DNA from: Pseudomonas fluorescens
Lineage (GTDB): Bacteria > Pseudomonadota > Gammaproteobacteria > Pseudomonadales > Pseudomonadaceae
NCBI RefSeq assembly: GCF_019212185.1
Contig: NZ_CP078138.1
Location: forward strand, 5,004,501-5,068,500
Reading direction: 5' to 3'
Length of the DNA: 64,000 bases
How positions within the stretch are numbered: the stretch's first letter is position 1; each line of letters begins with the position of its first letter. A program made the translations under genes and the position numbers. Below are positions 1 to 64,000 of the stretch, one piece after another. The notes under the pieces were generated by a model that was not told where the DNA came from, searched no databases, and worked only from the letters and a program-made list of their open reading frames with translations.

Positions 1-282
1 GCCCGGCCCTGGGTGATCCTGCTGATCGAACTGGTGCCGCTGTTGCTACTGGCACCGGGAATGATCAGCGGCAGCCCACGCGGCCATTCGTGGATGTGCT
101 TTGTGGTCAACCTGTACTTCATCAAGGGCGCAATTGCTGCGTTCGACCCCAATCGCCAGGTATTCGGCCTGTTGGAGATGGCCGCCAGTCTGGCGGTATT
201 CTGTTCGGCGCTGCTGTATGTGCGCTGGCGCTTCCAGCTCAATCGCAAGCTGGCCGGCGAAGGCGAACCCGCTGCCGCGTGA
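1..282 (+). CDS. DUF2069 inner-membrane protein, 5' end cut off by the window
   Basis: The reading frame is open from base 1 and ends in TGA at 280-282, so only the C-terminal 93 residues are present. Hydrophobic stretches (VPLLLLAPGM, then WMCFVVNLYFIKGAI, then SLAVFCSALLYVRW) and the phrase SPRGHSWMCFVVNLYFIKG fit the DUF2069 family of small multi-pass membrane proteins in Pseudomonas. The function of that family is unknown. The tail after the last membrane segment is short and basic, so it is probably cytoplasmic. Confidence 0.7.
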   Translation, partial: ARPWVILLIELVPLLLLAPGMISGSPRGHSWMCFVVNLYFIKGAIAAFDPNRQVFGLLEMAASLAVFCSALLYVRWRFQLNRKLAGEGEPAAA

Positions 283-314
283 CAGGCGCCGCCGATGCTG
301 GCGGCGCCAAACCC

Positions 315-986
315 TCAATGATTGACGGTAAACGCCAGCATCATCGATAGCTGGCACATCGGCCGGCCGCTCTCGGCGTGCCATTGATTGAAGGCGTTCT
401 GCACGGTGGCCAGGTCCCGCAGGCTGGTAGGCACCTTGTCGACGATCTTCTGTGCGTTCAGCGCCGCGACCACGTCATAGCTGGGCACGAAGGTGTCCTT
501 GCCAACCATCCGCAGAAAGCGTGGCGCCGACAGGCCGCCCAATTGGTGACCGTGTTTGGCCAGGTACTTCCACAGGCCAACGATATCGGTCACCGGCCAT
601 TCGGCGATCAATTCGCCGAAACTGCCCTTCTCCTTTGCCACATCAAGGATGAACTGCGCATTGCGCGGCACGCTCTTGAGCTTGCCCAAGTGGCGGATGA
701 TCCGCGCATCCTGCATCAATCGCTCAAGGTGCTCGGCCCCCATCAGCACAACCTTTTCCGGGTCGAAGCCGAAGAACACCTGTTCAAAGGCCGGCCATTT
801 GGCATCCACCAGGCTGTGCTTGAGACCGGCGCGGAAGACCCGTAGCGCCAGGGTCGACAGGTAGCGATCATCGCTGATCTGGCGCAGTTGGTCGGGGGTC
901 TTGGGAACGGGCAGATGGGCTTCCAGTTCAGATGCCGAACCAAAGCGGTTCAGGCAATACTCGTGCAGCCACTTGTAATCGTGCAT
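315..986 (-). CDS. DNA-3-methyladenine glycosylase I-like protein
   Basis: This 223-residue protein resembles the Adenine_glyco (Tag) family, which excises 3-methyladenine from alkylated DNA in the cytoplasm. The matching core is around residues 45-135: LSTLALRVFRAGLKHSLV, then FDPEKVV, then DARIIRHLGKLKSVPRNAQFI, which corresponds to the RNxxKIxAxxxNA region of Tag. The N- and C-terminal Cys/His zinc ligands of E. coli Tag are not obvious, so this is a divergent member and its activity is inferred. The ATG has GGAGAGG just upstream. The gene is convergent with the DUF2069 gene and 69 bp downstream of ttcA on the same strand. Confidence 0.7.
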   Translation of the reverse strand: MHDYKWLHEYCLNRFGSASELEAHLPVPKTPDQLRQISDDRYLSTLALRVFRAGLKHSLVDAKWPAFEQVFFGFDPEKVVLMGAEHLERLMQDARIIRHLGKLKSVPRNAQFILDVAKEKGSFGELIAEWPVTDIVGLWKYLAKHGHQLGGLSAPRFLRMVGKDTFVPSYDVVAALNAQKIVDKVPTSLRDLATVQNAFNQWHAESGRPMCQLSMMLAFTVNH

Positions 987-1055
987 GCCCTCTCCTGAGC
1001 ATAGAAATGGAAACGGCGCCCGCGAGCGCCGTCAGACCCAACCGGTGACAGGGGG

Positions 1056-1880
1056 TCAGAGATTGACCACATTGACGAAGCGCGACGCCGCGCTTTCGTC
1101 GATGGTCAGGCTGGTGAAGTCGAACAGATTGCGGTCCGCCAGTTGCGACGGGATCACGTTCTGCAGGCTGCGGAAAATGCTCTCGGTGCGCCCAGGGGTC
1201 TTGCGCTCCCATTCCTGAAGCATCTCCTTGACCACCTGGCGCTGCAGGTTTTCCTGGGAGCCACAGAGGTTGCACGGGATGATCGGGAACTGCTTGAGGT
1301 CCGAGTAGGCCTGAATGTCCTTCTCGTTGCAGTAGGCCAGCGGGCGAATCACCACGTTGCGCCCGTCATCGGCACGCAACTTCGGTGGCATGGCCTTGAG
1401 CGAGCCGTTGAAGAACATATTGAGGAAGAACGTCTCGACGATGTCGTCGCGATGATGCCCGAGGGCCATCTTGGTCGCGCCGATTTCATCGGCAAAGGTG
1501 TAGAGCGTACCGCGACGCAGGCGCGAGCACAGCGAGCAGGTGGTCTTGCCCTCGGGAATCAGCTCCTTGACCACCGAGTAGGTGTCCTTCTCGACGATGT
1601 GGTACTCGACCCCCAACTCCTTGAGGTACGCCGGCAATACATGCTCGGGAAAACCTGGCTGCTTCTGGTCCATGTTGACGGCAACGATCTCGAACTTGAT
1701 CGGCGCGACCTTCTGCAGGTGCAGCAGCACGTCGAGCATGGTGTAGCTGTCCTTGCCCCCGGACAGGCAAACCATGACCTTGTCGCCGTCCTCGATCATG
1801 TTGAAGTCGGCAACGGCCTCACCGGCCTGCCGGCGTAGACGTTTCTGCAGTTTGTTCTGGTTGACCGTAAGAGTGCCCAT
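1056..1880 (-). CDS. ttcA: tRNA 2-thiocytidine(32) synthetase TtcA
   Basis: TtcA is an ATP-dependent, iron-sulfur enzyme that thiolates cytidine 32 of certain tRNAs. The 274-residue protein has the PP-loop SGGKDS near residue 45 for ATP binding and two CxxC pairs (CSLC and CNLC), which provide cluster ligands in this family. The [17 protein letters not shown] segment is also typical. The start at 1880 ([15 protein letters not shown]) is the usual Pseudomonas N-terminus; an upstream in-frame start would add 16 unconserved residues. It is divergent from the Yip1-family gene. Confidence 0.95.
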
Positions 1881-2125
1881 GGCGCTTGAAATCCGCGAGG
1901 TGTGACGAAAGGCCGGCATTTTACGCAAAAACGCCGGACGGGCGAGCTATCCATCTGCGATTAACGTCGGTTTTTACAGCGCGATTTGCTCTAAAGGCAG
2001 CGTACCGGCGCGATTCAGTCCTTTCTATACTGCGACATAAGGTCGTACACACCTCTAGACCTTTGGCCACTGGCCGGTAGGCGCTCCGTTGGGGGGCGAT
2101 AGCAATCACGAAGGAGTGACTGACT

Positions 2126-2728
2126 ATGATCCATCACGTCGTGGGACTCTTTACCCACCCCGATCAAGAATGGAAGGAGATTCGTGGCGACCAAGAGGAA
2201 AGCATCAGCCACATGTACCTGACCCACACACTGATTTTGGCGGCAATTCCCGCTGTTTCAGCGTTTATCGGCACGACCCAGGTGGGCTGGGTGATCGGCA
2301 GCCGAGCACCGGTCATGCTGACCCACGAAAGCGCCCTGTGGATGACCATCATGTCGTACCTGGCGATGCTCTGCGGTGTCGCGGTGATGGGCGCTTTCAT
2401 TCACTGGATGGCCCGTACATACGACGCCACACCGAGTCTGGCGCGCTGTGTGGCATTCGCCACCTACACCGCAACCCCGCTGTTCATCGGCGGTCTGGCG
2501 GCGCTCTACCCACACATGTGGCTGGGCATGATCGTCGGCACGGCAGCCATTTGCTACACGGTGTACCTGCTTTACGTGGGCCTGCCGACCTTCATGAACA
2601 TTCCATCCGACGAGGGTTTTCTGTTTTCCAGTTCGGTCCTGGCCGTAGGGCTGGTGGTGCTGGTGGCCATCATGGCATTCACCGTGATCGTCTGGGGCCT
2701 GGGCGTCGGCCCGGTCTATACCAACTAG
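2126..2728 (+). CDS. Yip1-family inner-membrane protein
   Basis: This 200-residue integral membrane protein has about five hydrophobic segments (for example LILAAIPAVSAFIG, TIMSYLAMLCGVAVMGAFIHWMA and VLAVGLVVLVAIMAFTVIVWG). The N-terminus MIHHVVGLFTHPDQEWKEI is characteristic of the bacterial YIP1 / DUF1282 family, whose role is not established. AAGGAG sits about 10 bp before the ATG. A strong terminator follows 20 bp after the stop codon, so it is probably monocistronic. Confidence 0.8.
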   Translation: MIHHVVGLFTHPDQEWKEIRGDQEESISHMYLTHTLILAAIPAVSAFIGTTQVGWVIGSRAPVMLTHESALWMTIMSYLAMLCGVAVMGAFIHWMARTYDATPSLARCVAFATYTATPLFIGGLAALYPHMWLGMIVGTAAICYTVYLLYVGLPTFMNIPSDEGFLFSSSVLAVGLVVLVAIMAFTVIVWGLGVGPVYTN

Positions 2729-2747
2729 CGCTGGATGCTGTACCAAC

Positions 2748-2771
2748 AGGCCGCCGCAAGGCGGCCTTTTC
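2748..2771 (+). terminator. Rho-independent terminator after the Yip1-family gene
   Basis: The hairpin AGGCCGCC-GCAA-GGCGGCCT is a perfect 8-bp GC-rich stem with a GNRA-type loop, followed by a T run. It lies 20 bp past the stop codon and before the sprT-like gene. Confidence 0.85.
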
Positions 2772-2856
2772 ATGTGGCGACGACCATTGGGCGGCCGGGC
2801 GATTCGCAATGCCCGGGGTTTACCGCATACTTGACGCCTCTGGAGATCCGTTAAGC

Positions 2857-3351
2857 ATGCCCGAGCAACTCAATACCCGCGTCGAAGACTGTTTCCAACT
2901 GGCTGAATCCTTTTTCAAACGCCCTTTCAAACGTCCGGTGGTCAGCCTCAAGTTGCGCGGCCAGAAGGCCGGTGTGGCACACCTGCATGAAAACCTGCTG
3001 CGCTTCAATCCACAGCTGTACCGCGAAAATACCGAAGATTTCCTCAAGCAGACCGTGGCCCACGAGGTCGCGCACCTGATCGCCCACCAGCTGTTTGGGG
3101 ACCGCATCGCACCCCACGGTGAGGAGTGGCAGTTGATCATGCGCGGCGTCTACGAGCTGCCGCCCAACCGCTGCCACACCTACGCAATCAAGCGCCGCAG
3201 CGTGACTCGCTACATCTACCGCTGCCCCTGTGCCGACAGCGACTTCCCGTTCTCGGCCCAGCGCCACAGCCTGGTCCGCCAGGGTCGGCGTTACCTGTGT
3301 CGGCGCTGCCGGCAAACCCTGGTGTTCACCGGCGAATCGCGGGTCGAATAA
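2857..3351 (+). CDS. SprT-family zinc metalloprotease-like protein
   Basis: The 164-residue protein starts at the ATG at 2857 (MPEQLNTRVEDCF); the open frame upstream is unconserved. The zinc site HEVAH is near residue 70, with a likely third ligand in the following PHGEEW segment. A C-terminal zinc-ribbon-like part has CPC around residue 125 and CRRC around residue 150. This is the SprT layout (family named after E. coli SprT, related to SPRTN). The substrate in bacteria is not settled. Confidence 0.85.
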   Translation: MPEQLNTRVEDCFQLAESFFKRPFKRPVVSLKLRGQKAGVAHLHENLLRFNPQLYRENTEDFLKQTVAHEVAHLIAHQLFGDRIAPHGEEWQLIMRGVYELPPNRCHTYAIKRRSVTRYIYRCPCADSDFPFSAQRHSLVRQGRRYLCRRCRQTLVFTGESRVE

Positions 3352-3357
3352 ACAGCC

Positions 3358-4539
3358 TCAGGCGATTGCCTTGGCCCGCCGCAATTCAGCGATCTGTTCG
3401 ACGCTGTAGCCCAACTCGGCCAGTACCTGATCGCTATGGGCACCGACAGCTGCGCCAATGTGCTTTGGCGCTGGCAAGCCGCCAGAAAACTTCAGCGGGC
3501 AAGCCATCTGCGCCTGAGTCGTGCCGTCCGCGCGCGGCACCTGCGTCACCAGTTGGCGCGCCTGAAGCTGGGGATGCGCCACCGCCTCGGACAGACTCAG
3601 AACCGGCTCGACGCAGGCATCGATCACGCCGAACAGCGCACACAGCTCGCTGTAGTCGCGTTTTTCGAACTCGATCTGCAGCGCCTGCTTCAAGGCTTGT
3701 TGCTGCTCGGGTCGAGGCGACAAGCCTTGAGCTGCCAACTCGGGCCGGCCCAACGCCGCGCACAGCTGTTGCATGAAGTTCGGCTCCAGGCTGCCCACCG
3801 ACATCCAGCGTCCATCGCGGCTACGGTAGTAATCGTAGAAGCTGCCACCATTGAGCATCTGCTCTTCCCGCCCCGGCTCCACGCCACACGCCAGATACCC
3901 CGCCCCGGCCAGCGCATTCAGGCTGAACGCGCAGTCGGTCATGCTCACGTCCAGATGCTGGCCTTGCCCCGTGTGCTGACGGGCAATCACGGCTGCCAGC
4001 AGGCCGATCACCCCATGCAGGGAGCCGCCGGCAATGTCGGCGGCCTGGATACCCAGGGGTAACGGCCCACTGTCCTCGCGTCCGGTGTAACTCGCCAGAC
4101 CGGCCAGCGCCAGGTAGTTGATGTCGTGCCCGGCGCGATCCTTGTAGGGGCCGGTCTGGCCGTAGCCGGTGATCGACACGTAGATCAGCCGCGGATTGAT
4201 CGCCTTCAAGGCTTCGTAGCCCAGGCCCAGGCGCTCCATGACACCGGGCCGGAATTGCTCGAGGAGAATGTCGTGGTCCTGCAACAGTTGCTTGACCACT
4301 TCCAGCGCCTGCGGCTGCTTGAGATCCAACGCCAGGCTGCGCTTGTTGCGGTTGAGGTAGGCGTGGCTGGCCGAGGTGCCCTGGTCGTGGGGCGGCAGGA
4401 CTCGCAGCAGGTCCATGCGGGTCGGCGACTCGATACGCAGCACTTCGGCGCCCATGTCCGCCAACAATAACGAGGCGAACGGCCCTGGCAGCAGTGTCGA
4501 AAAATCCAGAACTTTCAGTGATGCCAGTGGCCCCTGCAT
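3358..4539 (-). CDS. CaiB/BaiF-family CoA transferase (class III)
   Basis: The 393-residue protein has typical family III CoA-transferase sequence: LKVLDFSTLLPGPFASLLL at the N-terminus, NRNKRSLALDLK, then RPGVMERLGLGYEAL and SITGYGQTGPYKDRAGHDINYLA, which contains the catalytic Asp region. These enzymes move CoA between carboxylic acids, or act as racemases (AMACR-like). The substrate cannot be told from sequence. The start at 4539 is preceded by AAGGAGA; eight upstream in-frame residues lack a ribosome site. It is convergent with the sprT-like gene, with 6 bp between the stops. Confidence 0.85.
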   Translation of the reverse strand: MQGPLASLKVLDFSTLLPGPFASLLLADMGAEVLRIESPTRMDLLRVLPPHDQGTSASHAYLNRNKRSLALDLKQPQALEVVKQLLQDHDILLEQFRPGVMERLGLGYEALKAINPRLIYVSITGYGQTGPYKDRAGHDINYLALAGLASYTGREDSGPLPLGIQAADIAGGSLHGVIGLLAAVIARQHTGQGQHLDVSMTDCAFSLNALAGAGYLACGVEPGREEQMLNGGSFYDYYRSRDGRWMSVGSLEPNFMQQLCAALGRPELAAQGLSPRPEQQQALKQALQIEFEKRDYSELCALFGVIDACVEPVLSLSEAVAHPQLQARQLVTQVPRADGTTQAQMACPLKFSGGLPAPKHIGAAVGAHSDQVLAELGYSVEQIAELRRAKAIA

Positions 4540-4643
4540 AAGTCTTCTCCTTGGACGATCCATCCAGACTAGGCAGCGGATGCCGTGGCGGCAATAACTT
4601 TAAACAACGGCAGAGGTGACATTTGCGCTCAAATCGCGAGCAA

Positions 4644-4671
4644 GAAAAAACCCGCCGCAGCGGGTTTTTTT
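4644..4671. terminator. Bidirectional terminator between dctA and the CoA-transferase gene
   Basis: The stem AACCCGC-CGCA-GCGGGTT is flanked by an A run on one side and a T run on the other. It lies 17 bp past the dctA stop, so its main use is probably to end dctA transcription on the minus strand. Confidence 0.85.
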
Positions 4672-4687
4672 CATCAGCCTTGGCGCA

Positions 4688-6022
4688 TTACTTCACCGAA
4701 GCCGGGGTCGGGCCTTCAGCCACGCCCAGGTCATCGACTTCACGCTCGTCGGAAATACCGCGACCGCCAGAAGCCAGCTCGACCTGCAGTTTGTCTGTGT
4801 CCAGCTCCTTGACCCACTTGGCCACGACCAGAGTTGCCACGGCGTTGCCGACCAGGTTGGTCAGGGCACGAGCTTCGGACATGAAGCGGTCGATACCGAG
4901 GATCAGCGCCAGGCCGGCAACCGGCAGGTGGCCTACGGCCGACAGGGTCGCCGCCAGCACGATGAAACCACTACCGGTCACGCCTGCCGCACCTTTGGAG
5001 GACAGCAGCAGCACCAGCAGCAGGGTGATCTGGTGGGTGATGTCCATGTGGGTGTCGGTCGCCTGAGCGATAAACACGGCGGCCATGGTCAGGTAGATCG
5101 AAGTACCGTCGAGGTTGAACGAGTAGCCGGTAGGGATTACCAGGCCGACCACCGATTTCTTCGCACCCAGGCGCTCCATCTTGATCAGCATGCGTGGCAG
5201 CGCCGATTCGGACGAGGAAGTACCCAACACGATCAGCAGTTCTTCACGGATGTAGCGAATCAGTTTCAGCACGCTGAAGCCGTGAGCGCGGCAGATCGCA
5301 CCCAGCACCAGCACGACGAACAGCACACAGGTGATGTAGAAGCAGATCATCAGCTGGCCCAACTGCACCAGGGAGCCGACGCCGTAGGCACCGATGGTGA
5401 AGGCCATGGCGCCCAGCGCACCGATGGGCGCCAGCTTCATGATCATGTTGATGATGTTGAACATCACGTGGGCGAAGCGATCGATGAAGTCCAGCACCGG
5501 CTTGCCGTAGGCACCCAGGCGATGCAGGGCGAAACCGAAGATCACCGAGAACATCAGGACCTGCAGGATGTCGCCGTTGGCGAACGCGCCGACGATGGTG
5601 TTCGGAATCACATTGAGGATGAAGCCAACGATGCTCTGGTCAGCGCCAGCCGTGACGTAAGCCGCGACTTTCGAGGCATCCAGGGTCGAGACATCGATGT
5701 GCATGCCGGCACCCGGTTGCACGACGTTGACTACCACAAGGCCGATCAGCAGGGCGATGGTGGAAACGATTTCGAAGTACAGCAGCGCGTAACCACCGGT
5801 CTTGCCGACCGATTTCATGCTCTGCATGCCAGCAATGCCGCTGACGACGGTACAGAAGATAATCGGTGCGATGACCATCTTGATCAGCTTGATGAACCCG
5901 TCACCCAGCGGCTTGAGCGCCACCCCGGTCTGCGGATAAAAGTGACCGAGCAAGATGCCGATAACGATGGCAACGATTACCTGGAAATACAGGGATTTGT
6001 AAATTGGCTGACGAGTCGTCAT
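4688..6022 (-). CDS. dctA: C4-dicarboxylate:H+/Na+ symporter DctA
   Basis: DctA imports succinate, fumarate and malate across the inner membrane (DAACS family). The 444-residue protein has eight or more membrane segments, the serine-rich re-entrant loop ([14 protein letters not shown]), and the [10 protein letters not shown] and GTxxxxS-type core of glutamate/dicarboxylate carriers. The ATG at 6022 has GAGGAA upstream; the 26 in-frame residues before it are not conserved. Transcription is probably sigma54-dependent (see 6151-6168 and 6246-6300), as for dctA of P. aeruginosa under DctB/DctD. Confidence 0.95.
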
Positions 6023-6150
6023 TGCTAAGTTCCTCAAGAGCACCGCGTTGCAATCGTCCATCCGATGCAAGCGACACCTAAAGTGCGAACCCTCCTGCAC
6101 TGGAGGGATTTGTTGTGGCGAACTGCGTGCTGGCAGGTCTGTCGGTTCTA

Positions 6151-6168
6151 TTGCAGAGCCCGTGCCAC
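6151..6168 (-). promoter_or_regulatory. Sigma54 (RpoN) promoter of dctA
   Basis: On the minus strand the sequence TGGCACGGGCTCTGCAA fits the sigma54 consensus TGGCACG-N4-TTGCW. It has the obligatory GG and GC dinucleotides separated by exactly 10 bases. It lies about 130 bp upstream of the dctA start codon. The match is seen directly; use of the site is inferred. Confidence 0.8.
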
Positions 6169-6245
6169 CTTTGCCAGATTCGTCAAAGACCCCGAATTAG
6201 AGGGGCCCCAGGCCAGGGCCACAACATTGACTGCCCCCTTGTCTT

Positions 6246-6300
6246 GGCGGGTTTCCGCCCATTACCCAGAACCACTCCCGCCAAATGGCGGATATCCGCC
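6246..6300. promoter_or_regulatory. Pair of enhancer palindromes for dctA activation
   Basis: Two identical inverted repeats GGCGG-N4-CCGCC occur at 6246-6259 and 6287-6300, 41 bp apart (about four helical turns). They are roughly 80-150 bp upstream of the sigma54 promoter. Their place and symmetry fit upstream activating sites for a sigma54 activator of the DctD/MifR type. They also lie just before the AraC-type gene at 6358 and could affect it. Confidence 0.6.
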
Positions 6301-6357
6301 TTGTCCCGCTCCGAGGAGCTGGCTAAGATCCGCCCATCAATGGACGGATGACTTGCC

Positions 6358-7356
6358 ATGCGCGACCGCACCATCGCCAGCCATTTTGGCCGGGCAGCCA
6401 CTGGCGGTGCGCGCCGCCTCGGGCATGACTATTCAGGCTTGCTGCACACGCTCGGCATCAGCCCCGAATGGCTCGACGAACCCCGCGCGCGCATTACGCC
6501 CGAGCAATTCACCGCCCTGCTCCAGGGCCTGTGGCTGGCACTGGACGACGAGTATCTGGGGCTCGCCGAAGGCAAGAGCAAATGTGGCACCTTCGCCATG
6601 ATGTGCCACGCGCTGATTCACTGCCGTACCCTGGAAAAAGCATTCAGTCGCGGCTTACTCTTCTATAGCCTATTCCCGCACAGTCCGCGCCTGACGCTGA
6701 GTCGGGAAGACGAATGGGTGCGCCTGAGCCTGGATGATGCCCGGTTGGCCGACCCCGACCACTTCCTCAGCGAAAGCCTGCTGGTGACCTGGCACCGCTT
6801 GGGCAGTTGGTTGATCGGCCAGCGAATCCGCCTCGAACAGGCCAGCTTCCGCTACAACGAACCCGACCATGGCGCCGAATACGAGCTGATGTTTTCTTGC
6901 CCCTTGGCATTCGACGCGGAGTGCACCAGCCTGCTGTTTCATAGCCGCTACCTGTGCATGCCGCTCTTGCAGGACGAACGCACCCTCAAGCATTTCCTCG
7001 AACGTTCACCGGCCGATTTGCTGGCCCGCCCGGATGAGGGCGACAGCATGTGCAGCCGATTGCGGCGCCAACTGGGGCGCGACAGCAGCCACTGGCCCGA
7101 CCTGGAAACCGTGGCCGCGCAACTGCACGTCAGCCCGCAGACCTTGCGCCGGCATCTGCGGGAAGAAGGTTCGAGCTTTCAGGAATTGAAGGATCAACTG
7201 CGCCGCGACATCGCCATCTATCATCTCAACCGTGCCGATCAGTCATTGCAACAAATCGCCGAGCAGTTGGGGTTTTCCGAGCCTTCGGCCTTTCACCGGG
7301 CGTTCAAGAAGTGGACCGGGCTGACGCCGGGGGCGTACCGGGCTCAAGCGCTTTGA
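6358..7356 (+). CDS. AraC-family transcriptional regulator with Arabinose_bd-type N-domain
   Basis: The 332-residue protein has an N-terminal domain of the AraC_arabinose-binding-like (OruR/ArgR-like) type and a C-terminal AraC/XylS DNA-binding domain of about 100 residues. The two helix-turn-helix motifs are around LETVAAQLHVSPQTLRRHLREEG and LQQIAEQLGFSEPSAFHRAFKKWTG. The ligand is unknown. It is divergent from dctA, sharing the 335-bp intergenic region that holds the dctA promoter and enhancers, so a link with dicarboxylate use is possible but unproven. Confidence 0.85.
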   Translation: MRDRTIASHFGRAATGGARRLGHDYSGLLHTLGISPEWLDEPRARITPEQFTALLQGLWLALDDEYLGLAEGKSKCGTFAMMCHALIHCRTLEKAFSRGLLFYSLFPHSPRLTLSREDEWVRLSLDDARLADPDHFLSESLLVTWHRLGSWLIGQRIRLEQASFRYNEPDHGAEYELMFSCPLAFDAECTSLLFHSRYLCMPLLQDERTLKHFLERSPADLLARPDEGDSMCSRLRRQLGRDSSHWPDLETVAAQLHVSPQTLRRHLREEGSSFQELKDQLRRDIAIYHLNRADQSLQQIAEQLGFSEPSAFHRAFKKWTGLTPGAYRAQAL

Positions 7357-7365
7357 GCCCTGGTC

Positions 7366-8712
7366 TCAGGCGGCAGGGAAATGAATGCGGAACGCCGCCC
7401 CGCCCATCGGCGAGTCGCCCAGCGTCAACTGCGCACCGTAGCTTTCGATGATGTCCTTGACCACTGCCAGGCCAATGCCCTGTCCCGGATGCTGGCGATC
7501 CAGACGCTCGCCACGCTGAAGAATCCGCGCCCGCTGGTCCACCGGCACGCCCGGTCCGTCATCCTCGACGCACAACTCGATACCCGCAACGGTTTGGCGC
7601 AGGCTGACCCGCACTTCACCCAGACACAGTCGATAGGCGTTTTCCAACAGGTTGCCGAGCATTTCCAGCAAGGCGCCCTGCTCGATAGGCACGTAACAAG
7701 GCTCAGGGAGGTCGAAGCGAGCGCGCACTCGTTTGTCGCGATACACCTTGTCCAGGGTGTCGCATAGACTCTTGAGCACCGGCTGCAACGCCACCTGATG
7801 GCGTACCAAACCACTTTTGCGCAAACTGGCACGCTGCAATTGGTAGCTGATTTGCTGGCTCATCCGCTCGATCTGCGATTGCAGGACCCACGCCTGCTCA
7901 CGCTCTTCCGGACGCTGGGCCATGTCTTCACTGACCCCTTGCAGAACCGCCAGCGGTGTTTTCAGGCTATGGGCCAGATCGTCCAGTGAGTCCCGGTAGC
8001 GCGTGCGCTGCTCCCGTTCACTGCGCAACAGCCGGTTCAGCGAGCCCGTCAGGCGTAACAACTCTCGGGGATGTTCTTCACTGAGACTCTCAAGGGCACC
8101 GCTTTCGATCTGGTCGAGTTCCTGACTCAAGCGCCGCAAGGCCCGCAGCCCCCAGGTCAAGCCGACCCAGAGTAACGCCAACAACACCAGCAACGCGGCG
8201 CCGAAACCCAGGTAGAGATTTTCCCGCACGCCCTCCAGTGTCTGCTGATACTCACGCACCGGTTGCAGGGCAACAATACTGAATGCTGCACTTTTGCCGC
8301 CAAGCAGTTTGACCTCGACGTCATAGACGAAGAACTCCTGGCCGCTGGCCTCGCGGATCCGCGCAAATTCGTTGCCGCGCCCGTCATACCGGGGTTTGTA
8401 ATTGATGTGCTCATCCCGGGTCGCCCGTGAACGCCAGACCAACTGCCCTTCGCGGTCGTAGATGTAGCCCAGCAGGCGGCTGTCGGCGAGATTGAATCGC
8501 TCATCGGGTAATTGAGAAGGCATGACCAGGCGGCCGTTTTCGATGCGCGCAGCGGAAATCAGGGTGGTGACATCCGACGCCAGGCGCTGCTCGATCGAGT
8601 CTTGCAGCGCCAGGCTGAACGCTCCCTGCATGGCCGGCAGCAGTGCCAGCATGAACAGCACAGCGAGGGTGGTAGCGGCCAACATCAGCCGCAAACGCAG
8701 GGAGCGAATCAC
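7366..8712 (-). CDS. phoQ: Sensor histidine kinase PhoQ
   Basis: This inner-membrane kinase senses low divalent cations or cationic peptides and phosphorylates PhoP. The 448 residues comprise a first membrane segment (about 10-30), a periplasmic sensor domain (about 31-165), a second segment (about 168-188), a dimerization domain with the phospho-accepting His in DDLAHSLKTPLAVLQG, and an ATPase domain with the N box (NLLENAY) and G boxes (DDGPGV, GQGIGLAVV). The GTG start overlaps the phoP stop by 4 bp (GTGA), so translation is coupled. Identification as PhoQ rests mostly on the oprH-phoP context. Confidence 0.9.
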   Translation of the reverse strand: MIRSLRLRLMLAATTLAVLFMLALLPAMQGAFSLALQDSIEQRLASDVTTLISAARIENGRLVMPSQLPDERFNLADSRLLGYIYDREGQLVWRSRATRDEHINYKPRYDGRGNEFARIREASGQEFFVYDVEVKLLGGKSAAFSIVALQPVREYQQTLEGVRENLYLGFGAALLVLLALLWVGLTWGLRALRRLSQELDQIESGALESLSEEHPRELLRLTGSLNRLLRSEREQRTRYRDSLDDLAHSLKTPLAVLQGVSEDMAQRPEEREQAWVLQSQIERMSQQISYQLQRASLRKSGLVRHQVALQPVLKSLCDTLDKVYRDKRVRARFDLPEPCYVPIEQGALLEMLGNLLENAYRLCLGEVRVSLRQTVAGIELCVEDDGPGVPVDQRARILQRGERLDRQHPGQGIGLAVVKDIIESYGAQLTLGDSPMGGAAFRIHFPAA

Positions 8713-9386
8713 TGGCAGCGCTCGTTGAACAGGTAACCCAGGCCGCGCACCGTCTCGATCGGTTTGAACCCGTTGGGCCCTTCGAGCTTGCGTCGCAGAC
8801 GACCGACCAGCACTTCGATGACATTTGGATCGCGCTCGTCGTCATCTGGATAGAGCTGCTCCATCAAACGGTCCTTGGCGACCACCTGCTCATGATGACG
8901 CATCAGGTATTCGAGGATCCGGTACTCATAAGCGGTGAGCGCCAAGGGCTGATCATCGAGCGTCGCCTGCTTGCGATTGAGGTCCAGCAGCAAGGGACCG
9001 GCGATGATGGTCGACTGGGTAAATCCGCTGGAGCGACGTAGCAACGCATTGAGGCGCGCGTCCAGCTCCTCGAACTGGAACGGTTTGACCACGTAGTCAT
9101 CGGCACCAGCAGCGAGCCCTTCGACCTTGTCTTGCCAATTGCCGCGGGCGGTCAGGATCAGGATCGGGAAAGTCTTGCCCTGCGAGCGCAGTTGGCGAAT
9201 CAGGTCCAATCCGCCGATGCCCGGCAGACCAAGATCGATCACCGCCAAGTCATAGTTGTATTGACCCGCTTGGTACAACGCCTCTTCGGCATTGGCGACT
9301 GCTTCCACCACATGGCCACCTTCTGTCAGGCGGGTGTGCAGGTGGTGACGCAACAGTGCTTCGTCTTCAACGACCAACAATTTCAT
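8709..9386 (-). CDS. phoP: Response regulator PhoP
   Basis: The 225-residue OmpR/PhoB-type regulator has a receiver domain (acidic pocket VVEDEALL, phospho-acceptor in LAVIDLGLPGIGG, conserved Lys in DDYVVKPF) and a winged-helix DNA-binding domain ending in ETVRGLGYLFNE. It is nearly the Pseudomonas PhoP sequence as I recall it. GGGAGAG precedes the ATG. It lies 114 bp downstream of oprH with a strong stem-loop in between, and overlaps phoQ. The operon is expected to be autoregulated through the PhoP boxes at 10161-10199. Confidence 0.93.
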   Translation of the reverse strand: MKLLVVEDEALLRHHLHTRLTEGGHVVEAVANAEEALYQAGQYNYDLAVIDLGLPGIGGLDLIRQLRSQGKTFPILILTARGNWQDKVEGLAAGADDYVVKPFQFEELDARLNALLRRSSGFTQSTIIAGPLLLDLNRKQATLDDQPLALTAYEYRILEYLMRHHEQVVAKDRLMEQLYPDDDERDPNVIEVLVGRLRRKLEGPNGFKPIETVRGLGYLFNERCQ

Positions 9387-9448
9387 AACGCTCTCCCAGG
9401 CAAATCAACCACTCCACGGGTGCCTCGCACCCAGCTTACCGACATGCC

Positions 9449-9481
9449 TGCGCCGGATCACCCTAAGGTTGATCCGGCGCA
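9449..9481 (-). other. Intercistronic stem-loop between oprH and phoP
   Basis: There are perfect 12-bp inverted arms (TGCGCCGGATCA / TGATCCGGCGCA) around a 9-base loop. There is no T run after the hairpin in the operon direction. It is therefore more likely to protect the oprH mRNA 3' end or limit read-through than to stop transcription fully. This would explain high OprH with modest PhoPQ output, which is an inference. Confidence 0.7.
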
Positions 9482-9500
9482 GGGAAAATCTGGTCATTGT

Positions 9501-10100
9501 TTAGAAAGCGTAGTTGGCGGAAAGGTAGGTCTGGGCGCTGCTGTTGAGGCTCAGAGATCCTTGCTTGGTACCTTGGGCGCTCATTTCCGTGCTGGCGTTG
9601 CTACGCAGGTAACGGTAGCCCATTTCAACCGAGACATTTTTCGAAACCTGTTGCAGGACACCCGTCTGCAGACCCACGGCATAACCGATGTCGGTATCGC
9701 GGCTATAACCCGAGGATTCCTGAGACAGCTTGGTCACACCGGCAGTGGCACCGCCAAACAGTTTGGTGCTGCTGGTCACGGGCAGGAACAGGTCGTAGCT
9801 ACCCAGGAGGTTCTCCTGGCGCAATTTGATGCCGTTGTGGGTACCGGAAACATTGTCATAAGTGGCGTAATAACGACGATCATTGTTCTGTTGACCGAGA
9901 CGCACACCGTAGGTGGTGTCCTTGCTGATGACGCCATTGGCATTGGGGTGATCGAGATTGCTGTTCAACAAGCTGGATTTTTTGACCTTGTCGCTGGTCT
10001 GGCCCAGCGTGATGCTGGCGAAGTTCTCGTCGGCGGCCTGCGCTACGGCACTGGCACTCAGGACAGTCATCGCAAGCATGATTTTTTTGAAGGTAGTCAT
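9501..10100 (-). CDS. oprH: Outer-membrane protein OprH
   Basis: OprH is a small eight-strand beta-barrel that binds LPS and replaces divalent cations in low magnesium. The 199-residue precursor has a signal peptide ending in ...SASAVAQA/ADENF and ends in an aromatic residue (LSANYAF), as outer-membrane barrels do. It matches remembered P. aeruginosa OprH in SxxLNxNLxxPN, YATYxNxSxT, KLRQxNLLGSYD and YRYLRxNASTEM. The start at 10100 has GAGGAAA. It is the first gene of oprH-phoP-phoQ. Confidence 0.93.
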   Translation of the reverse strand: MTTFKKIMLAMTVLSASAVAQAADENFASITLGQTSDKVKKSSLLNSNLDHPNANGVISKDTTYGVRLGQQNNDRRYYATYDNVSGTHNGIKLRQENLLGSYDLFLPVTSSTKLFGGATAGVTKLSQESSGYSRDTDIGYAVGLQTGVLQQVSKNVSVEMGYRYLRSNASTEMSAQGTKQGSLSLNSSAQTYLSANYAF

Positions 10101-10143
10101 GTTGAGTTTCCTCTTTCGCAGCGTGCTTTTGGTTGATGCGTGC

Positions 10144-10199
10144 AGGTTACCCACCGACCACTGAACTCCCCCTGAACACGCACTGAACCTGACCTGAAC
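10144..10199 (-). promoter_or_regulatory. oprH promoter with four PhoP half-sites (two PhoP boxes)
   Basis: The hexamer CTGAAC occurs four times at exactly 11-bp intervals on the plus strand (10161, 10172, 10183, 10194), that is GTTCAG on the minus strand toward oprH. Direct repeats with an 11-bp period are the PhoP box layout. A possible -10 (TAACCT, minus strand, 10144-10149) lies 11 bp past the last half-site, the arrangement in which PhoP replaces a -35. The start codon of oprH is 44 bp further on. Confidence 0.85.
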
Positions 10200-10255
10200 G
10201 AGCCGAACATGCCTCACCACTACCCAGTCGGGCGACTAATCGGCAAAATGCTGGC

Positions 10256-10975
10256 ATGAACTCGCCCCTACCCGCCTTCTGCACACCGCTCGATGCCGAT
10301 TGGCCGTCGCCTTGCGCGCTACCCGACAGCGTCCTGCTCAGCACCCGCTTCGATCCCGCCTTGTTAGCGCCCGAGGATTTTCGTGGCTGCAACATCGATC
10401 CACCGGCGAGCATCCAGCGCTCGGTGGCCAAACGTCAGGCTGAATTCCTTGCCGGCCGTCTGTGCGCCCGCGCCGCGCTCCAGCACCTGACGGGCCTGGC
10501 GTGCATTCCGGCGATTGGCGAAGATCGGGCACCGGTCTGGCCGACTGATGTTTGTGGTTCGATTACCCACACCACCGGACGGGCAGCAGCGATTGTCGCG
10601 CACAAGCAGCACTGGCGCGGGCTGGGCATGGATCTGGAAAACTTGCTCGAAAGCACACGCGCCGAGCGCCTGGCGGGCGAAATCCTTACCCCGCCGGAAC
10701 TGCAGCGCATGGCGGCAGGCGATCGCGAGCAACTGGCCCTGCTGGTGACCCTGACCTTTTCGGTCAAGGAGAGCCTGTTCAAGGCGCTCTACCCCATCGT
10801 CCAGCAGCGCTTTTATTTCGAGCATGCCGAAGTCGTGGAGTGGACGCTGGATGGCCGGGTCCGCCTACGACTGCTGACGGACTTGTCCAACGAGTGGCGC
10901 ATCGGCGTGGAACTGGATGCTCAGTTCGCAGTGAAGGACGGCCAGTTGCTGAGCCTGGTCAGCATCCCGGCTTGA
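10256..10975 (+). CDS. pcpS: 4'-phosphopantetheinyl transferase, PcpS/EntD-like
   Basis: This enzyme transfers phosphopantetheine from CoA to acyl and peptidyl carrier proteins in fatty acid, siderophore and other syntheses. The 239 residues contain the Sfp/EntD signatures: KRQAEFLAGRLCARAAL, the GSITHTTGRAAA segment, GMDLENL (metal-binding Asp) and FSVKESLFKALYP (the WxxKEAxxK-like motif). Pseudomonas typically has one such enzyme for primary and secondary metabolism. It is divergent from oprH. Confidence 0.9.
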   Translation: MNSPLPAFCTPLDADWPSPCALPDSVLLSTRFDPALLAPEDFRGCNIDPPASIQRSVAKRQAEFLAGRLCARAALQHLTGLACIPAIGEDRAPVWPTDVCGSITHTTGRAAAIVAHKQHWRGLGMDLENLLESTRAERLAGEILTPPELQRMAAGDREQLALLVTLTFSVKESLFKALYPIVQQRFYFEHAEVVEWTLDGRVRLRLLTDLSNEWRIGVELDAQFAVKDGQLLSLVSIPA

Positions 10976-10981
10976 GCCCGC

Positions 10982-12598
10982 TCAGCGCTCGGGCTTTTCC
11001 TGATTGCGTGGCCAGCTCAAACTGAAGCAAGCACCGCCAAGGTTGCGGCTTTTGCCGATCAGCGCGCGACCGCCATGCCAATGGATGATCCGCCGCACAA
11101 TCGACAAGCCGAGCCCGTGCCCACCCGAGGCTCGAGTTCGACTGTCGTCGAGGCGCAGGAACGGCGTGAAGATTTTTTCCCAGGCACTTTCCGGCACCCC
11201 CGGACCATCATCCTCGACATCGATACGGCAACGCTGCTGGCCAACCTGATAGCTGATGGAAACCTGGCCCTGGGCATGGCGCATGGCATTACTGACCAGG
11301 TTTTGCAGCGCCCGGTGCAGGTAGCGCGGCTCCGCTTCGACCCAGGCCCCGTCACAATCGGCGGCCGACAGGCACAGCCCGCGTTGCACCCTGACATTGG
11401 CGCGCAACGGTGCCAACTCGTTGATCACCTGATTGACCAAGGCATCCAGATCCACCCGCTGAAAGTTCAGCGCTGGCGAGCCTTGCTCCAACCGCGCATA
11501 GGTCAGCATTTCGTCAACCAGGCCGTCGAGATCCTGAATGTCGTGATCCATACCGATCAGGTACTTTTCCCGAGCCTGGTCGGTGCTTGCCGAACTGATC
11601 ATCTCCAGGCCAAATCGCAGGCGTGCAACGGGCGTGCGCAGTTCGTGAGAGACCGCGCGCACCAATTCGCGCTGAATCGCCAGCAGTTGCTGCAAATGCT
11701 CGGCCATGCCGTTAAACGCCGCCGCCAGCCGTCCAACCGAGTCCGCGCCGCGCGCCGGCACCCGGGTCTCCAGGCTGCCCTTGGCGATTCGCGTCGCCGC
11801 CGACTCCAGGCCACTGAGCCGACGCTCGAGTTGGCGCACCAATAAATAGACGATCAAGCCGATCAGGCTCAACCCCAATGTGGCGATCAACACCAGCCAC
11901 TCCGGCGGATAGGGATTCATCTGGTACAGCGGGCCAATCTCAAGCACCCAAGGGGTCCCGACCATGCCGGCAAACACCCGGATCGAATCGCCGCCCTTTC
12001 CCAGCGCCATGACCGTGTCGCCTTCGGACACCCGGCGGCTCTGGTCCTCGTCCATGTCGGCCTGATCCACGGTGACCAATTGCAACTCGAAACCAAAGCC
12101 CTTGTCTTTCTTCAGCTCTGCCAACCGCCGGGGTTGTTCGGCGACCGGGTAACGCACCAATTCATCGGCCAACAGATAAATAGTTGCCCGCGCCAACTGC
12201 TCACTGATCTGCTGCACCTCGCCAGTCAGCACCAGTTGCTCTTTTTCGCTGACCAGCCGGTAGACCTTTGCGGCGTGCGGCCCTGTCTGCTCGACCAATG
12301 CCTGGCCACGCAGGATGCGCGTGCGCTGGCCGAGATCGAGTGCGGTCTGGCTGAACGTCTGCAGACTCATGGGAATACCCAGCAGACGCTCCCAGACCAC
12401 CAGCGCCCGATGGCGCTCGGTCTGGTTCATCGGCTGCAGATTGTCAGCCATCAGCGAAAACGTGCCGTGAGCCAGGCGTTCGCGGTACTGCTCGCTGCGC
12501 ACTTCGTTGAGCAGGTGCAGGGCCAGCACGCCGAGCACCGCCACCAGGATCAAGGCGGCGCACATGCCTCCGTAAATGCGCAGGAAGATCGAATTCAC
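10982..12598 (-). CDS. rstB: Sensor histidine kinase, RstB-like
   Basis: The 538-residue inner-membrane kinase has one N-terminal membrane segment, a periplasmic domain of about 210 residues, a second segment (WLVLIATLGLSLIGLIVYLLV), a HAMP domain, a HisKA domain with the acceptor His in VSHELRTPVARLRFGLEMI, and an ATPase domain (NLVSNAMRHA, DDGPGV, GHGLGLSIV). The GTG start overlaps rstA by 4 bp. RstB is the closest named homologue I recognise; it corresponds by position to PA1158 of P. aeruginosa. The signal is unknown. Confidence 0.8.
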   Translation of the reverse strand: MNSIFLRIYGGMCAALILVAVLGVLALHLLNEVRSEQYRERLAHGTFSLMADNLQPMNQTERHRALVVWERLLGIPMSLQTFSQTALDLGQRTRILRGQALVEQTGPHAAKVYRLVSEKEQLVLTGEVQQISEQLARATIYLLADELVRYPVAEQPRRLAELKKDKGFGFELQLVTVDQADMDEDQSRRVSEGDTVMALGKGGDSIRVFAGMVGTPWVLEIGPLYQMNPYPPEWLVLIATLGLSLIGLIVYLLVRQLERRLSGLESAATRIAKGSLETRVPARGADSVGRLAAAFNGMAEHLQQLLAIQRELVRAVSHELRTPVARLRFGLEMISSASTDQAREKYLIGMDHDIQDLDGLVDEMLTYARLEQGSPALNFQRVDLDALVNQVINELAPLRANVRVQRGLCLSAADCDGAWVEAEPRYLHRALQNLVSNAMRHAQGQVSISYQVGQQRCRIDVEDDGPGVPESAWEKIFTPFLRLDDSRTRASGGHGLGLSIVRRIIHWHGGRALIGKSRNLGGACFSLSWPRNQEKPER

Positions 12599-13320
12599 AG
12601 GGACGGGTCTACGCAGGCTTCAGGAACGAACAGATAGCCCTTGCTGCGAATGGTCTTGATCAGGCGCGGGTGATCCGGGTCGTCGCCGATTTTCGGGCGG
12701 ATTCGCGAAATTCGCACGTCGATGGAGCGGTCCTGGCCGTCATAACCTATCCCGCGCAGGGCGGTGAAGATCTCCTCGCGCGAAAGGATGCGACCGGCGT
12801 TGGCGACCAGCAGCCACAGCAAGTCGAATTCGGCGCTGGTCAGTTCGATACCCTGGTCCTGCAACCAGGCCTCACGCAGCGCATTGTCAACCACCAGCGC
12901 CCCGAACTGCAGGCGCCGAAGTTTCTCCGGCACCGCTGGCTCCGGCGGCTCGCTGCGGCGTAACAGGGCCTGGATCCGCGCCAGCAACAGGCGTGGACGC
13001 ACGGGCTTGCAGACATAATCATCAGCCCCCATGTCCAGGCCCTGGATCTGGTCGAGGTCATCGGTGCGGGCGGTCAGCATCAGAATCGGACCGTCATACT
13101 GGTCACGCACCTTGCGGCAAATGCTCAGGCCGTCTTCCCCTGGCAGCATCAGATCAAGGATCACCAGATCCGGTTGCTCGGCAATAATACGCGCCGCTGC
13201 CAACGCGCCATCACCCTCGATGGCGACGCGCAATCCATTGCTTTCAAGGTATTCACGGGTCAACTCAGCCAGGCGCTGGTCGTCCTCGACAATCAATACC
13301 TGCCAGGCTTCTTGCTCCAC
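12595..13320 (-). CDS. rstA: Response regulator, RstA-like
   Basis: The 241-residue OmpR-family regulator has a receiver domain (VEDDQRLAEL, acceptor in LVILDLMLPGEDG, Lys in DDYVCKPV) and a winged-helix domain (RSIDVRISRIRPKIGDD, IRSKGYLFVP). The GTG start has AGAGGT upstream. It is the first gene of the rstAB pair and is divergent from nrdA across about 730 bp. Naming is by similarity and by neighbourhood with nrdA. Confidence 0.8.
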   Translation of the reverse strand: MEQEAWQVLIVEDDQRLAELTREYLESNGLRVAIEGDGALAAARIIAEQPDLVILDLMLPGEDGLSICRKVRDQYDGPILMLTARTDDLDQIQGLDMGADDYVCKPVRPRLLLARIQALLRRSEPPEPAVPEKLRRLQFGALVVDNALREAWLQDQGIELTSAEFDLLWLLVANAGRILSREEIFTALRGIGYDGQDRSIDVRISRIRPKIGDDPDHPRLIKTIRSKGYLFVPEACVDPSL

Positions 13321-13609
13321 GGGTGACCTCTGCTTGCCAGAACACTAATAAGGAAGGATCCACTGGTATTTTTGTAACTATTTGAGTGGATAAGACTGCA
13401 TAGACAGCGGCCGATTGTAGCAACGCCAACCCTTATCAACACAAGCGGGCAAATGCGCTCGGTCAGGGAGATTTTTTGTGGTAGGGTTCGCGCCCGCGAA
13501 AAACCACCCAGGCTATTTTCAGGGTAAAAAACAGTGACAAACGGTCTAATCCAGCAGGGTCGCGGCCTACACGACGATTGGCCGTTTCATACACATTTTA
13601 CGCACAGCC

Positions 13610-13618
13610 TTATCCACA
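13610..13618 (+). promoter_or_regulatory. Perfect DnaA box upstream of nrdA
   Basis: TTATCCACA is an exact consensus DnaA box. DnaA is known to control nrdAB in E. coli. The site is about 430 bp before the nrdA start and just upstream of the two NrdR boxes. A single 9-mer can occur by chance, so function is inferred from its position. Confidence 0.5.
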
Positions 13619-13645
13619 GGTAGTACGTTGCAATCACTCCCCAAA

Positions 13646-13692
13646 ACGCATTATCTTGTAGCTCGCGCGTTGAAAAACCCTACATATAGGGT
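13646..13692. promoter_or_regulatory. Tandem NrdR boxes controlling nrdA
   Basis: Box 1 (13646-13661, ACGCATTATCTTGTAG) matches about 11 of 16 positions of the NrdR consensus ACACWATATATWGTGT. Box 2 (13677-13692, ACCCTACATATAGGGT) matches 13 of 16 and is almost palindromic. Their starts are 31 bp apart, the three-turn spacing usual for NrdR pairs. NrdR represses ribonucleotide reductase genes when dATP is high. Confidence 0.75.
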
Positions 13693-14048
13693 TTTCACCC
13701 AAAACCCGAACACCAATCAGACCAGAAACTCAAGTGCTTTTCTTGCCGTTTCCGGGTTGAACCAAACGCTTTTTCAGTAGCCCAAACCGCGCCTGCGGAT
13801 GGCTACCGTTTTCCGGCCAGATGTGGCGAAAACGGTACGGGTGTTGCAGTCACTTACTGTCACCCCACGGAATTCGGTTCTCGGCCCCTGGCCTGAGACC
13901 AAAGACTTCGGCATGGAAGCGGCGCCCTACAGCCCCCTTCCTCCTGTCCCGAAGTTGTTATGCCCGGCACTCGCCGGTTGTAGTGCTTCAGGACGGAACG
14001 GTGGGCACCTTCGTGGTGCCCAAACAAACATAGAATGTGGAGACACCC

Positions 14049-16943
14049 ATGCAAACCGACACAACTCGCGAGAACCCGCAGGGCACCTTGCCGCAGGCCG
14101 CTGATTCGACTTCGGATCTGTCCGCCACCGCGCCAGGTCAACTGCGAGTGATCAAGCGTAACGGCACTGTCGTTCCTTACACCGATGACAAAATCACCGT
14201 CGCCATCACCAAAGCGTTTCTCGCAGTTGAAGGCGGCACCGCTGCTGCCTCGTCGCGAATCCACGACACCGTGGCCCGCCTGACCGAACAGGTCACCGCG
14301 ACCTTCAAGCGTCGCATGCCATCGGGCGGCACCATCCACATCGAAGAAATCCAGGACCAGGTCGAACTGGCCCTGATGCGTGCCGGCGAGCAGAAAGTGG
14401 CTCGCGACTACGTGATCTACCGTGACGGTCGTTCGAAAGAACGCGCTGCCCACGCACCGGCCGTAGAAGCGGTCAACGCTCACCCGTCGATTCGCATCAC
14501 CCGTACCGATGGCAGCCTGGCGCCACTGGACATGGGTCGCCTGAACACCATTGTCACCGAAGCGTGCGAAGGTCTGGAGGAAGTCGACGGCGAGCTGATC
14601 CAGCGCGAAACCCTGAAGAACCTCTACGACGGCGTGGCCCTGACCGACGTCAACACCGCCCTGGTGATGACCGCCCGCACCCTGGTTGAACGCGAACCGA
14701 ACTACTCGTTCGTGACTGCTCGCCTGCTGATGGACACCCTGCGTGCCGAAGGCCTGAGCTTCCTGCAAGTCGCCGAGAGCGCCACTCACCACGAGATGGC
14801 CGACCTGTACGCCAAGGCGCTGCCGGCCTACGTCGCCAAAGGTATCGAATACGAGTTGCTGAACCCTGAGCTGGCCAGTTTCGACCTGGAAAAGCTCGGC
14901 AAGGCAATCAACCACGAGCGCGACCAGCAGTTCACCTACCTGGGCCTGCAAACCCTGTACGACCGTTACTTCATCCACAAGGATGGCGTGCGTTTCGAAC
15001 TGCCGCAGATCTTCTTCATGCGTGTGGCCATGGGCCTGGCCATCGAAGAGAAAGACCGCGAAGCCCGTGCGATCGAGTTCTACAACCTGTTGTCGTCCTT
15101 CGACTACATGGCCTCGACCCCGACCCTGTTCAACGCCGGCACCCTGCGTCCACAGCTGTCGAGCTGCTACCTGACCACCGTGCCGGACGACCTGTCGGGC
15201 ATCTACCACGCGATCCACGACAACGCCATGCTGTCGAAATTCGCTGGCGGCTTGGGCAACGACTGGACTCCGGTTCGTGCGCTGGGCTCCTACATCAAGG
15301 GCACCAACGGCAAATCCCAGGGCGTTGTACCGTTCCTCAAAGTAGTGAACGACACCGCTGTCGCCGTTAACCAGGGTGGCAAGCGCAAAGGCGCCGTATG
15401 TGCCTACCTGGAAACCTGGCACATGGACATCGAAGAGTTCATCGAGCTGCGCAAGAACACCGGTGATGATCGTCGTCGTACCCACGATATGAACACCGCC
15501 AACTGGATCCCTGACCTGTTCATGAAGCGTGTCTTCGATGACGGCAAGTGGACCCTGTTTTCGCCATCCGAAGTTCCGGACCTGCACGACCTGACCGGCA
15601 AGGCCTTCGAAGAACGCTACGAGTACTACGAAGCCCTGACCGAGTACCCAGGCAAGGTCAAGCTGTTCAAGACCATTCAGGCCAAAGACCTGTGGCGTAA
15701 AATGCTGTCCATGCTGTTTGAAACCGGCCACCCATGGCTGACCTTCAAAGACCCGTGCAACCTGCGCAGCCCGCAGCAGCACGTCGGCGTAGTCCACAGC
15801 TCGAACCTGTGCACCGAGATCACCTTGAATACCAACAAGGACGAAATCGCTGTCTGCAACCTGGGCTCGATCAACCTGCCGAACCATATCGTCAACGGCC
15901 AGCTCGACACCGCCAAGCTGCAACGCACCGTGAACACGGCTGTGCGCATGCTCGACAACGTGATCGACATCAACTACTACTCGGTGCCGCAAGCGAAGAA
16001 CTCCAACTTCAAGCACCGTCCGGTCGGCCTGGGCATCATGGGCTTCCAGGACGCGCTGTACCTGCAGCACATTCCTTACGGTTCCGACGCTGCCGTCGAG
16101 TTCGCCGACAAGTCGATGGAAGCGGTCAGCTACTACGCCATCCAGGCATCCTGCGACCTGGCGGACGAGCGCGGTTCGTACGAGACGTTCCAGGGCTCGC
16201 TGTGGTCCAAGGGCATCCTGCCGCTGGATTCGCAACAGATCCTGATCGAAGCGCGTGGTCAGAAATACATTGATGTCGATCTGAACGAAACCCTCGACTG
16301 GGCACCGGTTCGTGCCCGTGTACAGAAAGGCATTCGTAACTCCAACATCATGGCCATCGCACCGACCGCGACCATCGCCAACATCACTGGCGTATCGCAG
16401 TCGATCGAACCGACCTATCAGAACCTGTACGTGAAATCGAACCTCTCGGGCGAATTCACCGTGATCAACCCGTACCTGGTTCGCGACCTCAAGGCTCGCG
16501 GTCTGTGGGACTCGGTCATGATCAACGACCTGAAGTACTACGACGGTTCCGTGCAGCAGATCGAGCGCATCCCGGCCGAGCTCAAAGCACTCTACGCCAC
16601 CGCCTTCGAAGTGGACACCAAGTGGATCGTTGACGCCGCCAGCCGTCGTCAGAAGTGGATCGACCAGGCGCAGTCGCTGAACCTGTACATCGCTGGCGCA
16701 TCGGGCAAGAAGCTTGACGTGACCTACCGCATGGCCTGGTACCGTGGCCTGAAAACCACCTACTACCTCCGTGCACTGGCCGCGACCAGCACCGAGAAGT
16801 CGACCATCAACACCGGCAAGCTGAACGCTGTTTCCAGCGGCGGCAACCACGGTGACGATTCGGTCCTGGCCGCCCCTGCCGGCCCTGCTCCAGTGCCGAA
16901 GGCCTGCGCCATCGACGAGCCGGATTGCGAAGCTTGCCAGTAA
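14049..16943 (+). CDS. nrdA: Class Ia ribonucleoside-diphosphate reductase, alpha subunit NrdA
   Basis: NrdA reduces ribonucleotides to deoxyribonucleotides with radical transfer from NrdB. The 964-residue chain begins with two ATP-cone domains (about residues 35-125, IKRNGTVVPYTDDKITVAI; and 155-245, IRITRTDGSLAPLDMGRL), as in P. aeruginosa NrdA. The catalytic barrel follows, with the active-site Cys in QLSSCYL, the NxCxE site in SSNLCTEI, and the C-terminal CxxC-like redox pair (CEAC). The ATG at 14049 has GGAG at a good distance; a GTG 12 bp earlier is a weaker choice. Its usual partner nrdB is 16 kb away in this window. Confidence 0.95.
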   Translation: MQTDTTRENPQGTLPQAADSTSDLSATAPGQLRVIKRNGTVVPYTDDKITVAITKAFLAVEGGTAAASSRIHDTVARLTEQVTATFKRRMPSGGTIHIEEIQDQVELALMRAGEQKVARDYVIYRDGRSKERAAHAPAVEAVNAHPSIRITRTDGSLAPLDMGRLNTIVTEACEGLEEVDGELIQRETLKNLYDGVALTDVNTALVMTARTLVEREPNYSFVTARLLMDTLRAEGLSFLQVAESATHHEMADLYAKALPAYVAKGIEYELLNPELASFDLEKLGKAINHERDQQFTYLGLQTLYDRYFIHKDGVRFELPQIFFMRVAMGLAIEEKDREARAIEFYNLLSSFDYMASTPTLFNAGTLRPQLSSCYLTTVPDDLSGIYHAIHDNAMLSKFAGGLGNDWTPVRALGSYIKGTNGKSQGVVPFLKVVNDTAVAVNQGGKRKGAVCAYLETWHMDIEEFIELRKNTGDDRRRTHDMNTANWIPDLFMKRVFDDGKWTLFSPSEVPDLHDLTGKAFEERYEYYEALTEYPGKVKLFKTIQAKDLWRKMLSMLFETGHPWLTFKDPCNLRSPQQHVGVVHSSNLCTEITLNTNKDEIAVCNLGSINLPNHIVNGQLDTAKLQRTVNTAVRMLDNVIDINYYSVPQAKNSNFKHRPVGLGIMGFQDALYLQHIPYGSDAAVEFADKSMEAVSYYAIQASCDLADERGSYETFQGSLWSKGILPLDSQQILIEARGQKYIDVDLNETLDWAPVRARVQKGIRNSNIMAIAPTATIANITGVSQSIEPTYQNLYVKSNLSGEFTVINPYLVRDLKARGLWDSVMINDLKYYDGSVQQIERIPAELKALYATAFEVDTKWIVDAASRRQKWIDQAQSLNLYIAGASGKKLDVTYRMAWYRGLKTTYYLRALAATSTEKSTINTGKLNAVSSGGNHGDDSVLAAPAGPAPVPKACAIDEPDCEACQ

Positions 16944-16977
16944 GCTGAGCCGATGAGCGCCGCTCGGCGCTCATCCC

Positions 16978-17019
16978 AACCCCCGCCAGACCCTCTGGGT
17001 TTGCCGGGGGTTTTCTTTT
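16978..17019 (+). terminator. Terminator of nrdA
   Basis: An imperfect GC-rich hairpin (AACCCCCG... to ...CGGGGGTT) is followed by TTCTTTT, 35 bp after the nrdA stop codon. Confidence 0.75.
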
Positions 17020-17039
17020 GCCCGCCATCCGCGGACGAA

Positions 17040-17071
17040 AAAAAACCGCCTCGATCGAGGCGGTTTTTTAT
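17040..17071. terminator. Bidirectional terminator between nrdA and mucD
   Basis: The palindrome CCGCCTCGATCGAGGCGG is flanked by an A run and a T run. It sits 17 bp past the mucD stop on the minus strand, so it ends the algU-muc operon and backs up the nrdA terminator. Confidence 0.9.
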
Positions 17072-17087
17072 TCAGTGACCGGCCTTG

Positions 17088-18518
17088 TTACTCAGCCAGC
17101 TTGAAGGTGATGAAGCTGGCGCGCCCCTGACGCAGGACGCGCATCGACACCGAACGGTTCTTCGGCAATGCCTTGGCAATGTCGGTGAACTCCTTGGCCG
17201 ACGAGATCGCCTGATTGTTCAGGTGAGTGATCACATCGCCTGGCTGCAGGCCGATCAGGGCAGCAGGACCATCCTGCACTTCCTTGATTACCACGCCGCC
17301 TTTAAGGTCGTATGTCTTCTTCTGTTCGTCACTGAGCTCAACCACGGCAACGCCCAGGCGGTTACTGCTGCGCTCGACGCCGGATTGCGACAGCGTATCG
17401 AGCTCCTTGCCTTCTTCCGGGATGGCGCCAACGGTCAGCTCAACATTTTTGCGCTTACCGTCGCGAATCACTTCCAGATTGGCCTTGGCACCCGCCTTGA
17501 GCGCGCCCACCAGGTGTGGCAGATCAGCCGACATGACGATTGGCTGGCCGTTCATGCTGAGGATCACGTCACCGACCTGCAAACCACCCTTGGCGGCCGG
17601 ACCGTCGTCCTGAATCTGCGCCACCAACGCACCGGCTGGCTTGTCCAGACCGAAGGACTCGGCGAGATCCTTGTTCACTTCCTGGATCACCACACCCAAC
17701 CAACCACGGCTGACCTTGCCGCCGCTTTTCAGTTGGTTCGACACGTCCATCGCAACGTCGATAGGAATGGCGAACGACACGCCCATGAATCCACCGGAAC
17801 GGGTGTAGATCTGCGAGTTGATCCCCACCACTTCGCCCGCCAGGTTGAACAGCGGGCCGCCGGAGTTGCCCGGGTTGATCGGCACGTCGGTCTGGATGAA
17901 CGGGACGTAGTTTTCGTTCGGCAGGCTACGACCGATGGCGCTGACGATGCCTTGGGTCACAGTGTGGTCAAAGCCGAACGGCGAACCGATCGCCACCACC
18001 CATTGCCCGGCCTTCAGGTCCTGGGATTTGCCAAGCTTGAGGACCGGCAGGTCCTTGCCTTCGATTTTCAGCAGCGCCACGTCGGAGCGCGGGTCGGTGC
18101 CGATCAGCTTGGCCTTGAGTTCGCTGCGATCAGCCAGACGCACGAGAATTTCATCGGCATCGGCAATCACGTGGTTGTTGGTCAGGATGTAGCCATCAGG
18201 CGAAATAATGAAGCCCGAACCCAGCGATTGCGCCTCACGCTGGCGACCGCCGCCCGGAGAACGTTGTTGCGGTGGCAGGCCACGCTCGAAAAACTCCCGC
18301 AACATCGGCGGCAAACCTTCGAGGTCAGGCATCTGCTGGTTGGAGACCTTGCGGTCCGGCAGCTTTTGCGTGGTACTGATGTTGACCACCGCAGGCGAGG
18401 CCTGCTCGACCAATTGGGTGAAGTCAGGCAACTCGGCCGCCTGGGTTGAGACGGCCTGACCCAGCACCAGTACGGTAGCAAAGATTGTCAGGTAGGATTT
18501 CAAGCGTGGTATCGACAT
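17088..18518 (-). CDS. mucD: Periplasmic serine protease MucD (HtrA/DegP family)
   Basis: MucD degrades misfolded envelope proteins and restrains AlgU activation. The 476-residue precursor has a signal peptide (to VSTQAAELPDF), a trypsin-like domain with the triad His in TNNHVIADAD, Asp in DPRSDVALLKI and Ser in NPGNSGGPLFNL, and two PDZ domains (about residues 265-360 and 380-470). The start at 18518 gives the normal Pseudomonas N-terminus; 29 upstream in-frame residues are not a signal sequence. It is the last gene of the cluster; lepA, its usual downstream neighbour, is replaced by convergent nrdA. Confidence 0.93.
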   Translation of the reverse strand: MSIPRLKSYLTIFATVLVLGQAVSTQAAELPDFTQLVEQASPAVVNISTTQKLPDRKVSNQQMPDLEGLPPMLREFFERGLPPQQRSPGGGRQREAQSLGSGFIISPDGYILTNNHVIADADEILVRLADRSELKAKLIGTDPRSDVALLKIEGKDLPVLKLGKSQDLKAGQWVVAIGSPFGFDHTVTQGIVSAIGRSLPNENYVPFIQTDVPINPGNSGGPLFNLAGEVVGINSQIYTRSGGFMGVSFAIPIDVAMDVSNQLKSGGKVSRGWLGVVIQEVNKDLAESFGLDKPAGALVAQIQDDGPAAKGGLQVGDVILSMNGQPIVMSADLPHLVGALKAGAKANLEVIRDGKRKNVELTVGAIPEEGKELDTLSQSGVERSSNRLGVAVVELSDEQKKTYDLKGGVVIKEVQDGPAALIGLQPGDVITHLNNQAISSAKEFTDIAKALPKNRSVSMRVLRQGRASFITFKLAE

Positions 18519-18765
18519 ACGGCTCCCGTTACGACGAGCATGGTTAAGCGATATGGAACAACAAACACCGGGGAACAGGCGCCGATACTTTTGTTCCGGG
18601 AACAACTATACAAGGCCAGAGCCGAGGGACCCTGACCTATAGAAAATTTTAAGAAGTTTTGCAAATTGAAATGCTCACCAAACATTTCGACTTCTTGACG
18701 CAGCGAGGCGCCAAGGCTGACCTTTTCCCGACAACCCTGTCGATCAGTCAGCAGCACTGGGCAAT

Positions 18766-19722
18766 TTACTGCTTGGCTGGCGCATCGGTGCGCATCGACA
18801 GCGCAATCCGTTCGGCCGTACCGATAGGGATTTCACCCACAACGGTCACCATCATTTCGCCGTCGGGTGTGGTCAGGCGCCGAGAAACCGCGACGGTCGG
18901 GCCCAACTGCGTGCGAGTATCGGTGACGACTGCGCCGTTGAGTGGCTCGAGGAACACCGAAAAGCGCGCCAAGCCATCGTCATACATCAGGCTACTGACT
19001 GGGGCCTTGGTTTCCGGATCCTTGTGGGCGCTGCTGCTGGTCAGCTCGAACCCCGGTGGCAGCCAATCCGAGTGCCAGGCCTGAGCCGCCTTCACTGCTG
19101 TCGCCTTATCGTTGCCTAGCACCACCGGCTTGCAGTCGGCACTGGCTTGCAGCTCATCGTCCGACGGCACATCGCGGGTATCCAGCCGGGTGAACTGGAA
19201 TCGCTCCAGCAACTGGCCTTTTTCGTTGAGCAACAGGGACTTCAGAGGCAGACCGGTTTCCCGATCCAGATGCAGTTCGAATCCATAACGATGCTGGTCA
19301 CGAGGTGTCAGCGCGACGATAACTGCCGGTCGCCCAGCCACACGCGACTTGCCGATGACGGCAAGGTCGTACCAACTCTTGAGTTTTTGCGGATCGAGGG
19401 CACGCTTTGCCGAGTCGGGAGTGGCTCCCAGACCTGCTACCAGAGTACCGCTGACGCATTGCGTACTGCCGTCAATGCGCACGACCTCCTGGGCCGAGCC
19501 GTCAAGCTGCAGCAAACGCTCGCGGACTTTGCCGTCCTCGACGCGATGCCAGATGTTATGGGTAGAAAAACTACCGTTACGCTCGTAGACGAAAGTGCCC
19601 TGAAAGCTTTGCTGCTGCTCGGCCTGGCTCAGACGGTTCAACCAATCCTGAGCCTCATCAGCTTGGGCTGGTACAACGAACCAGCCGCTCAGCAACAGCG
19701 TAAGTAGAGGTATGGCGCGCAT
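18766..19722 (-). CDS. mucB: Sigma factor regulatory protein MucB (RseB)
   Basis: This 318-residue periplasmic protein binds the periplasmic part of MucA and shields it from proteolysis. It has a signal peptide (LLTLLLSGWFVVPAQA), a large lipid-sensing domain starting DWLNRLSQAEQQQSFQGTFV and a smaller C-terminal domain (TKAPVSSLMYDDGLARFSVFLEP). It starts 8 bp after the mucA stop. A 247-bp gap follows before mucD where P. aeruginosa carries mucC; I see no mucC remnant there. Confidence 0.93.
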   Translation of the reverse strand: MRAIPLLTLLLSGWFVVPAQADEAQDWLNRLSQAEQQQSFQGTFVYERNGSFSTHNIWHRVEDGKVRERLLQLDGSAQEVVRIDGSTQCVSGTLVAGLGATPDSAKRALDPQKLKSWYDLAVIGKSRVAGRPAVIVALTPRDQHRYGFELHLDRETGLPLKSLLLNEKGQLLERFQFTRLDTRDVPSDDELQASADCKPVVLGNDKATAVKAAQAWHSDWLPPGFELTSSSAHKDPETKAPVSSLMYDDGLARFSVFLEPLNGAVVTDTRTQLGPTVAVSRRLTTPDGEMMVTVVGEIPIGTAERIALSMRTDAPAKQ

Positions 19723-19730
19723 GATCCCCC

Positions 19731-20318
19731 TTAACGGTTTTCCAGGCTCGCTGCACGAGCGTAAGGCAGTGCACTTTCAGTGCCTTTGAGTGCAGCTTCT
19801 TGAGCGTGTTGGCGCAGATAGCCTGGCAGACGCTGATCGTGCCAACCTGGCTGACCTTGCAAGACACCATTGGCCATCGGACCTGTGGCTTGCGAACTCT
19901 CATTGTAGCCTGCCAAAACGGCTGGGCCTTTTACTTGAGGAACGGCCAGACCTGGTTGAGTAGATTGCTGGGCCAATTCGACACCGGCGATCTCATCCTG
20001 GTTGTACAAACGTACACCCGCCAACACAGCCACAGTCACCGAGGCAGCAACGGCCAGACGACCCAGGCTACGCCAAGGGCCACGGCTCACTTTCGCCGGT
20101 GCGGCTTCATCCGCCAGGGCCTGGGATACGGCCGAAGCCAGATCCAGACGCGGGATCAGCAAGTCCTTGTGCATCACCGCCCGAGCGATCTGATAACGCG
20201 CCCAGGTTTCGCGGGTTTCAACATCGTCAAAGGCATTTAATACCCGACGCAATTCCAGTTCGTCCGCTTCGTTATCCATCACTGCGGACAGCGATTCCTG
20301 CAGGGCTTCACGACTCAT
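19731..20318 (-). CDS. mucA: Anti-sigma factor MucA
   Basis: The 195-residue inner-membrane protein holds AlgU inactive until it is cut by regulated proteolysis. The cytoplasmic RseA-N-like domain (MSREALQESLSAVMDNEADELELRR) is followed by one membrane segment (LGRLAVAASVTVAVLAGVRLY, about residues 85-105) and a periplasmic tail that binds MucB. The frame is intact, so no mucoid-type mucA truncation is present. The start at 20318 has GAGAGGAA upstream; the gene is 31 bp after algU. Confidence 0.93.
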   Translation of the reverse strand: MSREALQESLSAVMDNEADELELRRVLNAFDDVETRETWARYQIARAVMHKDLLIPRLDLASAVSQALADEAAPAKVSRGPWRSLGRLAVAASVTVAVLAGVRLYNQDEIAGVELAQQSTQPGLAVPQVKGPAVLAGYNESSQATGPMANGVLQGQPGWHDQRLPGYLRQHAQEAALKGTESALPYARAASLENR

Positions 20319-20349
20319 GGCGGTTCCTCTCTTGGCTGACGCCGCTGTC

Positions 20350-20931
20350 TCAGCTTTCCTGCAACAACGGTTGCAGGGCCTTATCGATGGCTTCCCGAGC
20401 GCGGAAAATCCGGGAGCGCACGGTACCCACCGGACATTGCATGACGCTCGCAATGTCCTCGTAACTCAGACCATCAAACTCACGTAAAGTTAGCGCCGTA
20501 CGTAAATCTTCTGGCAATTGCTGGATGGTTCGATGAACAGTGCCTTCGATCTCATCGCGCAACAATGCACGCTCTGGTGATTCGAGGTCCTTGAGGCCGT
20601 GATCGCCGTCGTAGAACTCCGCATCCTCGGAACTGACATCGCTATCCGGCGGCCGGCGGCCGCGTGAAACCAGATAGTTCTTCGCCGTGTTAATGGCGAT
20701 GCGGTAGAGCCACGTATAAAACGCGCTGTCGCCGCGAAAATTTCCAAGTGCTCGATAGGCCTTGATAAAGGCTTCCTGGGCAACATCCTGGGCTTCATGG
20801 GTGTCGTGCACAAAACGCACGATCAACCCGAGAATTTTGTGCTGGTATTTCAGCACGAGCAGATCGAAAGCACGCTTGTCGCCGCGCTGAACGCGTTCGA
20901 CCAGTTGCTGATCCTCTTCCTGGGTTAGCAT
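20350..20931 (-). CDS. algU: Extracytoplasmic-function sigma factor AlgU (AlgT, RpoE-like)
   Basis: AlgU directs the envelope-stress and alginate regulons. The 193-residue protein shows sigma region 2 (DLLVLKYQHKILGLIVRFV, DVAQEAFIKAYRALGNFRG) and region 4 (LREFDGLSYEDIASVMQCP, TVRSRIFRAREAI). The ATG at 20931 has GGAG 6 bp upstream; a GTG two codons earlier overlaps that site and is unlikely. It heads algU-mucA-mucB-mucD and has two candidate AlgU-type promoters upstream. Confidence 0.96.
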   Translation of the reverse strand: MLTQEEDQQLVERVQRGDKRAFDLLVLKYQHKILGLIVRFVHDTHEAQDVAQEAFIKAYRALGNFRGDSAFYTWLYRIAINTAKNYLVSRGRRPPDSDVSSEDAEFYDGDHGLKDLESPERALLRDEIEGTVHRTIQQLPEDLRTALTLREFDGLSYEDIASVMQCPVGTVRSRIFRAREAIDKALQPLLQES

Positions 20932-20990
20932 GAACACTCCTCGATAAGCTCGGAGGAGGCTTGCAAAACTAATTGATCAGGCTTGCAAAC

Positions 20991-21017
20991 ATAGACTCGG
21001 GCTTTTCGCAAAAGTTC
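20991..21017 (-). promoter_or_regulatory. AlgU-dependent autoregulatory promoter, proximal
   Basis: On the minus strand GAACTT (21012-21017), a 16-bp spacer and TCTAT (20991-20995) fit the AlgU/RpoE consensus GAACTT-N16/17-TCTGA. It is about 60 bp upstream of the algU ATG, in line with the known autoregulation of algU. Confidence 0.7.
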
Positions 21018-21184
21018 TCCCCCTCCAAGCAAGTTTCCTGCGCGCTCTGATTTGGCACACACGAAAAACGCAGCACCGGCTGGGCCGGCTGCGCGAATAA
21101 TCCTGTTGTCGAGTCCAGACGCAGTGAGCGGAACACAGATCCCTGCGTGAAACCGACGCTGACCCTCGTTTCAGGCAACCTTCT

Positions 21185-21212
21185 ATTGAGTTTGGGCGCT
21201 TGGCAAAAGTTC
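21185..21212 (-). promoter_or_regulatory. AlgU-dependent promoter, distal candidate
   Basis: On the minus strand GAACTT (21207-21212), a 17-bp spacer and TCAAT (21185-21189) form a second AlgU-type site about 250 bp upstream of algU. P. aeruginosa algU also has more than one AlgU-dependent promoter. The rest of the 558-bp algU-nadB intergenic region shows no gene. Confidence 0.5.
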
Positions 21213-21489
21213 CCAAACTTTATAGCCGGAAGAAACCATTACCGTACAAACCGGGGCGAAAAAGCGCTATTTGTCGGCGAAAACGCCACCTCCAGCGCGA
21301 TTCATGAGGTAATTCCCCCTACAGCAGGGTCAGACCTCTCCGTCACAGTAGTTTCACATTGCCACGAAGGCTCGGCTATTGTGCCGATCCACCCCTCTAT
21401 ATACTAGTGCGCTGTGTGGCTGTCTCGACTCGCCGATTCAGGTGTCTTGCGCCAACCCCGTCCCGGGTCGCTTTGAGCGGAATCCTGAA

Positions 21490-23097
21490 ATGAGCCAACA
21501 GTTTCAACACGATGTTCTGGTGATTGGCAGCGGCGCTGCCGGTTTGAGTCTGGCCCTGACACTGCCTGATCATTTGCGCATTGCCGTACTGAGCAAGGGC
21601 AACCTGGCCAACGGTTCGACTTACTGGGCCCAGGGCGGCGTCGCTGCCGTGCTGGATGACACTGACACCATTGAATCCCACGTCGATGACACCCTCAATG
21701 CTGGCGGTGGCTTGTGCCACGAAGATGCGGTGCGGTTTACCGTCGAGCATAGCCGCGAGGCCATTCAATGGCTCATCGATCAAGGCGTGCCCTTTACCCG
21801 CGACGAACAGTCCGGCACAGAGGACGGCGGCTTCGAGTTCCACCTGACCCGCGAAGGTGGCCACAGCCATCGGCGCATCATCCATGCCGCCGACGCCACC
21901 GGCGCGGCCATCTTCAATACCTTGCTGGCACAAGCACGGCAGCGTCCAAACATCGAACTGCTGGAGCAAAGGGTCGCCGTCGACCTGATCACCGAAAAAC
22001 GCCTGGGCCTGGATGGCGATCGGTGCCTCGGCGCCTACGTGCTCAATCGCGACTCCGGCGAAGTCGACACCTACGGCGCACGCTTCGTGATCCTTGCCTC
22101 CGGTGGTGCTGCCAAGGTCTACCTCTATACCAGCAACCCCGACGGAGCCTGCGGCGATGGCATCGCCATGGCCTGGCGCTCGGGCTGCCGGGTTGCCAAC
22201 CTGGAGTTCAACCAGTTCCATCCCACGTGCCTCTATCACCCGCAAGCCAAGAGTTTCCTGGTGACCGAAGCCCTGCGTGGCGAAGGTGCGCATCTCAAGC
22301 TGCCGAACGGCGAGCGCTTCATGCAACGCTTCGACCCACGGGCCGAACTGGCGCCGCGCGACATCGTTGCCCGCGCCATCGACCACGAGATGAAGCGGCT
22401 GGGCATCGACTGCGTCTACCTGGACATCAGCCACAAGCCCGAAGCCTTCATCAAGGCGCACTTCCCGACTGTCTATGAGCGCTGCCTCGAGTTCTCCATC
22501 GACATCACCAAACAACCGATCCCGGTGGTACCCGCTGCGCATTACACCTGCGGCGGCGTCATGGTCGACCAGCAGGGTCGCACCGACGTGCCCGGCCTCT
22601 ATGCGATTGGCGAGACCAGCTTCACCGGTCTGCACGGCGCCAATCGCATGGCCAGCAATTCGCTGCTGGAATGCTTCGTTTACGCGCGCTCGGCGGCGAC
22701 CGACATCCTTGAGCAACTGCCCCATGTGGCGATCCCCAACGCGCTGCCGGCCTGGGATGCGAGCCAGGTGACCGACTCGGATGAAGACGTGATCATCGCG
22801 CACAACTGGGACGAATTGCGGCGGTTCATGTGGGACTACGTCGGCATCGTGCGCACCAACAAGCGCTTGCAGCGCGCCGAGCATCGGGTGCGTCTGCTGC
22901 TGGACGAGATCGATGAGTTCTACAGCAACTATAAAGTGAGTAGAGACCTGATTGAATTGAGGAACCTTGCTCAGGTAGCTGAACTGATGATCCGGTCAGC
23001 GATGGAACGCAAGGAATCTCGGGGTCTGCACTACACGCTGGACTATCCAGAGATGCTGCCAGAGGCGAAGGATACGATCCTTACCCCGACCAGATGA
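21490..23097 (+). CDS. nadB: L-aspartate oxidase NadB with an element-supplied C-terminus
   Basis: NadB oxidises L-aspartate to iminoaspartate, the first step of NAD synthesis. The 535-residue flavoprotein has the FAD-binding [14 protein letters not shown] motif at the N-terminus, [13 protein letters not shown], HxxGGG-type fumarate reductase/succinate dehydrogenase motifs ([10 protein letters not shown]), and [11 protein letters not shown]. The ATG at 21490 gives the normal N-terminus. From 22935 on, the codons belong to the integrated element: they encode almost the native tail but are recoded and end ...DTILTPTR instead of ...[11 protein letters not shown]. The gene is therefore intact but chimeric, three residues shorter than native. 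Confidence 0.95.
22915..22934 (+). repeat. Left attachment site core (20 bp) in nadB
   Basis: GAGTTCTACAGCAACTATAA is found here and, identical, at 29670-29689. It encodes EFYSNY within NadB. Left of it the sequence is host nadB; right of it the recoded element tail begins. Confidence 0.9.
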
Positions 23098-23280
23098 GGC
23101 ACGTTAGGAGCCCTGAGCGTAGCACGCTGAGGACCCGTTTTGTAACAGCTTTGGGCCATCTTTGTCCCATCGCTGGGGTCCTTATCGCCTGCCCGTGAGA
23201 ACCTGAGCGAGGCCATACGGGGGAAACTGAGCCTGTAGAAGCAATGAGGTGGTCACTCCCAAATTTTCTGTATTTTCTCG

Positions 23281-23364
23281 TTAAGGTCTCTTGAGGTGCC
23301 CGTACAGCCACAAGGCCAGATGGACAGCCACACAGACCAGATAGGCAGCCTGTAAGGTGTCCAT
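23281..23364 (-). CDS. 27-residue single-span membrane peptide
   Basis: The frame starts at the ATG at 23364 and ends in TAA. AAGGAGA lies 6 bp upstream of the ATG, a very strong ribosome site. The peptide MDTLQAAYLVCVAVHLALWL continues YGHLKRP: one hydrophobic span of about 18 residues and a basic C-terminus, so N-out/C-in is likely. It is the last element gene before the left attachment site, 28 bp after the KilA-N-like gene. I do not recognise a family. A role at the membrane (lysis, exclusion) is speculation. Confidence 0.6.
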   Translation of the reverse strand: MDTLQAAYLVCVAVHLALWLYGHLKRP

Positions 23365-23392
23365 TGGGGTTCTCCTTTATATAGTGGTGGAC

Positions 23393-24133
23393 TCAGAATT
23401 CCGGGGATGATGCCTTGAGGTTCTCCTTGAGTCGGGCCTTGGCATCCCGCTGAGCTTTGTCCTTACGGGCTTTCACTTCGGCCACTCTGAGGTTCACCGC
23501 TTCAGCATTCTTGCGGAGCCAGTCCAGACCACGAGGCTTTACCCGCCAGCCTTCACGGTTGCCAAAGTCAGATGAGACCTTCACAAAGGCACCCACCTCG
23601 AAGCCCTGCTTGTGTGGTCGAGGTGAGCCCTCACGGGCTCCGAAGTTGTCGACGGGGTACACAAAGTTGCCCAATGTGACCAGAGCCTCAAGCGCGAGGC
23701 GTGATTGTTGGATACCAGCGACACGGCAAGCCTCAGTCCACGTCAGACCAGCGCCTCGGGCTTTCATGTCGAGGGTCGAAGCCTTGGGCATGTTGGCATC
23801 TAAGAGAGTCTTAGCGGATCTCAATTCGCCCACAGCATTGTTACGCATAGCGACGAAGGCACCAGCGACCATTAGATAGAAGTCAGTCGAGACCCACATG
23901 GCATAGGCGATTGTTCCCAGCTCATCAGCAAAGGTCCCGCTACCATCCAAGCTCCGCAAATTTCCGGAGGTTCGTAGCTCTACGGAGACCGCGTTACGCC
24001 ACTCAGACGGCGACTTACGGTCTGGTAGATTGAGCCCCTTATGGATCTCGTTGAGATGCCACATACGTTCGTCATTGGCTGAGAAGGTTTGACCCATCAG
24101 GGAAACAGGGATAGGGGTATTGGTCACGTTCAT
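23393..24133 (-). CDS. KilA-N domain-like phage regulatory protein
   Basis: The 246-residue protein starts at 24133 (MNVTNTPIPV) with AGAGGAACA upstream. Residues 20-100 resemble the KilA-N DNA-binding domain (WHLNEIHKGLNL, then GTFADELGTIAYAMWVSTDFYLMVAGAF). The part around 165-215 (GFEVGAFVKVSSDFGN, VKPRGLDWLRKNA) resembles the C-terminal domain often joined to KilA-N in antirepressors. The last 35 residues are a charged helix. Such proteins are phage or satellite regulators. The assignment is by motif reading only. Confidence 0.6.
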   Translation of the reverse strand: MNVTNTPIPVSLMGQTFSANDERMWHLNEIHKGLNLPDRKSPSEWRNAVSVELRTSGNLRSLDGSGTFADELGTIAYAMWVSTDFYLMVAGAFVAMRNNAVGELRSAKTLLDANMPKASTLDMKARGAGLTWTEACRVAGIQQSRLALEALVTLGNFVYPVDNFGAREGSPRPHKQGFEVGAFVKVSSDFGNREGWRVKPRGLDWLRKNAEAVNLRVAEVKARKDKAQRDAKARLKENLKASSPEF

Positions 24134-24273
24134 TGTCTTGTTCCTCTTGTTTGCTCCCTCAAGTTCGCTCCCACGGTCCAGCGCAGAGACCCGACAAAGG
24201 TTCTGGACGGTGGCATGAAGAAGCAAACAGGAAGACTCTACGAATTGGTGATTGCCCAGCGACGGGCGATAGG

Positions 24274-24369
24274 GAGAGTTCGGCTTTTCGGAACTCTCTC
24301 AGGTGAAGCGATGCCCCTGCCGATCCCTCTCAGGGTCGGCCTTACAGGGCTTCTAAGGGATTCCCTTAG
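24274..24369 (-). terminator. Cluster of three hairpins after the capsid-like gene
   Basis: In the minus-strand direction, directly after the 336-codon gene, come CTAAGGG/CCCTTAG (24353-24369, 3-base loop), GCCGA-CCCT/AGGG-TCGGC (24319-24340, one bulge) and GAGAGTTC/GAACTCTC (24274-24298). None has a long T run. T7 has its Tphi terminator in the matching place after the capsid gene; the analogy is an inference. The rest of the 237-bp gap shows no gene. Confidence 0.4.
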
Positions 24370-24370
24370 G

Positions 24371-25381
24371 TCAGTTCAAGGTGATGCGGGTGATCATCGG
24401 GAAGGCCACAGCCTCAGTCTGGAAACCATCGGTGGTCAGCTTTACCTTGACCTTTCCGTTAGCCACGATGTCCACCTGAGCCATGATCTCAACGTCCCAT
24501 GCTTGATGAGCAGCATTACGGGTCGCTTGGATCTTCCAGATGTCGCCGTTACGGCCTTCACGGTAACTCAGGCTGGTGAACATCTTAGGCAGCAGGAACA
24601 TACCGTAGTCGGTGCCAGTGTAAGGCTGCACTGAGGCGCCGATGAGGTCTTGGAGGTCACCCTTGCCAGCTCGCTGAGCAGCTCGCTCAAGCACGGCAAC
24701 CAGAGACACTGGCAACAGGACCACAAAGTCCGCCAGTGAGGTGCCCACGGTCTGATTGATGTTCATCGTCAAGATGTCGATGAGGTCATCTGCGATCTCT
24801 ACAGGCTTGCCAGTAGGCTTGGTCTCAGAGACGACCTCGGTGCTCGGAGCGGTCGAGAGGATGCCAGCGATCTCGCCACTGGCGCCATACTCAATATCGC
24901 GCAGCAGCTTCTCAGCGGTCTGGTCCAAGGCCTGCTCAGTGAAGCCAGCAATCAAGGTGTGGTCGAGAATGGTGTGGCGGTAGCTGATCAGCAGAGCGGT
25001 GTCGGTAGGCTCAGTGATGATCACAGACCCGGCCAAGACGGGGCCCTTAGAGATGGTCTGGTTGTCCCAGTTCTTACGAGGGTCGAAGGTGACAGTGCGC
25101 TCAGCCATGGTGATGATCTGCTGACCAGTGGCCTCAGTACCAGCCGGACGGAACTCGCAAGGGGTTCTCTCAGCAGCCGCTTGGCGCCATTCGTCACCAT
25201 TGAGGTACTCATCGAGACCCTCAGTCAGGGCTTCCACGTATACGGACACGTCGGTGGCTCCCAAGTCCTCATGGCGGATGTCACCGGTAGAGAATTGGAT
25301 AGTGCTACCGTTCTCGTAGGCCGATGAGGCGTGCTTTACGGTGTCTTTGGTTGGTGCGATGTATTGGTTATGCAGTTTCAT
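24371..25381 (-). CDS. Unknown 336-residue protein, candidate HK97-like capsid protein
   Basis: AGGAGA precedes the ATG at 25381. No signal peptide or membrane segment is seen. The length, a middle segment with ADFVVLLPVSLVAVLERAA, and a C-terminal part with LLPKMFTSLSYREGRNGDIW, RNAAHQAWDVEIMAQVD and a final beta-rich stretch look like a major capsid protein (P-domain helix, A-domain, then E-type strands). No specific family could be confirmed. It follows the small helical protein at 25452-25850, a scaffold-then-capsid order common in phages. If it is a capsid, the element would build its own shells. Confidence 0.35.
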   Translation of the reverse strand: MKLHNQYIAPTKDTVKHASSAYENGSTIQFSTGDIRHEDLGATDVSVYVEALTEGLDEYLNGDEWRQAAAERTPCEFRPAGTEATGQQIITMAERTVTFDPRKNWDNQTISKGPVLAGSVIITEPTDTALLISYRHTILDHTLIAGFTEQALDQTAEKLLRDIEYGASGEIAGILSTAPSTEVVSETKPTGKPVEIADDLIDILTMNINQTVGTSLADFVVLLPVSLVAVLERAAQRAGKGDLQDLIGASVQPYTGTDYGMFLLPKMFTSLSYREGRNGDIWKIQATRNAAHQAWDVEIMAQVDIVANGKVKVKLTTDGFQTEAVAFPMITRITLN

Positions 25382-25451
25382 GGGAATGGTTCTCCTGAAT
25401 TGGATGATTGAATGATGTTGAGAGAGGTGGTCTTTAAGGTCCCTTGAGGGC

Positions 25452-25850
25452 TTACCAACCAGAGTTACGGGCCCGGGCAGCTAAGACCTTGGAACCCTGC
25501 TCATAGATGGCAGCAGCACGGGCTACCCTGTCGGCCTTCGCTTGGGCCAGCTCACGGGGCGACCATTCACGTAGACGCTCAGCATGGGCATCGACTTCGC
25601 GTTGGGCTTGCTCGCGCTTCGCCTGCTCCTCTCGCTTGGTCTCGAAGTAAGTCAGAGCGTCCTCTTGGATGGCCTTAAGGGACAGACCAGCCTCATCGAA
25701 GGCTTTGATCACAGCGAACTTGGAGGTGTTGTTGCGACCACATTGGGCCATCAGCAAGGGCAACATGACGTTCTCTACATACTCACGGGCCAGGGTCTGA
25801 CCGGACACGGTTACTTCATTCTTCAGGACTTTGGTGATAGTGATTTTCAT
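25452..25850 (-). CDS. Small charged helical protein upstream of the capsid-like gene
   Basis: The 132-residue protein starts at 25850 (MKITITKVLKNEVTVSG) with AGGAGA about 10 bp upstream; an earlier in-frame start lacks such a site. Residues 60-110 are rich in Lys, Arg, Glu, Gln and Ala and should form a long amphipathic or coiled helix (ETKREEQAKREQAQREVDAH). I recognise no family. Scaffolding or regulatory roles are possible. Its leader contains the phage-type promoter at 26097-26119 and a 15-bp inverted repeat. Confidence 0.6.
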   Translation of the reverse strand: MKITITKVLKNEVTVSGQTLAREYVENVMLPLLMAQCGRNNTSKFAVIKAFDEAGLSLKAIQEDALTYFETKREEQAKREQAQREVDAHAERLREWSPRELAQAKADRVARAAAIYEQGSKVLAARARNSGW

Positions 25851-25877
25851 GGGTTTGGATCTCCTGTGAGGTGACCC

Positions 25878-25959
25878 TTTGATCGACCTTGGCGCCATAG
25901 ACGCGCACGACAAGACGGCAAGGAGGGAGCCGCATGGGCATCTTCCAAGGTCGATCAAA
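25878..25959 (-). repeat. 15-bp inverted repeat in the element's noncoding segment
   Basis: TTTGATCGACCTTGG (25878-25892) and its exact complement CCAAGGTCGATCAAA (25945-25959) are 52 bp apart. They lie in the roughly 250-base leader between the phage-type promoter and the 132-residue gene. It could be a structured RNA leader, a processing site or an origin element. The element's 25851-26140 segment holds no convincing gene. Confidence 0.6.
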
Positions 25960-26096
25960 AGGTTCTTGGTTTGGGTTTGTGGCTAATGCTGGATCAGGAC
26001 ATGGCAAGCCTGAGAGGCATCGAAGGACAACCGTGGCGACGGTCGGGTATTGCTGGTGAGGGTCCACTACAGGAATCTTTTAGGATTCTCTGAGGG

Positions 26097-26119
26097 TCTC
26101 CCAATAGTGAGGGGTTTTA
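26097..26119 (-). promoter_or_regulatory. T7/T3-like phage RNA polymerase promoter 1
   Basis: The minus strand reads TAAAACCCCTCACTATTG followed by GGAGA. It matches 17 of 23 positions of the T3 class promoter (core CCCTCACTA, start region GGGAGA). It is nearly identical to the second site at 27245-27267. The expected start is G at 26102. It points at the 132-residue gene, the capsid-like gene and the genes beyond. Confidence 0.75.
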
Positions 26120-26140
26120 AAGGTTACCTTGACGGGCACC

Positions 26141-26473
26141 TTAAAGCCTGAGCGAGATTGGCTCAGTTCCCGTCAAGGGAATCCTCAAGGGCACCGAAGC
26201 GATGGCTTGAAGGCATACACCTTGGGCGACCAGATGGGTTACCCGTTCGGCAGTCTTTGCGGAGCACTTCAAGGCGACCTCACGGAGCATGGTGTTCTTG
26301 TCGAAGGTGACGATCCCAGACTCATAGGTCCTAAAGGATGCGTTTCGCTTATTGAGGACACAACGAAGCTCAATCAGTTGAGGTCGTGAAGGTGGAGGGA
26401 AGACAAGAGACAAAGTGGTCAGGTCGTCCTCAGTGAGCAGGGAGGTAGCTGGGCAGGCGATGAGATCGGTCAT
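26141..26473 (-). CDS. Unknown 110-residue protein of the element
   Basis: The ATG at 26473 has AGGAGA about 9 bp upstream. The protein has no membrane segment or signal peptide. It contains three Cys residues and a predicted mixed fold (LIELRCVLNKRNASFRTY, TMLREVALKCSAKTAERVTHLV). I recognise no family. Upstream, the 198-bp gap to the next gene carries a degenerate phage-promoter-like stretch (AATTACAACCCTCATCG, minus strand, near 26525). Confidence 0.55.
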   Translation of the reverse strand: MTDLIACPATSLLTEDDLTTLSLVFPPPSRPQLIELRCVLNKRNASFRTYESGIVTFDKNTMLREVALKCSAKTAERVTHLVAQGVCLQAIASVPLRIPLTGTEPISLRL

Positions 26474-26671
26474 AAAGTTCTCCTTGGCGATGTACTTTGA
26501 GATTCCTTTCGATGAGGGTTGTAATTAACAAACGCCCTCTTCCTATGAGTCTGGTCGATGGGCCTCAATGAGAAACTTGAAGTAGCCCTTTTATATGTAT
26601 AGGCAGATTCAAGGGCCCACAGTGGCTATGGTCTCCAGCCATGTGTTGGTTGCAGTTTCGGAACCTTGACC

Positions 26672-27205
26672 TTATTCCACGCTGCCAATGCCGATCCAGT
26701 CGCCTATATAAGACTGCCGACTCATCAGGTCCCCACGCCAGCCATACCACGGATGCACAGCCACCTTGGTGGGCAGCGTCTTCCCTTGTCGGATCACACG
26801 GATTAAGCCAGCGCGGGTCAAGTCCCCGATTTCTCGCTTGGTCCCGATGTCCGCCAGCTTGCCGAACCAAATGTTCCGACCAGCCAGTCCCAGGAGGATC
26901 TGCCGGAATACCTTAACGGCGCCCGCTGTGATCTCTCCTGTTTCGAGTAGGTCCAGTAGCTTGTCAGCCTCGACGGTCAAGTTGTTGGTCCACTGGTCAT
27001 GAACAGAAAGGATCTCAAGGAGCTCCTCAGAGGTGCGGGCAGCGATTGGGAACCGGCATTGCTTGCCCACATCGGTGGTGATGGTGTGCTTCTTTATGTG
27101 GACCTTTTGGGTCGCAAGGATTTCACCTGAGCGGATGTCAAACGTCAGTTCATGCCCAGTTTGGGTGTCGAGGGTTGTCTTGATTGTGTTTTGAACGGTA
27201 GTCAT
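26672..27205 (-). CDS. Winged-helix replication-initiation-like protein
   Basis: The 177-residue protein starts at 27205 with a perfect AGGAGG. The N-terminal third is beta-rich. Residues 110-160 read as a winged helix (KLADIGTKREIGDLTRAGLIRVIRQGK) followed by KVAVHPWYGWRGD, which recalls the xxNPxxxWRG motif of small plasmid RepL-type proteins. This suggests a DNA-binding role, perhaps replication of the excised element. The family call is tentative. It is the first gene after phage-type promoter 2, with a 45-base leader. Confidence 0.45.
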   Translation of the reverse strand: MTTVQNTIKTTLDTQTGHELTFDIRSGEILATQKVHIKKHTITTDVGKQCRFPIAARTSEELLEILSVHDQWTNNLTVEADKLLDLLETGEITAGAVKVFRQILLGLAGRNIWFGKLADIGTKREIGDLTRAGLIRVIRQGKTLPTKVAVHPWYGWRGDLMSRQSYIGDWIGIGSVE

Positions 27206-27244
27206 TGGCTGGCCTCCTATCGCCTGATCAACAAGCGGGGTGCC

Positions 27245-27267
27245 TGTCGCAATAGTGAGGGTTTTTA
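27245..27267 (-). promoter_or_regulatory. T7/gh-1-like phage RNA polymerase promoter 2
   Basis: The minus strand reads TAAAAACCCTCACTATTG followed by CGACA. As I recall, the promoter consensus of Pseudomonas phage gh-1 begins TAAAAACCCTCACT, an exact match to the first 14 bases. It shares 17 of 18 bases with promoter 1. The expected start at about 27250 lies 45 bases before the start codon of the winged-helix gene. Confidence 0.75.
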
Positions 27268-27269
27268 AG

Positions 27270-27725
27270 TCACCTCTGGGTAACCTCTGGGTTCAACAGC
27301 CGCGCCTTGAGTTCATCCATGAGGCCCATTGCGATAGGGTTGGTGGACTGCTTAGCATCATACTTGCCGGTCTTGCGGATGGTCGGGACCACCTCGTCTG
27401 CAATCCAAGTACGGAATGCTTCGGCTGCCTGAGAGTCACCCCGCATGAGCATCCGGTAGACCCAGCCCTCAGAGGCCAGCCACGAGTTGGATTGAATCAC
27501 CTGACTTGGCGGTTGTCCGGGGACGCGGTTGTGTGCGTTAGACGAGCCTTGGACTGAATCCAAGACTCTCAAGGCGTCCCGCCATTGAAGCGCCCAGTTA
27601 CCTTAGGGTTCTTGCTGCGATAGACGGAGACGGCATTGCTTGGGTCTTTTAAATCGCTGTAGCGTGCCACTTGTGTAGCCACAAACAACAGGTCGTGTTC
27701 AGGGTGACCTACCAGAACGTCCAAC
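27270..27725 (-). pseudogene. BRO-N family gene, frameshifted and lacking its start
   Basis: Two frames together give a BRO-N domain. The 5' part reads LDVLVGHPEHDLLFVATQVARY..DPSNAVSVYR and stops at 27569-27571. The 3' part, in another frame up to 27572, reads SNSWLASEGWVYRMLMRGDS, then AEAFRTWIADEVVPTIRKTG. The frame changes near 27570. The 5' end is replaced by the AT-rich gene at 27726-28136, so no start codon remains. BRO-N proteins are phage regulatory or antirepressor-like proteins. Confidence 0.7.
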
Positions 27726-28136
27726 TTACAGGCTTTTACCTTCTGCTTTCTTAATATTATTATCCGCCACAGCGCAAATAAATTCAGCAACACTGGAAGC
27801 GACACTTCCACTCCCATACATAAAATCATTATCAAATTGATATTCGCCGTCGACACCTAAGCTTACAAGCTTCCCCATTTTCTTGCTGCAATCCGCAGCC
27901 GACACATACCACTTGTACAACGCTATATCAGAAGTCTTTGAATTAACCACTCTCCCTGCGATGACCGCAACGGAAACTTTATTTCTATTTGTAGAGAACT
28001 CAAATGAGCCGGGCTTTGCTTCCCATTTTAAACCATCCTTGGTTTCATCAAGACTTATCCAACTTGGCCCCGCAGAAGCCGAGAAACTGAGGATCAGGGA
28101 GATAGCACTCACCAATCCGATTGACCCCTTACGCAT
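27726..28136 (-). CDS. AT-rich cargo gene for a small secreted protein
   Basis: The 136-residue precursor starts at 28136 with AAGGAGA upstream. It has a clear signal peptide (MRKGSIGLVSAISLILSFSA, cleavage about ASA/GP). The mature part contains WYVSAADCSKKMGKLVSLGVDG and a later FICAVAD, so one disulfide is likely. It resembles small periplasmic proteins of the surface-adhesin E-like kind, function unknown. Its base composition is visibly richer in A+T than the rest of the element, and it abuts the broken BRO gene exactly. It looks like separately acquired cargo. Confidence 0.65.
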   Translation of the reverse strand: MRKGSIGLVSAISLILSFSASAGPSWISLDETKDGLKWEAKPGSFEFSTNRNKVSVAVIAGRVVNSKTSDIALYKWYVSAADCSKKMGKLVSLGVDGEYQFDNDFMYGSGSVASSVAEFICAVADNNIKKAEGKSL

Positions 28137-28171
28137 CTGAAATCTCCTTAAGACACGATAGAACAGTATCA

Positions 28172-29626
28172 TTAAGACATCACTCTGGCGACCAGTGAGA
28201 ACGTCTTCACGAGCGCCTCAGCCATACGCCCCACCTCAACGGCACTCCCAGCTCCATAAAGGTCATAACTGATCGACCCCGAAGCGTGCCCCAAGATTGA
28301 CTCAGCGGTCCCTACAGGCACCTCAGCGGCCTTCAAAGCGCCAGCCAGTGAGTGCCGTAATGAATGGAAGGTTTGGGTCCTATCAGCCTTCAGATCCAAG
28401 ACATCCCTGAGCATTCCATTGAGCAATACAGAGAACTGACCGCCGCCCAACGTGAACAACCGAGAGTCTGCCTTTTCGACAAACTCAAGGAACGCCTGAA
28501 GATCAAACCCATGACCCCCATCGGTCAACGGAATGACCCTCAAAGCGTTCTTGGTCTTCGCTGTCTTACCATCATTCCTATTGATGTCGATCACCCAAAC
28601 ACCCCCGACTCGCTTAACGTCCGCCTTGGTGAGCTGCCTCAGTTCCTCGATACGAGTCCCAGCGATGACCCCAAGGGACAGCGCCCAACGTTGCCATGCA
28701 TCCACTGGAAGGGTCTCAGCGTGAGCCATTAAGGCTTTGACTTGATCCTGAGAGAACGCCTCACGGGAGCTTTCAGCGCCTTTGGTTGGCTTGAGACCAT
28801 CCGTGAGAGCCTTGCTGAGATAGTCGTTGTTCACTGCCCACTTCATCACCGTTGATAGAGTGGTCAGGATCTTCCCCACCGTCAAAGGCTTGCGCCCTTC
28901 AAGGAGCTTGGCCCGAAGGTTCTTCATGTCCTCCCGAGTGTGGGTCTTGAGGTCCAAGCCACCGAGGATCTCAGCGATGGTCTTACAGGACGACCTCACG
29001 TCTCGTATGGTCCCTTCCCCCGCATGCTCCTTATGCTCATCCATGTAGAGCCCTGAGAGGGTCTTGAAGGTCAGAGGCTCAGACGGTAATACAGATAGGG
29101 ACGGAGACAGAGCTACAGACGTGCTACAACCCTCACTCTTGAGGTCCCTCATGATCTCGACCAGCTTCCCCGGACGACCCTCCAAGCGCTCTTGAGCGGC
29201 CTCAAGGATCTCCAATGCCTTGCTCACAGCCCGTTGCTGATTGACTGTGAGCGGTAGCTTGGCGCTGGCCTCACGAAGGGCAACATGCTGCTCATCATGG
29301 ATCATCTCGTAGGCAATCAATGAGCCATCCCCATGAGCCATCGTCAGGCAGCTCTCAGCGATGTCCTCAAGGCGCCCTCTCAGCTCATCCCAAGTGGCCT
29401 CAGGGTTGTCGAAGTGGAAAGCCTTGAGGGTCTGAAGGATGTCTTGGGAGATGGTCATAGCGGTGGCCTTGTCGGTGGTCCTGAGCGATAGCGTGAAGAA
29501 GCCCTTAGCGGTCCCTTGAGGGCGAAGGCGAAGGTAATAGCGACCAGACCGGCGATAGTGGTACGGCTTGGCGAGGGCAGTTTGTAACAGGTTTGTCCCA
29601 GTTTGGGAGCGCTGGTTGATGGTCAT
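28172..29626 (-). CDS. int: Tyrosine recombinase (integrase) of the element
   Basis: The 484-residue integrase has an N-terminal arm-type domain (YHYRRSGRYYLRLRPQGTAKG), a core-binding SAM-like domain (about 205-290) and a catalytic domain (about 300-470). The catalytic domain has Arg in AGTRIEELRQL, HxxR in FHSLRHSLAG, His in ILGHASGS and the nucleophile Tyr in SISYDLYG. Its 5' end is 44 bp from the right attachment core, the usual place. It should carry out integration into and excision from nadB. No excisionase gene was recognised. Confidence 0.92.
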   Translation of the reverse strand: MTINQRSQTGTNLLQTALAKPYHYRRSGRYYLRLRPQGTAKGFFTLSLRTTDKATAMTISQDILQTLKAFHFDNPEATWDELRGRLEDIAESCLTMAHGDGSLIAYEMIHDEQHVALREASAKLPLTVNQQRAVSKALEILEAAQERLEGRPGKLVEIMRDLKSEGCSTSVALSPSLSVLPSEPLTFKTLSGLYMDEHKEHAGEGTIRDVRSSCKTIAEILGGLDLKTHTREDMKNLRAKLLEGRKPLTVGKILTTLSTVMKWAVNNDYLSKALTDGLKPTKGAESSREAFSQDQVKALMAHAETLPVDAWQRWALSLGVIAGTRIEELRQLTKADVKRVGGVWVIDINRNDGKTAKTKNALRVIPLTDGGHGFDLQAFLEFVEKADSRLFTLGGGQFSVLLNGMLRDVLDLKADRTQTFHSLRHSLAGALKAAEVPVGTAESILGHASGSISYDLYGAGSAVEVGRMAEALVKTFSLVARVMS

Positions 29627-29669
29627 CGGCTGAAACCCCTGTATCCATTGGGTTTAGCCTCATCTATGC

Positions 29670-29689
29670 GAGTTCTACAGCAACTATAA
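29670..29689 (+). repeat. Right attachment site core (20 bp)
   Basis: This is identical to 22915-22934. To its right the host nadB tail continues in its original codons. Confidence 0.9.
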
Positions 29690-29861
29690 GGTCAGTCGCG
29701 ACTTGATTGAGTTGCGCAACCTGGCGCAAGTGGCCGAACTGATGATTCGTTCAGCCATGGCCCGAAAGGAAAGCCGCGGCCTGCATTACACGCTGGACTA
29801 CCCGAATATGTTGCCGCAAGCACTGGACACTATTCTGGTGCCGCCCACCTACGCCGACTGA
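29670..29861 (+). pseudogene. nadB: Displaced native 3' end of nadB
   Basis: In frame from the core this reads [20 protein letters not shown] and on to [11 protein letters not shown], then TGA at 29859-29861. It is the original last 62 codons of nadB, left without a start by the insertion. It shares most amino acids with the element-supplied tail but few third codon positions. Its last 32 bp overlap the 3' end of ygfX on the other strand. Confidence 0.9.
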
Positions 29862-30279
29862 ACTTGAGCCGCACGCGCAGGCGCCGATGAACATCCGGCG
29901 CCAGTGCGTCGCGGGGCACGCAGATTGAGCGCACGCGGCGCTGGCCATGCAGGCGAAACCGCAGCACCACGATCAAGGGCAATGCCAGGCTGTCAGGACG
30001 CAATTGCACAGCCTGCCACCCGTCCACTGCATTCCACAGATGCCAACCCAGGGCATCGCGGCGCAAGCCACAGAACGCGCGAGGATGGCTCAAACGTATT
30101 CGTCGCGGCACGACCCAGGCAGCATGCGCCAGGCACGACAAAGCACCCGCAAGGCTGGCCCAGAGGGGAATATCAAGTAGAAATAACGACCCCAGCGCGA
30201 ACAGCTGGGCAAGCAGATACGCCGCCAGCAACTGCCCTGAGGCATGCCAGCGGCATTCGAAACTACTTGGGCTGGACAC
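29830..30279 (-). CDS. ygfX: YgfX/CptA-like membrane protein
   Basis: The 149-residue protein has two hydrophobic segments ([38 protein letters not shown]) and a basic C-terminal domain ([11 protein letters not shown]). Gene pairing with sdhE identifies it as YgfX, proposed in E. coli to be a membrane partner of SdhE and the toxin of the CptBA pair. It overlaps the sdhE 3' end by 17 bp. Its own 3' end overlaps the native nadB tail. Confidence 0.75.
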
Positions 30280-30517
30280 GATCCAGAATCATCCGGACCA
30301 TACGCTGCAGCTCGGGATCTTCGGACTCGGAGCGTTCCATGAACCAGCCGAACATGTCCTGATCCTCGCACTCCAGCAGCCTGACGTAGCAAGCGCGATC
30401 AACCTCGTTCAGCTGCGAGTAAACCTCTTTGACAAAGGGCACCAGCAGCACGTCAAGCTCAAGCATGCCGCGGCGGCTGTGCCAGTAGAGGCGATTCAGT
30501 TCAACATCTTCGACCAT
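30263..30517 (-). CDS. sdhE: FAD assembly factor SdhE (YgfY/CptB)
   Basis: SdhE promotes covalent flavinylation of succinate dehydrogenase SdhA. The 84-residue protein has the signature [13 protein letters not shown] with the essential RGxxE motif, and DQDMFGWFM. The start at 30517 follows GGAGCG; 32 in-frame upstream residues are unconserved. It forms an overlapping pair with ygfX and is divergent from ygfZ. Confidence 0.93.
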
Positions 30518-30666
30518 GGAGCGCTCCTCAAATAGAGCGCAAGTATACAGCCCAGGCCTGGGTAGAACAGTCGGCTTTGGTCGGGCACCGCGATCCTTTT
30601 GTGAACTACCCATTTCAACAGCGCACCCTTATGATGTCCCCCAGACTTTTTACCCTGCGATGACCC

Positions 30667-31608
30667 ATGGCTGATTCCGCTTTTTTCTGCACCTTGTCCC
30701 ACGAAGGCGTGCTCGCCGTCCGCGGCTCCGATGCCAGCAAGTTTCTGCAGGGACAATTGACCTGCAACCTCAACTACCTGAGCGACACCCAGGCCAGTCT
30801 GGGCGCCCGCTGCACCCAGAAAGGTCGCATGCAATCGAGCTTTCGCATCCTGCTGGAAGGCGACGGGGTGTTGCTGGCCATGGCCAGCGAGCTGCTCGAG
30901 CCGCAACTGGCGGACCTGAAAAAATACGCGGTGTTTTCCAAGTCCAAACTGACGGATGAAAGCGCGGCCTGGGTGCGTTTCGGTCTGGTCAACGCCGATG
31001 CAGCGCTGGCCAGCCTCGGCTTTGAGCTGCCGGAAAGCACCGATGCAGTGGCCCGCCATGCCGGCCTGATCGCCATTCGCGTGTCGCCGGGGCGCAGTGA
31101 ACTGTGGGCCGCCGCCGATCAGGCGCAGGAACTGGGCGCAAAACTTTCGGCCAGCCTCGCACAAGGTACGCTCAACGACTGGCTGCTCGGTCAGATCCGT
31201 GCCGGTATCGGCCAGGTCATGCCGCAAACCCGCGAACTGTTCATTCCGCAGATGCTTAATCTGCAGGCCGTGGGTGGCGTCAGCTTCAAGAAAGGCTGCT
31301 ACACCGGCCAGGAAATCGTCGCCCGCATGCAGTACCTGGGCAAACTCAAACGCCGTTTGTACCGCCTGCAATTACCGGCTGGCGAACTGCCCGAGCCCGG
31401 CACTGCACTGTTTTCCCCGACCCATGCCAGTTCCATTGGCGAGGTGGTGATTGCCGCCCGCGCCGAGACCGGCATTGAATTGCTCGCGGTACTGCAAGCC
31501 GAGGCCGCCGAAAGCGGCGACCTGCACCTGGGCACGCTCGAAGGCCCGGCTCTGCAATTGCTCGACCTGCCCTACCAACTGGATCGCGATCGCGAGATCC
31601 AGCGTTAA
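30667..31608 (+). CDS. ygfZ: Folate-binding iron-sulfur cluster repair protein YgfZ
   Basis: YgfZ supports assembly or repair of iron-sulfur enzymes such as MiaB in a folate-dependent way. The 313-residue GcvT-like protein has the hallmark KGCYTGQEIVARMQYLGK near residue 220, with the conserved Cys, and LSHEGVLAVRGSDASKFLQGQ at the N-terminus. It is followed 37 bp later by the HDOD gene, probably in one transcript. Confidence 0.93.
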   Translation: MADSAFFCTLSHEGVLAVRGSDASKFLQGQLTCNLNYLSDTQASLGARCTQKGRMQSSFRILLEGDGVLLAMASELLEPQLADLKKYAVFSKSKLTDESAAWVRFGLVNADAALASLGFELPESTDAVARHAGLIAIRVSPGRSELWAAADQAQELGAKLSASLAQGTLNDWLLGQIRAGIGQVMPQTRELFIPQMLNLQAVGGVSFKKGCYTGQEIVARMQYLGKLKRRLYRLQLPAGELPEPGTALFSPTHASSIGEVVIAARAETGIELLAVLQAEAAESGDLHLGTLEGPALQLLDLPYQLDRDREIQR

Positions 31609-31645
31609 TCCGCAGTACTTTTGTTGCAACACCTAGAGAAACGAA

Positions 31646-32467
31646 ATGAGCAAGCTGGCGGAAAAGGTCCAACAGGATTTGGTTGAGGCCATCGATAACG
31701 ATGACCTGGTTCTGCCAACGTTACCGGAAGTGGCCCTGCAGATTCGCCGGGCCGCCGAAGACCCGGACATCAGCGTCACCACCCTGAGCAAAGTCATCGG
31801 TCGCGACACCGCGCTATCGGCGCGCCTGATCAAAGTGGTCAACAGCCCGCTGTTGCGCTCGACCCAGGAAGTCACCGACCTGCACACCGCGATCACGCGG
31901 CTGGGCATCAACTACAGCAGCAACCTGGCGATCGGGCTGGTGATGGAACAGATATTCCACGCCCGCTCCGACGTCGTCGGTCAAAAAATGCGCGATGTCT
32001 GGCGCAAGAGCCAGGAAGTGGCCGGTATCAGTTATGCACTGTGCCGCAGCCACACCCAACTCAAGCCCGACCAGGCAGCCCTCGCCGGGCTGGTACACCA
32101 GATTGGCGTGCTGCCGATCCTCACCTACGCCGAAGACCACAACGAACTGTTGTCGGACCCGGTTTGCCTCAACCACGTGATCGAGTGCATCCATCCGCTG
32201 CTGGGCGACAAACTGCTGCACGTTTGGGAGTTTCCGGAGATGCTGGTCAATATGCCGGGCCAGTACCTGGACCTGCAGCGCCAGAACGAATTCGTCGACT
32301 ACGTGGACCTGGTGCAAGTGGCCACCGTCCACAGCCATCAGGGCAGCTACCACCCGCTGGGACAGATCGACCTGTCGACGCTGCCGGCGTTCAAGCGTCT
32401 GGGCATAAGCCCCGACAAGCCGATCACCTGCGCCGAACTGGAAGACTCGCGTTCGATGTTTTATTGA
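31646..32467 (+). CDS. HDOD-domain signalling protein
   Basis: The 273-residue protein is almost wholly an HDOD domain (LPTLPEVALQIRRAAEDPDI, SARLIKVVNSPLL, ALAGLVHQIGVLPIL). HDOD domains are HD-related but usually lack phosphohydrolase residues and act in signalling and post-transcriptional control. It lies downstream of ygfZ and upstream of nrdB. Confidence 0.85.
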   Translation: MSKLAEKVQQDLVEAIDNDDLVLPTLPEVALQIRRAAEDPDISVTTLSKVIGRDTALSARLIKVVNSPLLRSTQEVTDLHTAITRLGINYSSNLAIGLVMEQIFHARSDVVGQKMRDVWRKSQEVAGISYALCRSHTQLKPDQAALAGLVHQIGVLPILTYAEDHNELLSDPVCLNHVIECIHPLLGDKLLHVWEFPEMLVNMPGQYLDLQRQNEFVDYVDLVQVATVHSHQGSYHPLGQIDLSTLPAFKRLGISPDKPITCAELEDSRSMFY

Positions 32468-32594
32468 GCGGGAAAATATCCGCTGGTCGCAGTAAAAAAA
32501 TCTGTAATGGCCAAAGCCCCATAAACGCTGGCTTCTGCCCGCATTGGCCGACTTGGTGGGCTACTTAGCCGCACCACAAACCTGAAAAAACACC

Positions 32595-32853
32595 TATAAT
32601 GCGGCGGCAAATGGGGCCTGTAACACCTCCTTACATCAGGAGGTAAGCTGTACTGGAGCCTGCGTCGGAACCGACCCAGTTGCCTCCGCGACAAGCGGCT
32701 ACAGCGCACCCGTACACAATTCTGTTTTTTGCGTGCAGTTTTACTGCAACAAAACGATTCCTTTAGATCCAACGCGGCCAACCGACCGTGTGAATAACCG
32801 ACCATCAGAGTTTTCACACGGGCGATTGGCCCTCACGCAGGAGACGACACGTC
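32595..32853 (+). promoter_or_regulatory. Probable nrdB promoter and long structured leader
   Basis: A consensus -10 TATAAT lies at 32595-32600, with no clear -35. If it is used, the nrdB leader is about 245 bases long. It contains a hairpin ACCTCCT-N6-AGGAGGT (32625-32644) that pairs a Shine-Dalgarno-like sequence. GCAGGAGAC precedes the nrdB ATG. I see no open frame with a good ribosome site in the 32468-32853 gap, and no clear NrdR box pair. Confidence 0.45.
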
Positions 32854-34101
32854 ATGCTGAGCTGGGACGAATTCGATAAAGAAGACGGCGAAGTTGTCGC
32901 CAAAGGTGCCAATGCTGGCCACGCAACCGAAGCCAACATGGACCGCCTCGACAGCGCCGGTGGTGCTGCCGCACTCGAAGCGCGCGCGGTAACCGCTACC
33001 GACTCGGCCGCGATCATTCGCGCCAAGGCCGCCCTCGACAAACTCGATATCGCCGAAGGCCTGGCTGAACTGGAAGGCGCCTCCGCCCGCGTTGCGGTCG
33101 ACGAAAAGCGCATGATCAACTGCCGCGCCGACCTCAACCAACTCGTCCCGTTCAAATATGACTGGGCTTGGCAGAAGTACCTGGACGGCTGCGCAAACCA
33201 CTGGATGCCGCAAGAAGTCAACATGACCGCCGACATCGCCCTCTGGAAAAATCCGGAAGGCCTGACCGACGACGAGCGCCGCATCGTAATGCGCAACCTG
33301 GGCTTCTTCTCCACCGCCGACTCCCTGGTTGCCAACAACCTGGTCCTGGCCGTGTACCGCCTGATCACCAACCCGGAGTGCCGCCAGTACATCCTGCGCC
33401 AGGCCTTCGAAGAGGCGATCCACACCCACGCCTACCAGTACTGCATCGAATCGCTGGCCATGGATGAAGGCGAAATCTTCAACATGTACCACGAGATCCC
33501 ATCGGTCGCGAAAAAAGCCACCTGGGGCCTGAAATACACCCGTTCGATCTCCGATCCGAAGTTCGAAACCGGCACCGTCGAAACCGACAAAGAACTGCTG
33601 CGCAACCTGATCGCCTACTACTGCGTTCTGGAAGGCATCTTCTTCTACTGCGGCTTCACCCAGATCCTGTCCATGGGCCGCCGCAACAAAATGACCGGCG
33701 TCGCCGAGCAGTTCCAGTACATCCTGCGCGACGAATCCATGCACCTGAACTTCGGCATCGACGTGATCAACCAGATCAAAATCGAAAACCCACACCTGTG
33801 GGACGCCGAAATGAAGGAAGAAGCCTCGCAAATGATCCTGCAAGGCACCCAACTGGAAATCGAATACGCCCGCGACACCATGCCGCGCGGCGTACTGGGC
33901 ATGAACGCCGCGATGATGGAGGACTACCTCAAGTTCATCGCCAACCGTCGCCTGTCGCAGATCGGTTTGAAGGAAGAGTACCCAGGGACCACTAACCCGT
34001 TCCCTTGGATGAGCGAGATCATGGACTTGAAGAAAGAGAAGAATTTCTTTGAGACTCGGGTAATCGAATATCAAACGGGTGGTGCTTTGAGCTGGGATTG
34101 A
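32854..34101 (+). CDS. nrdB: Class Ia ribonucleoside-diphosphate reductase, beta subunit NrdB
   Basis: NrdB carries the di-iron/tyrosyl radical needed by NrdA. The 415-residue protein has the metal ligands in FSTADS..., [17 protein letters not shown] (ExxH), [10 protein letters not shown] and [16 protein letters not shown] (ExxH). It ends in the usual NrdA-binding C-terminus ([10 protein letters not shown]). The N-terminus [11 protein letters not shown] is the normal one. It is 16 kb from nrdA, separated by the muc-algU block. Confidence 0.95.
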
Positions 34102-34149
34102 TTGCCTAGTTCATCCCGATTTGACGGTTAAACCTGAATCGTCAAAACG

Positions 34150-34189
34150 AAAAAAACAAAGCCCCGATCTGATCGGGGCTTTGTTTTTA
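34150..34189 (+). terminator. Terminator of nrdB
   Basis: The perfect palindrome ACAAAGCCCCGATC/GATCGGGGCTTTGT has a flanking A run and a following T run, 48 bp past the nrdB stop. The rest of 34190-34463 shows no gene. Confidence 0.9.
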
Positions 34190-34463
34190 TTGGGAGGGAT
34201 TGAACATTTTTCATCCCTACACCATAACGCTACAAGCCCTACGGCACTTACGGCAACCTCCGAATTGATGCACTTCCGATGCACCTCTAACCTCTATCGC
34301 AGGTGCCTAAGAAACGCCCAACGTAGAAAGCTTAGCCAATTGCAAAGACGCGCAATCACCCTCGGTGATTTATCGATCGACATGCAAAGGCTTTGTTCGT
34401 TGGAGTTTCTTAAGTCCAATCTACGTTGGGGGTCAGGCTCTCAAAAACCTATACGTAGAGCTA

Positions 34464-34994
34464 ATGGATATGCCTGATTCCTTGCCTGTAACAGCCTTCA
34501 CCCGCCACAACCTCCCCCTCCACGCCCTCCTCCTAGAAAACCAACCATGGTTCTGCGCCCGGGATATCGGCCGCTTGATGGGTTTCCATCTGAGCGAACG
34601 CATGGTCAACAAGCTCGACAAAGACCAACACCGCACACTGTGTATTGAGTATTACCGGCAACCGGAACAGCAGTTGATGCTCAGCGAGTCTGGTGTGTAT
34701 GCGCTGTTGGTGTATCACTACGCACCCGCCAATCGGTTGCTGCGTGAGTGGATTACCCATCAAGTGGTCCCGGCCTTACGTGATGCGGAGCAGTCGGACA
34801 ATACGGATCGGCCGCTGTTGAGTGTGTTGGATTGGCCGCAGATGTCGCTAAGTCTGCTGCATTGGCAGGATGAAGCTTGGATTCGGCTGCGCGACATGCC
34901 GTATCTATTGCTCGATCACACACAACAGCGAATGCCTGCATCGAAGCCTTGGTGGCAGAAGGTTGCGCGCGTGTTTCAGTCGTCTATGGGTTAG
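34464..34994 (+). CDS. BRO-N domain protein
   Basis: From the ATG at 34464 (or 34470) the protein is about 176 residues. It has a BRO-N domain in its first 110 residues (LHALLLENQPWFCARDIGRLMGFH, LMLSESGVYALLVYHY, LLREWITHQVVPALRDA). The C-terminal 60 residues (PLLSVLDWPQMSLSLLHWQDEAW) are not recognised. BRO-N proteins are common in phages and mobile DNA, but stand-alone chromosomal copies are also frequent in Pseudomonas. The ribosome site is weak, so the start is uncertain. Confidence 0.75.
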   Translation: MDMPDSLPVTAFTRHNLPLHALLLENQPWFCARDIGRLMGFHLSERMVNKLDKDQHRTLCIEYYRQPEQQLMLSESGVYALLVYHYAPANRLLREWITHQVVPALRDAEQSDNTDRPLLSVLDWPQMSLSLLHWQDEAWIRLRDMPYLLLDHTQQRMPASKPWWQKVARVFQSSMG

Positions 34995-35109
34995 ACGGCA
35001 GCTTGTAGGACCACTTGCGAGATTTCTCATTTCTTGATGTAGGAATTTTCGTAGACAGCCGTAGTGGCCACTCAGTATCGTCCGAGGGAATTTAACCCTC
35101 GGCGATTGT

Positions 35110-35823
35110 ATGGATACTAAAAAGAGCAACAGCGATTGGACTGAGGTAGAAATTCAAGCTGCCGTCGATGCCTACCTCAACATGCTTTCTCGCGAGCAAG
35201 CTGGTCAGGCGATCAACAAGGCTCATGAAAATCGCGTCTTGCGCGAAGGCGCTTTGGCCGGTCGGACCAAAAGCTCTGTTGAGTTTCGGATGCAGAACAT
35301 TTCCACCGTGTTGGAAGAACTCGGGCGTCGCCCCATTGAGGGCTACAAACCCGCCAAGAATGTCGGCCCCCGCGTTACCAAGATCATTCGTGAAGCCCTC
35401 AATGCTCCAGGCCCTATCACTCCCGAGGACTTGGTCCCGACAGCCGACGAGGCAACGCTGGAGCTGCGCGCTTTAAAGCTTGAGCGACGACCCATTGAAG
35501 TCGAGCCAAAGGGCATTGAGAAACCGGAGCAAACTCAGTCCAACGGTAAATCGTTCGTTCGCGATCCCGGAGTGAGGGCGTGGGTGCGCCAACAGGCTAA
35601 AGGTATATGCCAAGGCTGCGGCGAACCGGCTCCGTTTGAAAAGTCCGGCCAACCCTTTCTCGAGGTTCATCACGTTAGGCATTTGGCAAAGGACGGTTCC
35701 GATCGTCCGAGCAATGCGGTAGCGCTATGCCCGAACTGTCACCGACGTTGTCACTATTCCAGTGATCGGGATGCGTTCACCGCTTCGCTTTATCTTAAGG
35801 TGAAACGGTTAAGACCCGAGTAG
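35110..35823 (+). CDS. HNH endonuclease family protein
   Basis: The 237-residue protein has an N-terminal helical domain typical of one HNH group (VDAYLNMLSREQAGQAINKA, then LAGRTKSSVEFRMQNISTVL, ELGRRPIEGYKPAKNVGP) and a C-terminal HNH nuclease domain. The latter has a zinc knuckle (CQGCGEP), EVHHVRHLAKDG and PNCHRRCHY. Proteins of this shape occur in restriction or defence settings; a defence role here is an inference. Composition is slightly lower in GC than the neighbours. Confidence 0.8.
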   Translation: MDTKKSNSDWTEVEIQAAVDAYLNMLSREQAGQAINKAHENRVLREGALAGRTKSSVEFRMQNISTVLEELGRRPIEGYKPAKNVGPRVTKIIREALNAPGPITPEDLVPTADEATLELRALKLERRPIEVEPKGIEKPEQTQSNGKSFVRDPGVRAWVRQQAKGICQGCGEPAPFEKSGQPFLEVHHVRHLAKDGSDRPSNAVALCPNCHRRCHYSSDRDAFTASLYLKVKRLRPE

Positions 35824-35895
35824 TTGGCTTGAACCCCCCCACCCCAAATATGCAATGCTGCGCCCCACAAAAAGTCCGTCACTCGAAGGTCTAGC

Positions 35896-36858
35896 ATGCA
35901 GTTCACCCATCTGTCCGTTGCACGCAAACTCAAGTTCTATCAGTTGATGGTGTTTGACCAGGTCCTTCAGAGTGGCTCCCTGCTGCGCGCTGCCCAGGCG
36001 TTGAGCCTGACTCAACCCGCCGTCACCAAGATCATTCACGAGCTGGAATCCTATTTCGACGCGCCCTTGCTGGTGCGGGGGAATCGGGGGGTCAGGGCTA
36101 CGGCGTTGGGTGAGTTGGTGGCGCGGCGCAGCAAGTCGCTGCTGGCCGAGTTGCGTTCGTTGACCGACGAGGTGAATGCCTACCAGGAGGGCACTTCGGG
36201 GCAGGTGCTGGTGGGCACGCTGATTTCCGCCTCCAGTTCGCTGCTGCCGCGCGCCCTGCAATTGCTCAAGCAACGGGCGCCGAAGGTGCTGGTGTCACTG
36301 CGGGTCGGCCAGATGGATCAGTTGTTCCCGGCCCTGACCGTGGGCGAGGTCGACCTGGTGGTGGGGCGTGTCCCGGATGACTGGCGCTGGTATCACGAAT
36401 CGTCTCAGTTGGCGGCGGAGGTGCTTTATGGTGAGGAGCTGGCCGTCGTTGCTGGCGCGAACCACCCGCTGGCGGGCCAGGACCCGGTCAAACTCGAGGC
36501 CTTGCTCGACTATCCCTGGGTGCTGCCGACCCGCGATTCGCTGCTGCGCCGCACCGTCGACAGTCTTTTCGACAACGCCGGATTAACCGCCCCCCCCAAC
36601 GTGGTCGAGTCGTTGTCGATTCTCACCAACATCAGTCTGATGCAGGACCAGCAGACCATCGCGGTCATGCCCCTGGACGCCACCCGTCAATTCACCGGAG
36701 CCGGGCTGCTGGCCACCCTGGACCTGGGCGCCCATCTGCAGTTCGGCGACATCGGCTATTTCCATGCTCGCAACCGCGAACTGGGGCCGGCCGCACGGTT
36801 GTTCCGCGAGTGTCTGGAGCAGGCCGCTCAAGAGCAACATGGCGCACCGCAGGATTGA
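35896..36858 (+). CDS. LysR-family regulator, probably of the 3-hydroxyanthranilate pathway
   Basis: The 320-residue LysR regulator has a winged helix-turn-helix (QSGSLLRAAQALSLTQPAVTKIIHELE) and a substrate-binding domain of the GbpR/PcaQ-like type (VLVGTLISASSSLLPRALQLL). It lies 104 bp upstream of the pathway operon in the same direction, rather than divergent as is common. In P. fluorescens KU-7 the nba genes also have a LysR regulator (NbaR). Control of the downstream operon is inferred from position. Confidence 0.8.
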   Translation: MQFTHLSVARKLKFYQLMVFDQVLQSGSLLRAAQALSLTQPAVTKIIHELESYFDAPLLVRGNRGVRATALGELVARRSKSLLAELRSLTDEVNAYQEGTSGQVLVGTLISASSSLLPRALQLLKQRAPKVLVSLRVGQMDQLFPALTVGEVDLVVGRVPDDWRWYHESSQLAAEVLYGEELAVVAGANHPLAGQDPVKLEALLDYPWVLPTRDSLLRRTVDSLFDNAGLTAPPNVVESLSILTNISLMQDQQTIAVMPLDATRQFTGAGLLATLDLGAHLQFGDIGYFHARNRELGPAARLFRECLEQAAQEQHGAPQD

Positions 36859-36962
36859 GCAATGACTATTCCAATCACTAATATCTGACAGCGATCATTT
36901 GATTACTCGCTAATAGAAAGACCCCATAGACTCCTCCGAAAATCCAAGAATCGGAGGTTACT

Positions 36963-38429
36963 GTGACCCATCCCCTGCCCCTGCTGCGCCATTTCGTGAA
37001 CGGCGAGTTCGTTGCGACCGCCGCGACCTTTGACAAGGTTTCTCCCATCGACGGTCGAACCCTGGCCCGGGTCTGCAAGGCCGACGCAGCATTGGTGGAC
37101 AGTGCGGTCACTGCGGCCAAAGCGGCTCAAGACGGTCCCTGGGCCGGCTACAGCGCCGATCAGCGGGCGGATGTGCTGGTGCGCATTGCCGATGGCATCG
37201 AGCGTCGCTTCGAGGAGTTCGTTGCCGCCGAGGTGGCCGATACCGGTCGCCCCGTCCAGCAGGCCCGGACCCTGGATATCGCCCGTGGCGTGCACAACTT
37301 CCGCACCTTCGCCGAACTGATTCGCCAAGCGGGCGGCGAGTATTACGAGATGCGCACCGCCGACGCCAGCGACGTCTTCAGCTACACCCTGCGCAAACCT
37401 CACGGCGTGGTCGCGATCATCTCACCGTGGAACCTGCCGATGCTGCTGCTGACCTGGAAGGTCGCGCCTGCGCTGGCGTGCGGCAACTCGGTGGTGGTCA
37501 AGCCGTCGGAAGAATCCCCCAGCACCGCCACCTTGCTGGCTGAAGTCATGCAGGAAGTCGGCGTGCCGGCCGGCGTGTTCAATCTGGTGCATGGATTGGG
37601 GCGCAACTCGGCCGGTGAATTCCTCACCCGTCACCCCGATGTCGATGCCATTACTTTCACCGGCGAGTCCCGCACCGGCGCCACCATCATGAAAGCGGCC
37701 GCCGAGGGCGTGCGCGAAGTGTCCTTCGAACTGGGGGGCAAGAACGCCGCCGTGGTCTTCGCCGACTGCGACTTCGACGCCGCCGTCGCAGGCGTGCTGC
37801 GCTCCAGCTTCACCAACTCCGGCCAGGTCTGCCTGTGCTCGGAACGGGTCTACGTCGAACGACCGATCTTCGAGCGCTTTGTTGCCGCCCTCAAGGAGGG
37901 CGCTGAAAAGCTCAAGATCGGCTACCCGGACGAGGACGGCGTGAACATGGGTTCGCTGATCTCCCACCAGCACCGCGACAAGGTGCTCGGCTACTTCGAA
38001 CTGGCCCGCCGCGAGGGTGCGACGGTGGTCACCGGTGGCGGTGTGCCGCACTTCGGCGACGCCCGCGACAACGGTGCCTATGTGCAACCGACGATCTGGA
38101 CCGGGCTGTCCGATGACGCCCACTGCGTGCGTGAGGAAGTTTTCGGTCCGGTCTGTCACGTCGCCCCGTTCGACCGCGACGATGAAGTGATCCGTCGCGT
38201 CAACGATTCCGCCTACGGCCTGGCCGCCGCCGTCTGGACCACCAACCTCAAGCGCGCGCACAAGGTGTCCGGCCAGTTGCGCGTCGGCATGGTCTGGGTC
38301 AACACCTGGTTCCTGCGTGACCTGCGCACCCCATTCGGTGGGGCACGACTCTCCGGCCTGGGCCGCGAGGGTGGCCGTCACTCACTGGACTTCTACTCCC
38401 AAGCCACCACCGTCTGCGTTAACGCCTGA
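36963..38429 (+). CDS. nbaE: 2-aminomuconate-6-semialdehyde dehydrogenase
   Basis: The enzyme oxidises 2-aminomuconate semialdehyde to 2-aminomuconate with NAD. The 488-residue aldehyde dehydrogenase has the NAD site ([19 protein letters not shown]), FTGESRTGA, the catalytic Glu in [13 protein letters not shown] and the catalytic Cys in [13 protein letters not shown]. The GTG start at 36963 has a strong GGAGG 4-5 bp upstream. It is first in the operon E-H-J-I-G-F-C-D. Related hydroxymuconic semialdehyde dehydrogenases are similar; the aminomuconate substrate follows from the neighbours. Confidence 0.88.
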
Positions 38430-38443
38430 GCAGGAGAATTCCT

Positions 38444-39256
38444 ATGCATGCAGCCCTCCTCCAAGCCGCTGAAAGCCTGCGCCAGGCGCAACTGAGCGGC
38501 CAACCCTGCCCAGCGGTTCGCGAGTTGATCGCCGCCGCCCTGGCCGACCAGCCCGATGCCGACGCCATGGCTCTGGCCTACGCCGTGCAGCGCCATAACA
38601 ATCAACTCGCGATAGCCGCCGGGCGCCGCCCGGTGGGGCGAAAAATCGGCCTGACCAGTCCGGCGGTGCAAGCTCAGTTGGGCGTCGACCAGCCCGACTT
38701 CGGCCTGCTGCTGGCCGACATGGCTCGTGGCGATGGCCAGCCAATCGACTGGGCGGACTGCGCCCAACCCAAGGTCGAGGCCGAGATCGCCCTGGTGCTG
38801 GAGCACGACCTACCCCACGAACGCCACACCGTGGCCGACCTCATCCGCGCCACCGCCTTTGCGCTGCCGGCGATTGAGATCGTCGGCAGCCGCATCGCCA
38901 ATTGGGACATCCGGCTGGTGGACACCATCGCCGACAACGCTTCGTCCGGCCTGTTCGTGCTCGGTACTTGCCCCGTGCAGTTGGACCGCCTGGATCTGGT
39001 GCGCTGCGGCATGAGCATGACCCTGCGCGGTGATCCGGTATCGGTCGGTGCCGGTGCGGCCTGTCTGGGCAACCCGCTGAACGCCGCCGTCTGGCTCGCC
39101 GACACCATGGCCCGCCTCGGCGAGCCGCTGCGCGCCGGCGACATCCTGCTGACCGGCGCGCTCGGCCCGATGGTCGCAGCCCAGCCGGGCGATCACTTCA
39201 CCGCCCATATCCAGGGCCTGGGCAGCGTCAGCGCCGCCTTTGCCAGCCGCAGTTGA
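38444..39256 (+). CDS. nbaH: 2-oxopent-4-enoate (2-hydroxypenta-2,4-dienoate) hydratase
   Basis: The 270-residue MhpD/DmpE-type hydratase adds water to 2-hydroxypentadienoate to give 4-hydroxy-2-oxovalerate. Typical segments are [31 protein letters not shown], and the metal-binding [19 protein letters not shown] precedes the ATG. The nbaX gene found between E and H in KU-7 is absent here. Confidence 0.87.
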
Positions 39257-39267
39257 GAGGAGTCCCC

Positions 39268-40203
39268 ATGCGCAAACTCAAAGTCGCGATCATCGGCTCC
39301 GGCAACATCGGCACTGACCTGATGATCAAGGTGCTGCGCAATGCTCAGCACCTGGAAATGGGCGCCCTGGTCGGCATCGACCCGGCGTCGGACGGCCTGG
39401 CCCGCGCCGCACGCCTGGGCGTGGCCACTACTCACGAAGGCATCGAGGGCTTGACCCGGCTGCCGGTTTTCAACGAGATCGACATCGTCTTCGATGCCAC
39501 CAGCGCCAACGCCCATGTAAAGAACGACGCCTTGTTGCGAAGCCACAAGCCGAACCTGCGCCTGATTGACCTGACCCCGGCCGCCATCGGTCCTTACTGC
39601 GTGCCGGTGGTCAATCTGGAGCAGCACCTGCAGGCGCTCAACGTCAACATGGTCACCTGTGGAGGCCAGGCAACCATCCCGATGGTGGCGGCCGTGTCGC
39701 GGGTGGCCAAGGTGCATTACGCCGAGATCGTCGCCTCCATCGCCAGCAAATCCGCCGGCCCTGGCACCCGCGCCAACATTGACGAATTCACCGAAACCAC
39801 CAGCAAGGCCATCGAAGTCATAGGCGGCGCCACCAAGGGCAAGGCGATCATCGTCATGAACCCGGCTGAACCGCCGCTGATGATGCGCGACACTGTGTTC
39901 GTGCTGTCCGAGGCCGCCGATCAGGCGCGCATCGAGGCCAGCGTGGAGGAAATGGCCGTCGCCGTGCAGGCCTACGTGCCGGGCTACCGTCTGAAGCAAA
40001 AGGTGCAGTTCGACCTGATCCCCGAGTCGGCGCCACTGAACATCCCCGGCCATGGCCGCTTCAGCGGATTGAAGACCTCGATTTTCCTCGAGGTGGAAGG
40101 CGCCGCCCATTACCTGCCGGCCTACGCCGGCAACCTCGACATCATGACCTCCGCCGCGCTGGCCACCGCCGAGCGCATGGCGCAATCGCTGCTGAACGCC
40201 TGA
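39268..40203 (+). CDS. nbaJ: Acetaldehyde dehydrogenase (acylating), DmpF-like
   Basis: The enzyme converts acetaldehyde, NAD and CoA to acetyl-CoA and forms a channelling complex with the aldolase encoded next. The 311-residue protein has the NAD-binding [14 protein letters not shown] and the catalytic Cys in [14 protein letters not shown]. The ATG at 39268 has GAGAGGAG upstream; it is 11 bp after nbaH. Confidence 0.92.
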
Positions 40204-40213
40204 GGAACGCCCC

Positions 40214-41242
40214 ATGAACGGCAAGAAGCTGTATATCTCCGACGTCACCCTGCGTGATGGCAGCCATGCGATCCGTCACCAGTACAGCCTCGAACAGGTC
40301 CAGGCCATTGCCCGCGCCCTTGACCAGGCCCGCGTCGATTCCATCGAAGTGACCCACGGCGACGGCCTGCAAGGCTCGTCCTTCAACTACGGTTTCGGCG
40401 CCCACACCGACCTGGAATGGATCGAGGCGGCGGCCGACGTCATCGAGCACGCCCGCCTCACCGTGCTGTTGCTCCCCGGCATAGGCACCGTGCACGACCT
40501 GAAAGCCGCCTACGACGCCGGCGCGCGTTCGGTGCGGGTGGCCACCCACTGCACCGAAGCGGACGTTGCCCGGCAGCACATCGAATATGCCCGCACGCTG
40601 GGCATGGACACCGTCGGTTTCCTGATGATGAGCCACATGATCCCGGCCGAAGAACTGGCCCGGCAGGGACAACTGATGGAGCGCTACGGCGCGCAGTGCA
40701 TCTACATGGCGGACTCCGGCGGCGCGATGAACATGGATGACATTCGCGACCGCATGCGCGCCTTCAAGGCCCTGCTCAAGCCCGACACCCAGACCGGCAT
40801 GCACGCGCACCATAACCTGTCCCTCGGCGTGGCCAACTCGATCGTCGCCGTGCAGGAAGGTTGCGACCGCATCGACGCCAGCCTCGCCGGCATGGGCGCC
40901 GGCGCCGGTAATGCACCTCTCGAAGTGTTTATCGCCGCTGCGGATCGCCTGGGCTGGAACCACGGCACTGATCTGTACCGCCTGATGGACGCCGCCGACG
41001 ACCTGGTGCGGCCGCTGCAAGACCGCCCGGTGCGGGTCGACCGCGAAACCCTCGGCCTCGGCTATGCCGGGGTCTATTCCAGCTTCCTGCGCCATGCCGA
41101 AGTGGCCGCTGCCAAATACGGCCTGAAGACCCTCGACATTCTCGTCGAACTGGGCAAGCGGCGGATGGTCGGCGGCCAGGAAGACATGATCGTTGACGTC
41201 GCCCTTGATCTGCTGGCCCAGCGCCCGGAGAACCGCCCATGA
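40214..41242 (+). CDS. nbaI: 4-hydroxy-2-oxovalerate aldolase, DmpG-like
   Basis: The metal-dependent class II aldolase splits 4-hydroxy-2-oxovalerate into pyruvate and acetaldehyde. The 342-residue HMGL-like protein has [14 protein letters not shown] (metal Asp and catalytic Arg/His), ADSGGAMNM and the metal HxH in [15 protein letters not shown]. It pairs with the acylating dehydrogenase upstream. Its stop overlaps the next start (ATGA). Confidence 0.93.
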
Positions 41243-42009
41243 ACACCGATATCGCCCGCATCGCCAGCGCACTCGACCAGGCCGCACGGCGTGCTCGACC
41301 GCTGGCCCAGTTCAGCCTCGAGACGCCTTTCTCGCTGGAAGACGCCTACCGCATCCAGCTCGGCGCCATGCAGCACCGTTACGACGACGGTGAACGCTGC
41401 ATCGGCATCAAGCTGGGTTTCACCAGCCGCGCCAAGATGGTCCAGATGGGCGTCGACAGCTTGATCTGGGGCTGGCTTACCGATGCCATGCTGGAAGAGG
41501 ACGGCGGCCTGGTCGACCTGTCGCGCTACATCCACCCACGCGCCGAACCGGAGGTGTGCTTCCTCACCCGCCGGGATATCGACCGCCCGTTGACCCTGCT
41601 GGAGGCGGCGGACTACGTGGAGGCCGTGGCACCGGCACTGGAAATCATCGACTCGCGCTACCAGGCCTTCAAGTTCAGCCTGGAGGACGTGGTGGCGGAT
41701 AACTGTTCCTCCTCCGGCCTGACCGTCGGCCCCTGGTCGCGGGATTTTTCCGCGCTGGCCAACGCCGGCGTGGTGATGCGCCTGGACGGCCGCGCAGTGC
41801 AGGTCGGCTCCACTGCCGCGATCCTCGGCCAACCGCTGCGCAGCCTGGTGCAGGCCTCGCGTTTGTTGCACGACGCCGAACGGGTGTTGCCCGCCGGTAG
41901 CCTGGTGATGGCCGGAGCAGCTACCGCCGCCGAAGCATTGCGTCCGGGCATGCATGTCAGCGTCGAAATCCAGGGCCTGGGCGAAAGCAGCTTCAGTGTG
42001 CGCGCCTGA
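41239..42009 (+). CDS. nbaG: 4-oxalocrotonate (2-oxo-3-hexenedioate) decarboxylase
   Basis: The 256-residue DmpH-type enzyme of the hydratase/decarboxylase family removes CO2 from 2-oxo-3-hexenedioate, forming 2-hydroxypentadienoate. Seen motifs are [25 protein letters not shown] and the metal-binding [15 protein letters not shown]. It overlaps the aldolase gene by 4 bp. It is a paralogue of the hydratase in the same operon; the two enzymes form a complex in related pathways. Confidence 0.88.
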
Positions 42010-42033
42010 GCCGAACTCACAAGGAACCTCATC

Positions 42034-44025
<1,992 letters not shown>

Positions 44026-44047
44026 TCTCCTTTGGCTCGGCCACCTG

Positions 44048-44082
44048 GCCCCCTGTTCGCGTGCGGATAGGGGGCTTTTTTT
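44048..44082 (+). terminator. Terminator of the 3-hydroxyanthranilate operon
   Basis: A stem GCCCCCT/AGGGGGC with a 14-base loop is followed directly by seven T residues, 23 bp after the nbaD stop. Confidence 0.8.
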
Positions 44083-44102
44083 CGTGCCTCACAATTGCCT
44101 TC

Positions 44103-44132
44103 TGCAGGAGCAAGCCTGCTCGCGAAGACGGT
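44103..44132 (+). repeat. REP sequence 1
   Basis: CAGGAGCAAGCCTGCTCGCG is a typical Pseudomonas REP palindrome. It is the first of three copies in the 354-bp gap between the convergent nbaD and porin genes; the gap has no gene. Confidence 0.8.
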
Positions 44133-44195
44133 GTGTCAGTCACTGAACAGGGTGGATGGCGGTGTATCAGGCGATGCAAATGTTGGATGTGCCGG

Positions 44196-44223
44196 CCCCA
44201 TCGCGAGCAGGCTCGCTCCCACA
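44196..44223 (-). repeat. REP sequence 2 (inverted)
   Basis: ATCGCGAGCAGGCTCGCTCC lies in the opposite orientation to copy 1. Confidence 0.8.
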
Positions 44224-44267
44224 GTAGATGCAGGTTGGATGCGGAGTTTGTGTCTGACGCAGCGGTA

Positions 44268-44302
44268 CCTGTGGGAGCGAGCTTGCTCGCGAAGGCGGTG
44301 TG
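44268..44302 (+). repeat. REP sequence 3
   Basis: GTGGGAGCGAGCTTGCTCGC lies in the same orientation as copy 1, so the three copies alternate and can form larger cruciforms. Confidence 0.8.
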
Positions 44303-44334
44303 TTATTCACGCCGCATTGCCAGGATCGGGAGAA

Positions 44335-44365
44335 AAGACGCAACCCCGGCAATTGCCGGGGTTGC
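44335..44365 (-). terminator. Terminator of the porin gene at 44380
   Basis: The perfect palindrome GCAACCCCGGCAATTGCCGGGG (with its TTGC end) is followed on the minus strand by GTCTTTTC. A run of ten G on the plus strand (44366-44375) lies between it and the porin stop. Confidence 0.65.
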
Positions 44366-44379
44366 GGGGGGGGGGAAGG

Positions 44380-45441
44380 TTAGAACTTGATGCGCACGCC
44401 CAGTTGCATGCCTTGCGGGTTTTCGTTCGGCAGCGGGCTGTCCAGGCTCCAGCTGACCGGGTAGCGGATCTCGCTGTCTCGGGTGTGATGGATGTAGGCG
44501 TACACCCCGTAGAGGTCGATGCTCTTGTCGTAGTTGTAGATGTAACCCAGGCTGATCGCCGCAGCATCGCTCAGGGCTTCGTCCTTACGGTCGTCCTTGT
44601 AGACGAAGCTGACCGTGGCATTGTGTTTGTTACCGAAGTTATGACGAACACCCAGTTGCAAGTCGTTGCCGTTGGAAGCGAAATCCACCCAAGGCGCGTA
44701 GGCGTAGTAGCCCACATAGCGGTGGTAAACCGCCGACAGATCGGTCTTGCCCATGCTGTAGACCGCCGTCAGATAAGCATCGGTGGACTGCTCCATGGTC
44801 TTGTGGTCCCACAGATTGCGTTGGTACTTGCGGTCCACGGCAGCCGAGAAATACCAGGGGCTGTCGGTCCAGCGATCGACAGCGAGGCTGATGACCTGCC
44901 CATCGCGGCTGCCATCGTCCTCGCCGTCGGTGACACCACCACGGAACTCAAAGCCGTCAATTCTCGGACTGATGTACATCAACAGGCCGTCTTCACGCCA
45001 CGGCGCGTAGAACACCATGACGTTACTGATCAGGCTGTAGTCGTTGTTGTACAGCGGGTCGGCGTAACCATAGGCGTTGGCGGACGGGGTATCCCGGCGG
45101 CCCGCGCTGAGGGTTCCCCAGCGCTTGGAAATGCCCTCGAAATAGGTCTCGCGCTTGCTGATATCGTCATCTGAATGCGGGTTGTACTGCGCCTGATAGA
45201 TCCAGTTCAGCGACAGGTCCTCGGTGACCGCCTCCTGCATATGCAGTTGCAGGCGGTTGGCGCTCAAGCCACCGCCGTTGGCACGTTCCTCGGTGTGACC
45301 ACCGGACTTGGCCACCTCGTAGTTGACGTCAATGACCCCGGAAAGCTCGATCACGTCGATGCCCGAAACGTCCTTGAGGTCTGCGATGTCCGCGCAGGCG
45401 TAGCCACTCACCAGCGGCAGAATGAGTAAAAGCTTGTGCAT
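44380..45441 (-). CDS. General (trimeric-type) outer-membrane porin
   Basis: The 353-residue precursor has a signal peptide (MHKLLLILPLVSGYACA/DIAD) and ends in a C-terminal Phe (GMQLGVRIKF), as barrels do. Alternating strands and phrases such as GVIDVNYEVAKSGG and WGTLSAGRRDTPSANAYGYADPLYN resemble porin_4/OmpC-like porins more common in beta-proteobacteria than OprD. A transfer origin is possible. The start at 45441 follows CGGAGC. It sits in the group with kynureninase, so it may pass aromatic amines or amino acids. Confidence 0.7.
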   Translation of the reverse strand: MHKLLLILPLVSGYACADIADLKDVSGIDVIELSGVIDVNYEVAKSGGHTEERANGGGLSANRLQLHMQEAVTEDLSLNWIYQAQYNPHSDDDISKRETYFEGISKRWGTLSAGRRDTPSANAYGYADPLYNNDYSLISNVMVFYAPWREDGLLMYISPRIDGFEFRGGVTDGEDDGSRDGQVISLAVDRWTDSPWYFSAAVDRKYQRNLWDHKTMEQSTDAYLTAVYSMGKTDLSAVYHRYVGYYAYAPWVDFASNGNDLQLGVRHNFGNKHNATVSFVYKDDRKDEALSDAAAISLGYIYNYDKSIDLYGVYAYIHHTRDSEIRYPVSWSLDSPLPNENPQGMQLGVRIKF

Positions 45442-45537
45442 TGAATGCTCCGATAGAACGAGTAGAGGCTCGCGACAGCACACCCCTGCTGTCGCGGCCT
45501 GGTTTCTTATTGGTCTTACTGTTCTTGCGGGTCTGGA

Positions 45538-47298
45538 TCAGTCCCGGGGCGGCCAGGTCTTCGTCGGCGGCGCAAAGCTCGGCTCACCCAGCAACGGGGT
45601 CGAGAGTGCATAGAAGCCGTGGTTGGTGAAGACCCAGATCAGGTTGCGGTCGTACTCGGTGTAGGTGCCGTGCGTCAGGTTACCCATGGCCCAGCTCACG
45701 ACGTTTTTGGTGTCGTACGGCGGTACGAAGTAGGCGCCGATCATTGGCTTGTCCGGGTTACGCACGTCAAACACCTGCACACCGGCGTTGTAGTAGGCAT
45801 ACGGCAGGATGCCGTCACGCGCGACGCCAGGCTGGGTGTAGTAACCACTGCGCTTGGGTCCGAAGCTGCCCTTGCGCTGGCAGTAGTCGGTGAAGCCAGC
45901 TTCGGCCGGCGGCGTCGGCAATGGCAGGGTGTGCTTGATGACTGGCTTGGTCGGGTCGCGAACATCCACGGCATAGATAGGCTTGACCGCCTCGTAGCAG
46001 TCCTCGGTCAGCGGGTAGCCGCTGAAGTAGATCAGCCCGGTTTTCTCCACTTGGCTCACATCAATACCGTCGCCTTCGGTACCGGCCACACTGACCGGGA
46101 ATTCGAGATGGCCGACCACCTTGAGGTTTGCCGAGTCGGTGATGTCGACCACATACAGGCCCATCCCGCCCATGGCCGCATAGCCGTATTTGCCGCCCTG
46201 CTCCACCGGTTTGGGAATGAACAGCGACGCCCGCGAGCCCATCCAGGAGGCCCGGTTACCCGAGCGCGGGTTGGCCTTGAACACGGCCTCGTGCTCGGGA
46301 TCGCCGATGATCTGGCCAGGCACGGTCAGCACGTCGAGCAGCTTGGGGTCGCTCGGGTTGGACATGTCCCAGGACTGATAGCCCGAGTTGTACAGGTCGT
46401 TGGGGTATTCGGTGAGCGCGTACTTGTCACTCGGTGCCGCCGCCACGTACATCACATCGCCGCCAAAATAGGCAGGAATGTCACGGGCCCCGGAGCCTTG
46501 TTGCTCACCGATCGGCGCATCCGGGTGCTCGATATCGGTGGTGCGGGTGGCGATCAGCTTCCAGTCCTGAGGCAGCGGGCCATTCATCTCATACACCTTG
46601 AAGCCTTTGAGGTGCTTGGATTTGCGGATGGCTTCGACCTTGTCCGGCTCACGATACTTGTCGCTCAGCACGCCAAAACGGCGGGTCTCGAAGGACTGCA
46701 CCATGATGTTCTTGCCCAGCTTCTTGTTCCACTGGATAGACGCAGCGCCGAAGAAGTCGTCCGCCGGGTAGGGGTTGACCTCCTTACCCGGGCCGTCCAC
46801 GCCCCATGGAGCGCCCTTGGCCAACAGCACCTTCACGTCCTTGGGATTGGTAATGTCAAAGATCTTCAGGTCGCGGCGCACGTACTGGTAGAGGTAGCGC
46901 TTGCCGACGAAGTCGACGATGTTCTGCCAGGTGTGGAAAGGCTCGACCGTGATCGGGTAGTAGGCCTCGACCTTCATGTTCTTGATGTAGCTCTTGGTGT
47001 CCCAGTGATCCAGCTCGCCAGGGAACGGCTTACCTTCATGGGAGAAAGGCGTGGCGACCGGCCAGATGAACTTGCCGGTGGCTTTGTCCATGCCATAGCT
47101 GCCCGGTGCCGGCACCGGCGGAATGCGCTCCGGGCCCAGCTCGGTCAAGCGCTTGACCAGCGGATCGGTGATGTTCATCGGGGCATGCTCTTCGGCATGC
47201 AGGCCCGTGGTGGCGAAGAGAGCGACCACCAGCGACAGCGCAAGGCGACTGCGCGTGTGTCCGGTGGCAGGGTTAACAGAGAGCTGCATTGTTTTCAT
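45538..47298 (-). CDS. LVIVD-repeat periplasmic beta-propeller protein
   Basis: The 586-residue precursor has a signal peptide (RLALSLVVALFATTGLHA). Repeated LVIVD-like units follow (LKIFDITNPKDVKVL, GYQSWDMSNPSDPKLLDVL, GLYVVDITDSANLKVVGHL, PIYAVDVRDPTKPVI, GVQVFDVRNPDKPMIGAY), so a beta-propeller is expected. Two Cys pairs may form disulfides. The function is unknown. Homologues occur beside porins in catabolic regions, as here between two porin genes, so a binding or accessory role for a substrate is a guess. Confidence 0.75.
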   Translation of the reverse strand: MKTMQLSVNPATGHTRSRLALSLVVALFATTGLHAEEHAPMNITDPLVKRLTELGPERIPPVPAPGSYGMDKATGKFIWPVATPFSHEGKPFPGELDHWDTKSYIKNMKVEAYYPITVEPFHTWQNIVDFVGKRYLYQYVRRDLKIFDITNPKDVKVLLAKGAPWGVDGPGKEVNPYPADDFFGAASIQWNKKLGKNIMVQSFETRRFGVLSDKYREPDKVEAIRKSKHLKGFKVYEMNGPLPQDWKLIATRTTDIEHPDAPIGEQQGSGARDIPAYFGGDVMYVAAAPSDKYALTEYPNDLYNSGYQSWDMSNPSDPKLLDVLTVPGQIIGDPEHEAVFKANPRSGNRASWMGSRASLFIPKPVEQGGKYGYAAMGGMGLYVVDITDSANLKVVGHLEFPVSVAGTEGDGIDVSQVEKTGLIYFSGYPLTEDCYEAVKPIYAVDVRDPTKPVIKHTLPLPTPPAEAGFTDYCQRKGSFGPKRSGYYTQPGVARDGILPYAYYNAGVQVFDVRNPDKPMIGAYFVPPYDTKNVVSWAMGNLTHGTYTEYDRNLIWVFTNHGFYALSTPLLGEPSFAPPTKTWPPRD

Positions 47299-47376
47299 TA
47301 TTTACTCCGTTTGGTAAAGCCCCATCGGGCAGTCTTTGTGCTCGTTGCCTGTGCGCAGGCCGCCACGCGCGGGGCG

Positions 47377-48705
47377 TCAGAAAATCTCCAGGGGGTAATC
47401 GGTGATCAGCCGAAAATCATCGAGGTCGCCGGAACCCTGATCGGCATTGGCGCGATGCCAGGCCTGACGCAACCGCAGGCTCAAGCCCTTGGCCGGCCCG
47501 GCCGCCACCACGTAACGCAATTCGATGTTGGTCTCGCGATGCGCGCCGTCGTCGCCATAGCGCCCGGCGTAGGGACTGCCGAGCGCAATCCCGCCGCCGT
47601 CGATCCGGCTGCCCTCGATGTAGCGGACCATCATTGAGCTGCCGGGCAGCCCCAAGGCTGCGAACGAATAGTCGTAGCGAACCTGCCAGGAGCGTTCCCG
47701 AGGCCCGTTGAAATCGGAAAATTGCGCCGAGTTGGGCAGCCAGATCGAGGCCCCCTGGTCGTTGCCGTTGCGACCCTTGCGATCGTTATCACCGACGCCG
47801 AGGTAGTCGAACGGTGTGTCGCCGTGGACCTTCTGCAGCCCGAGCAGGAAGCGGTGGCTGCCCAGGCGCAGGTAAGTCGAGGCGCCCAGCGTCAGGTTGT
47901 CGATCTCGCCGGCGCGTGCCGTGCCGGTCTCGGTGGTCCGGTACAGGGTCAGGTTCAGCCCGGCTTCACGCTCGTCTGCCAATGCAAAGCGCGAACTCAG
48001 ATTCGCGTAGCCCTGGTACCAAATGTCCTCGAACTTCGCGCCGTACAACGCCAGCGAGTGCCCCGGCGCCCATTGCCAGGTAGCGCCGGCATAGTCGGCG
48101 CGCGGCGTGCTGACCTCAGCCATCACCGCCCATAGGTCACCGTCGGCGTTGGTGGTCACCGGACTGGTGGCCGAGGTGAAATGGCCAGCCTGCACATCCA
48201 GGTCATCGTGCTCGCGGCTGCGCAGGCTCAGGCCGGTGGCGGTCTGCGGCACGATGCGGAAGTGACTGACACCGAACACCGGGGTATCCGGGCGCTGTTC
48301 GCCCACCTTCAGTTCGGTCTTTGACAGCCGCAGTTTCAGCGCCGCGCCGGCCTTGGCATATTCGTCGGCCGGCTCGCCGTTATCACGCACCGGCAGGTTG
48401 CGTGTGCCGGTCTTGCCCGCCGAGGCATCGAGACGCAGCCCCTGGTAAACGAACCCGTCCATCCCGAACCCGAGGGTGCCAGGGGTGAAGCCGGAGCTGA
48501 AGTCGAGGTTGATGCCCTGGGTCCAGTCACGCTGGTCTGGACGCCCTTCTTCCTTGCTGCGGTTGAAATAGGAATTGCGCAGCAACAGCTTGAGCTGGCT
48601 GCCCTCGACGAGACTGCCCCAGCCCTCGGCAGGCGCCGTTACCGCATGGGCCGGCAGGGCCAGAAGGCCCGAAATCAGGGGCACGGCTGAGCGAAATACG
48701 CGCAT
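47377..48705 (-). CDS. OprD-family outer-membrane porin
   Basis: The 442-residue precursor starts at 48705 (MRVFRSAVPLISGLLALPAH) with GAGGA upstream. It ends in Phe (RLITDYPLEIF). It shows OprD-family features: LLLRNSYFNRSKEEGRPDQRDW near the N-terminus, GLRLDASAGKTGTRNLPVRD, and MVRYIEGSRIDGGG with ETNIELRYVVAAGPAKGLSLR near the end. OprD porins pass specific small substrates. Its neighbours suggest an aromatic amino acid-like compound, which is inferred. Confidence 0.85.
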   Translation of the reverse strand: MRVFRSAVPLISGLLALPAHAVTAPAEGWGSLVEGSQLKLLLRNSYFNRSKEEGRPDQRDWTQGINLDFSSGFTPGTLGFGMDGFVYQGLRLDASAGKTGTRNLPVRDNGEPADEYAKAGAALKLRLSKTELKVGEQRPDTPVFGVSHFRIVPQTATGLSLRSREHDDLDVQAGHFTSATSPVTTNADGDLWAVMAEVSTPRADYAGATWQWAPGHSLALYGAKFEDIWYQGYANLSSRFALADEREAGLNLTLYRTTETGTARAGEIDNLTLGASTYLRLGSHRFLLGLQKVHGDTPFDYLGVGDNDRKGRNGNDQGASIWLPNSAQFSDFNGPRERSWQVRYDYSFAALGLPGSSMMVRYIEGSRIDGGGIALGSPYAGRYGDDGAHRETNIELRYVVAAGPAKGLSLRLRQAWHRANADQGSGDLDDFRLITDYPLEIF

Positions 48706-48832
48706 GACATCCTCGTACGACTTAATACTCATGGTCAGCGGGCAAGCCGCTCCCTACCCGGACGGCGAAGCGCCCGGGGACGGATTGTTCAGGGAATGGA
48801 TGGCCCGATCTTTCGATCAGGCCAGGGCCGGC

Positions 48833-50248
48833 TCAGTGCCGAATCGGCAGCGGACGAGGCGCCTCACCCTCGACGGAGCGTGACTTGCGAAAACGCAGGA
48901 AGTAGATCAATCCCATCACCAGCAGGAAGGGCACACCGCAGACCAGGGTCAGGGCGAACTCCTCGGTGAATAGCGTGGTCAGCATCACTGCAAGCATCAG
49001 CAGCAGCCCGGCCAGGCTGGTCCAGGGGTAGCCCCACAGACGGAACTCCAGGGACGCGCTGTCCTGACGACGGCGGAAGAACAGGTGGGTGAGGAAGATT
49101 CCGGCCCAGGTGAACATCGCGCCGAACATGGCGATCGACATCATCAGGGTGAAGGCGTCCTTCGGGTAGGCGATGTACAACAAAGTGCCCAGACCGATCC
49201 CCAGCGACGACACCAGCAGGGCCGCCAACGGCACACCGCGAGCGCTCAATCGCCCGAACAGTGCCGGCGCCTGGCCAGCTCGCGCCAGGCTAAACATCAG
49301 CCGTGACGTGATGTACAGCTGGCTATTCATCGCCGATAGCGCGGCGATCAGGATCACCCCGTTGAACACTGCTCCGGCGTAGGGAACGCCCGTCGCGTGC
49401 ATCACCGTGACAAACGGGCTCTGGCCACCGTTGTTCTGCCCCCATGGCAAGATTGCCAAGACCAGTGCGATGGTCAGCAGGTAGAACACCACCAAGCGCA
49501 CCACGGTGATGCGGAAGGCCTTGGTGACTGCGCGCTTGGGATCCTTGGCCTCACCCGCCGCGACCGCGATCATCTCGATGCTCAGGTAGCTGAAGAACGC
49601 CACGATGACCGCTACCCAGGTCCCCCACATGCCGTTGGGAAAGAAGCCACGATCATTGGTGTAGTTGGCGAAACCGATGGTCGAATCCGCTGGCGCCCCA
49701 TAAACCACCCAGGCGCCCAACAGAATGAAGGCGACGATGGCGCACAGCTTGAGCAGCGAGAACACATACTCGATGGCGCCGAAGACCTTGACGCTTAGCA
49801 CGTTGCTCAACACCAGCGCCGCCGAGAAGGTGATCATCCAGTAGCCGCCCGGCACGTCCGGGAACCAGTACTTCATGTACATCGCCGCAGCCGTGATCTC
49901 GGTGCCCACCGCAAAGACAATGGACGCCCAGTATGCATAGCGAATGAGGAAGCCGAACCAGGGCGCCACGTAGAACTCGGCGAAAGAACCGAAGGAGCCC
50001 GACGTCGGATGGCGAACGGTCATTTCTGCCAGACAGCCCATCAGGAGCAGCGCGATCACGGCACCGATGCCATAACTCAGCAGCACGCTGGGACCGGCAA
50101 AGCCAATGGCAAAGCCGCTGCCGAGGAACAGCCCGGTGCCAATAGCGCCGCCAATGGCAATCATCGACAGCTGGCTACTGGTCAGGCTTTGTTTCAGGCC
50201 CTGCTCGCGCTGGACCAGGTTATCGAAAGAGCTTGTTGTTTTTGTCAT
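48833..50248 (-). CDS. Amino acid permease of the AAT (APC) family
   Basis: The 471-residue inner-membrane protein has 12 predicted membrane segments and the AAT signature MIAIGGAIGTGLFLGSGFAI near residue 35. FFSYLSIEMIAVAAGEAKDPKRAV contains the consensus Glu of segment 6. Relatives carry aromatic amino acids, phenylalanine or GABA. With kynU 31 bp upstream on the same strand, kynurenine or tryptophan uptake is the best guess. The ATG at 50248 has only a weak ribosome site; a TTG eight codons earlier is an alternative. Confidence 0.85.
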   Translation of the reverse strand: MTKTTSSFDNLVQREQGLKQSLTSSQLSMIAIGGAIGTGLFLGSGFAIGFAGPSVLLSYGIGAVIALLLMGCLAEMTVRHPTSGSFGSFAEFYVAPWFGFLIRYAYWASIVFAVGTEITAAAMYMKYWFPDVPGGYWMITFSAALVLSNVLSVKVFGAIEYVFSLLKLCAIVAFILLGAWVVYGAPADSTIGFANYTNDRGFFPNGMWGTWVAVIVAFFSYLSIEMIAVAAGEAKDPKRAVTKAFRITVVRLVVFYLLTIALVLAILPWGQNNGGQSPFVTVMHATGVPYAGAVFNGVILIAALSAMNSQLYITSRLMFSLARAGQAPALFGRLSARGVPLAALLVSSLGIGLGTLLYIAYPKDAFTLMMSIAMFGAMFTWAGIFLTHLFFRRRQDSASLEFRLWGYPWTSLAGLLLMLAVMLTTLFTEEFALTLVCGVPFLLVMGLIYFLRFRKSRSVEGEAPRPLPIRH

Positions 50249-50279
50249 ATTCGAGTGCTCAGGTCTGGTCAAGGAGGAA

Positions 50280-51524
50280 TCAGGTCACCGACTTCCTGGC
50301 GATGAACTGCGGCGCATTCCATTCGCCGCTTGCGAGAACCTCGCGCAGCGCCTGGACGCTGTCCCAGATGTTCACGTAGCTGTTATAGAGCGGGGCAAAG
50401 CCAAAGCGCAGAATGTCCGGGGCGCGGAAGTCGCCGATCACCCCACGGGCAATCAACGCTTGCATGACCGGGTAGGCATTGGCGTGCGCCAGCGACACCT
50501 GGCTGCCGCGCTGCGCGGCATCACGCGGCGAGCGTAATTCCACACCCAGTCCTGCCAACTGTTCGTCACACAGCTGAATGAACAGATCACAGAGGGCAAC
50601 GCTCTTGTTTCGCAGCACCTGCATGTCGACGCCGTCGAACATTTCCAGTGACGCTTCCAGGGCCAGGATGCCCAACTGGGGAGCGGTGCCCACCAGCATG
50701 CGGTCGATGGTCGGGTGAGCCTCGTAGTCGTGGGTGAAGTCGAAGGGCCGAGCATGCCCGTGCCAGCCGGTCAGCGGCTGACGTACGTGCGGAATATGGC
50801 GTTCGGCGACATAGACGAAAGCCGGTGCGCCCGGCCCGCCGTTCAAGTACTTGTAGCCGCAACCGACGGCAAAATCGGCCTCTACGCCGTTCAGGTCGAT
50901 CGGCATGGCCCCGGCGGAGTGGCACAGATCCCACACCACCAAGGCCCCGACTTCATGGGCACGCGCCGTGATGGCGGCCATGTCATAGCGGCGCCCAGAC
51001 TTATAGTTCACGTGCGTCAGGGACAGGATCGCAACCTCTTCGTTGAGCGCCGCCAGCACCTCGTCCGGTTCAACGCAACGCAGCTCGGATCCGGTCAGCT
51101 CGGCCACGCCGGAGGCGACATAGACGTCGGTGGGAAAATTCCCCCGCTCGCCAAGGATCACCTTGCGTCCCGGTTGCATGCGGGTAGCCGCGACCAGCAC
51201 CTTGAACAGGTTGATGGAAGTGGAATCGGCGACGATCACCTCATGGGCACCCGCACCGATCAGCCGGGCAATCTTGCCGCCCGTGCGCTGCGGCGCGGGG
51301 TACCAATCAGCATCGTTCCAGGAGCGAATCAGCCCCTGGGCCCACTCCTGCTTCAGCACTCGCTCAACGCGCGCCGGCACATGAGCGGGCATGGCGCCCA
51401 GGGAGTTGCCATCGAGATAGATCTCCCCGGACGGGAGATCGAATCGCCCACGGGATTCACCCAGGGGGTCATCGTGATCGAGACGTTCAAAATGCTCGCG
51501 GGTGAGCGGGACGGACAAAGACAT
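50280..51524 (-). CDS. kynU: Kynureninase
   Basis: This PLP enzyme cleaves kynurenine or 3-hydroxykynurenine to anthranilate or 3-hydroxyanthranilate plus alanine. The 414-residue protein has ADSTSINLFKVLVAA, WDLCHSAGAMPIDLNG (PLP Asp and neighbours), the Schiff-base Lys in GCGYKYLNGGPGAPAF, and TGWHGHARPFDF. The start at 51524 gives the usual N-terminus. No anthranilate dioxygenase is nearby, while the 3-hydroxyanthranilate route is, so the 3-hydroxy substrate is likely here. Confidence 0.93.
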   Translation of the reverse strand: MSLSVPLTREHFERLDHDDPLGESRGRFDLPSGEIYLDGNSLGAMPAHVPARVERVLKQEWAQGLIRSWNDADWYPAPQRTGGKIARLIGAGAHEVIVADSTSINLFKVLVAATRMQPGRKVILGERGNFPTDVYVASGVAELTGSELRCVEPDEVLAALNEEVAILSLTHVNYKSGRRYDMAAITARAHEVGALVVWDLCHSAGAMPIDLNGVEADFAVGCGYKYLNGGPGAPAFVYVAERHIPHVRQPLTGWHGHARPFDFTHDYEAHPTIDRMLVGTAPQLGILALEASLEMFDGVDMQVLRNKSVALCDLFIQLCDEQLAGLGVELRSPRDAAQRGSQVSLAHANAYPVMQALIARGVIGDFRAPDILRFGFAPLYNSYVNIWDSVQALREVLASGEWNAPQFIARKSVT

Positions 51525-51684
51525 GCGAATTCCTTTATTACTTGTTCTTCTGGAAAGGAGCGGCGGCCACCAATCGGCGAACCCCTGCAAGGATTCGCCG
51601 CAAAATTGCGCGACGCATCCCGGTGCATGCAGGGATGTTACCCCCTGCCGTCAATTACCTATAAATAGAAAGAAGGCTCATAGC

Positions 51685-51701
51685 TATTACGCTTGGTAAT
51701 A
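51685..51701. promoter_or_regulatory. Palindrome upstream of kynU
   Basis: TATTAC-GCTTG-GTAATA is a perfect 6-bp dyad with a 5-base centre, in the AT-rich 270-bp gap between kynU and the divergent gene at 51795. It could be an operator for either gene. The binding protein is unknown. Confidence 0.4.
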
Positions 51702-51794
51702 CATGAACCGAATGTGCTCCTATTAGGAAGGTTGAAAAATTGATTGCCGAATAAAAGGTGTATCGGCGCAACTCACCCCCAAGGATCGCCCTCC

Positions 51795-52754
51795 ATGAAA
51801 TTCGACCTCGCCTACTGCCTCAGCCTCGACTCCAAGCTGTCGATCTATGACGTGCGCGATCTTAATTTCGACGAGACCATGGCCTTCGATTCCTCCAAGG
51901 AGCGCTTCCAGTGCCCTAACGATGCCTGTCGCCTGGCCTTCGGTGCAGGGAATGTGCTGGGGACGATCAATGCCAAGAGCGTGAATTACATCCGGACGCC
52001 GCATTTCAAGAATGTGCCCAGTACCCGGCATGTCGAGGGTTGTCCCTATGTCAGCCTCAAGGCGCCAAGCGTCGAAAACGGGGAAACGGATGACGGGCCG
52101 GAGGAGCATTTTCCGTCGGAGTTGTTGCTGGCTCGGCGTGAGTATGTGCGCAAGCCGGTGGGTGCTTCTGCCGTTGCAGGCGACTTGCCTGTGCAGCAGC
52201 CTGAGACTTTATCCACTCGGCCGATCACGGCGCCCCCTGCCGCGGAGTCGGCGCCGGGCAAGACCAGTGTGTTTGCCCACCCGGTGGAATGTTTCGTTTC
52301 AAACTTCGCTAACAAGGAACTGCTCAAGCGCATGCCGCTGAAGATCGGCGAGCACAAGGCGTCCTACGCGTCATTCTTCAAGAAGATCGAATACCTGCAG
52401 GATAACCAGGGGTTGGTGTACTGGGGCAGGATCAAGGAGATCAAGGACTACACCCAGAGTTTTCGTATCGATTTTGAGAAGAAGGTCTGGTTCGAGAAGA
52501 AGCCCTATTCGGTCACCCTGTACCTGGGTAAAAAACTGATCGAGGGCTACCGCAAGCGCAAGGCGTTTCTCGAGGAGATCAAGCACGCGATTGAAAGCGA
52601 GCACGAGTTGTATTGCTTCTTTTATGGGGTGATGCCGCAGCTCAAGCAGGTACCGAGCAAGAAAAAACCTGATCAGACGTTCGGAGTGTTCAGTGCCAAC
52701 ATCGAGAATCTCGACCACTTCATCATCCGCGAGGCACCGGGCCTGGACCATTGA
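51795..52754 (+). CDS. Unknown 319-residue protein with a Cys-rich N-terminal part
   Basis: No signal peptide or membrane segment is seen. The first 85 residues contain FQCPNDACRLAF and, later, HVEGCPYVSL, so a zinc site is possible. A low-complexity Pro/Ala linker (about 120-165) leads to a C-terminal domain of about 150 residues rich in Lys, Glu and aromatic residues (KKIEYLQDNQGLVYWGRIKEI, VTLYLGKKLIEGYRKRKAFLEEI). I recognise no family. Two-domain shape with a linker suggests a binding protein. It is monocistronic, with TGGACCATTGA ending it. Confidence 0.6.
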   Translation: MKFDLAYCLSLDSKLSIYDVRDLNFDETMAFDSSKERFQCPNDACRLAFGAGNVLGTINAKSVNYIRTPHFKNVPSTRHVEGCPYVSLKAPSVENGETDDGPEEHFPSELLLARREYVRKPVGASAVAGDLPVQQPETLSTRPITAPPAAESAPGKTSVFAHPVECFVSNFANKELLKRMPLKIGEHKASYASFFKKIEYLQDNQGLVYWGRIKEIKDYTQSFRIDFEKKVWFEKKPYSVTLYLGKKLIEGYRKRKAFLEEIKHAIESEHELYCFFYGVMPQLKQVPSKKKPDQTFGVFSANIENLDHFIIREAPGLDH

Positions 52755-52864
52755 CGGTCGCCCAGGATCACATTCATCAAAAAAATGAGTTTGATCCGGA
52801 CGCAAAACAACTGTACAAAAACACAGTACTTGTTGATTTGCCACTCAAACGCCCGGAGCAAGCC

Positions 52865-53182
52865 ATGGCCTCAATTGCAATGAAAGTCACCCTGGAGCGA
52901 ATCGCCCTGTTCCAGTTCACCCCCAAACACTGCGCCCAGGCGCGCGCCATGCTGGACTGGTCCGTTGCGGATCTGTCCCGCGAGTCCGGCGTCAGCGTAG
53001 AAGCGATCCAGCGGTTTGAAGCCGGTGCCGAAGTTCTCGAGGTCACGCGATTGGCCCTCACCTACCGACTGGAGGCCGAGGGGCTGGTGTTCTTCCCCGG
53101 ATTTGCCCCTGGCCGTGGCATGAGCGTCAGGGGGGTGGCGCCCAATCCAGTGGGGCGAGCGGATTTTGTGATGATCGAATAA
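52865..53182 (+). CDS. Small XRE-type helix-turn-helix protein
   Basis: The 105-residue protein starts at 52865 (MASIAMKVTLERIALFQF) with GGAG upstream. Residues 25-70 form an XRE-like helix-turn-helix (ARAMLDWSVADLSRESGVSVEAIQRFEAG). The tail (LVFFPGFAPGRGMSVRGVAPNP) is of the kind seen in small XRE regulators. The open frame extends 38 codons further upstream but without conserved sequence. The target is unknown. Confidence 0.7.
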   Translation: MASIAMKVTLERIALFQFTPKHCAQARAMLDWSVADLSRESGVSVEAIQRFEAGAEVLEVTRLALTYRLEAEGLVFFPGFAPGRGMSVRGVAPNPVGRADFVMIE

Positions 53183-53190
53183 AGGCGGCC

Positions 53191-54246
53191 CTAGCCCCTG
53201 GCAACCACCTGCTCGGTCGCCCCCTCGACCTCCAGCCACCAGGCGTGTCCGCTCGACGGTTGGTCAAGGTTGAACGCTTCACCCATCTGCGGCGTGGCGA
53301 TGGACACATTGCGCTCCCAGGCCAAGGCCAGGATGCGATCGAAGGGTTCGTGCCAGGCGTGCATGGAAAGGTCAAAGGTGCCGTTGTGGATGGGCAGCAG
53401 CCAGCGCCCCTTCAAGTCGATGTGGGCTTGCAGGGTTTGTTCCGGCTGCATGTGGATCAACGGCCATTCGACGTTGTAAGCGCCGGTCTCCATCAAGGTC
53501 AGGTCGAAAGGACCGAATTGCTCGCCGATACGTTTGAAGCCATCGAAGTAGCCGGTGTCGCCGCTGAAAAAGATTCGCCTGTCCGCATCGATGATGACCC
53601 ACGATGCCCACAGCGTACTGTTGCCGTCGAACAAGCCACGGCCGGAGAAGTGCTGGGAGGGCGTGGCAATAAAATGAATGCCGCCGACCTGGGTGCCTTG
53701 CCACCAATCCAGTTGGCGTACCTTGCCGGCATCAACACCCCACTTGATCAAGGTCTCACCCACACCCAGAGGCGCCAGGAAGCACTGGGTCTTGCTCGCC
53801 AGAGTCAGGATGGTCTGATGGTCCAGGTGATCGTAATGATCGTGGGACAGGATCACTGCTTCGATTTCCGGCAGCTCTTGAAGGCTGAGGGGTGGCTGGT
53901 GAAAGCGTTTGGGGCCGGCCCATTGCACCGGGGAGGCACGCTCGGCAAAGACCGGGTCGGTCAGCCAGAACTTGTCTCGCAGTTTCAGCAGCAGGGTCGA
54001 ATGTCCAAGCCGGAAGACACTGTGATTGGGTGCCTCGAGTAACTGCTCGCGGGTCAGCCCTTGAACCGGAATGGTCCCGTCAGGTCGCGTGTTGCGCGGC
54101 TTGTTGAAGAGCATGTTCCAGAAGATTTTCAGGGTCTTGCGCAGCCCTGGTTGGCGTACCACCGCATGATTGCGATAACGCCCCTGTTCCTGTCGTGAGG
54201 TTTTCAAGGTGTTGGCGTTGTCTGCCAGGTAAGAAAAAGTGGCCAT
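53191..54246 (-). CDS. Metallo-beta-lactamase-fold hydrolase, NAPE-PLD/UlaG-like
   Basis: The 351-residue protein has GHSTLLLKLRDKFWLTDPVF at the start of the fold and the metal motif HDHYDHLDH (HxHxDH). Further metal-binding sites are TPSQHFSGRGLFD, FSGDTGYFDGF and PIHNGTFDLSMHAWHEPFDR, as in NAPE-phospholipase D-like bacterial proteins. The substrate is unknown. The start at 54246 is chosen because the 22 residues before it lie in the regulatory gap. It is divergent from a TetR gene that probably represses it. Confidence 0.85.
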   Translation of the reverse strand: MATFSYLADNANTLKTSRQEQGRYRNHAVVRQPGLRKTLKIFWNMLFNKPRNTRPDGTIPVQGLTREQLLEAPNHSVFRLGHSTLLLKLRDKFWLTDPVFAERASPVQWAGPKRFHQPPLSLQELPEIEAVILSHDHYDHLDHQTILTLASKTQCFLAPLGVGETLIKWGVDAGKVRQLDWWQGTQVGGIHFIATPSQHFSGRGLFDGNSTLWASWVIIDADRRIFFSGDTGYFDGFKRIGEQFGPFDLTLMETGAYNVEWPLIHMQPEQTLQAHIDLKGRWLLPIHNGTFDLSMHAWHEPFDRILALAWERNVSIATPQMGEAFNLDQPSSGHAWWLEVEGATEQVVARG

Positions 54247-54349
54247 GTGCAAATGACTCCAGAAACCGATGAAAACGAGGATTTCTATGTGGAATTGAAC
54301 TGGCCAATGCACGCACGCTTCAGCCGTAAACTCTAATTTTCACCCACAG

Positions 54350-54371
54350 AACTACACTGCACGGTGTAGTT
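54350..54371. promoter_or_regulatory. TetR-type operator between the hydrolase gene and the TetR gene
   Basis: AACTACAC-N6-GTGTAGTT is a perfect 8-bp inverted repeat in the 199-bp divergent intergenic region. It is a good candidate binding site for the TetR protein encoded at 54446. A related, less perfect stretch (AACTACCGAGTGTAACT) lies 30 bp further on. Confidence 0.7.
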
Positions 54372-54445
54372 TCTACATTGCATCAAAGCCGGGACTAAGT
54401 AAACTACCGAGTGTAACTCTTCATCTGACGTGTCGAAGCCCAGTT

Positions 54446-55054
54446 ATGACAGCTCCTCAGCGACTCACCGAGCGTAAGCGCGAATCCATTGTCCAGGCGG
54501 CGATTGCCGAGTTCCGCGTCAGCGGTTTCGACATCACCAGCATGGACAAGATCGCTGCGACTGCCGGTGTGTCCAAGCGCACGGTGTACAACCACTTTCC
54601 GAGCAAGGATGAGTTGTTCAGCGAAATCCTGCGCCGCTTATGGACCAATGTCACGGCCGAACAAGACACCGCCTACATTCCCGGTCAGCCACTGCGCGAG
54701 CAATTGCGCCACCTGTTGCAGTGCAAGCTGCAGATGCTTGCCGACGACAGTTTCCTCGACCTGGCACGCGTGGCCATTGCTGCAACCATTCACTCCCCGG
54801 AGCGCGTCCAGGACATGGTCCTGCGCATCGCCGAGCGCGAAGAAGCGCTGACCCTGTGGATTCGCGCAGCTCAGGCTGACGGCCAACTCAAGCCGGTCGA
54901 TCCCGGATTCGCGGCCCAGCAGATGCACGGGATGCTCAAGGCGTTCGCCTTCTGGCCGCAGATTTCGCTGAATCAACCACCGCTGTCAGCCGAGATGCAA
55001 AGTACGGTGATTGAATCGGCGCTGGACATGTTCCTCGCCTGTTATCAATGCTGA
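54446..55054 (+). CDS. TetR-family transcriptional regulator
   Basis: The 202-residue protein has an N-terminal TetR DNA-binding domain (RESIVQAAIAEFRVSGFDIT, AATAGVSKRTVYNHFPSKDELF) and a C-terminal ligand domain of the AefR-like type. It is divergent from the metallo-hydrolase gene with a strong palindrome between them, so it likely represses that gene and itself. The inducer is unknown. Confidence 0.87.
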   Translation: MTAPQRLTERKRESIVQAAIAEFRVSGFDITSMDKIAATAGVSKRTVYNHFPSKDELFSEILRRLWTNVTAEQDTAYIPGQPLREQLRHLLQCKLQMLADDSFLDLARVAIAATIHSPERVQDMVLRIAEREEALTLWIRAAQADGQLKPVDPGFAAQQMHGMLKAFAFWPQISLNQPPLSAEMQSTVIESALDMFLACYQC

Positions 55055-55221
55055 GCCGCCTTAAGCGCTGATTTGCGCTACGCTCCCATGCCTGTGAGTT
55101 TCGCGGGCTACGGATGCGCACCCGTGGGATAAATGACACTATTGGGCGATTGACCCCCATCTTTGGAAACTTTGGAAAAACACGACAAGTTATTTCAAAG
55201 CGACACGAGTGCCTTTCATTC

Positions 55222-56280
55222 ATGGAAAACCAACGCGGCAAAGGGCTGTCGTTTGCCAAGCGCATCTACAAACCCAGGATCATTGGCCTGGGCATTGGCT
55301 GCCTCAGCGTAGCCGCCGGCCTCTATTCATTGTCCCCACCCGCCTGGGTCTGGGGACTGCTGCTATTCAATGCTGCGATCTGGCCACACCTGGCCTTTCA
55401 ACTGTCGTGCCGCTCGGCATTTCCCTACAAGGCTGAACGTCGCAATCTGCTGATTGATTCGTTGGCTGGCGGATTCTGGGCCGCCACCATGCATTTCAAT
55501 CCCCTGGCGACGGTGACCATCCTCTCGATGATGGCGATGAATAATGTCGCCGCCGGAGGCGTACGCCTGCTGCTTCAGGGCAGCCTCGCGCAGCTGGTGG
55601 GGATCGCCGTGTCCTGGAGCCTGCTGGGAAGCGGTTTTACATTCTCGGTCAGCCTGGTTCAGGTTTACGCCTGCCTGCCCATGCTGACCCTCTACCCTCT
55701 GGCTGTGGGCATGGTCTGTTACCAACTGGCGATTAAGCTGTCCGAGCACAAGCGCGCGCTGAGTGCCTTGAGTCGCACTGACAGCCTGACCGGCCTGTTC
55801 AACCACGGCGCCTGGAAGGATCTGCTGCAACTCTCCTTCCTTGAGTGCCAGCAACCCTCAAACACAGCCACCATCGGCCTGATCGATATCGACCATTTCA
55901 AGGCCATCAATGACACCTACGGGCACATTGTCGGGGACAGCGTCCTGCGCCAACTCAGCCTGGAGCTCAAACGCAACCTGCGCGAGAGCGACGTGGCGGG
56001 ACGCTATGGCGGCGATGAGTTCTGCGTGATTTTGCCGAACCTGCCCCAGGACCAAGCCATCGAAGTAATGGAGCGCTTGCGCCTGGTATTCAGCCAGTAT
56101 CGGCATCCACAGGTCGCTGCATTGAAAGTCAGCCTGAGTATTGGCCTGGCGACCTATCAGCCACGCTTCAGCGACGCGGCCCAGTGGCTCGACGAAGCGG
56201 ACAAGGCGCTGTACAGCGCCAAGAGCAATGGTCGCAACCGCACTGACAGCGCCCGGATCACTGCGACGAATCCAGCCTGA
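55222..56280 (+). CDS. Diguanylate cyclase with MASE2-type membrane domain
   Basis: The 352-residue protein has about five membrane segments in the first 175 residues (MASE2-like, as in AdrA/DgcC), then a GGDEF domain. The active-site GGDEF motif is intact (AGRYGGDEFCVILPNL), with TDSLTGLFNHGAW and IDIDHFKAINDTYGHIVGD. It should make cyclic di-GMP from two GTP. No RxxD inhibitory site is seen at the usual place before GGDEF. The start at 55222 (MENQRGKGLSF) has a weak ribosome site. Confidence 0.87.
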   Translation: MENQRGKGLSFAKRIYKPRIIGLGIGCLSVAAGLYSLSPPAWVWGLLLFNAAIWPHLAFQLSCRSAFPYKAERRNLLIDSLAGGFWAATMHFNPLATVTILSMMAMNNVAAGGVRLLLQGSLAQLVGIAVSWSLLGSGFTFSVSLVQVYACLPMLTLYPLAVGMVCYQLAIKLSEHKRALSALSRTDSLTGLFNHGAWKDLLQLSFLECQQPSNTATIGLIDIDHFKAINDTYGHIVGDSVLRQLSLELKRNLRESDVAGRYGGDEFCVILPNLPQDQAIEVMERLRLVFSQYRHPQVAALKVSLSIGLATYQPRFSDAAQWLDEADKALYSAKSNGRNRTDSARITATNPA

Positions 56281-57178
56281 CTCCCGGCAACTGCGCCGGC
56301 AGGCGAATGGCGCGCGCCAATTCGTCAAACAACGTCACCACCGAGCGCAGCGCGCGACAGTCCGGGCGAGTCAGCAACCACAGGCTGCTGTCGTAACCGG
56401 CCAGCGGCTCGCCCACCCCTTGCATGCCTTGCGCCGGATCGATCAGAAAGTCCGGCAACGCCGCCACGCCAAGTCCGGCCCGCACCAATTCGGTAACGGC
56501 GAGCATGCTGTTACAGCGATAGGCCGGCTGCACGCCGGGCAAGTGCTGACGACGCCACGCGACAGTGGGGTGATCCGGCAGGAAGTCATCGGGGGCGATC
56601 CAACTGAGGTGTGACAGGTCGCACGGAACCATCGACTGCAGATAGTCGACACTGGCGCAGACCCTATAGGTCACCGCTGCCAAGCGTCGTCCAACCAGAT
56701 GCTCCGGTGGCGAGCGCGTCAGGCGCAGCGCAATGTCGGCATCGCGACGACTGAGATTGGCAAAGTCATTGGACGTGCTCAACTCCAGGGTCAATGCCGG
56801 ATAACCGGGCATGAATTGCTTCAGGGCCGGCAGCAACAAGGCGTGCAACACCGAATCGGTACAGGTCAGGCGCACCGTGCCGCTCACCACTTCCCCACCC
56901 TGCTCCACACCCACACGCGCAGCCTCCAACGCCTGCTCGGCACGTTCAGCCTGCTCGGCCAGGGTCCTGGCCAGGCTGGTGGGCAAATACCCGGCTCGGC
57001 TTTTCTCGAACAACGCCTGGCCCAATGCGCCTTCAAGACGGCGAACGCCGCGAAACACTGTCGACACATCAACCTTCAACAGTGCTGCGGCACGCGCCAG
57101 GGAGCCACCGCGGACCAATGCCAGGATCAGTACGAGGTCGGGGTAATCCAATTGATAGTGCGCTGCTGCATTGATCAC
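56258..57178 (-). CDS. LysR-family transcriptional regulator
   Basis: The helix-turn-helix is at the N-terminus (LVRGGSLARAAALLKVDVSTVFRGVRRLE), followed by a LysR effector domain (VSGTVRLTCTDSVLHALLLPAL). The open frame reaches 57310, but that would run into the divergent gene at 57259; a GTG at 57178 gives about 306 residues, the normal length. Direct repeats AACGCCAATAT and AACGCCAATCT in 57186-57220 could be operator half-sites. It likely controls the divergent gene pair. Its 3' end overlaps the end of the diguanylate cyclase gene by 23 bp. Confidence 0.8.
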   Translation of the reverse strand: MINAAAHYQLDYPDLVLILALVRGGSLARAAALLKVDVSTVFRGVRRLEGALGQALFEKSRAGYLPTSLARTLAEQAERAEQALEAARVGVEQGGEVVSGTVRLTCTDSVLHALLLPALKQFMPGYPALTLELSTSNDFANLSRRDADIALRLTRSPPEHLVGRRLAAVTYRVCASVDYLQSMVPCDLSHLSWIAPDDFLPDHPTVAWRRQHLPGVQPAYRCNSMLAVTELVRAGLGVAALPDFLIDPAQGMQGVGEPLAGYDSSLWLLTRPDCRALRSVVTLFDELARAIRLPAQLPGVRLDSSQ

Positions 57179-57258
57179 TTGGGTAAACGCCAATATTGAT
57201 TGCGTGAACGCCAATCTATAGTAGCCGCCAGGAATCAACCAGTCTCGGAGACCACCCC

Positions 57259-57969
57259 ATGCACGCCACCCCGCCGCTGCGTATTGCCTTGATTGGCGAC
57301 TACGATCCACAGATCACCGCCCACCAGGCTATTCCATTGGCCCTGGAACTCGCCGCACGGCACATCGATCGCGATGTTCAGTGGCAATGGCTGGCGACCG
57401 AATCGATCGCCGCCGATAGCGATTTTTCCCACTTCGACGGCCTCTGGTGTGTGCCGGGCAGCCCCTACCGCAACACTGATGGCGCGCTATGGGCGATTGG
57501 TTTTGCGCGAGAACGACAGCGACCGCTCCTCGGCACCTGCGGCGGGTTCCAGCATGCCGTGCTGGAGTTCGCACGCAATGTAATGGGTTGGGCCGACGCT
57601 GAACACGGAGAACCGGCGCCTGAAGCAGCGCGTGCCGTGATCGCGCCACTGACCTGCGCGCTGATCGAAGCCATCGACCAGATCCAGTTAGTCGAAGGCT
57701 CACTGATCGCCAAGGCCTACGCCAGCAAACAGATCAGCGAAGGCTATCGCTGCCGCTACGGGATCAATCCGGCTTTCATCGACGAACTGCTGAACCAGGA
57801 TCTGCGCGTCAGCGGCCAGGATGCGCGCGGCGAACCTCGGGCGATCGAGTTGCAGGCCCATCCGTTCTTCGTCGCCACCCTGTTCCAACCCGAACGCGCT
57901 GCGCTCAAGGGCCAACTGCCGCCGTTGGTCGCGGCGTTCGTCGAGGCCTGCGCGAGGAACCAGCGATGA
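57259..57969 (+). CDS. CTP synthase-like class I glutamine amidotransferase domain protein, altered triad
   Basis: The 236-residue protein is a stand-alone relative of the CTP synthase glutaminase domain: LRIALIGDYDPQ, FDGLWCVPGSPYRNTDGAL, the nucleophile Cys in GTCGGFQHAVLEFARNVMG, and a C-terminal HPFFVATLFQPE. In CTP synthase the last motif is FHPE, giving the catalytic His; here it reads FQPE, so the His is replaced by Gln while Cys and Glu remain. Glutaminase activity is therefore doubtful. It is translationally coupled (ATGA) to the next gene. Confidence 0.8.
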   Translation: MHATPPLRIALIGDYDPQITAHQAIPLALELAARHIDRDVQWQWLATESIAADSDFSHFDGLWCVPGSPYRNTDGALWAIGFARERQRPLLGTCGGFQHAVLEFARNVMGWADAEHGEPAPEAARAVIAPLTCALIEAIDQIQLVEGSLIAKAYASKQISEGYRCRYGINPAFIDELLNQDLRVSGQDARGEPRAIELQAHPFFVATLFQPERAALKGQLPPLVAAFVEACARNQR

Positions 57970-58289
57970 TCGCCACGACGCCACAACCGCCCTACTACGC
58001 AGTGATCTTCACCTCGCTGCGCAACCCGGGGGATCAGGGGTACGCCCAGGCCGCAGAACAAATGCTCGAGCTGGCGCGCGAACAATCGGGGTTTCTCGGC
58101 GTGGAATCGGCACGCGGCGACGATGGACTGGGAATTACCGTGTCGTATTGGAGCAGCGAAGAAGCGATCCGCGCCTGGAAACACCACGCTGAACACAGCG
58201 CCATCCGTGAGCGAGGTCGCTCGACGTGGTACATCGCCTTTGAGACGCGAGTGTGCAAGGTCGAGCGTGCCTACGCGTTCAGGTCCTGA
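57966..58289 (+). CDS. ABM-domain protein (antibiotic biosynthesis monooxygenase family)
   Basis: The 107-residue protein has the dimeric alpha-beta-barrel ABM domain (YYAVIFTSLRNPGDQGYAQAA, GFLGVESARGDDGLGITVSYW, AWKHHAEHSAIRERGR). Members act on quinols or other aromatic substrates, or bind haem; the substrate is unknown here. It overlaps the amidotransferase-like gene by 4 bp and the DUF2025 gene by 11 bp in convergence. Confidence 0.82.
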   Translation: MIATTPQPPYYAVIFTSLRNPGDQGYAQAAEQMLELAREQSGFLGVESARGDDGLGITVSYWSSEEAIRAWKHHAEHSAIRERGRSTWYIAFETRVCKVERAYAFRS

Positions 58290-58599
58290 CCCGCACTGCC
58301 GTAATCTGCGGCACATCGACCCGGCGCATGTACACCCGCAACGGTTCGCTGATGTTGATCCGCTCATCGATGTTCTGGTCCAGCAACAGCTGGATCAGTT
58401 CGCGTTTGAGGGTCATGGCGTGCTCCGGGCCGGGCGCCCAGACGAATTCATTGCTGGGGATGATGCCGTCATCGGCGACATCCATGCCGAACGAATCTTC
58501 GCTGAAGCGCACGATGTACTGGCCGGTCTTGCGATTGAGGCCGACGAAACCCTGGAGTTGATCGGCGGCCTGGCAGATAAGTTCAGAAGTGATGCGCAT
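58279..58599 (-). CDS. DUF2025 family protein
   Basis: The 106-residue protein matches the Pseudomonas DUF2025 family as I recall it: CQAADQLQGFVGLNRKTGQY, then RFSEDSFGMDVADDGI, SNEFVW and NISEPLRVYMRR. It is acidic and soluble, of unknown function. The start at 58599 follows TGTGAGGTTTACC. Confidence 0.8.
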   Translation of the reverse strand: MRITSELICQAADQLQGFVGLNRKTGQYIVRFSEDSFGMDVADDGIIPSNEFVWAPGPEHAMTLKRELIQLLLDQNIDERINISEPLRVYMRRVDVPQITAVRVRT

Positions 58600-58770
58600 G
58601 GTAAACCTCACAAAAGGTCGGGGCGGACCGGTGATCAATGGTTTACACGCAGGGCGAGCGATCGGCGTTCCCTCTACCGGGGAACCTGCCGGGGCCTAGA
58701 GTACTGCAAAGGTGCGAAAAAAACTGAGGAGGATGGGCACATTCTGCGTGCTCGAATCATCATTGACGTT

Positions 58771-58797
58771 TTTCGCGAGCAGACTCGCTCCCACAAA
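58771..58797 (-). repeat. REP sequence 4
   Basis: TCGCGAGCAGACTCGCTCCC is a REP copy in the 301-bp gap between the DUF2025 and GDPD genes. Nothing else is seen in that gap. Confidence 0.75.
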
Positions 58798-58900
58798 ACC
58801 GCATTCGCACAGCTTTATGTCGGTGATGCGATAGCACAACAGTCACTCAGTTGTTAAAAGGTATTCCTCTTGCAATGCGACTGACGAAAGGACTTCGACC

Positions 58901-60028
58901 ATGCCTGCCCACTTTTCCCAAAACGCCCTGCTGCTGAGCCTGCTGCTCGGCGTCGGCCAGCTACAGGCTGCCGAGCCCGCAAGCCCCAAGGCGGTGGCAA
59001 CGGCCAATGGTATTCCGCATCCGGCGGTGATCGCTCATCGGGGCGCTTCTTTCGATGCACCGGAGTCTACCGCCGCAGCTTACAAGCTCGCGCGCGACCT
59101 CGGCGCCGACTATCTGGAGTTGGACCTGCAACGCAGCAAGGACGGCGTGCTCTTCGCCCTGCACGACGACAATCTGCAACGCACCACCGACGTCGCCAGC
59201 AAGTTTCCCGAACGCAAGAACAGCCCGGCCAACGAATTCACCCTGGCCGAACTGAAAAGCCTGGATGCCGGCAGCTGGTTCAACACGGCCTATCCGGACC
59301 GCGCCCGCCCGGCCTATGCCGGCCTGCAAATCCTCACCCTCGACGAAGTCATCGACATCGCCCAGGGCAATCCCCGGCACAAACCCGGCCTGTACATCGA
59401 GACCAAGGAGCCCAAGCAATTTCCCGGGATCGAGCGCGACCTCAGGGATAAGCTGCAAGACCGTGGCTGGCTGAGTCCGGCCGGATCAAAACTGGCGAAA
59501 AGCGAACTGGCTGTTGGCCAGGGGAAAGGCAAGGTAGTGCTGCAGACCTTCGAAAAGAGCAGCCTGCAAAAGCTCCAGGAGGAAATGCCGCAAGTGCCGA
59601 AAATCCTCCTGCTATGGGTGGCGGAAGGCAGCATTGAACCTCAATCGAAGGTGAAGTTTGCCGATTCCGGGGACCAGGACAAAGCCACCTTCTATGCCCG
59701 GCAACAACCGAAAGACAACGCAGCCTTCGAGCAATGGGTCGACTTCGCCAAGGCCAGCGGCGCAATCGGCACCGGCCCTTCGGCGACCCGCTCCGACCTC
59801 GGCGACCAGAGCTACAGCAACCTGGTACAACCCTGGATGAACCGGTACACCCACGACCTGGGGATGCTGGTGCATGTCTACACCCTCGATGATGACGTCG
59901 ACTTCAAAAGCGTCATGGATGCCGGTGTCGACGGCATCTTCACCAACCGCGCCAGCGAACTGCTCAGCTACTACAAGCGCCCCGCAACCGGCACCGTGGC
60001 CCAGTTGCTCGAACGCAACGGGTTCTAA
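58901..60028 (+). CDS. Periplasmic glycerophosphodiester phosphodiesterase (GlpQ-type)
   Basis: The enzyme hydrolyses glycerophosphodiesters to glycerol-3-phosphate and an alcohol. The 375-residue precursor has a signal peptide (ALLLSLLLGVGQLQA/AEP) and the GDPD core: catalytic HRG in VIAHRGASFDAPESTAAAY, metal-binding ELDLQRSKDGVLFALHDDNL, then YIETKEPKQFPG. A C-terminal VHVYTLDDDVDF and GVDGIFTNRASELL close the TIM barrel. The next gene starts directly after its stop. Confidence 0.9.
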   Translation: MPAHFSQNALLLSLLLGVGQLQAAEPASPKAVATANGIPHPAVIAHRGASFDAPESTAAAYKLARDLGADYLELDLQRSKDGVLFALHDDNLQRTTDVASKFPERKNSPANEFTLAELKSLDAGSWFNTAYPDRARPAYAGLQILTLDEVIDIAQGNPRHKPGLYIETKEPKQFPGIERDLRDKLQDRGWLSPAGSKLAKSELAVGQGKGKVVLQTFEKSSLQKLQEEMPQVPKILLLWVAEGSIEPQSKVKFADSGDQDKATFYARQQPKDNAAFEQWVDFAKASGAIGTGPSATRSDLGDQSYSNLVQPWMNRYTHDLGMLVHVYTLDDDVDFKSVMDAGVDGIFTNRASELLSYYKRPATGTVAQLLERNGF

Positions 60029-60712
60029 ATGAGTCAGGCCCATGAGTGGACCGGGCAGCTTTGGCTGGGGCGTGATTATGGCCTGGTGTTCGGCAAGCTG
60101 GGGCGTACCGCGCCCCATGCGCATTATGCCCATCAGTTGATCATCGCCACCGGGCAGCCCGTCACTCTTGAACTGGACGGCGTGACACAAACAGCTCACC
60201 GGATGTTTATCGAATCGCTGCGCCCCCATGCGATTGTCGAGGCCGGCGACCAGGTCTTTAGCCTTTATGCCGAGCCCTTGATGTTCGATGCGTTGGTCCT
60301 GCAGGACCACCTGCGCGATGTCGAACCGACACAGCCCTGCCTCGATCAAGCGCTGCAAAGCTGCCCCCGCCGCCAACTCGACGACCCGCGTATCAGCCGG
60401 GCGCTGATGGCATTGGACAACCTGCTCAACGGCAAAGTCGCGGCTGCGACGCTCGCCGAGCAAGCCAACGTTTCCCTGAGCCAACTGGAGCGGCTGTTCG
60501 CCCAACAGGTCGGCTTGCCGGTGCGTCGCCTGGTGTTGTGGCGCCGTCTGCGGTTGGCCATGGCCCTACTGCTGAGCGGCTGCAACGTGACCCGCGCGGC
60601 CCATGAGGCGGGCTTCGCCGATACCGCACATTTGTCGCGCACGCTGAAAAAAATCTTCGGCGTGACCGCCAGCCAGGGCCTCGGCGCTATCGATATTTGC
60701 CTGCGCGCCTAG
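60029..60712 (+). CDS. Short AraC-family regulator
   Basis: The 227-residue protein has a cupin-like N-terminal part (PHAHYAHQLIIATGQPVTLEL) and a C-terminal AraC domain (VAAATLAEQANVSLSQLERLF, NVTRAAHEAGFADTAHLSRTLKKIFG). It starts on the base after the GDPD stop codon, so the two are probably cotranscribed. The target is unknown. Confidence 0.83.
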   Translation: MSQAHEWTGQLWLGRDYGLVFGKLGRTAPHAHYAHQLIIATGQPVTLELDGVTQTAHRMFIESLRPHAIVEAGDQVFSLYAEPLMFDALVLQDHLRDVEPTQPCLDQALQSCPRRQLDDPRISRALMALDNLLNGKVAAATLAEQANVSLSQLERLFAQQVGLPVRRLVLWRRLRLAMALLLSGCNVTRAAHEAGFADTAHLSRTLKKIFGVTASQGLGAIDICLRA

Positions 60713-60715
60713 GTA

Positions 60716-61603
60716 TCAGCGACGCAGCCCTTGAGGCACTGCGGGCTCTTCGCCCAGCTGTTCAGGCAGGAAAGGATCGAGCAACTGATCGACATAGCCC
60801 TTGGGAAAATCCGCGCGATTGCCAATCCCCAGGTCACCATCGCGAATCCCATGGGGTGGGTTGTGCAGCGCGGTGCCCAGCAGTCGGTCCCACAGATTGA
60901 AGAACAAGCCGAAGTTCACGTTGCCCGCCGCGCCATATTTCATGTGGTGCAAACGGTGCACCGGCGCCCAGGCAAACACGTAGGACAACCACCCCGGCTG
61001 CATATCGACATTGGAATGCTGCAGCAGCAATTGCAGGCTGATGGCGTACGCCAGCAACACCGCCACCTCCATGGGAATGCCCAGCAGGATCAACGGCAGG
61101 AACCCCACCGCCGCCTCCAACATCTGGTGCAGCGGATGTTTCATCAGACCATTGAAACCGTAGAGCCGCTGGACGCTGTGATGCACCGCATGCAGACGCC
61201 ACATCCACGGCACCTGGTGACTGGCGTAATGGGTCAGGCTGATACCCGCGTCGGCAATCAGCATGGCCAGTAACAGCTGCGTCCAGAGCGGCCAATCCAC
61301 GGGCCAGATGCCCTCGAATGACAGCACCGCCACCAGCCCCGGCAACATCAGCAAGGCCGCCGCATTGCACGCTTCATTGACCAGCGCATGGGCCACATCG
61401 CGCCCGCTGTCGCCCTGGTCGCGGTTCCAGCATGGCTCATAGGGCAGCAGGTGTTCGGCGAGGAACGAGACCAGCAGCGCGCAGAGAAAAAAAACCAGCA
61501 GCCACCAGGCCGAAAGCCCGGTCCTGCCCACCAGCGCTATACCGCCGCCAAGAAACCCGGCAAGGAACATCGGTGCATAAAGTACTGCGAACAAACGTTT
61601 CAT
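60716..61603 (-). CDS. Fatty acid hydroxylase / sterol desaturase family membrane protein
   Basis: The 295-residue protein has about five membrane segments and the histidine clusters of the di-iron membrane oxygenases (HYASH, LHAVHHSV, HRLHHMK). It starts at 61603, where GGAGG lies about 6 bp upstream. Substrate unknown; bacterial members act on lipids or hopanoid/sterol-like molecules. It is convergent with the AraC gene, with 3 bp between. Confidence 0.87.
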   Translation of the reverse strand: MKRLFAVLYAPMFLAGFLGGGIALVGRTGLSAWWLLVFFLCALLVSFLAEHLLPYEPCWNRDQGDSGRDVAHALVNEACNAAALLMLPGLVAVLSFEGIWPVDWPLWTQLLLAMLIADAGISLTHYASHQVPWMWRLHAVHHSVQRLYGFNGLMKHPLHQMLEAAVGFLPLILLGIPMEVAVLLAYAISLQLLLQHSNVDMQPGWLSYVFAWAPVHRLHHMKYGAAGNVNFGLFFNLWDRLLGTALHNPPHGIRDGDLGIGNRADFPKGYVDQLLDPFLPEQLGEEPAVPQGLRR

Positions 61604-61756
61604 AAGAGCCTCCATTGATCTGGCTCCAGCATGTAACGCCCGAACGTGTAGGGATTGAACAAACGGCGCAAAGCCCCCATGTCGTAGATTAAGGATGAAT
61701 TAAGTTGCAACCATTAACCTGATTCCACTTAAACAGCTCAGACCAAGGAATGAACC

Positions 61757-62077
61757 ATGAAAACGTTGACCACCCTGTTCACTGCCGCTGCCCTGACCCT
61801 GTCCGCCGGTTTTGCCATGGCCGACGTGCGTCCTGACCAGATTCCTGGCCTGCTCAAGTCGGGCACCATCATGGACTTTGAAAAGCTCAACCAGGCGGCT
61901 CTGGCCGTGCACCCAGGCACCACGGCGGCGAACATCACCGACACTGAACTGGATCACAACGCCACCACTGGCACCTATGTCTACGAAGTGGAAATCCGTG
62001 ACGCGAAGAATGTCGAATGGGATGTGAAGCTCGACGCCAAGACCGGCGCCGTCCTGAGCAACGTCCAGGACAAATAA
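61757..62077 (+). CDS. Small periplasmic PepSY-domain protein
   Basis: The 106-residue precursor has a signal peptide (TTLFTAAALTLSAGFAMA/DV) and a PepSY-like domain (MDFEKLNQAALAVHPGTTAA, GTYVYEVEIRDAKNVEWDVK, DAKTGAVL). Such proteins may act as protease inhibitors or sensors. AAGGAA precedes the ATG. A perfect terminator follows. Confidence 0.85.
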   Translation: MKTLTTLFTAAALTLSAGFAMADVRPDQIPGLLKSGTIMDFEKLNQAALAVHPGTTAANITDTELDHNATTGTYVYEVEIRDAKNVEWDVKLDAKTGAVLSNVQDK

Positions 62078-62084
62078 TCGTCCA

Positions 62085-62129
62085 AACGAAAAAGCCGCAC
62101 ACCCTCAGGGCTGTGCGGCTTTTTTCGTT
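62085..62129. terminator. Bidirectional terminator between the PepSY and chemoreceptor genes
   Basis: The long inverted repeat AACGAAAAAGCCGCACA / TGTGCGGCTTTTTTCGTT has a short loop and A/T runs at both ends. Confidence 0.9.
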
Positions 62130-62141
62130 CCCGCCGAGTGC

Positions 62142-63767
62142 TTATGCACTCAAGCGCGCTGTCACTTCATTGAGCTGACCCGACAAGCCGTGCAGATTGC
62201 TGCTCGCCGCCTGCGTGCGCTGCACATTGTCCAGGTTGGTGCTGGCAATACTGGTGATTTCAGTGAGGTTGCGCGAGATGTCTTCGGCGACCGAGGTTTG
62301 CTCTTCAGCCGCCGTGGCAATCTGCCGGTTCATGTCGCGAATGGCCTCCACCGACTCGGTGATGCGCTCAAGCATGGCCCCGGCCCGGGTCACTTGCTCA
62401 ACACTCTCGTCACTGCGCGACTGACCGCTTTCGATCGCCTGCGCGGCGTCCACCGCGCCGGTTTGCACGCTCTGGATAATCTGATTGATCTCGATGATCG
62501 ACGCTGCCGTGCGCTGGGCCAGGCTGCGCACCTCATCGGCAACCACGGCAAAACCGCGCCCGGATTCCCCGGCACGCGCAGCTTCGATGGCGGCGTTGAG
62601 TGCCAGCAGGTTGGTTTGCTCGGCAATGCCGCGAATCACCTCCAGCACCTTGCCGATACGCCCGCTATCCGTTTCCAGGCGGCGGATCACCGTCGCGGTG
62701 TTGGCGATCTCACCGCGCATCTGGGTGATGGCGTCGATGGTGCTCTGCATCACCTGCTCACCCTGTTGTGCCGACTGGTCGGCATCGTCGGCGGCCCGCG
62801 CGGCATCGGCGGCGTGTCGGGCAACTTCCTGGGCGGTGGCGGACATTTCGTTCATCGCCGTAGCCACCTGATCGGTGCGGCTGAACTGTTCGTTGGTGCC
62901 GTGGGACATCTGCCCGGCAATCTCATTCAGTTCACCGCTGGCGCTGTCCAGATCAGTGGCGCTACGTTGCAGGCGGGCAAAGGTCTCGGCGAGAAAATCA
63001 CGCAAGGTGTTGGCCGCCAGCGCCAGGCGACCCAGTTCGTCCTGGCGATCGTTGGCCACTCGCGCCGAGAAACGTCCCTGGCTCAACTGCGCGACGTACT
63101 CGATCAGGCGCTGGATTGGCTGCACCAGATGCCGGTTGACCAGCCACAGGCTGAACAGGCCAATCAGCAACCCCGAGATCAACATCACCACAATGCCCAG
63201 CAGCACGGTGCGCTCGGCACTGTTGCTGATCGCAGTTGACTGCTGATTGCCACGCTGGCGCAGTTCGTTGACCAGTTCACTCATCTGCTCGCTGGTGGCG
63301 CGGTCCACACCCTTGACCGCGTTATCACCCGCCGCCGGATCGGCCCCGGCTGCCCGATAGGCCTCCAGCCCCTGCTGATAAGAACTGCCCAGCGCCCGGT
63401 GCGCGTCGCGCAGGCTGTCGATGCGGGCCTTGAGTGCGGGTTCGATGGCCGGCTGACGGCTCAGTTCACCAAGGATGTTCTGTACATCGCCCTGGCGTGC
63501 CTGGAACTGCTGCCAGTATTTGTCCCGGTCGGCCGGCTGCTTGCCGCGCAGCAGGACGTTCTTCCACTCCTGCACCTGAATCTTGAATTGCAGGTTGGCC
63601 TCATCGATCAACTGCGAGGTGTGCAGCGGCCCCTCGATCAACTGTCGGTAACTCTGCACGCCGCTGGAGAGCAGGTAAAAACAGGCCAGGGCGATTAACA
63701 ACATTGCAACCAGGCTGCCACTCAGCAGCGCGAGGATTTGAGCTCTCAGGGACTTTTGCAAAAACAT
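62142..63767 (-). CDS. Methyl-accepting chemotaxis protein
   Basis: The 541-residue receptor has a membrane segment at 11-33, a helical periplasmic sensor domain (about 34-185), a second segment ([20 protein letters not shown]), a HAMP domain, and a cytoplasmic signalling domain with the conserved tip [20 protein letters not shown] followed by [19 protein letters not shown]. The start at 63767 ([12 protein letters not shown]) is the first Met before the membrane segment; 19 upstream residues are not conserved. The ligand is unknown. The remaining 63768-64000 shows no gene. Confidence 0.92.
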
Positions 63768-64000
63768 CGAGGGATATCTCACGACGGGAATAATGCGGAC
63801 AACCAAGTGGGGACCCGGCTGCACAGACCAGCCTAGGCGTCATCGGCCTCGGCACGCATTTCTTGAGCGGCGCCGACCAGCGGTTTAGAGCGCTTGGCGC
63901 CAGTCGTCAAGCTGTCACAAAACGGTCAAATCGGCTTGCCATGATGCCGCTCGAGCGACGTTGTGATTGACGCAGCGAGCGCGCCCTCCCGCGAGACGCC

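Follow-up and report, generated by a model that had tools for sequence, protein, structure and literature searches.

Here, we describe an element of 6,755 bp that is inserted into the 3′ end of nadB in a 64-kb stretch of Pseudomonas fluorescens DNA (the whole analysed stretch, hereafter the window), in which two promoters of the T7 class stand ahead of element genes. Comparison of the element with its relatives and with phage genomes indicates that it very probably belongs to a family of small satellites that integrate into Pseudomonas and Stutzerimonas genomes and have T7-like (Studiervirinae) phages as helpers. These satellites would stay quiet until induced by the polymerase of a helper phage and would be packaged by its terminase, probably in a shell that they encode themselves.

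Two phage-type promoters in the window

The earlier note on this DNA had described two T7/gh-1-type promoters on the minus strand, each intergenic and directed at element genes, and both are present. A position check places site 1 (TAAAACCCCTCACTATTGGGAGA) at 26119–26097 and site 2 (TAAAAACCCTCACTATTGCGACA) at 27267–27245. Site 2 has its +1 at 27250, 45 nt ahead of the ATG of a gene for a 177-amino-acid protein, and site 1, whose +1 at 26102 begins the GGGAGA start that had been pointed out before, sits ahead of the genes for a 132-amino-acid protein and a predicted capsid protein. Between site 1 and the 132-amino-acid gene, the 19-nt arms of an inverted repeat (95%; window 25874–25963) are separated by 52 nt and perhaps form an RNA processing hairpin.

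An 18-base promoter pattern with up to three mismatches has two matches in the window, both perfect, against 0.04 expected, and two matches were reached in none of 100 shuffles. Across the 6.34-Mb genome, the 14-base core AACCCTCACTATTG has one perfect match, which is site 2, and two matches with one mismatch, which are site 1 and a place on the plus strand in the integrase gene (window 29128). The three best core matches in the genome therefore all lie within the element, and the equally good matches spread over the chromosome for which the earlier note had advised a check were not found; nine more places match with two mismatches, and a reversed-pattern control gives 19 matches in total. With a matrix trained on phage promoters only (57 promoters of six phages found by a consensus word, 27 of them distinct), site 2 scores 39.9 bits and site 1 scores 34.9 bits, the training promoters themselves having a median of 34.7 and a minimum of 27.6 bits. 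The sole further window site above 8 bits (29124, plus strand, in the integrase gene, 11.8 bits) was considered as a true promoter and is taken as chance.

Gene content of the element

The features of the element are given below by window coordinates and strand, in their order along the minus strand from the integrase to the terminal-repeat-boundary segment, with the attachment cores at either end.

29670–29689, no strand: second copy of the 20-nt attachment core, at the displaced nadB 3′ end (29670–29847)
28172–29626, minus: tyrosine integrase, 484 amino acids (Pfam PF00589, E 1.3e-14; PHROG phrog_1, E 1.6e-41)
27726–28172, minus: 148-amino-acid protein with a signal-peptide-like start (by eye); position varies among elements, relative in L104
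27270–27856, minus: Ant/Bro-N-like gene, split into overlapping ORFs 27270–27572 and 27569–27856 (Bro-N, E 2.8e-6, in the 3′ piece; Ant PHROGs)
27245–27267, minus: T7-class promoter site 2, first of the pair in transcription order (39.9 bits; +1 at 27250)
26672–27205, minus: 177-amino-acid protein, first gene after site 2; no family above cut-off (Pfam, PHROGs)
26141–26473, minus: 110-amino-acid protein; cluster in 20 of 43 loci, no family (Pfam, PHROGs)
26097–26119, minus: T7-class promoter site 1, second of the pair (34.9 bits; +1 at 26102, GGGAGA start)
25452–25850, minus: 132-amino-acid protein, directly ahead of the capsid gene; candidate scaffold or capsid-size protein
24371–25381, minus: major capsid protein, 336 amino acids, HK97 fold by structure prediction
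23393–24133, minus: KilA-N/transcription-regulator-like protein, ORF open to 24226 (phrog_129, E 1.7e-6; KilA-N, E 0.057, below cut-off)
23198–23290, minus: homologue of the terminal-repeat boundary (terminase cut region) of T7-like Pseudomonas phages (nhmmer, phage-only profile, E 8.3e-4)
22915–22934, no strand: attachment core GAGTTCTACAGCAACTATAA, nadB side, exact 20-nt core at the start of the 178-nt repeat 22915–23092

The two 178-nt direct repeats (22915–23092 and 29670–29847) are 75% identical and 6,755 nt apart. The nadB ORF (21379–23097) stays open across the junction, which suggests that its 3′ end is supplied by the element.

Searches of ten window ORFs against Pfam and PHROGs, libraries that very divergent proteins could escape, recognised no polymerase, portal, terminase, replication, protease or head–tail connector family; the sole tail name, phrog_27398 at E 0.072, is taken as chance. 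The T7-type RNA polymerase family PF00940 has no match in the host genome, in a search that matched the phage PMBT23 used as a positive control, nor in a separate search of 14 control genomes, and it was not found in 15 of the 16 element-bearing genomes tested. Thus, the element carries the integrase and att repeats of an integrated phage satellite and no recognised genes for autonomous virion production (ten ORFs, Pfam and PHROGs), and the single-subunit RNA polymerase gene of a T7-like phage or prophage is missing from the host genome, as the earlier note had stated for the element itself.

The Ant/Bro-N-like gene shares 78.6% DNA identity over 158 nt with the T7-like phage PMBT23 and is a single ORF of 163–242 amino acids in L091, L094 and L096. 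To judge from the split of this gene into two ORFs and from the weak, diverged terminal-repeat segment (E 8.3e-4), the window copy may be partly decayed or less active than its relatives. The 132-amino-acid protein is predicted to be helical and gave no scaffold match; its assignment as a scaffold or capsid-size protein is a guess from its position and helices.

Other genes vary. The 148-amino-acid protein has no family match in Pfam, PHROGs or PADLOC and is probably cargo. Gene content differs in the whole stretch between the integrase and the first promoter (window 27726–28172, and L104, L107, L100, L094, L060 and L101), where signal-peptide-like proteins, a weak SH3-like protein, a DUF4145 protein and a weak HEPN-like protein occur, possibly as cargo or exclusion genes. 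The position of the 177-amino-acid gene is taken in some other elements by an HNH endonuclease or other proteins (the L099 counterpart matches HNH_3 at E 2.8e-15). Variable genes of this kind in mid-element (HNH endonuclease, DUF4145, weak HEPN-like) are what a phage-triggered defence island might hold, in which the helper polymerase would switch on abortive-infection genes and no transfer would follow; polymerase-dependent promoters would suit such a trap equally well. However, PADLOC (E up to 0.1) found no match to known defence genes among eight proteins of the element, and pure defence would have no obvious need of a capsid gene or a terminal-repeat boundary. We consider this alternative, which the earlier note had offered beside a satellite, highly improbable, although a defence system of a new kind may be present and interference with the helper is possible as a by-product of parasitism.

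A family of related elements

Of 199 genomes of the genus, 16 encode the capsid protein, the window's own included; it also occurs at 37 loci of a genome-contig collection, 34 of them titled Pseudomonas or Stutzerimonas. The remaining three are a gamma proteobacterium, a Streptomyces and a Micrococcales contig, the latter two perhaps contaminants. A scan of IMG/VR with a capsid alignment gave five loci, and a scan of the same database with the capsid sequence alone gave no relative. Two alignments were used, one (A1) of the window with 28 of 120 listed homologues (218 found) and 11 loci, and the other (A3) of the window with 20 of 120 listed homologues (385 found).

We analysed 43 loci, namely the window and 42 relatives. 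Left out were L121 (85 residues) from the 37 loci and L082 from the five IMG/VR loci; L060 and L061 were added from a further search, of which 18 other loci, most of them other copies of the same places, were not used. The similar or near-copy loci L106/L107/L108, L097/L098 and L103/L104 were kept in the counts, as were L105 and L120, a pair of contigs from the same strain with part of a capsid gene on each. Since the loci are related and partly redundant, locus counts and the p-value for promoter pairs (below) suggest more independence than there is; this affects the flank and strand controls less.

The same small gene set and order recurs across the family. Protein clusters comprise the 132-amino-acid protein in 41 of the 43 loci, the integrase in 30, the KilA-N-like protein in 30 and the 110-amino-acid protein in 20, counts that are affected by contig ends interrupting many loci. 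Twelve elements (window included) with both nadB cores at up to four mismatches measure 6,388–6,755 bp. In L089, L094, L096 and L100, the left flank is a gene for a 166–170-amino-acid protein and has no nadB core, and the family seems on these sequences to use at least one further insertion site besides nadB. L117, L118 and L119 form a more distant branch, with promoter-like sites further upstream, the 110-amino-acid domain inside proteins of 325–335 amino acids, and the terminal-repeat segment 2.5–3.0 kb past the capsid start.

Promoters recur in one orientation

The phage-trained matrix was applied at 12 bits from −4,300 to +2,100 around each capsid start. In the 43 loci (243 kb), it finds 56 promoters, every one of them on the coding strand, against 1.0 expected on both strands together under a Markov null, and in 199 kb of flanks it finds none on either strand. 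The comparison with related elements that the earlier note had proposed thus shows promoters recurring in a single orientation and at similar places, mostly around −1.7 to −2.1 kb and −0.7 to −1.5 kb from the capsid start, with a few further upstream. At least one promoter is present in 32 of the 43 loci. Eight of the 11 promoterless loci lack all or part of the promoter region because they end 0.28–2.13 kb upstream of the capsid gene; the other three are near-identical and have a diverged motif.

The two promoters of an element also resemble each other. Over positions −3 to +7, paired promoters agree at 6.5 of 10 bases compared with 5.06 after shuffling (p 2e-4; 24 pairs, not fully independent because some elements are close relatives, and including one pair from L102 whose second site lies 1.27 kb after the capsid start). 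L085, L087, L090, L060 and L061 change from CACTG at the first site to CACTA at the second, as the phages PMBT23, PPPL-1 and Mudajogi do from early to late genes. The window has CACTA at both sites, and L112 has the reverse order.

The promoters point to the PMBT23/PPPL-1 group

Each window site has a counterpart that agrees in all 23 bp among the promoters of PMBT23 and of Mudajogi (...TATTGCGACA and ...TATTGGGAGA), which assigns the two sites to the T7-class promoters of the PMBT23/PPPL-1 group. In PMBT23, PPPL-1 and Mudajogi, promoters of the form ...CACTATTGCGACA precede the scaffold and capsid genes, and those near the right end read ...CACTATTGGGAGA; site 2 is the 23-bp equal of the promoter before the scaffold gene in PMBT23 and Mudajogi, and site 1 with its surroundings matches the promoter region at the right end of all three phages along 49 bp (85.7% identity, E 1.3e-5). 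The promoters of gh-1, by contrast, have G at −1 (mostly ...TATGGCTGCA or TGTGGCTGCA), where the window sites have T. For the window element, gh-1 itself is therefore rejected as the specific helper, the earlier note having favoured a gh-1-like phage. Family elements with G at −1, like gh-1, do occur in the Pseudomonas putida strains KH-21-134 and HAI-2.

Kompost-2 and Ep007 have a third promoter type (AATAA...CCCTCACTATTGCGAG), which fits the element L060. Among nine phages scanned, UNO-SLW1 has no promoter of the motif and phi 21A has one; by their sequences, some T7-like Pseudomonas phages use other promoters, and not every T7-like phage could serve as a helper.

A T7-like prophage is integrated in contig 22 of the genome G103 (L133–L135, roughly 41–78 kb), with a nearby tyrosine integrase 46% identical to that of the window. 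Its genes include an RNA polymerase as well as replication and virion genes, with homologues of DNA polymerase, portal, capsid and terminase, and its promoters, CTAATAGGGACAC and CTGATAGGACATC among them, resemble those of the Stutzerimonas element L112. Temperate T7-like phages could also serve as helpers. The promoter class of G103's own element differs from that of its prophage, which we count against the satellite reading.

A terminal-repeat boundary shared with T7-like phages

Elements and phage genomes have a stretch of about 80–110 bp in common, which in complete phage records lies at the right end. The annotated terminal repeat of gh-1 starts at 37143, inside matched intervals such as 37109–37194, and in phiPSA2, PlaquesPlease and Laces98 the depositors' terminal-repeat start falls at the same place within the common stretch. 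A boundary profile built from six phages alone and searched with nhmmer against 614 kb matches 36 of the 42 relatives, 35 at E 2.3e-3 or better and L091 at 0.029. All 36 matches follow the capsid gene on the coding strand, 1.2–3.0 kb after the capsid start; just two other matches reach E ≤ 1, both on the opposite strand (E 0.23 and 0.25). The window match (23290–23198, E 8.3e-4) is the best on either strand in 64 kb, the next having E 4.9. The profile has no match in L086, L103, L104, L116, L120 and L060, of which L120 stops before the place. Element promoters are directed towards this segment, as they are in the phages.

Co-segregation of promoter class with terminal-repeat class was considered and amounts to a trend only (6 of 9 against 1 of 7, p 0.06), in a hand-made table that counts both of the similar elements L097 and L098 and leaves out L085 (a tie), L087, L099 and L102 (mixed −1 bases) and loci without a readable −1 base. 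In a search for Escherichia coli counterparts, 251 bp from the right end of T3, assumed to hold the boundary (which the T3 record does not mark), had no match in a collection of 20,395 E. coli records.

A predicted capsid protein linked to phages by fold

The 336-amino-acid protein is predicted to adopt the HK97 fold, and encapsulins are among its best fold matches. It has no sequence relation to T7 gp10 by hhalign, no tblastn match in 50,697 phage records and a best match among PDB sequences of only E 0.71; sequence homology to gp10 is accordingly rejected, and the link is at the level of the fold only. The gene is under purifying selection (dN/dS 0.13–0.29). Among 120 listed capsid homologues, the longest contigs number 14 at 6–7 kb compared with four at 5–6 kb and six at 7–8 kb, with contigs below 4 kb commoner than this peak; a peak at 6–7 kb would be expected of free element molecules and is suggestive only. 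Homologues of 415–425 amino acids, such as P0044, have an extra C-terminal Big_2 Ig-like domain and occur in Pseudomonas orientalis, P. syringae and related genomes. In L114 (Pseudomonas taiwanensis xwS3), the DNA directly after the capsid gene (0.95–1.48 kb past the capsid start) is 64–68% identical to the internal virion protein gene 14 region of T7-like phages.

The encapsulin matches would fit a shell adopted by the host, as an encapsulin-like compartment or a gene-transfer particle, in which case the promoter-like sequences would have no current use. However, the integrase, the att repeats, the patchy distribution (16 of 199 genus genomes) and the terminal-repeat boundary mark a mobile element, and the strand bias and pairing of the promoters would be left unexplained; of the readings that we weighed, this is the most remote.

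The promoters, the Ant gene and the terminal-repeat end could also be remnants of a once complete integrated T7-like phage, and the G103 prophage, lying near an integrase 46% identical to the element's, speaks for this reading. A decayed prophage nevertheless fits poorly with a small gene set kept in the same order across the family, at 6.4–6.8 kb in 12 elements, with promoter pairs that co-vary, and with a capsid gene that is under purifying selection (dN/dS 0.13–0.29), has no detectable sequence relation to T7 gp10 and belongs to a family not found in 50,697 phage records by tblastn. We regard such an origin as very unlikely.

Proposed mechanism of helper-dependent transfer

The satellite reading can be set out as a series of steps. 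The integrase would place the 6.76-kb element in the 3′ end of nadB and supply a substitute end, as read from the sequence. A phage of the PMBT23/PPPL-1 group would then inject its DNA and make a single-subunit RNA polymerase that recognises both promoters, transcribing the 177-amino-acid operon from site 2 and the 132-amino-acid/capsid operon from site 1. We infer this induction from the identity, orientation and co-variation of the promoters; as the helper polymerase would read them directly, no repressor would need to be inactivated. Replication would probably rely on helper enzymes. The element would form its own shell, the HK97 fold of which is predicted, and the helper terminase would recognise the copied terminal-repeat boundary and fill the particle. 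Portal, tail and ejection proteins would come from the helper, none having been recognised in the element. A point against the satellite reading is that the capsid protein has no sequence link to T7 gp10 despite the T7-type portal that is assumed.

Of the earlier proposal, the part that stands is a satellite switched on by the polymerase of a T7-like phage, which is supported by the orientation and places of the promoters and by the terminal-repeat boundary; gh-1 as the trigger and the defence island are not supported. More generally, we think it likely that a widespread family of satellites uses the RNA polymerase of virulent T7-like phages as an induction switch and combines a self-encoded capsid of separate origin with the terminase signal, portal and tail of the helper, so that each hybrid particle would carry one 6.5-kb genome. 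The promoters would be adapted to particular phage lineages and, in some elements, divided into an early and a late type.

Comparison with known systems

Phage satellites are a known kind of element; what appears new here is the combination of polymerase-read promoters, T7-like helpers and a capsid gene without a portal or terminase gene. In the titles and abstract openings listed from 5.39 million open papers, a scope with most subscription journals and bioRxiv outside it, we found no satellite with a T7-like or Autographiviridae helper. The element shares promoters, an Ant-like gene and the terminal-repeat boundary with Ghunavirus-type T7-like phages (gh-1, PPPL-1 and PMBT23). Unlike theirs, its capsid protein has no sequence homology to gp10, and no gene for a polymerase, replication, a portal, a tail or a terminase was recognised in it.

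If the satellite reading is right, the promoters predict which phage activates which element, and helper range becomes readable from sequence. It also raises the questions of how a capsid unrelated by sequence to gp10 works with a T7-type portal and terminase, and of whether the elements protect Pseudomonas populations from phages of the PMBT23/PPPL-1 group.

Capsid-forming PICIs (cf-PICIs), in the account of one paper, encode a major capsid protein, protease, portal, connectors and both terminase subunits and need a helper only for tails (PMC10690885). The present element has its own major capsid protein by predicted fold but shows, beyond it, only one candidate assembly protein, with no portal, head–tail connector, protease or terminase among ten ORFs (Pfam and PHROGs), and its induction apparently runs through helper-polymerase promoters. 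Features in common with the Mulch and Flayer satellites of Streptomyces phages, as the same account describes them, are encapsidation genes of their own, no key replication genes and virulent helpers (PMC10690885); these satellites differ in a full set of capsid and packaging genes, direct terminal repeats and siphovirus helpers, and the terms RNA polymerase and promoter have no occurrence in the main text of that paper (PMC10690885). With P4- and SaPI-type satellites, as characterised there, the element would share packaging by the helper terminase through a recognition site (cos or pac) in the satellite (PMC10690885). Those satellites redirect the capsid of the helper, whereas this element has a separate capsid gene. 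SaPIs are induced by a derepressing helper protein, a step that would here be replaced by direct promoter recognition. The takeover of a cell by T7-like phages is quick and relies on a polymerase that they bring with them. Direct reading of the element by the helper polymerase would, if confirmed, be a further induction logic beside derepression and helper activator proteins.
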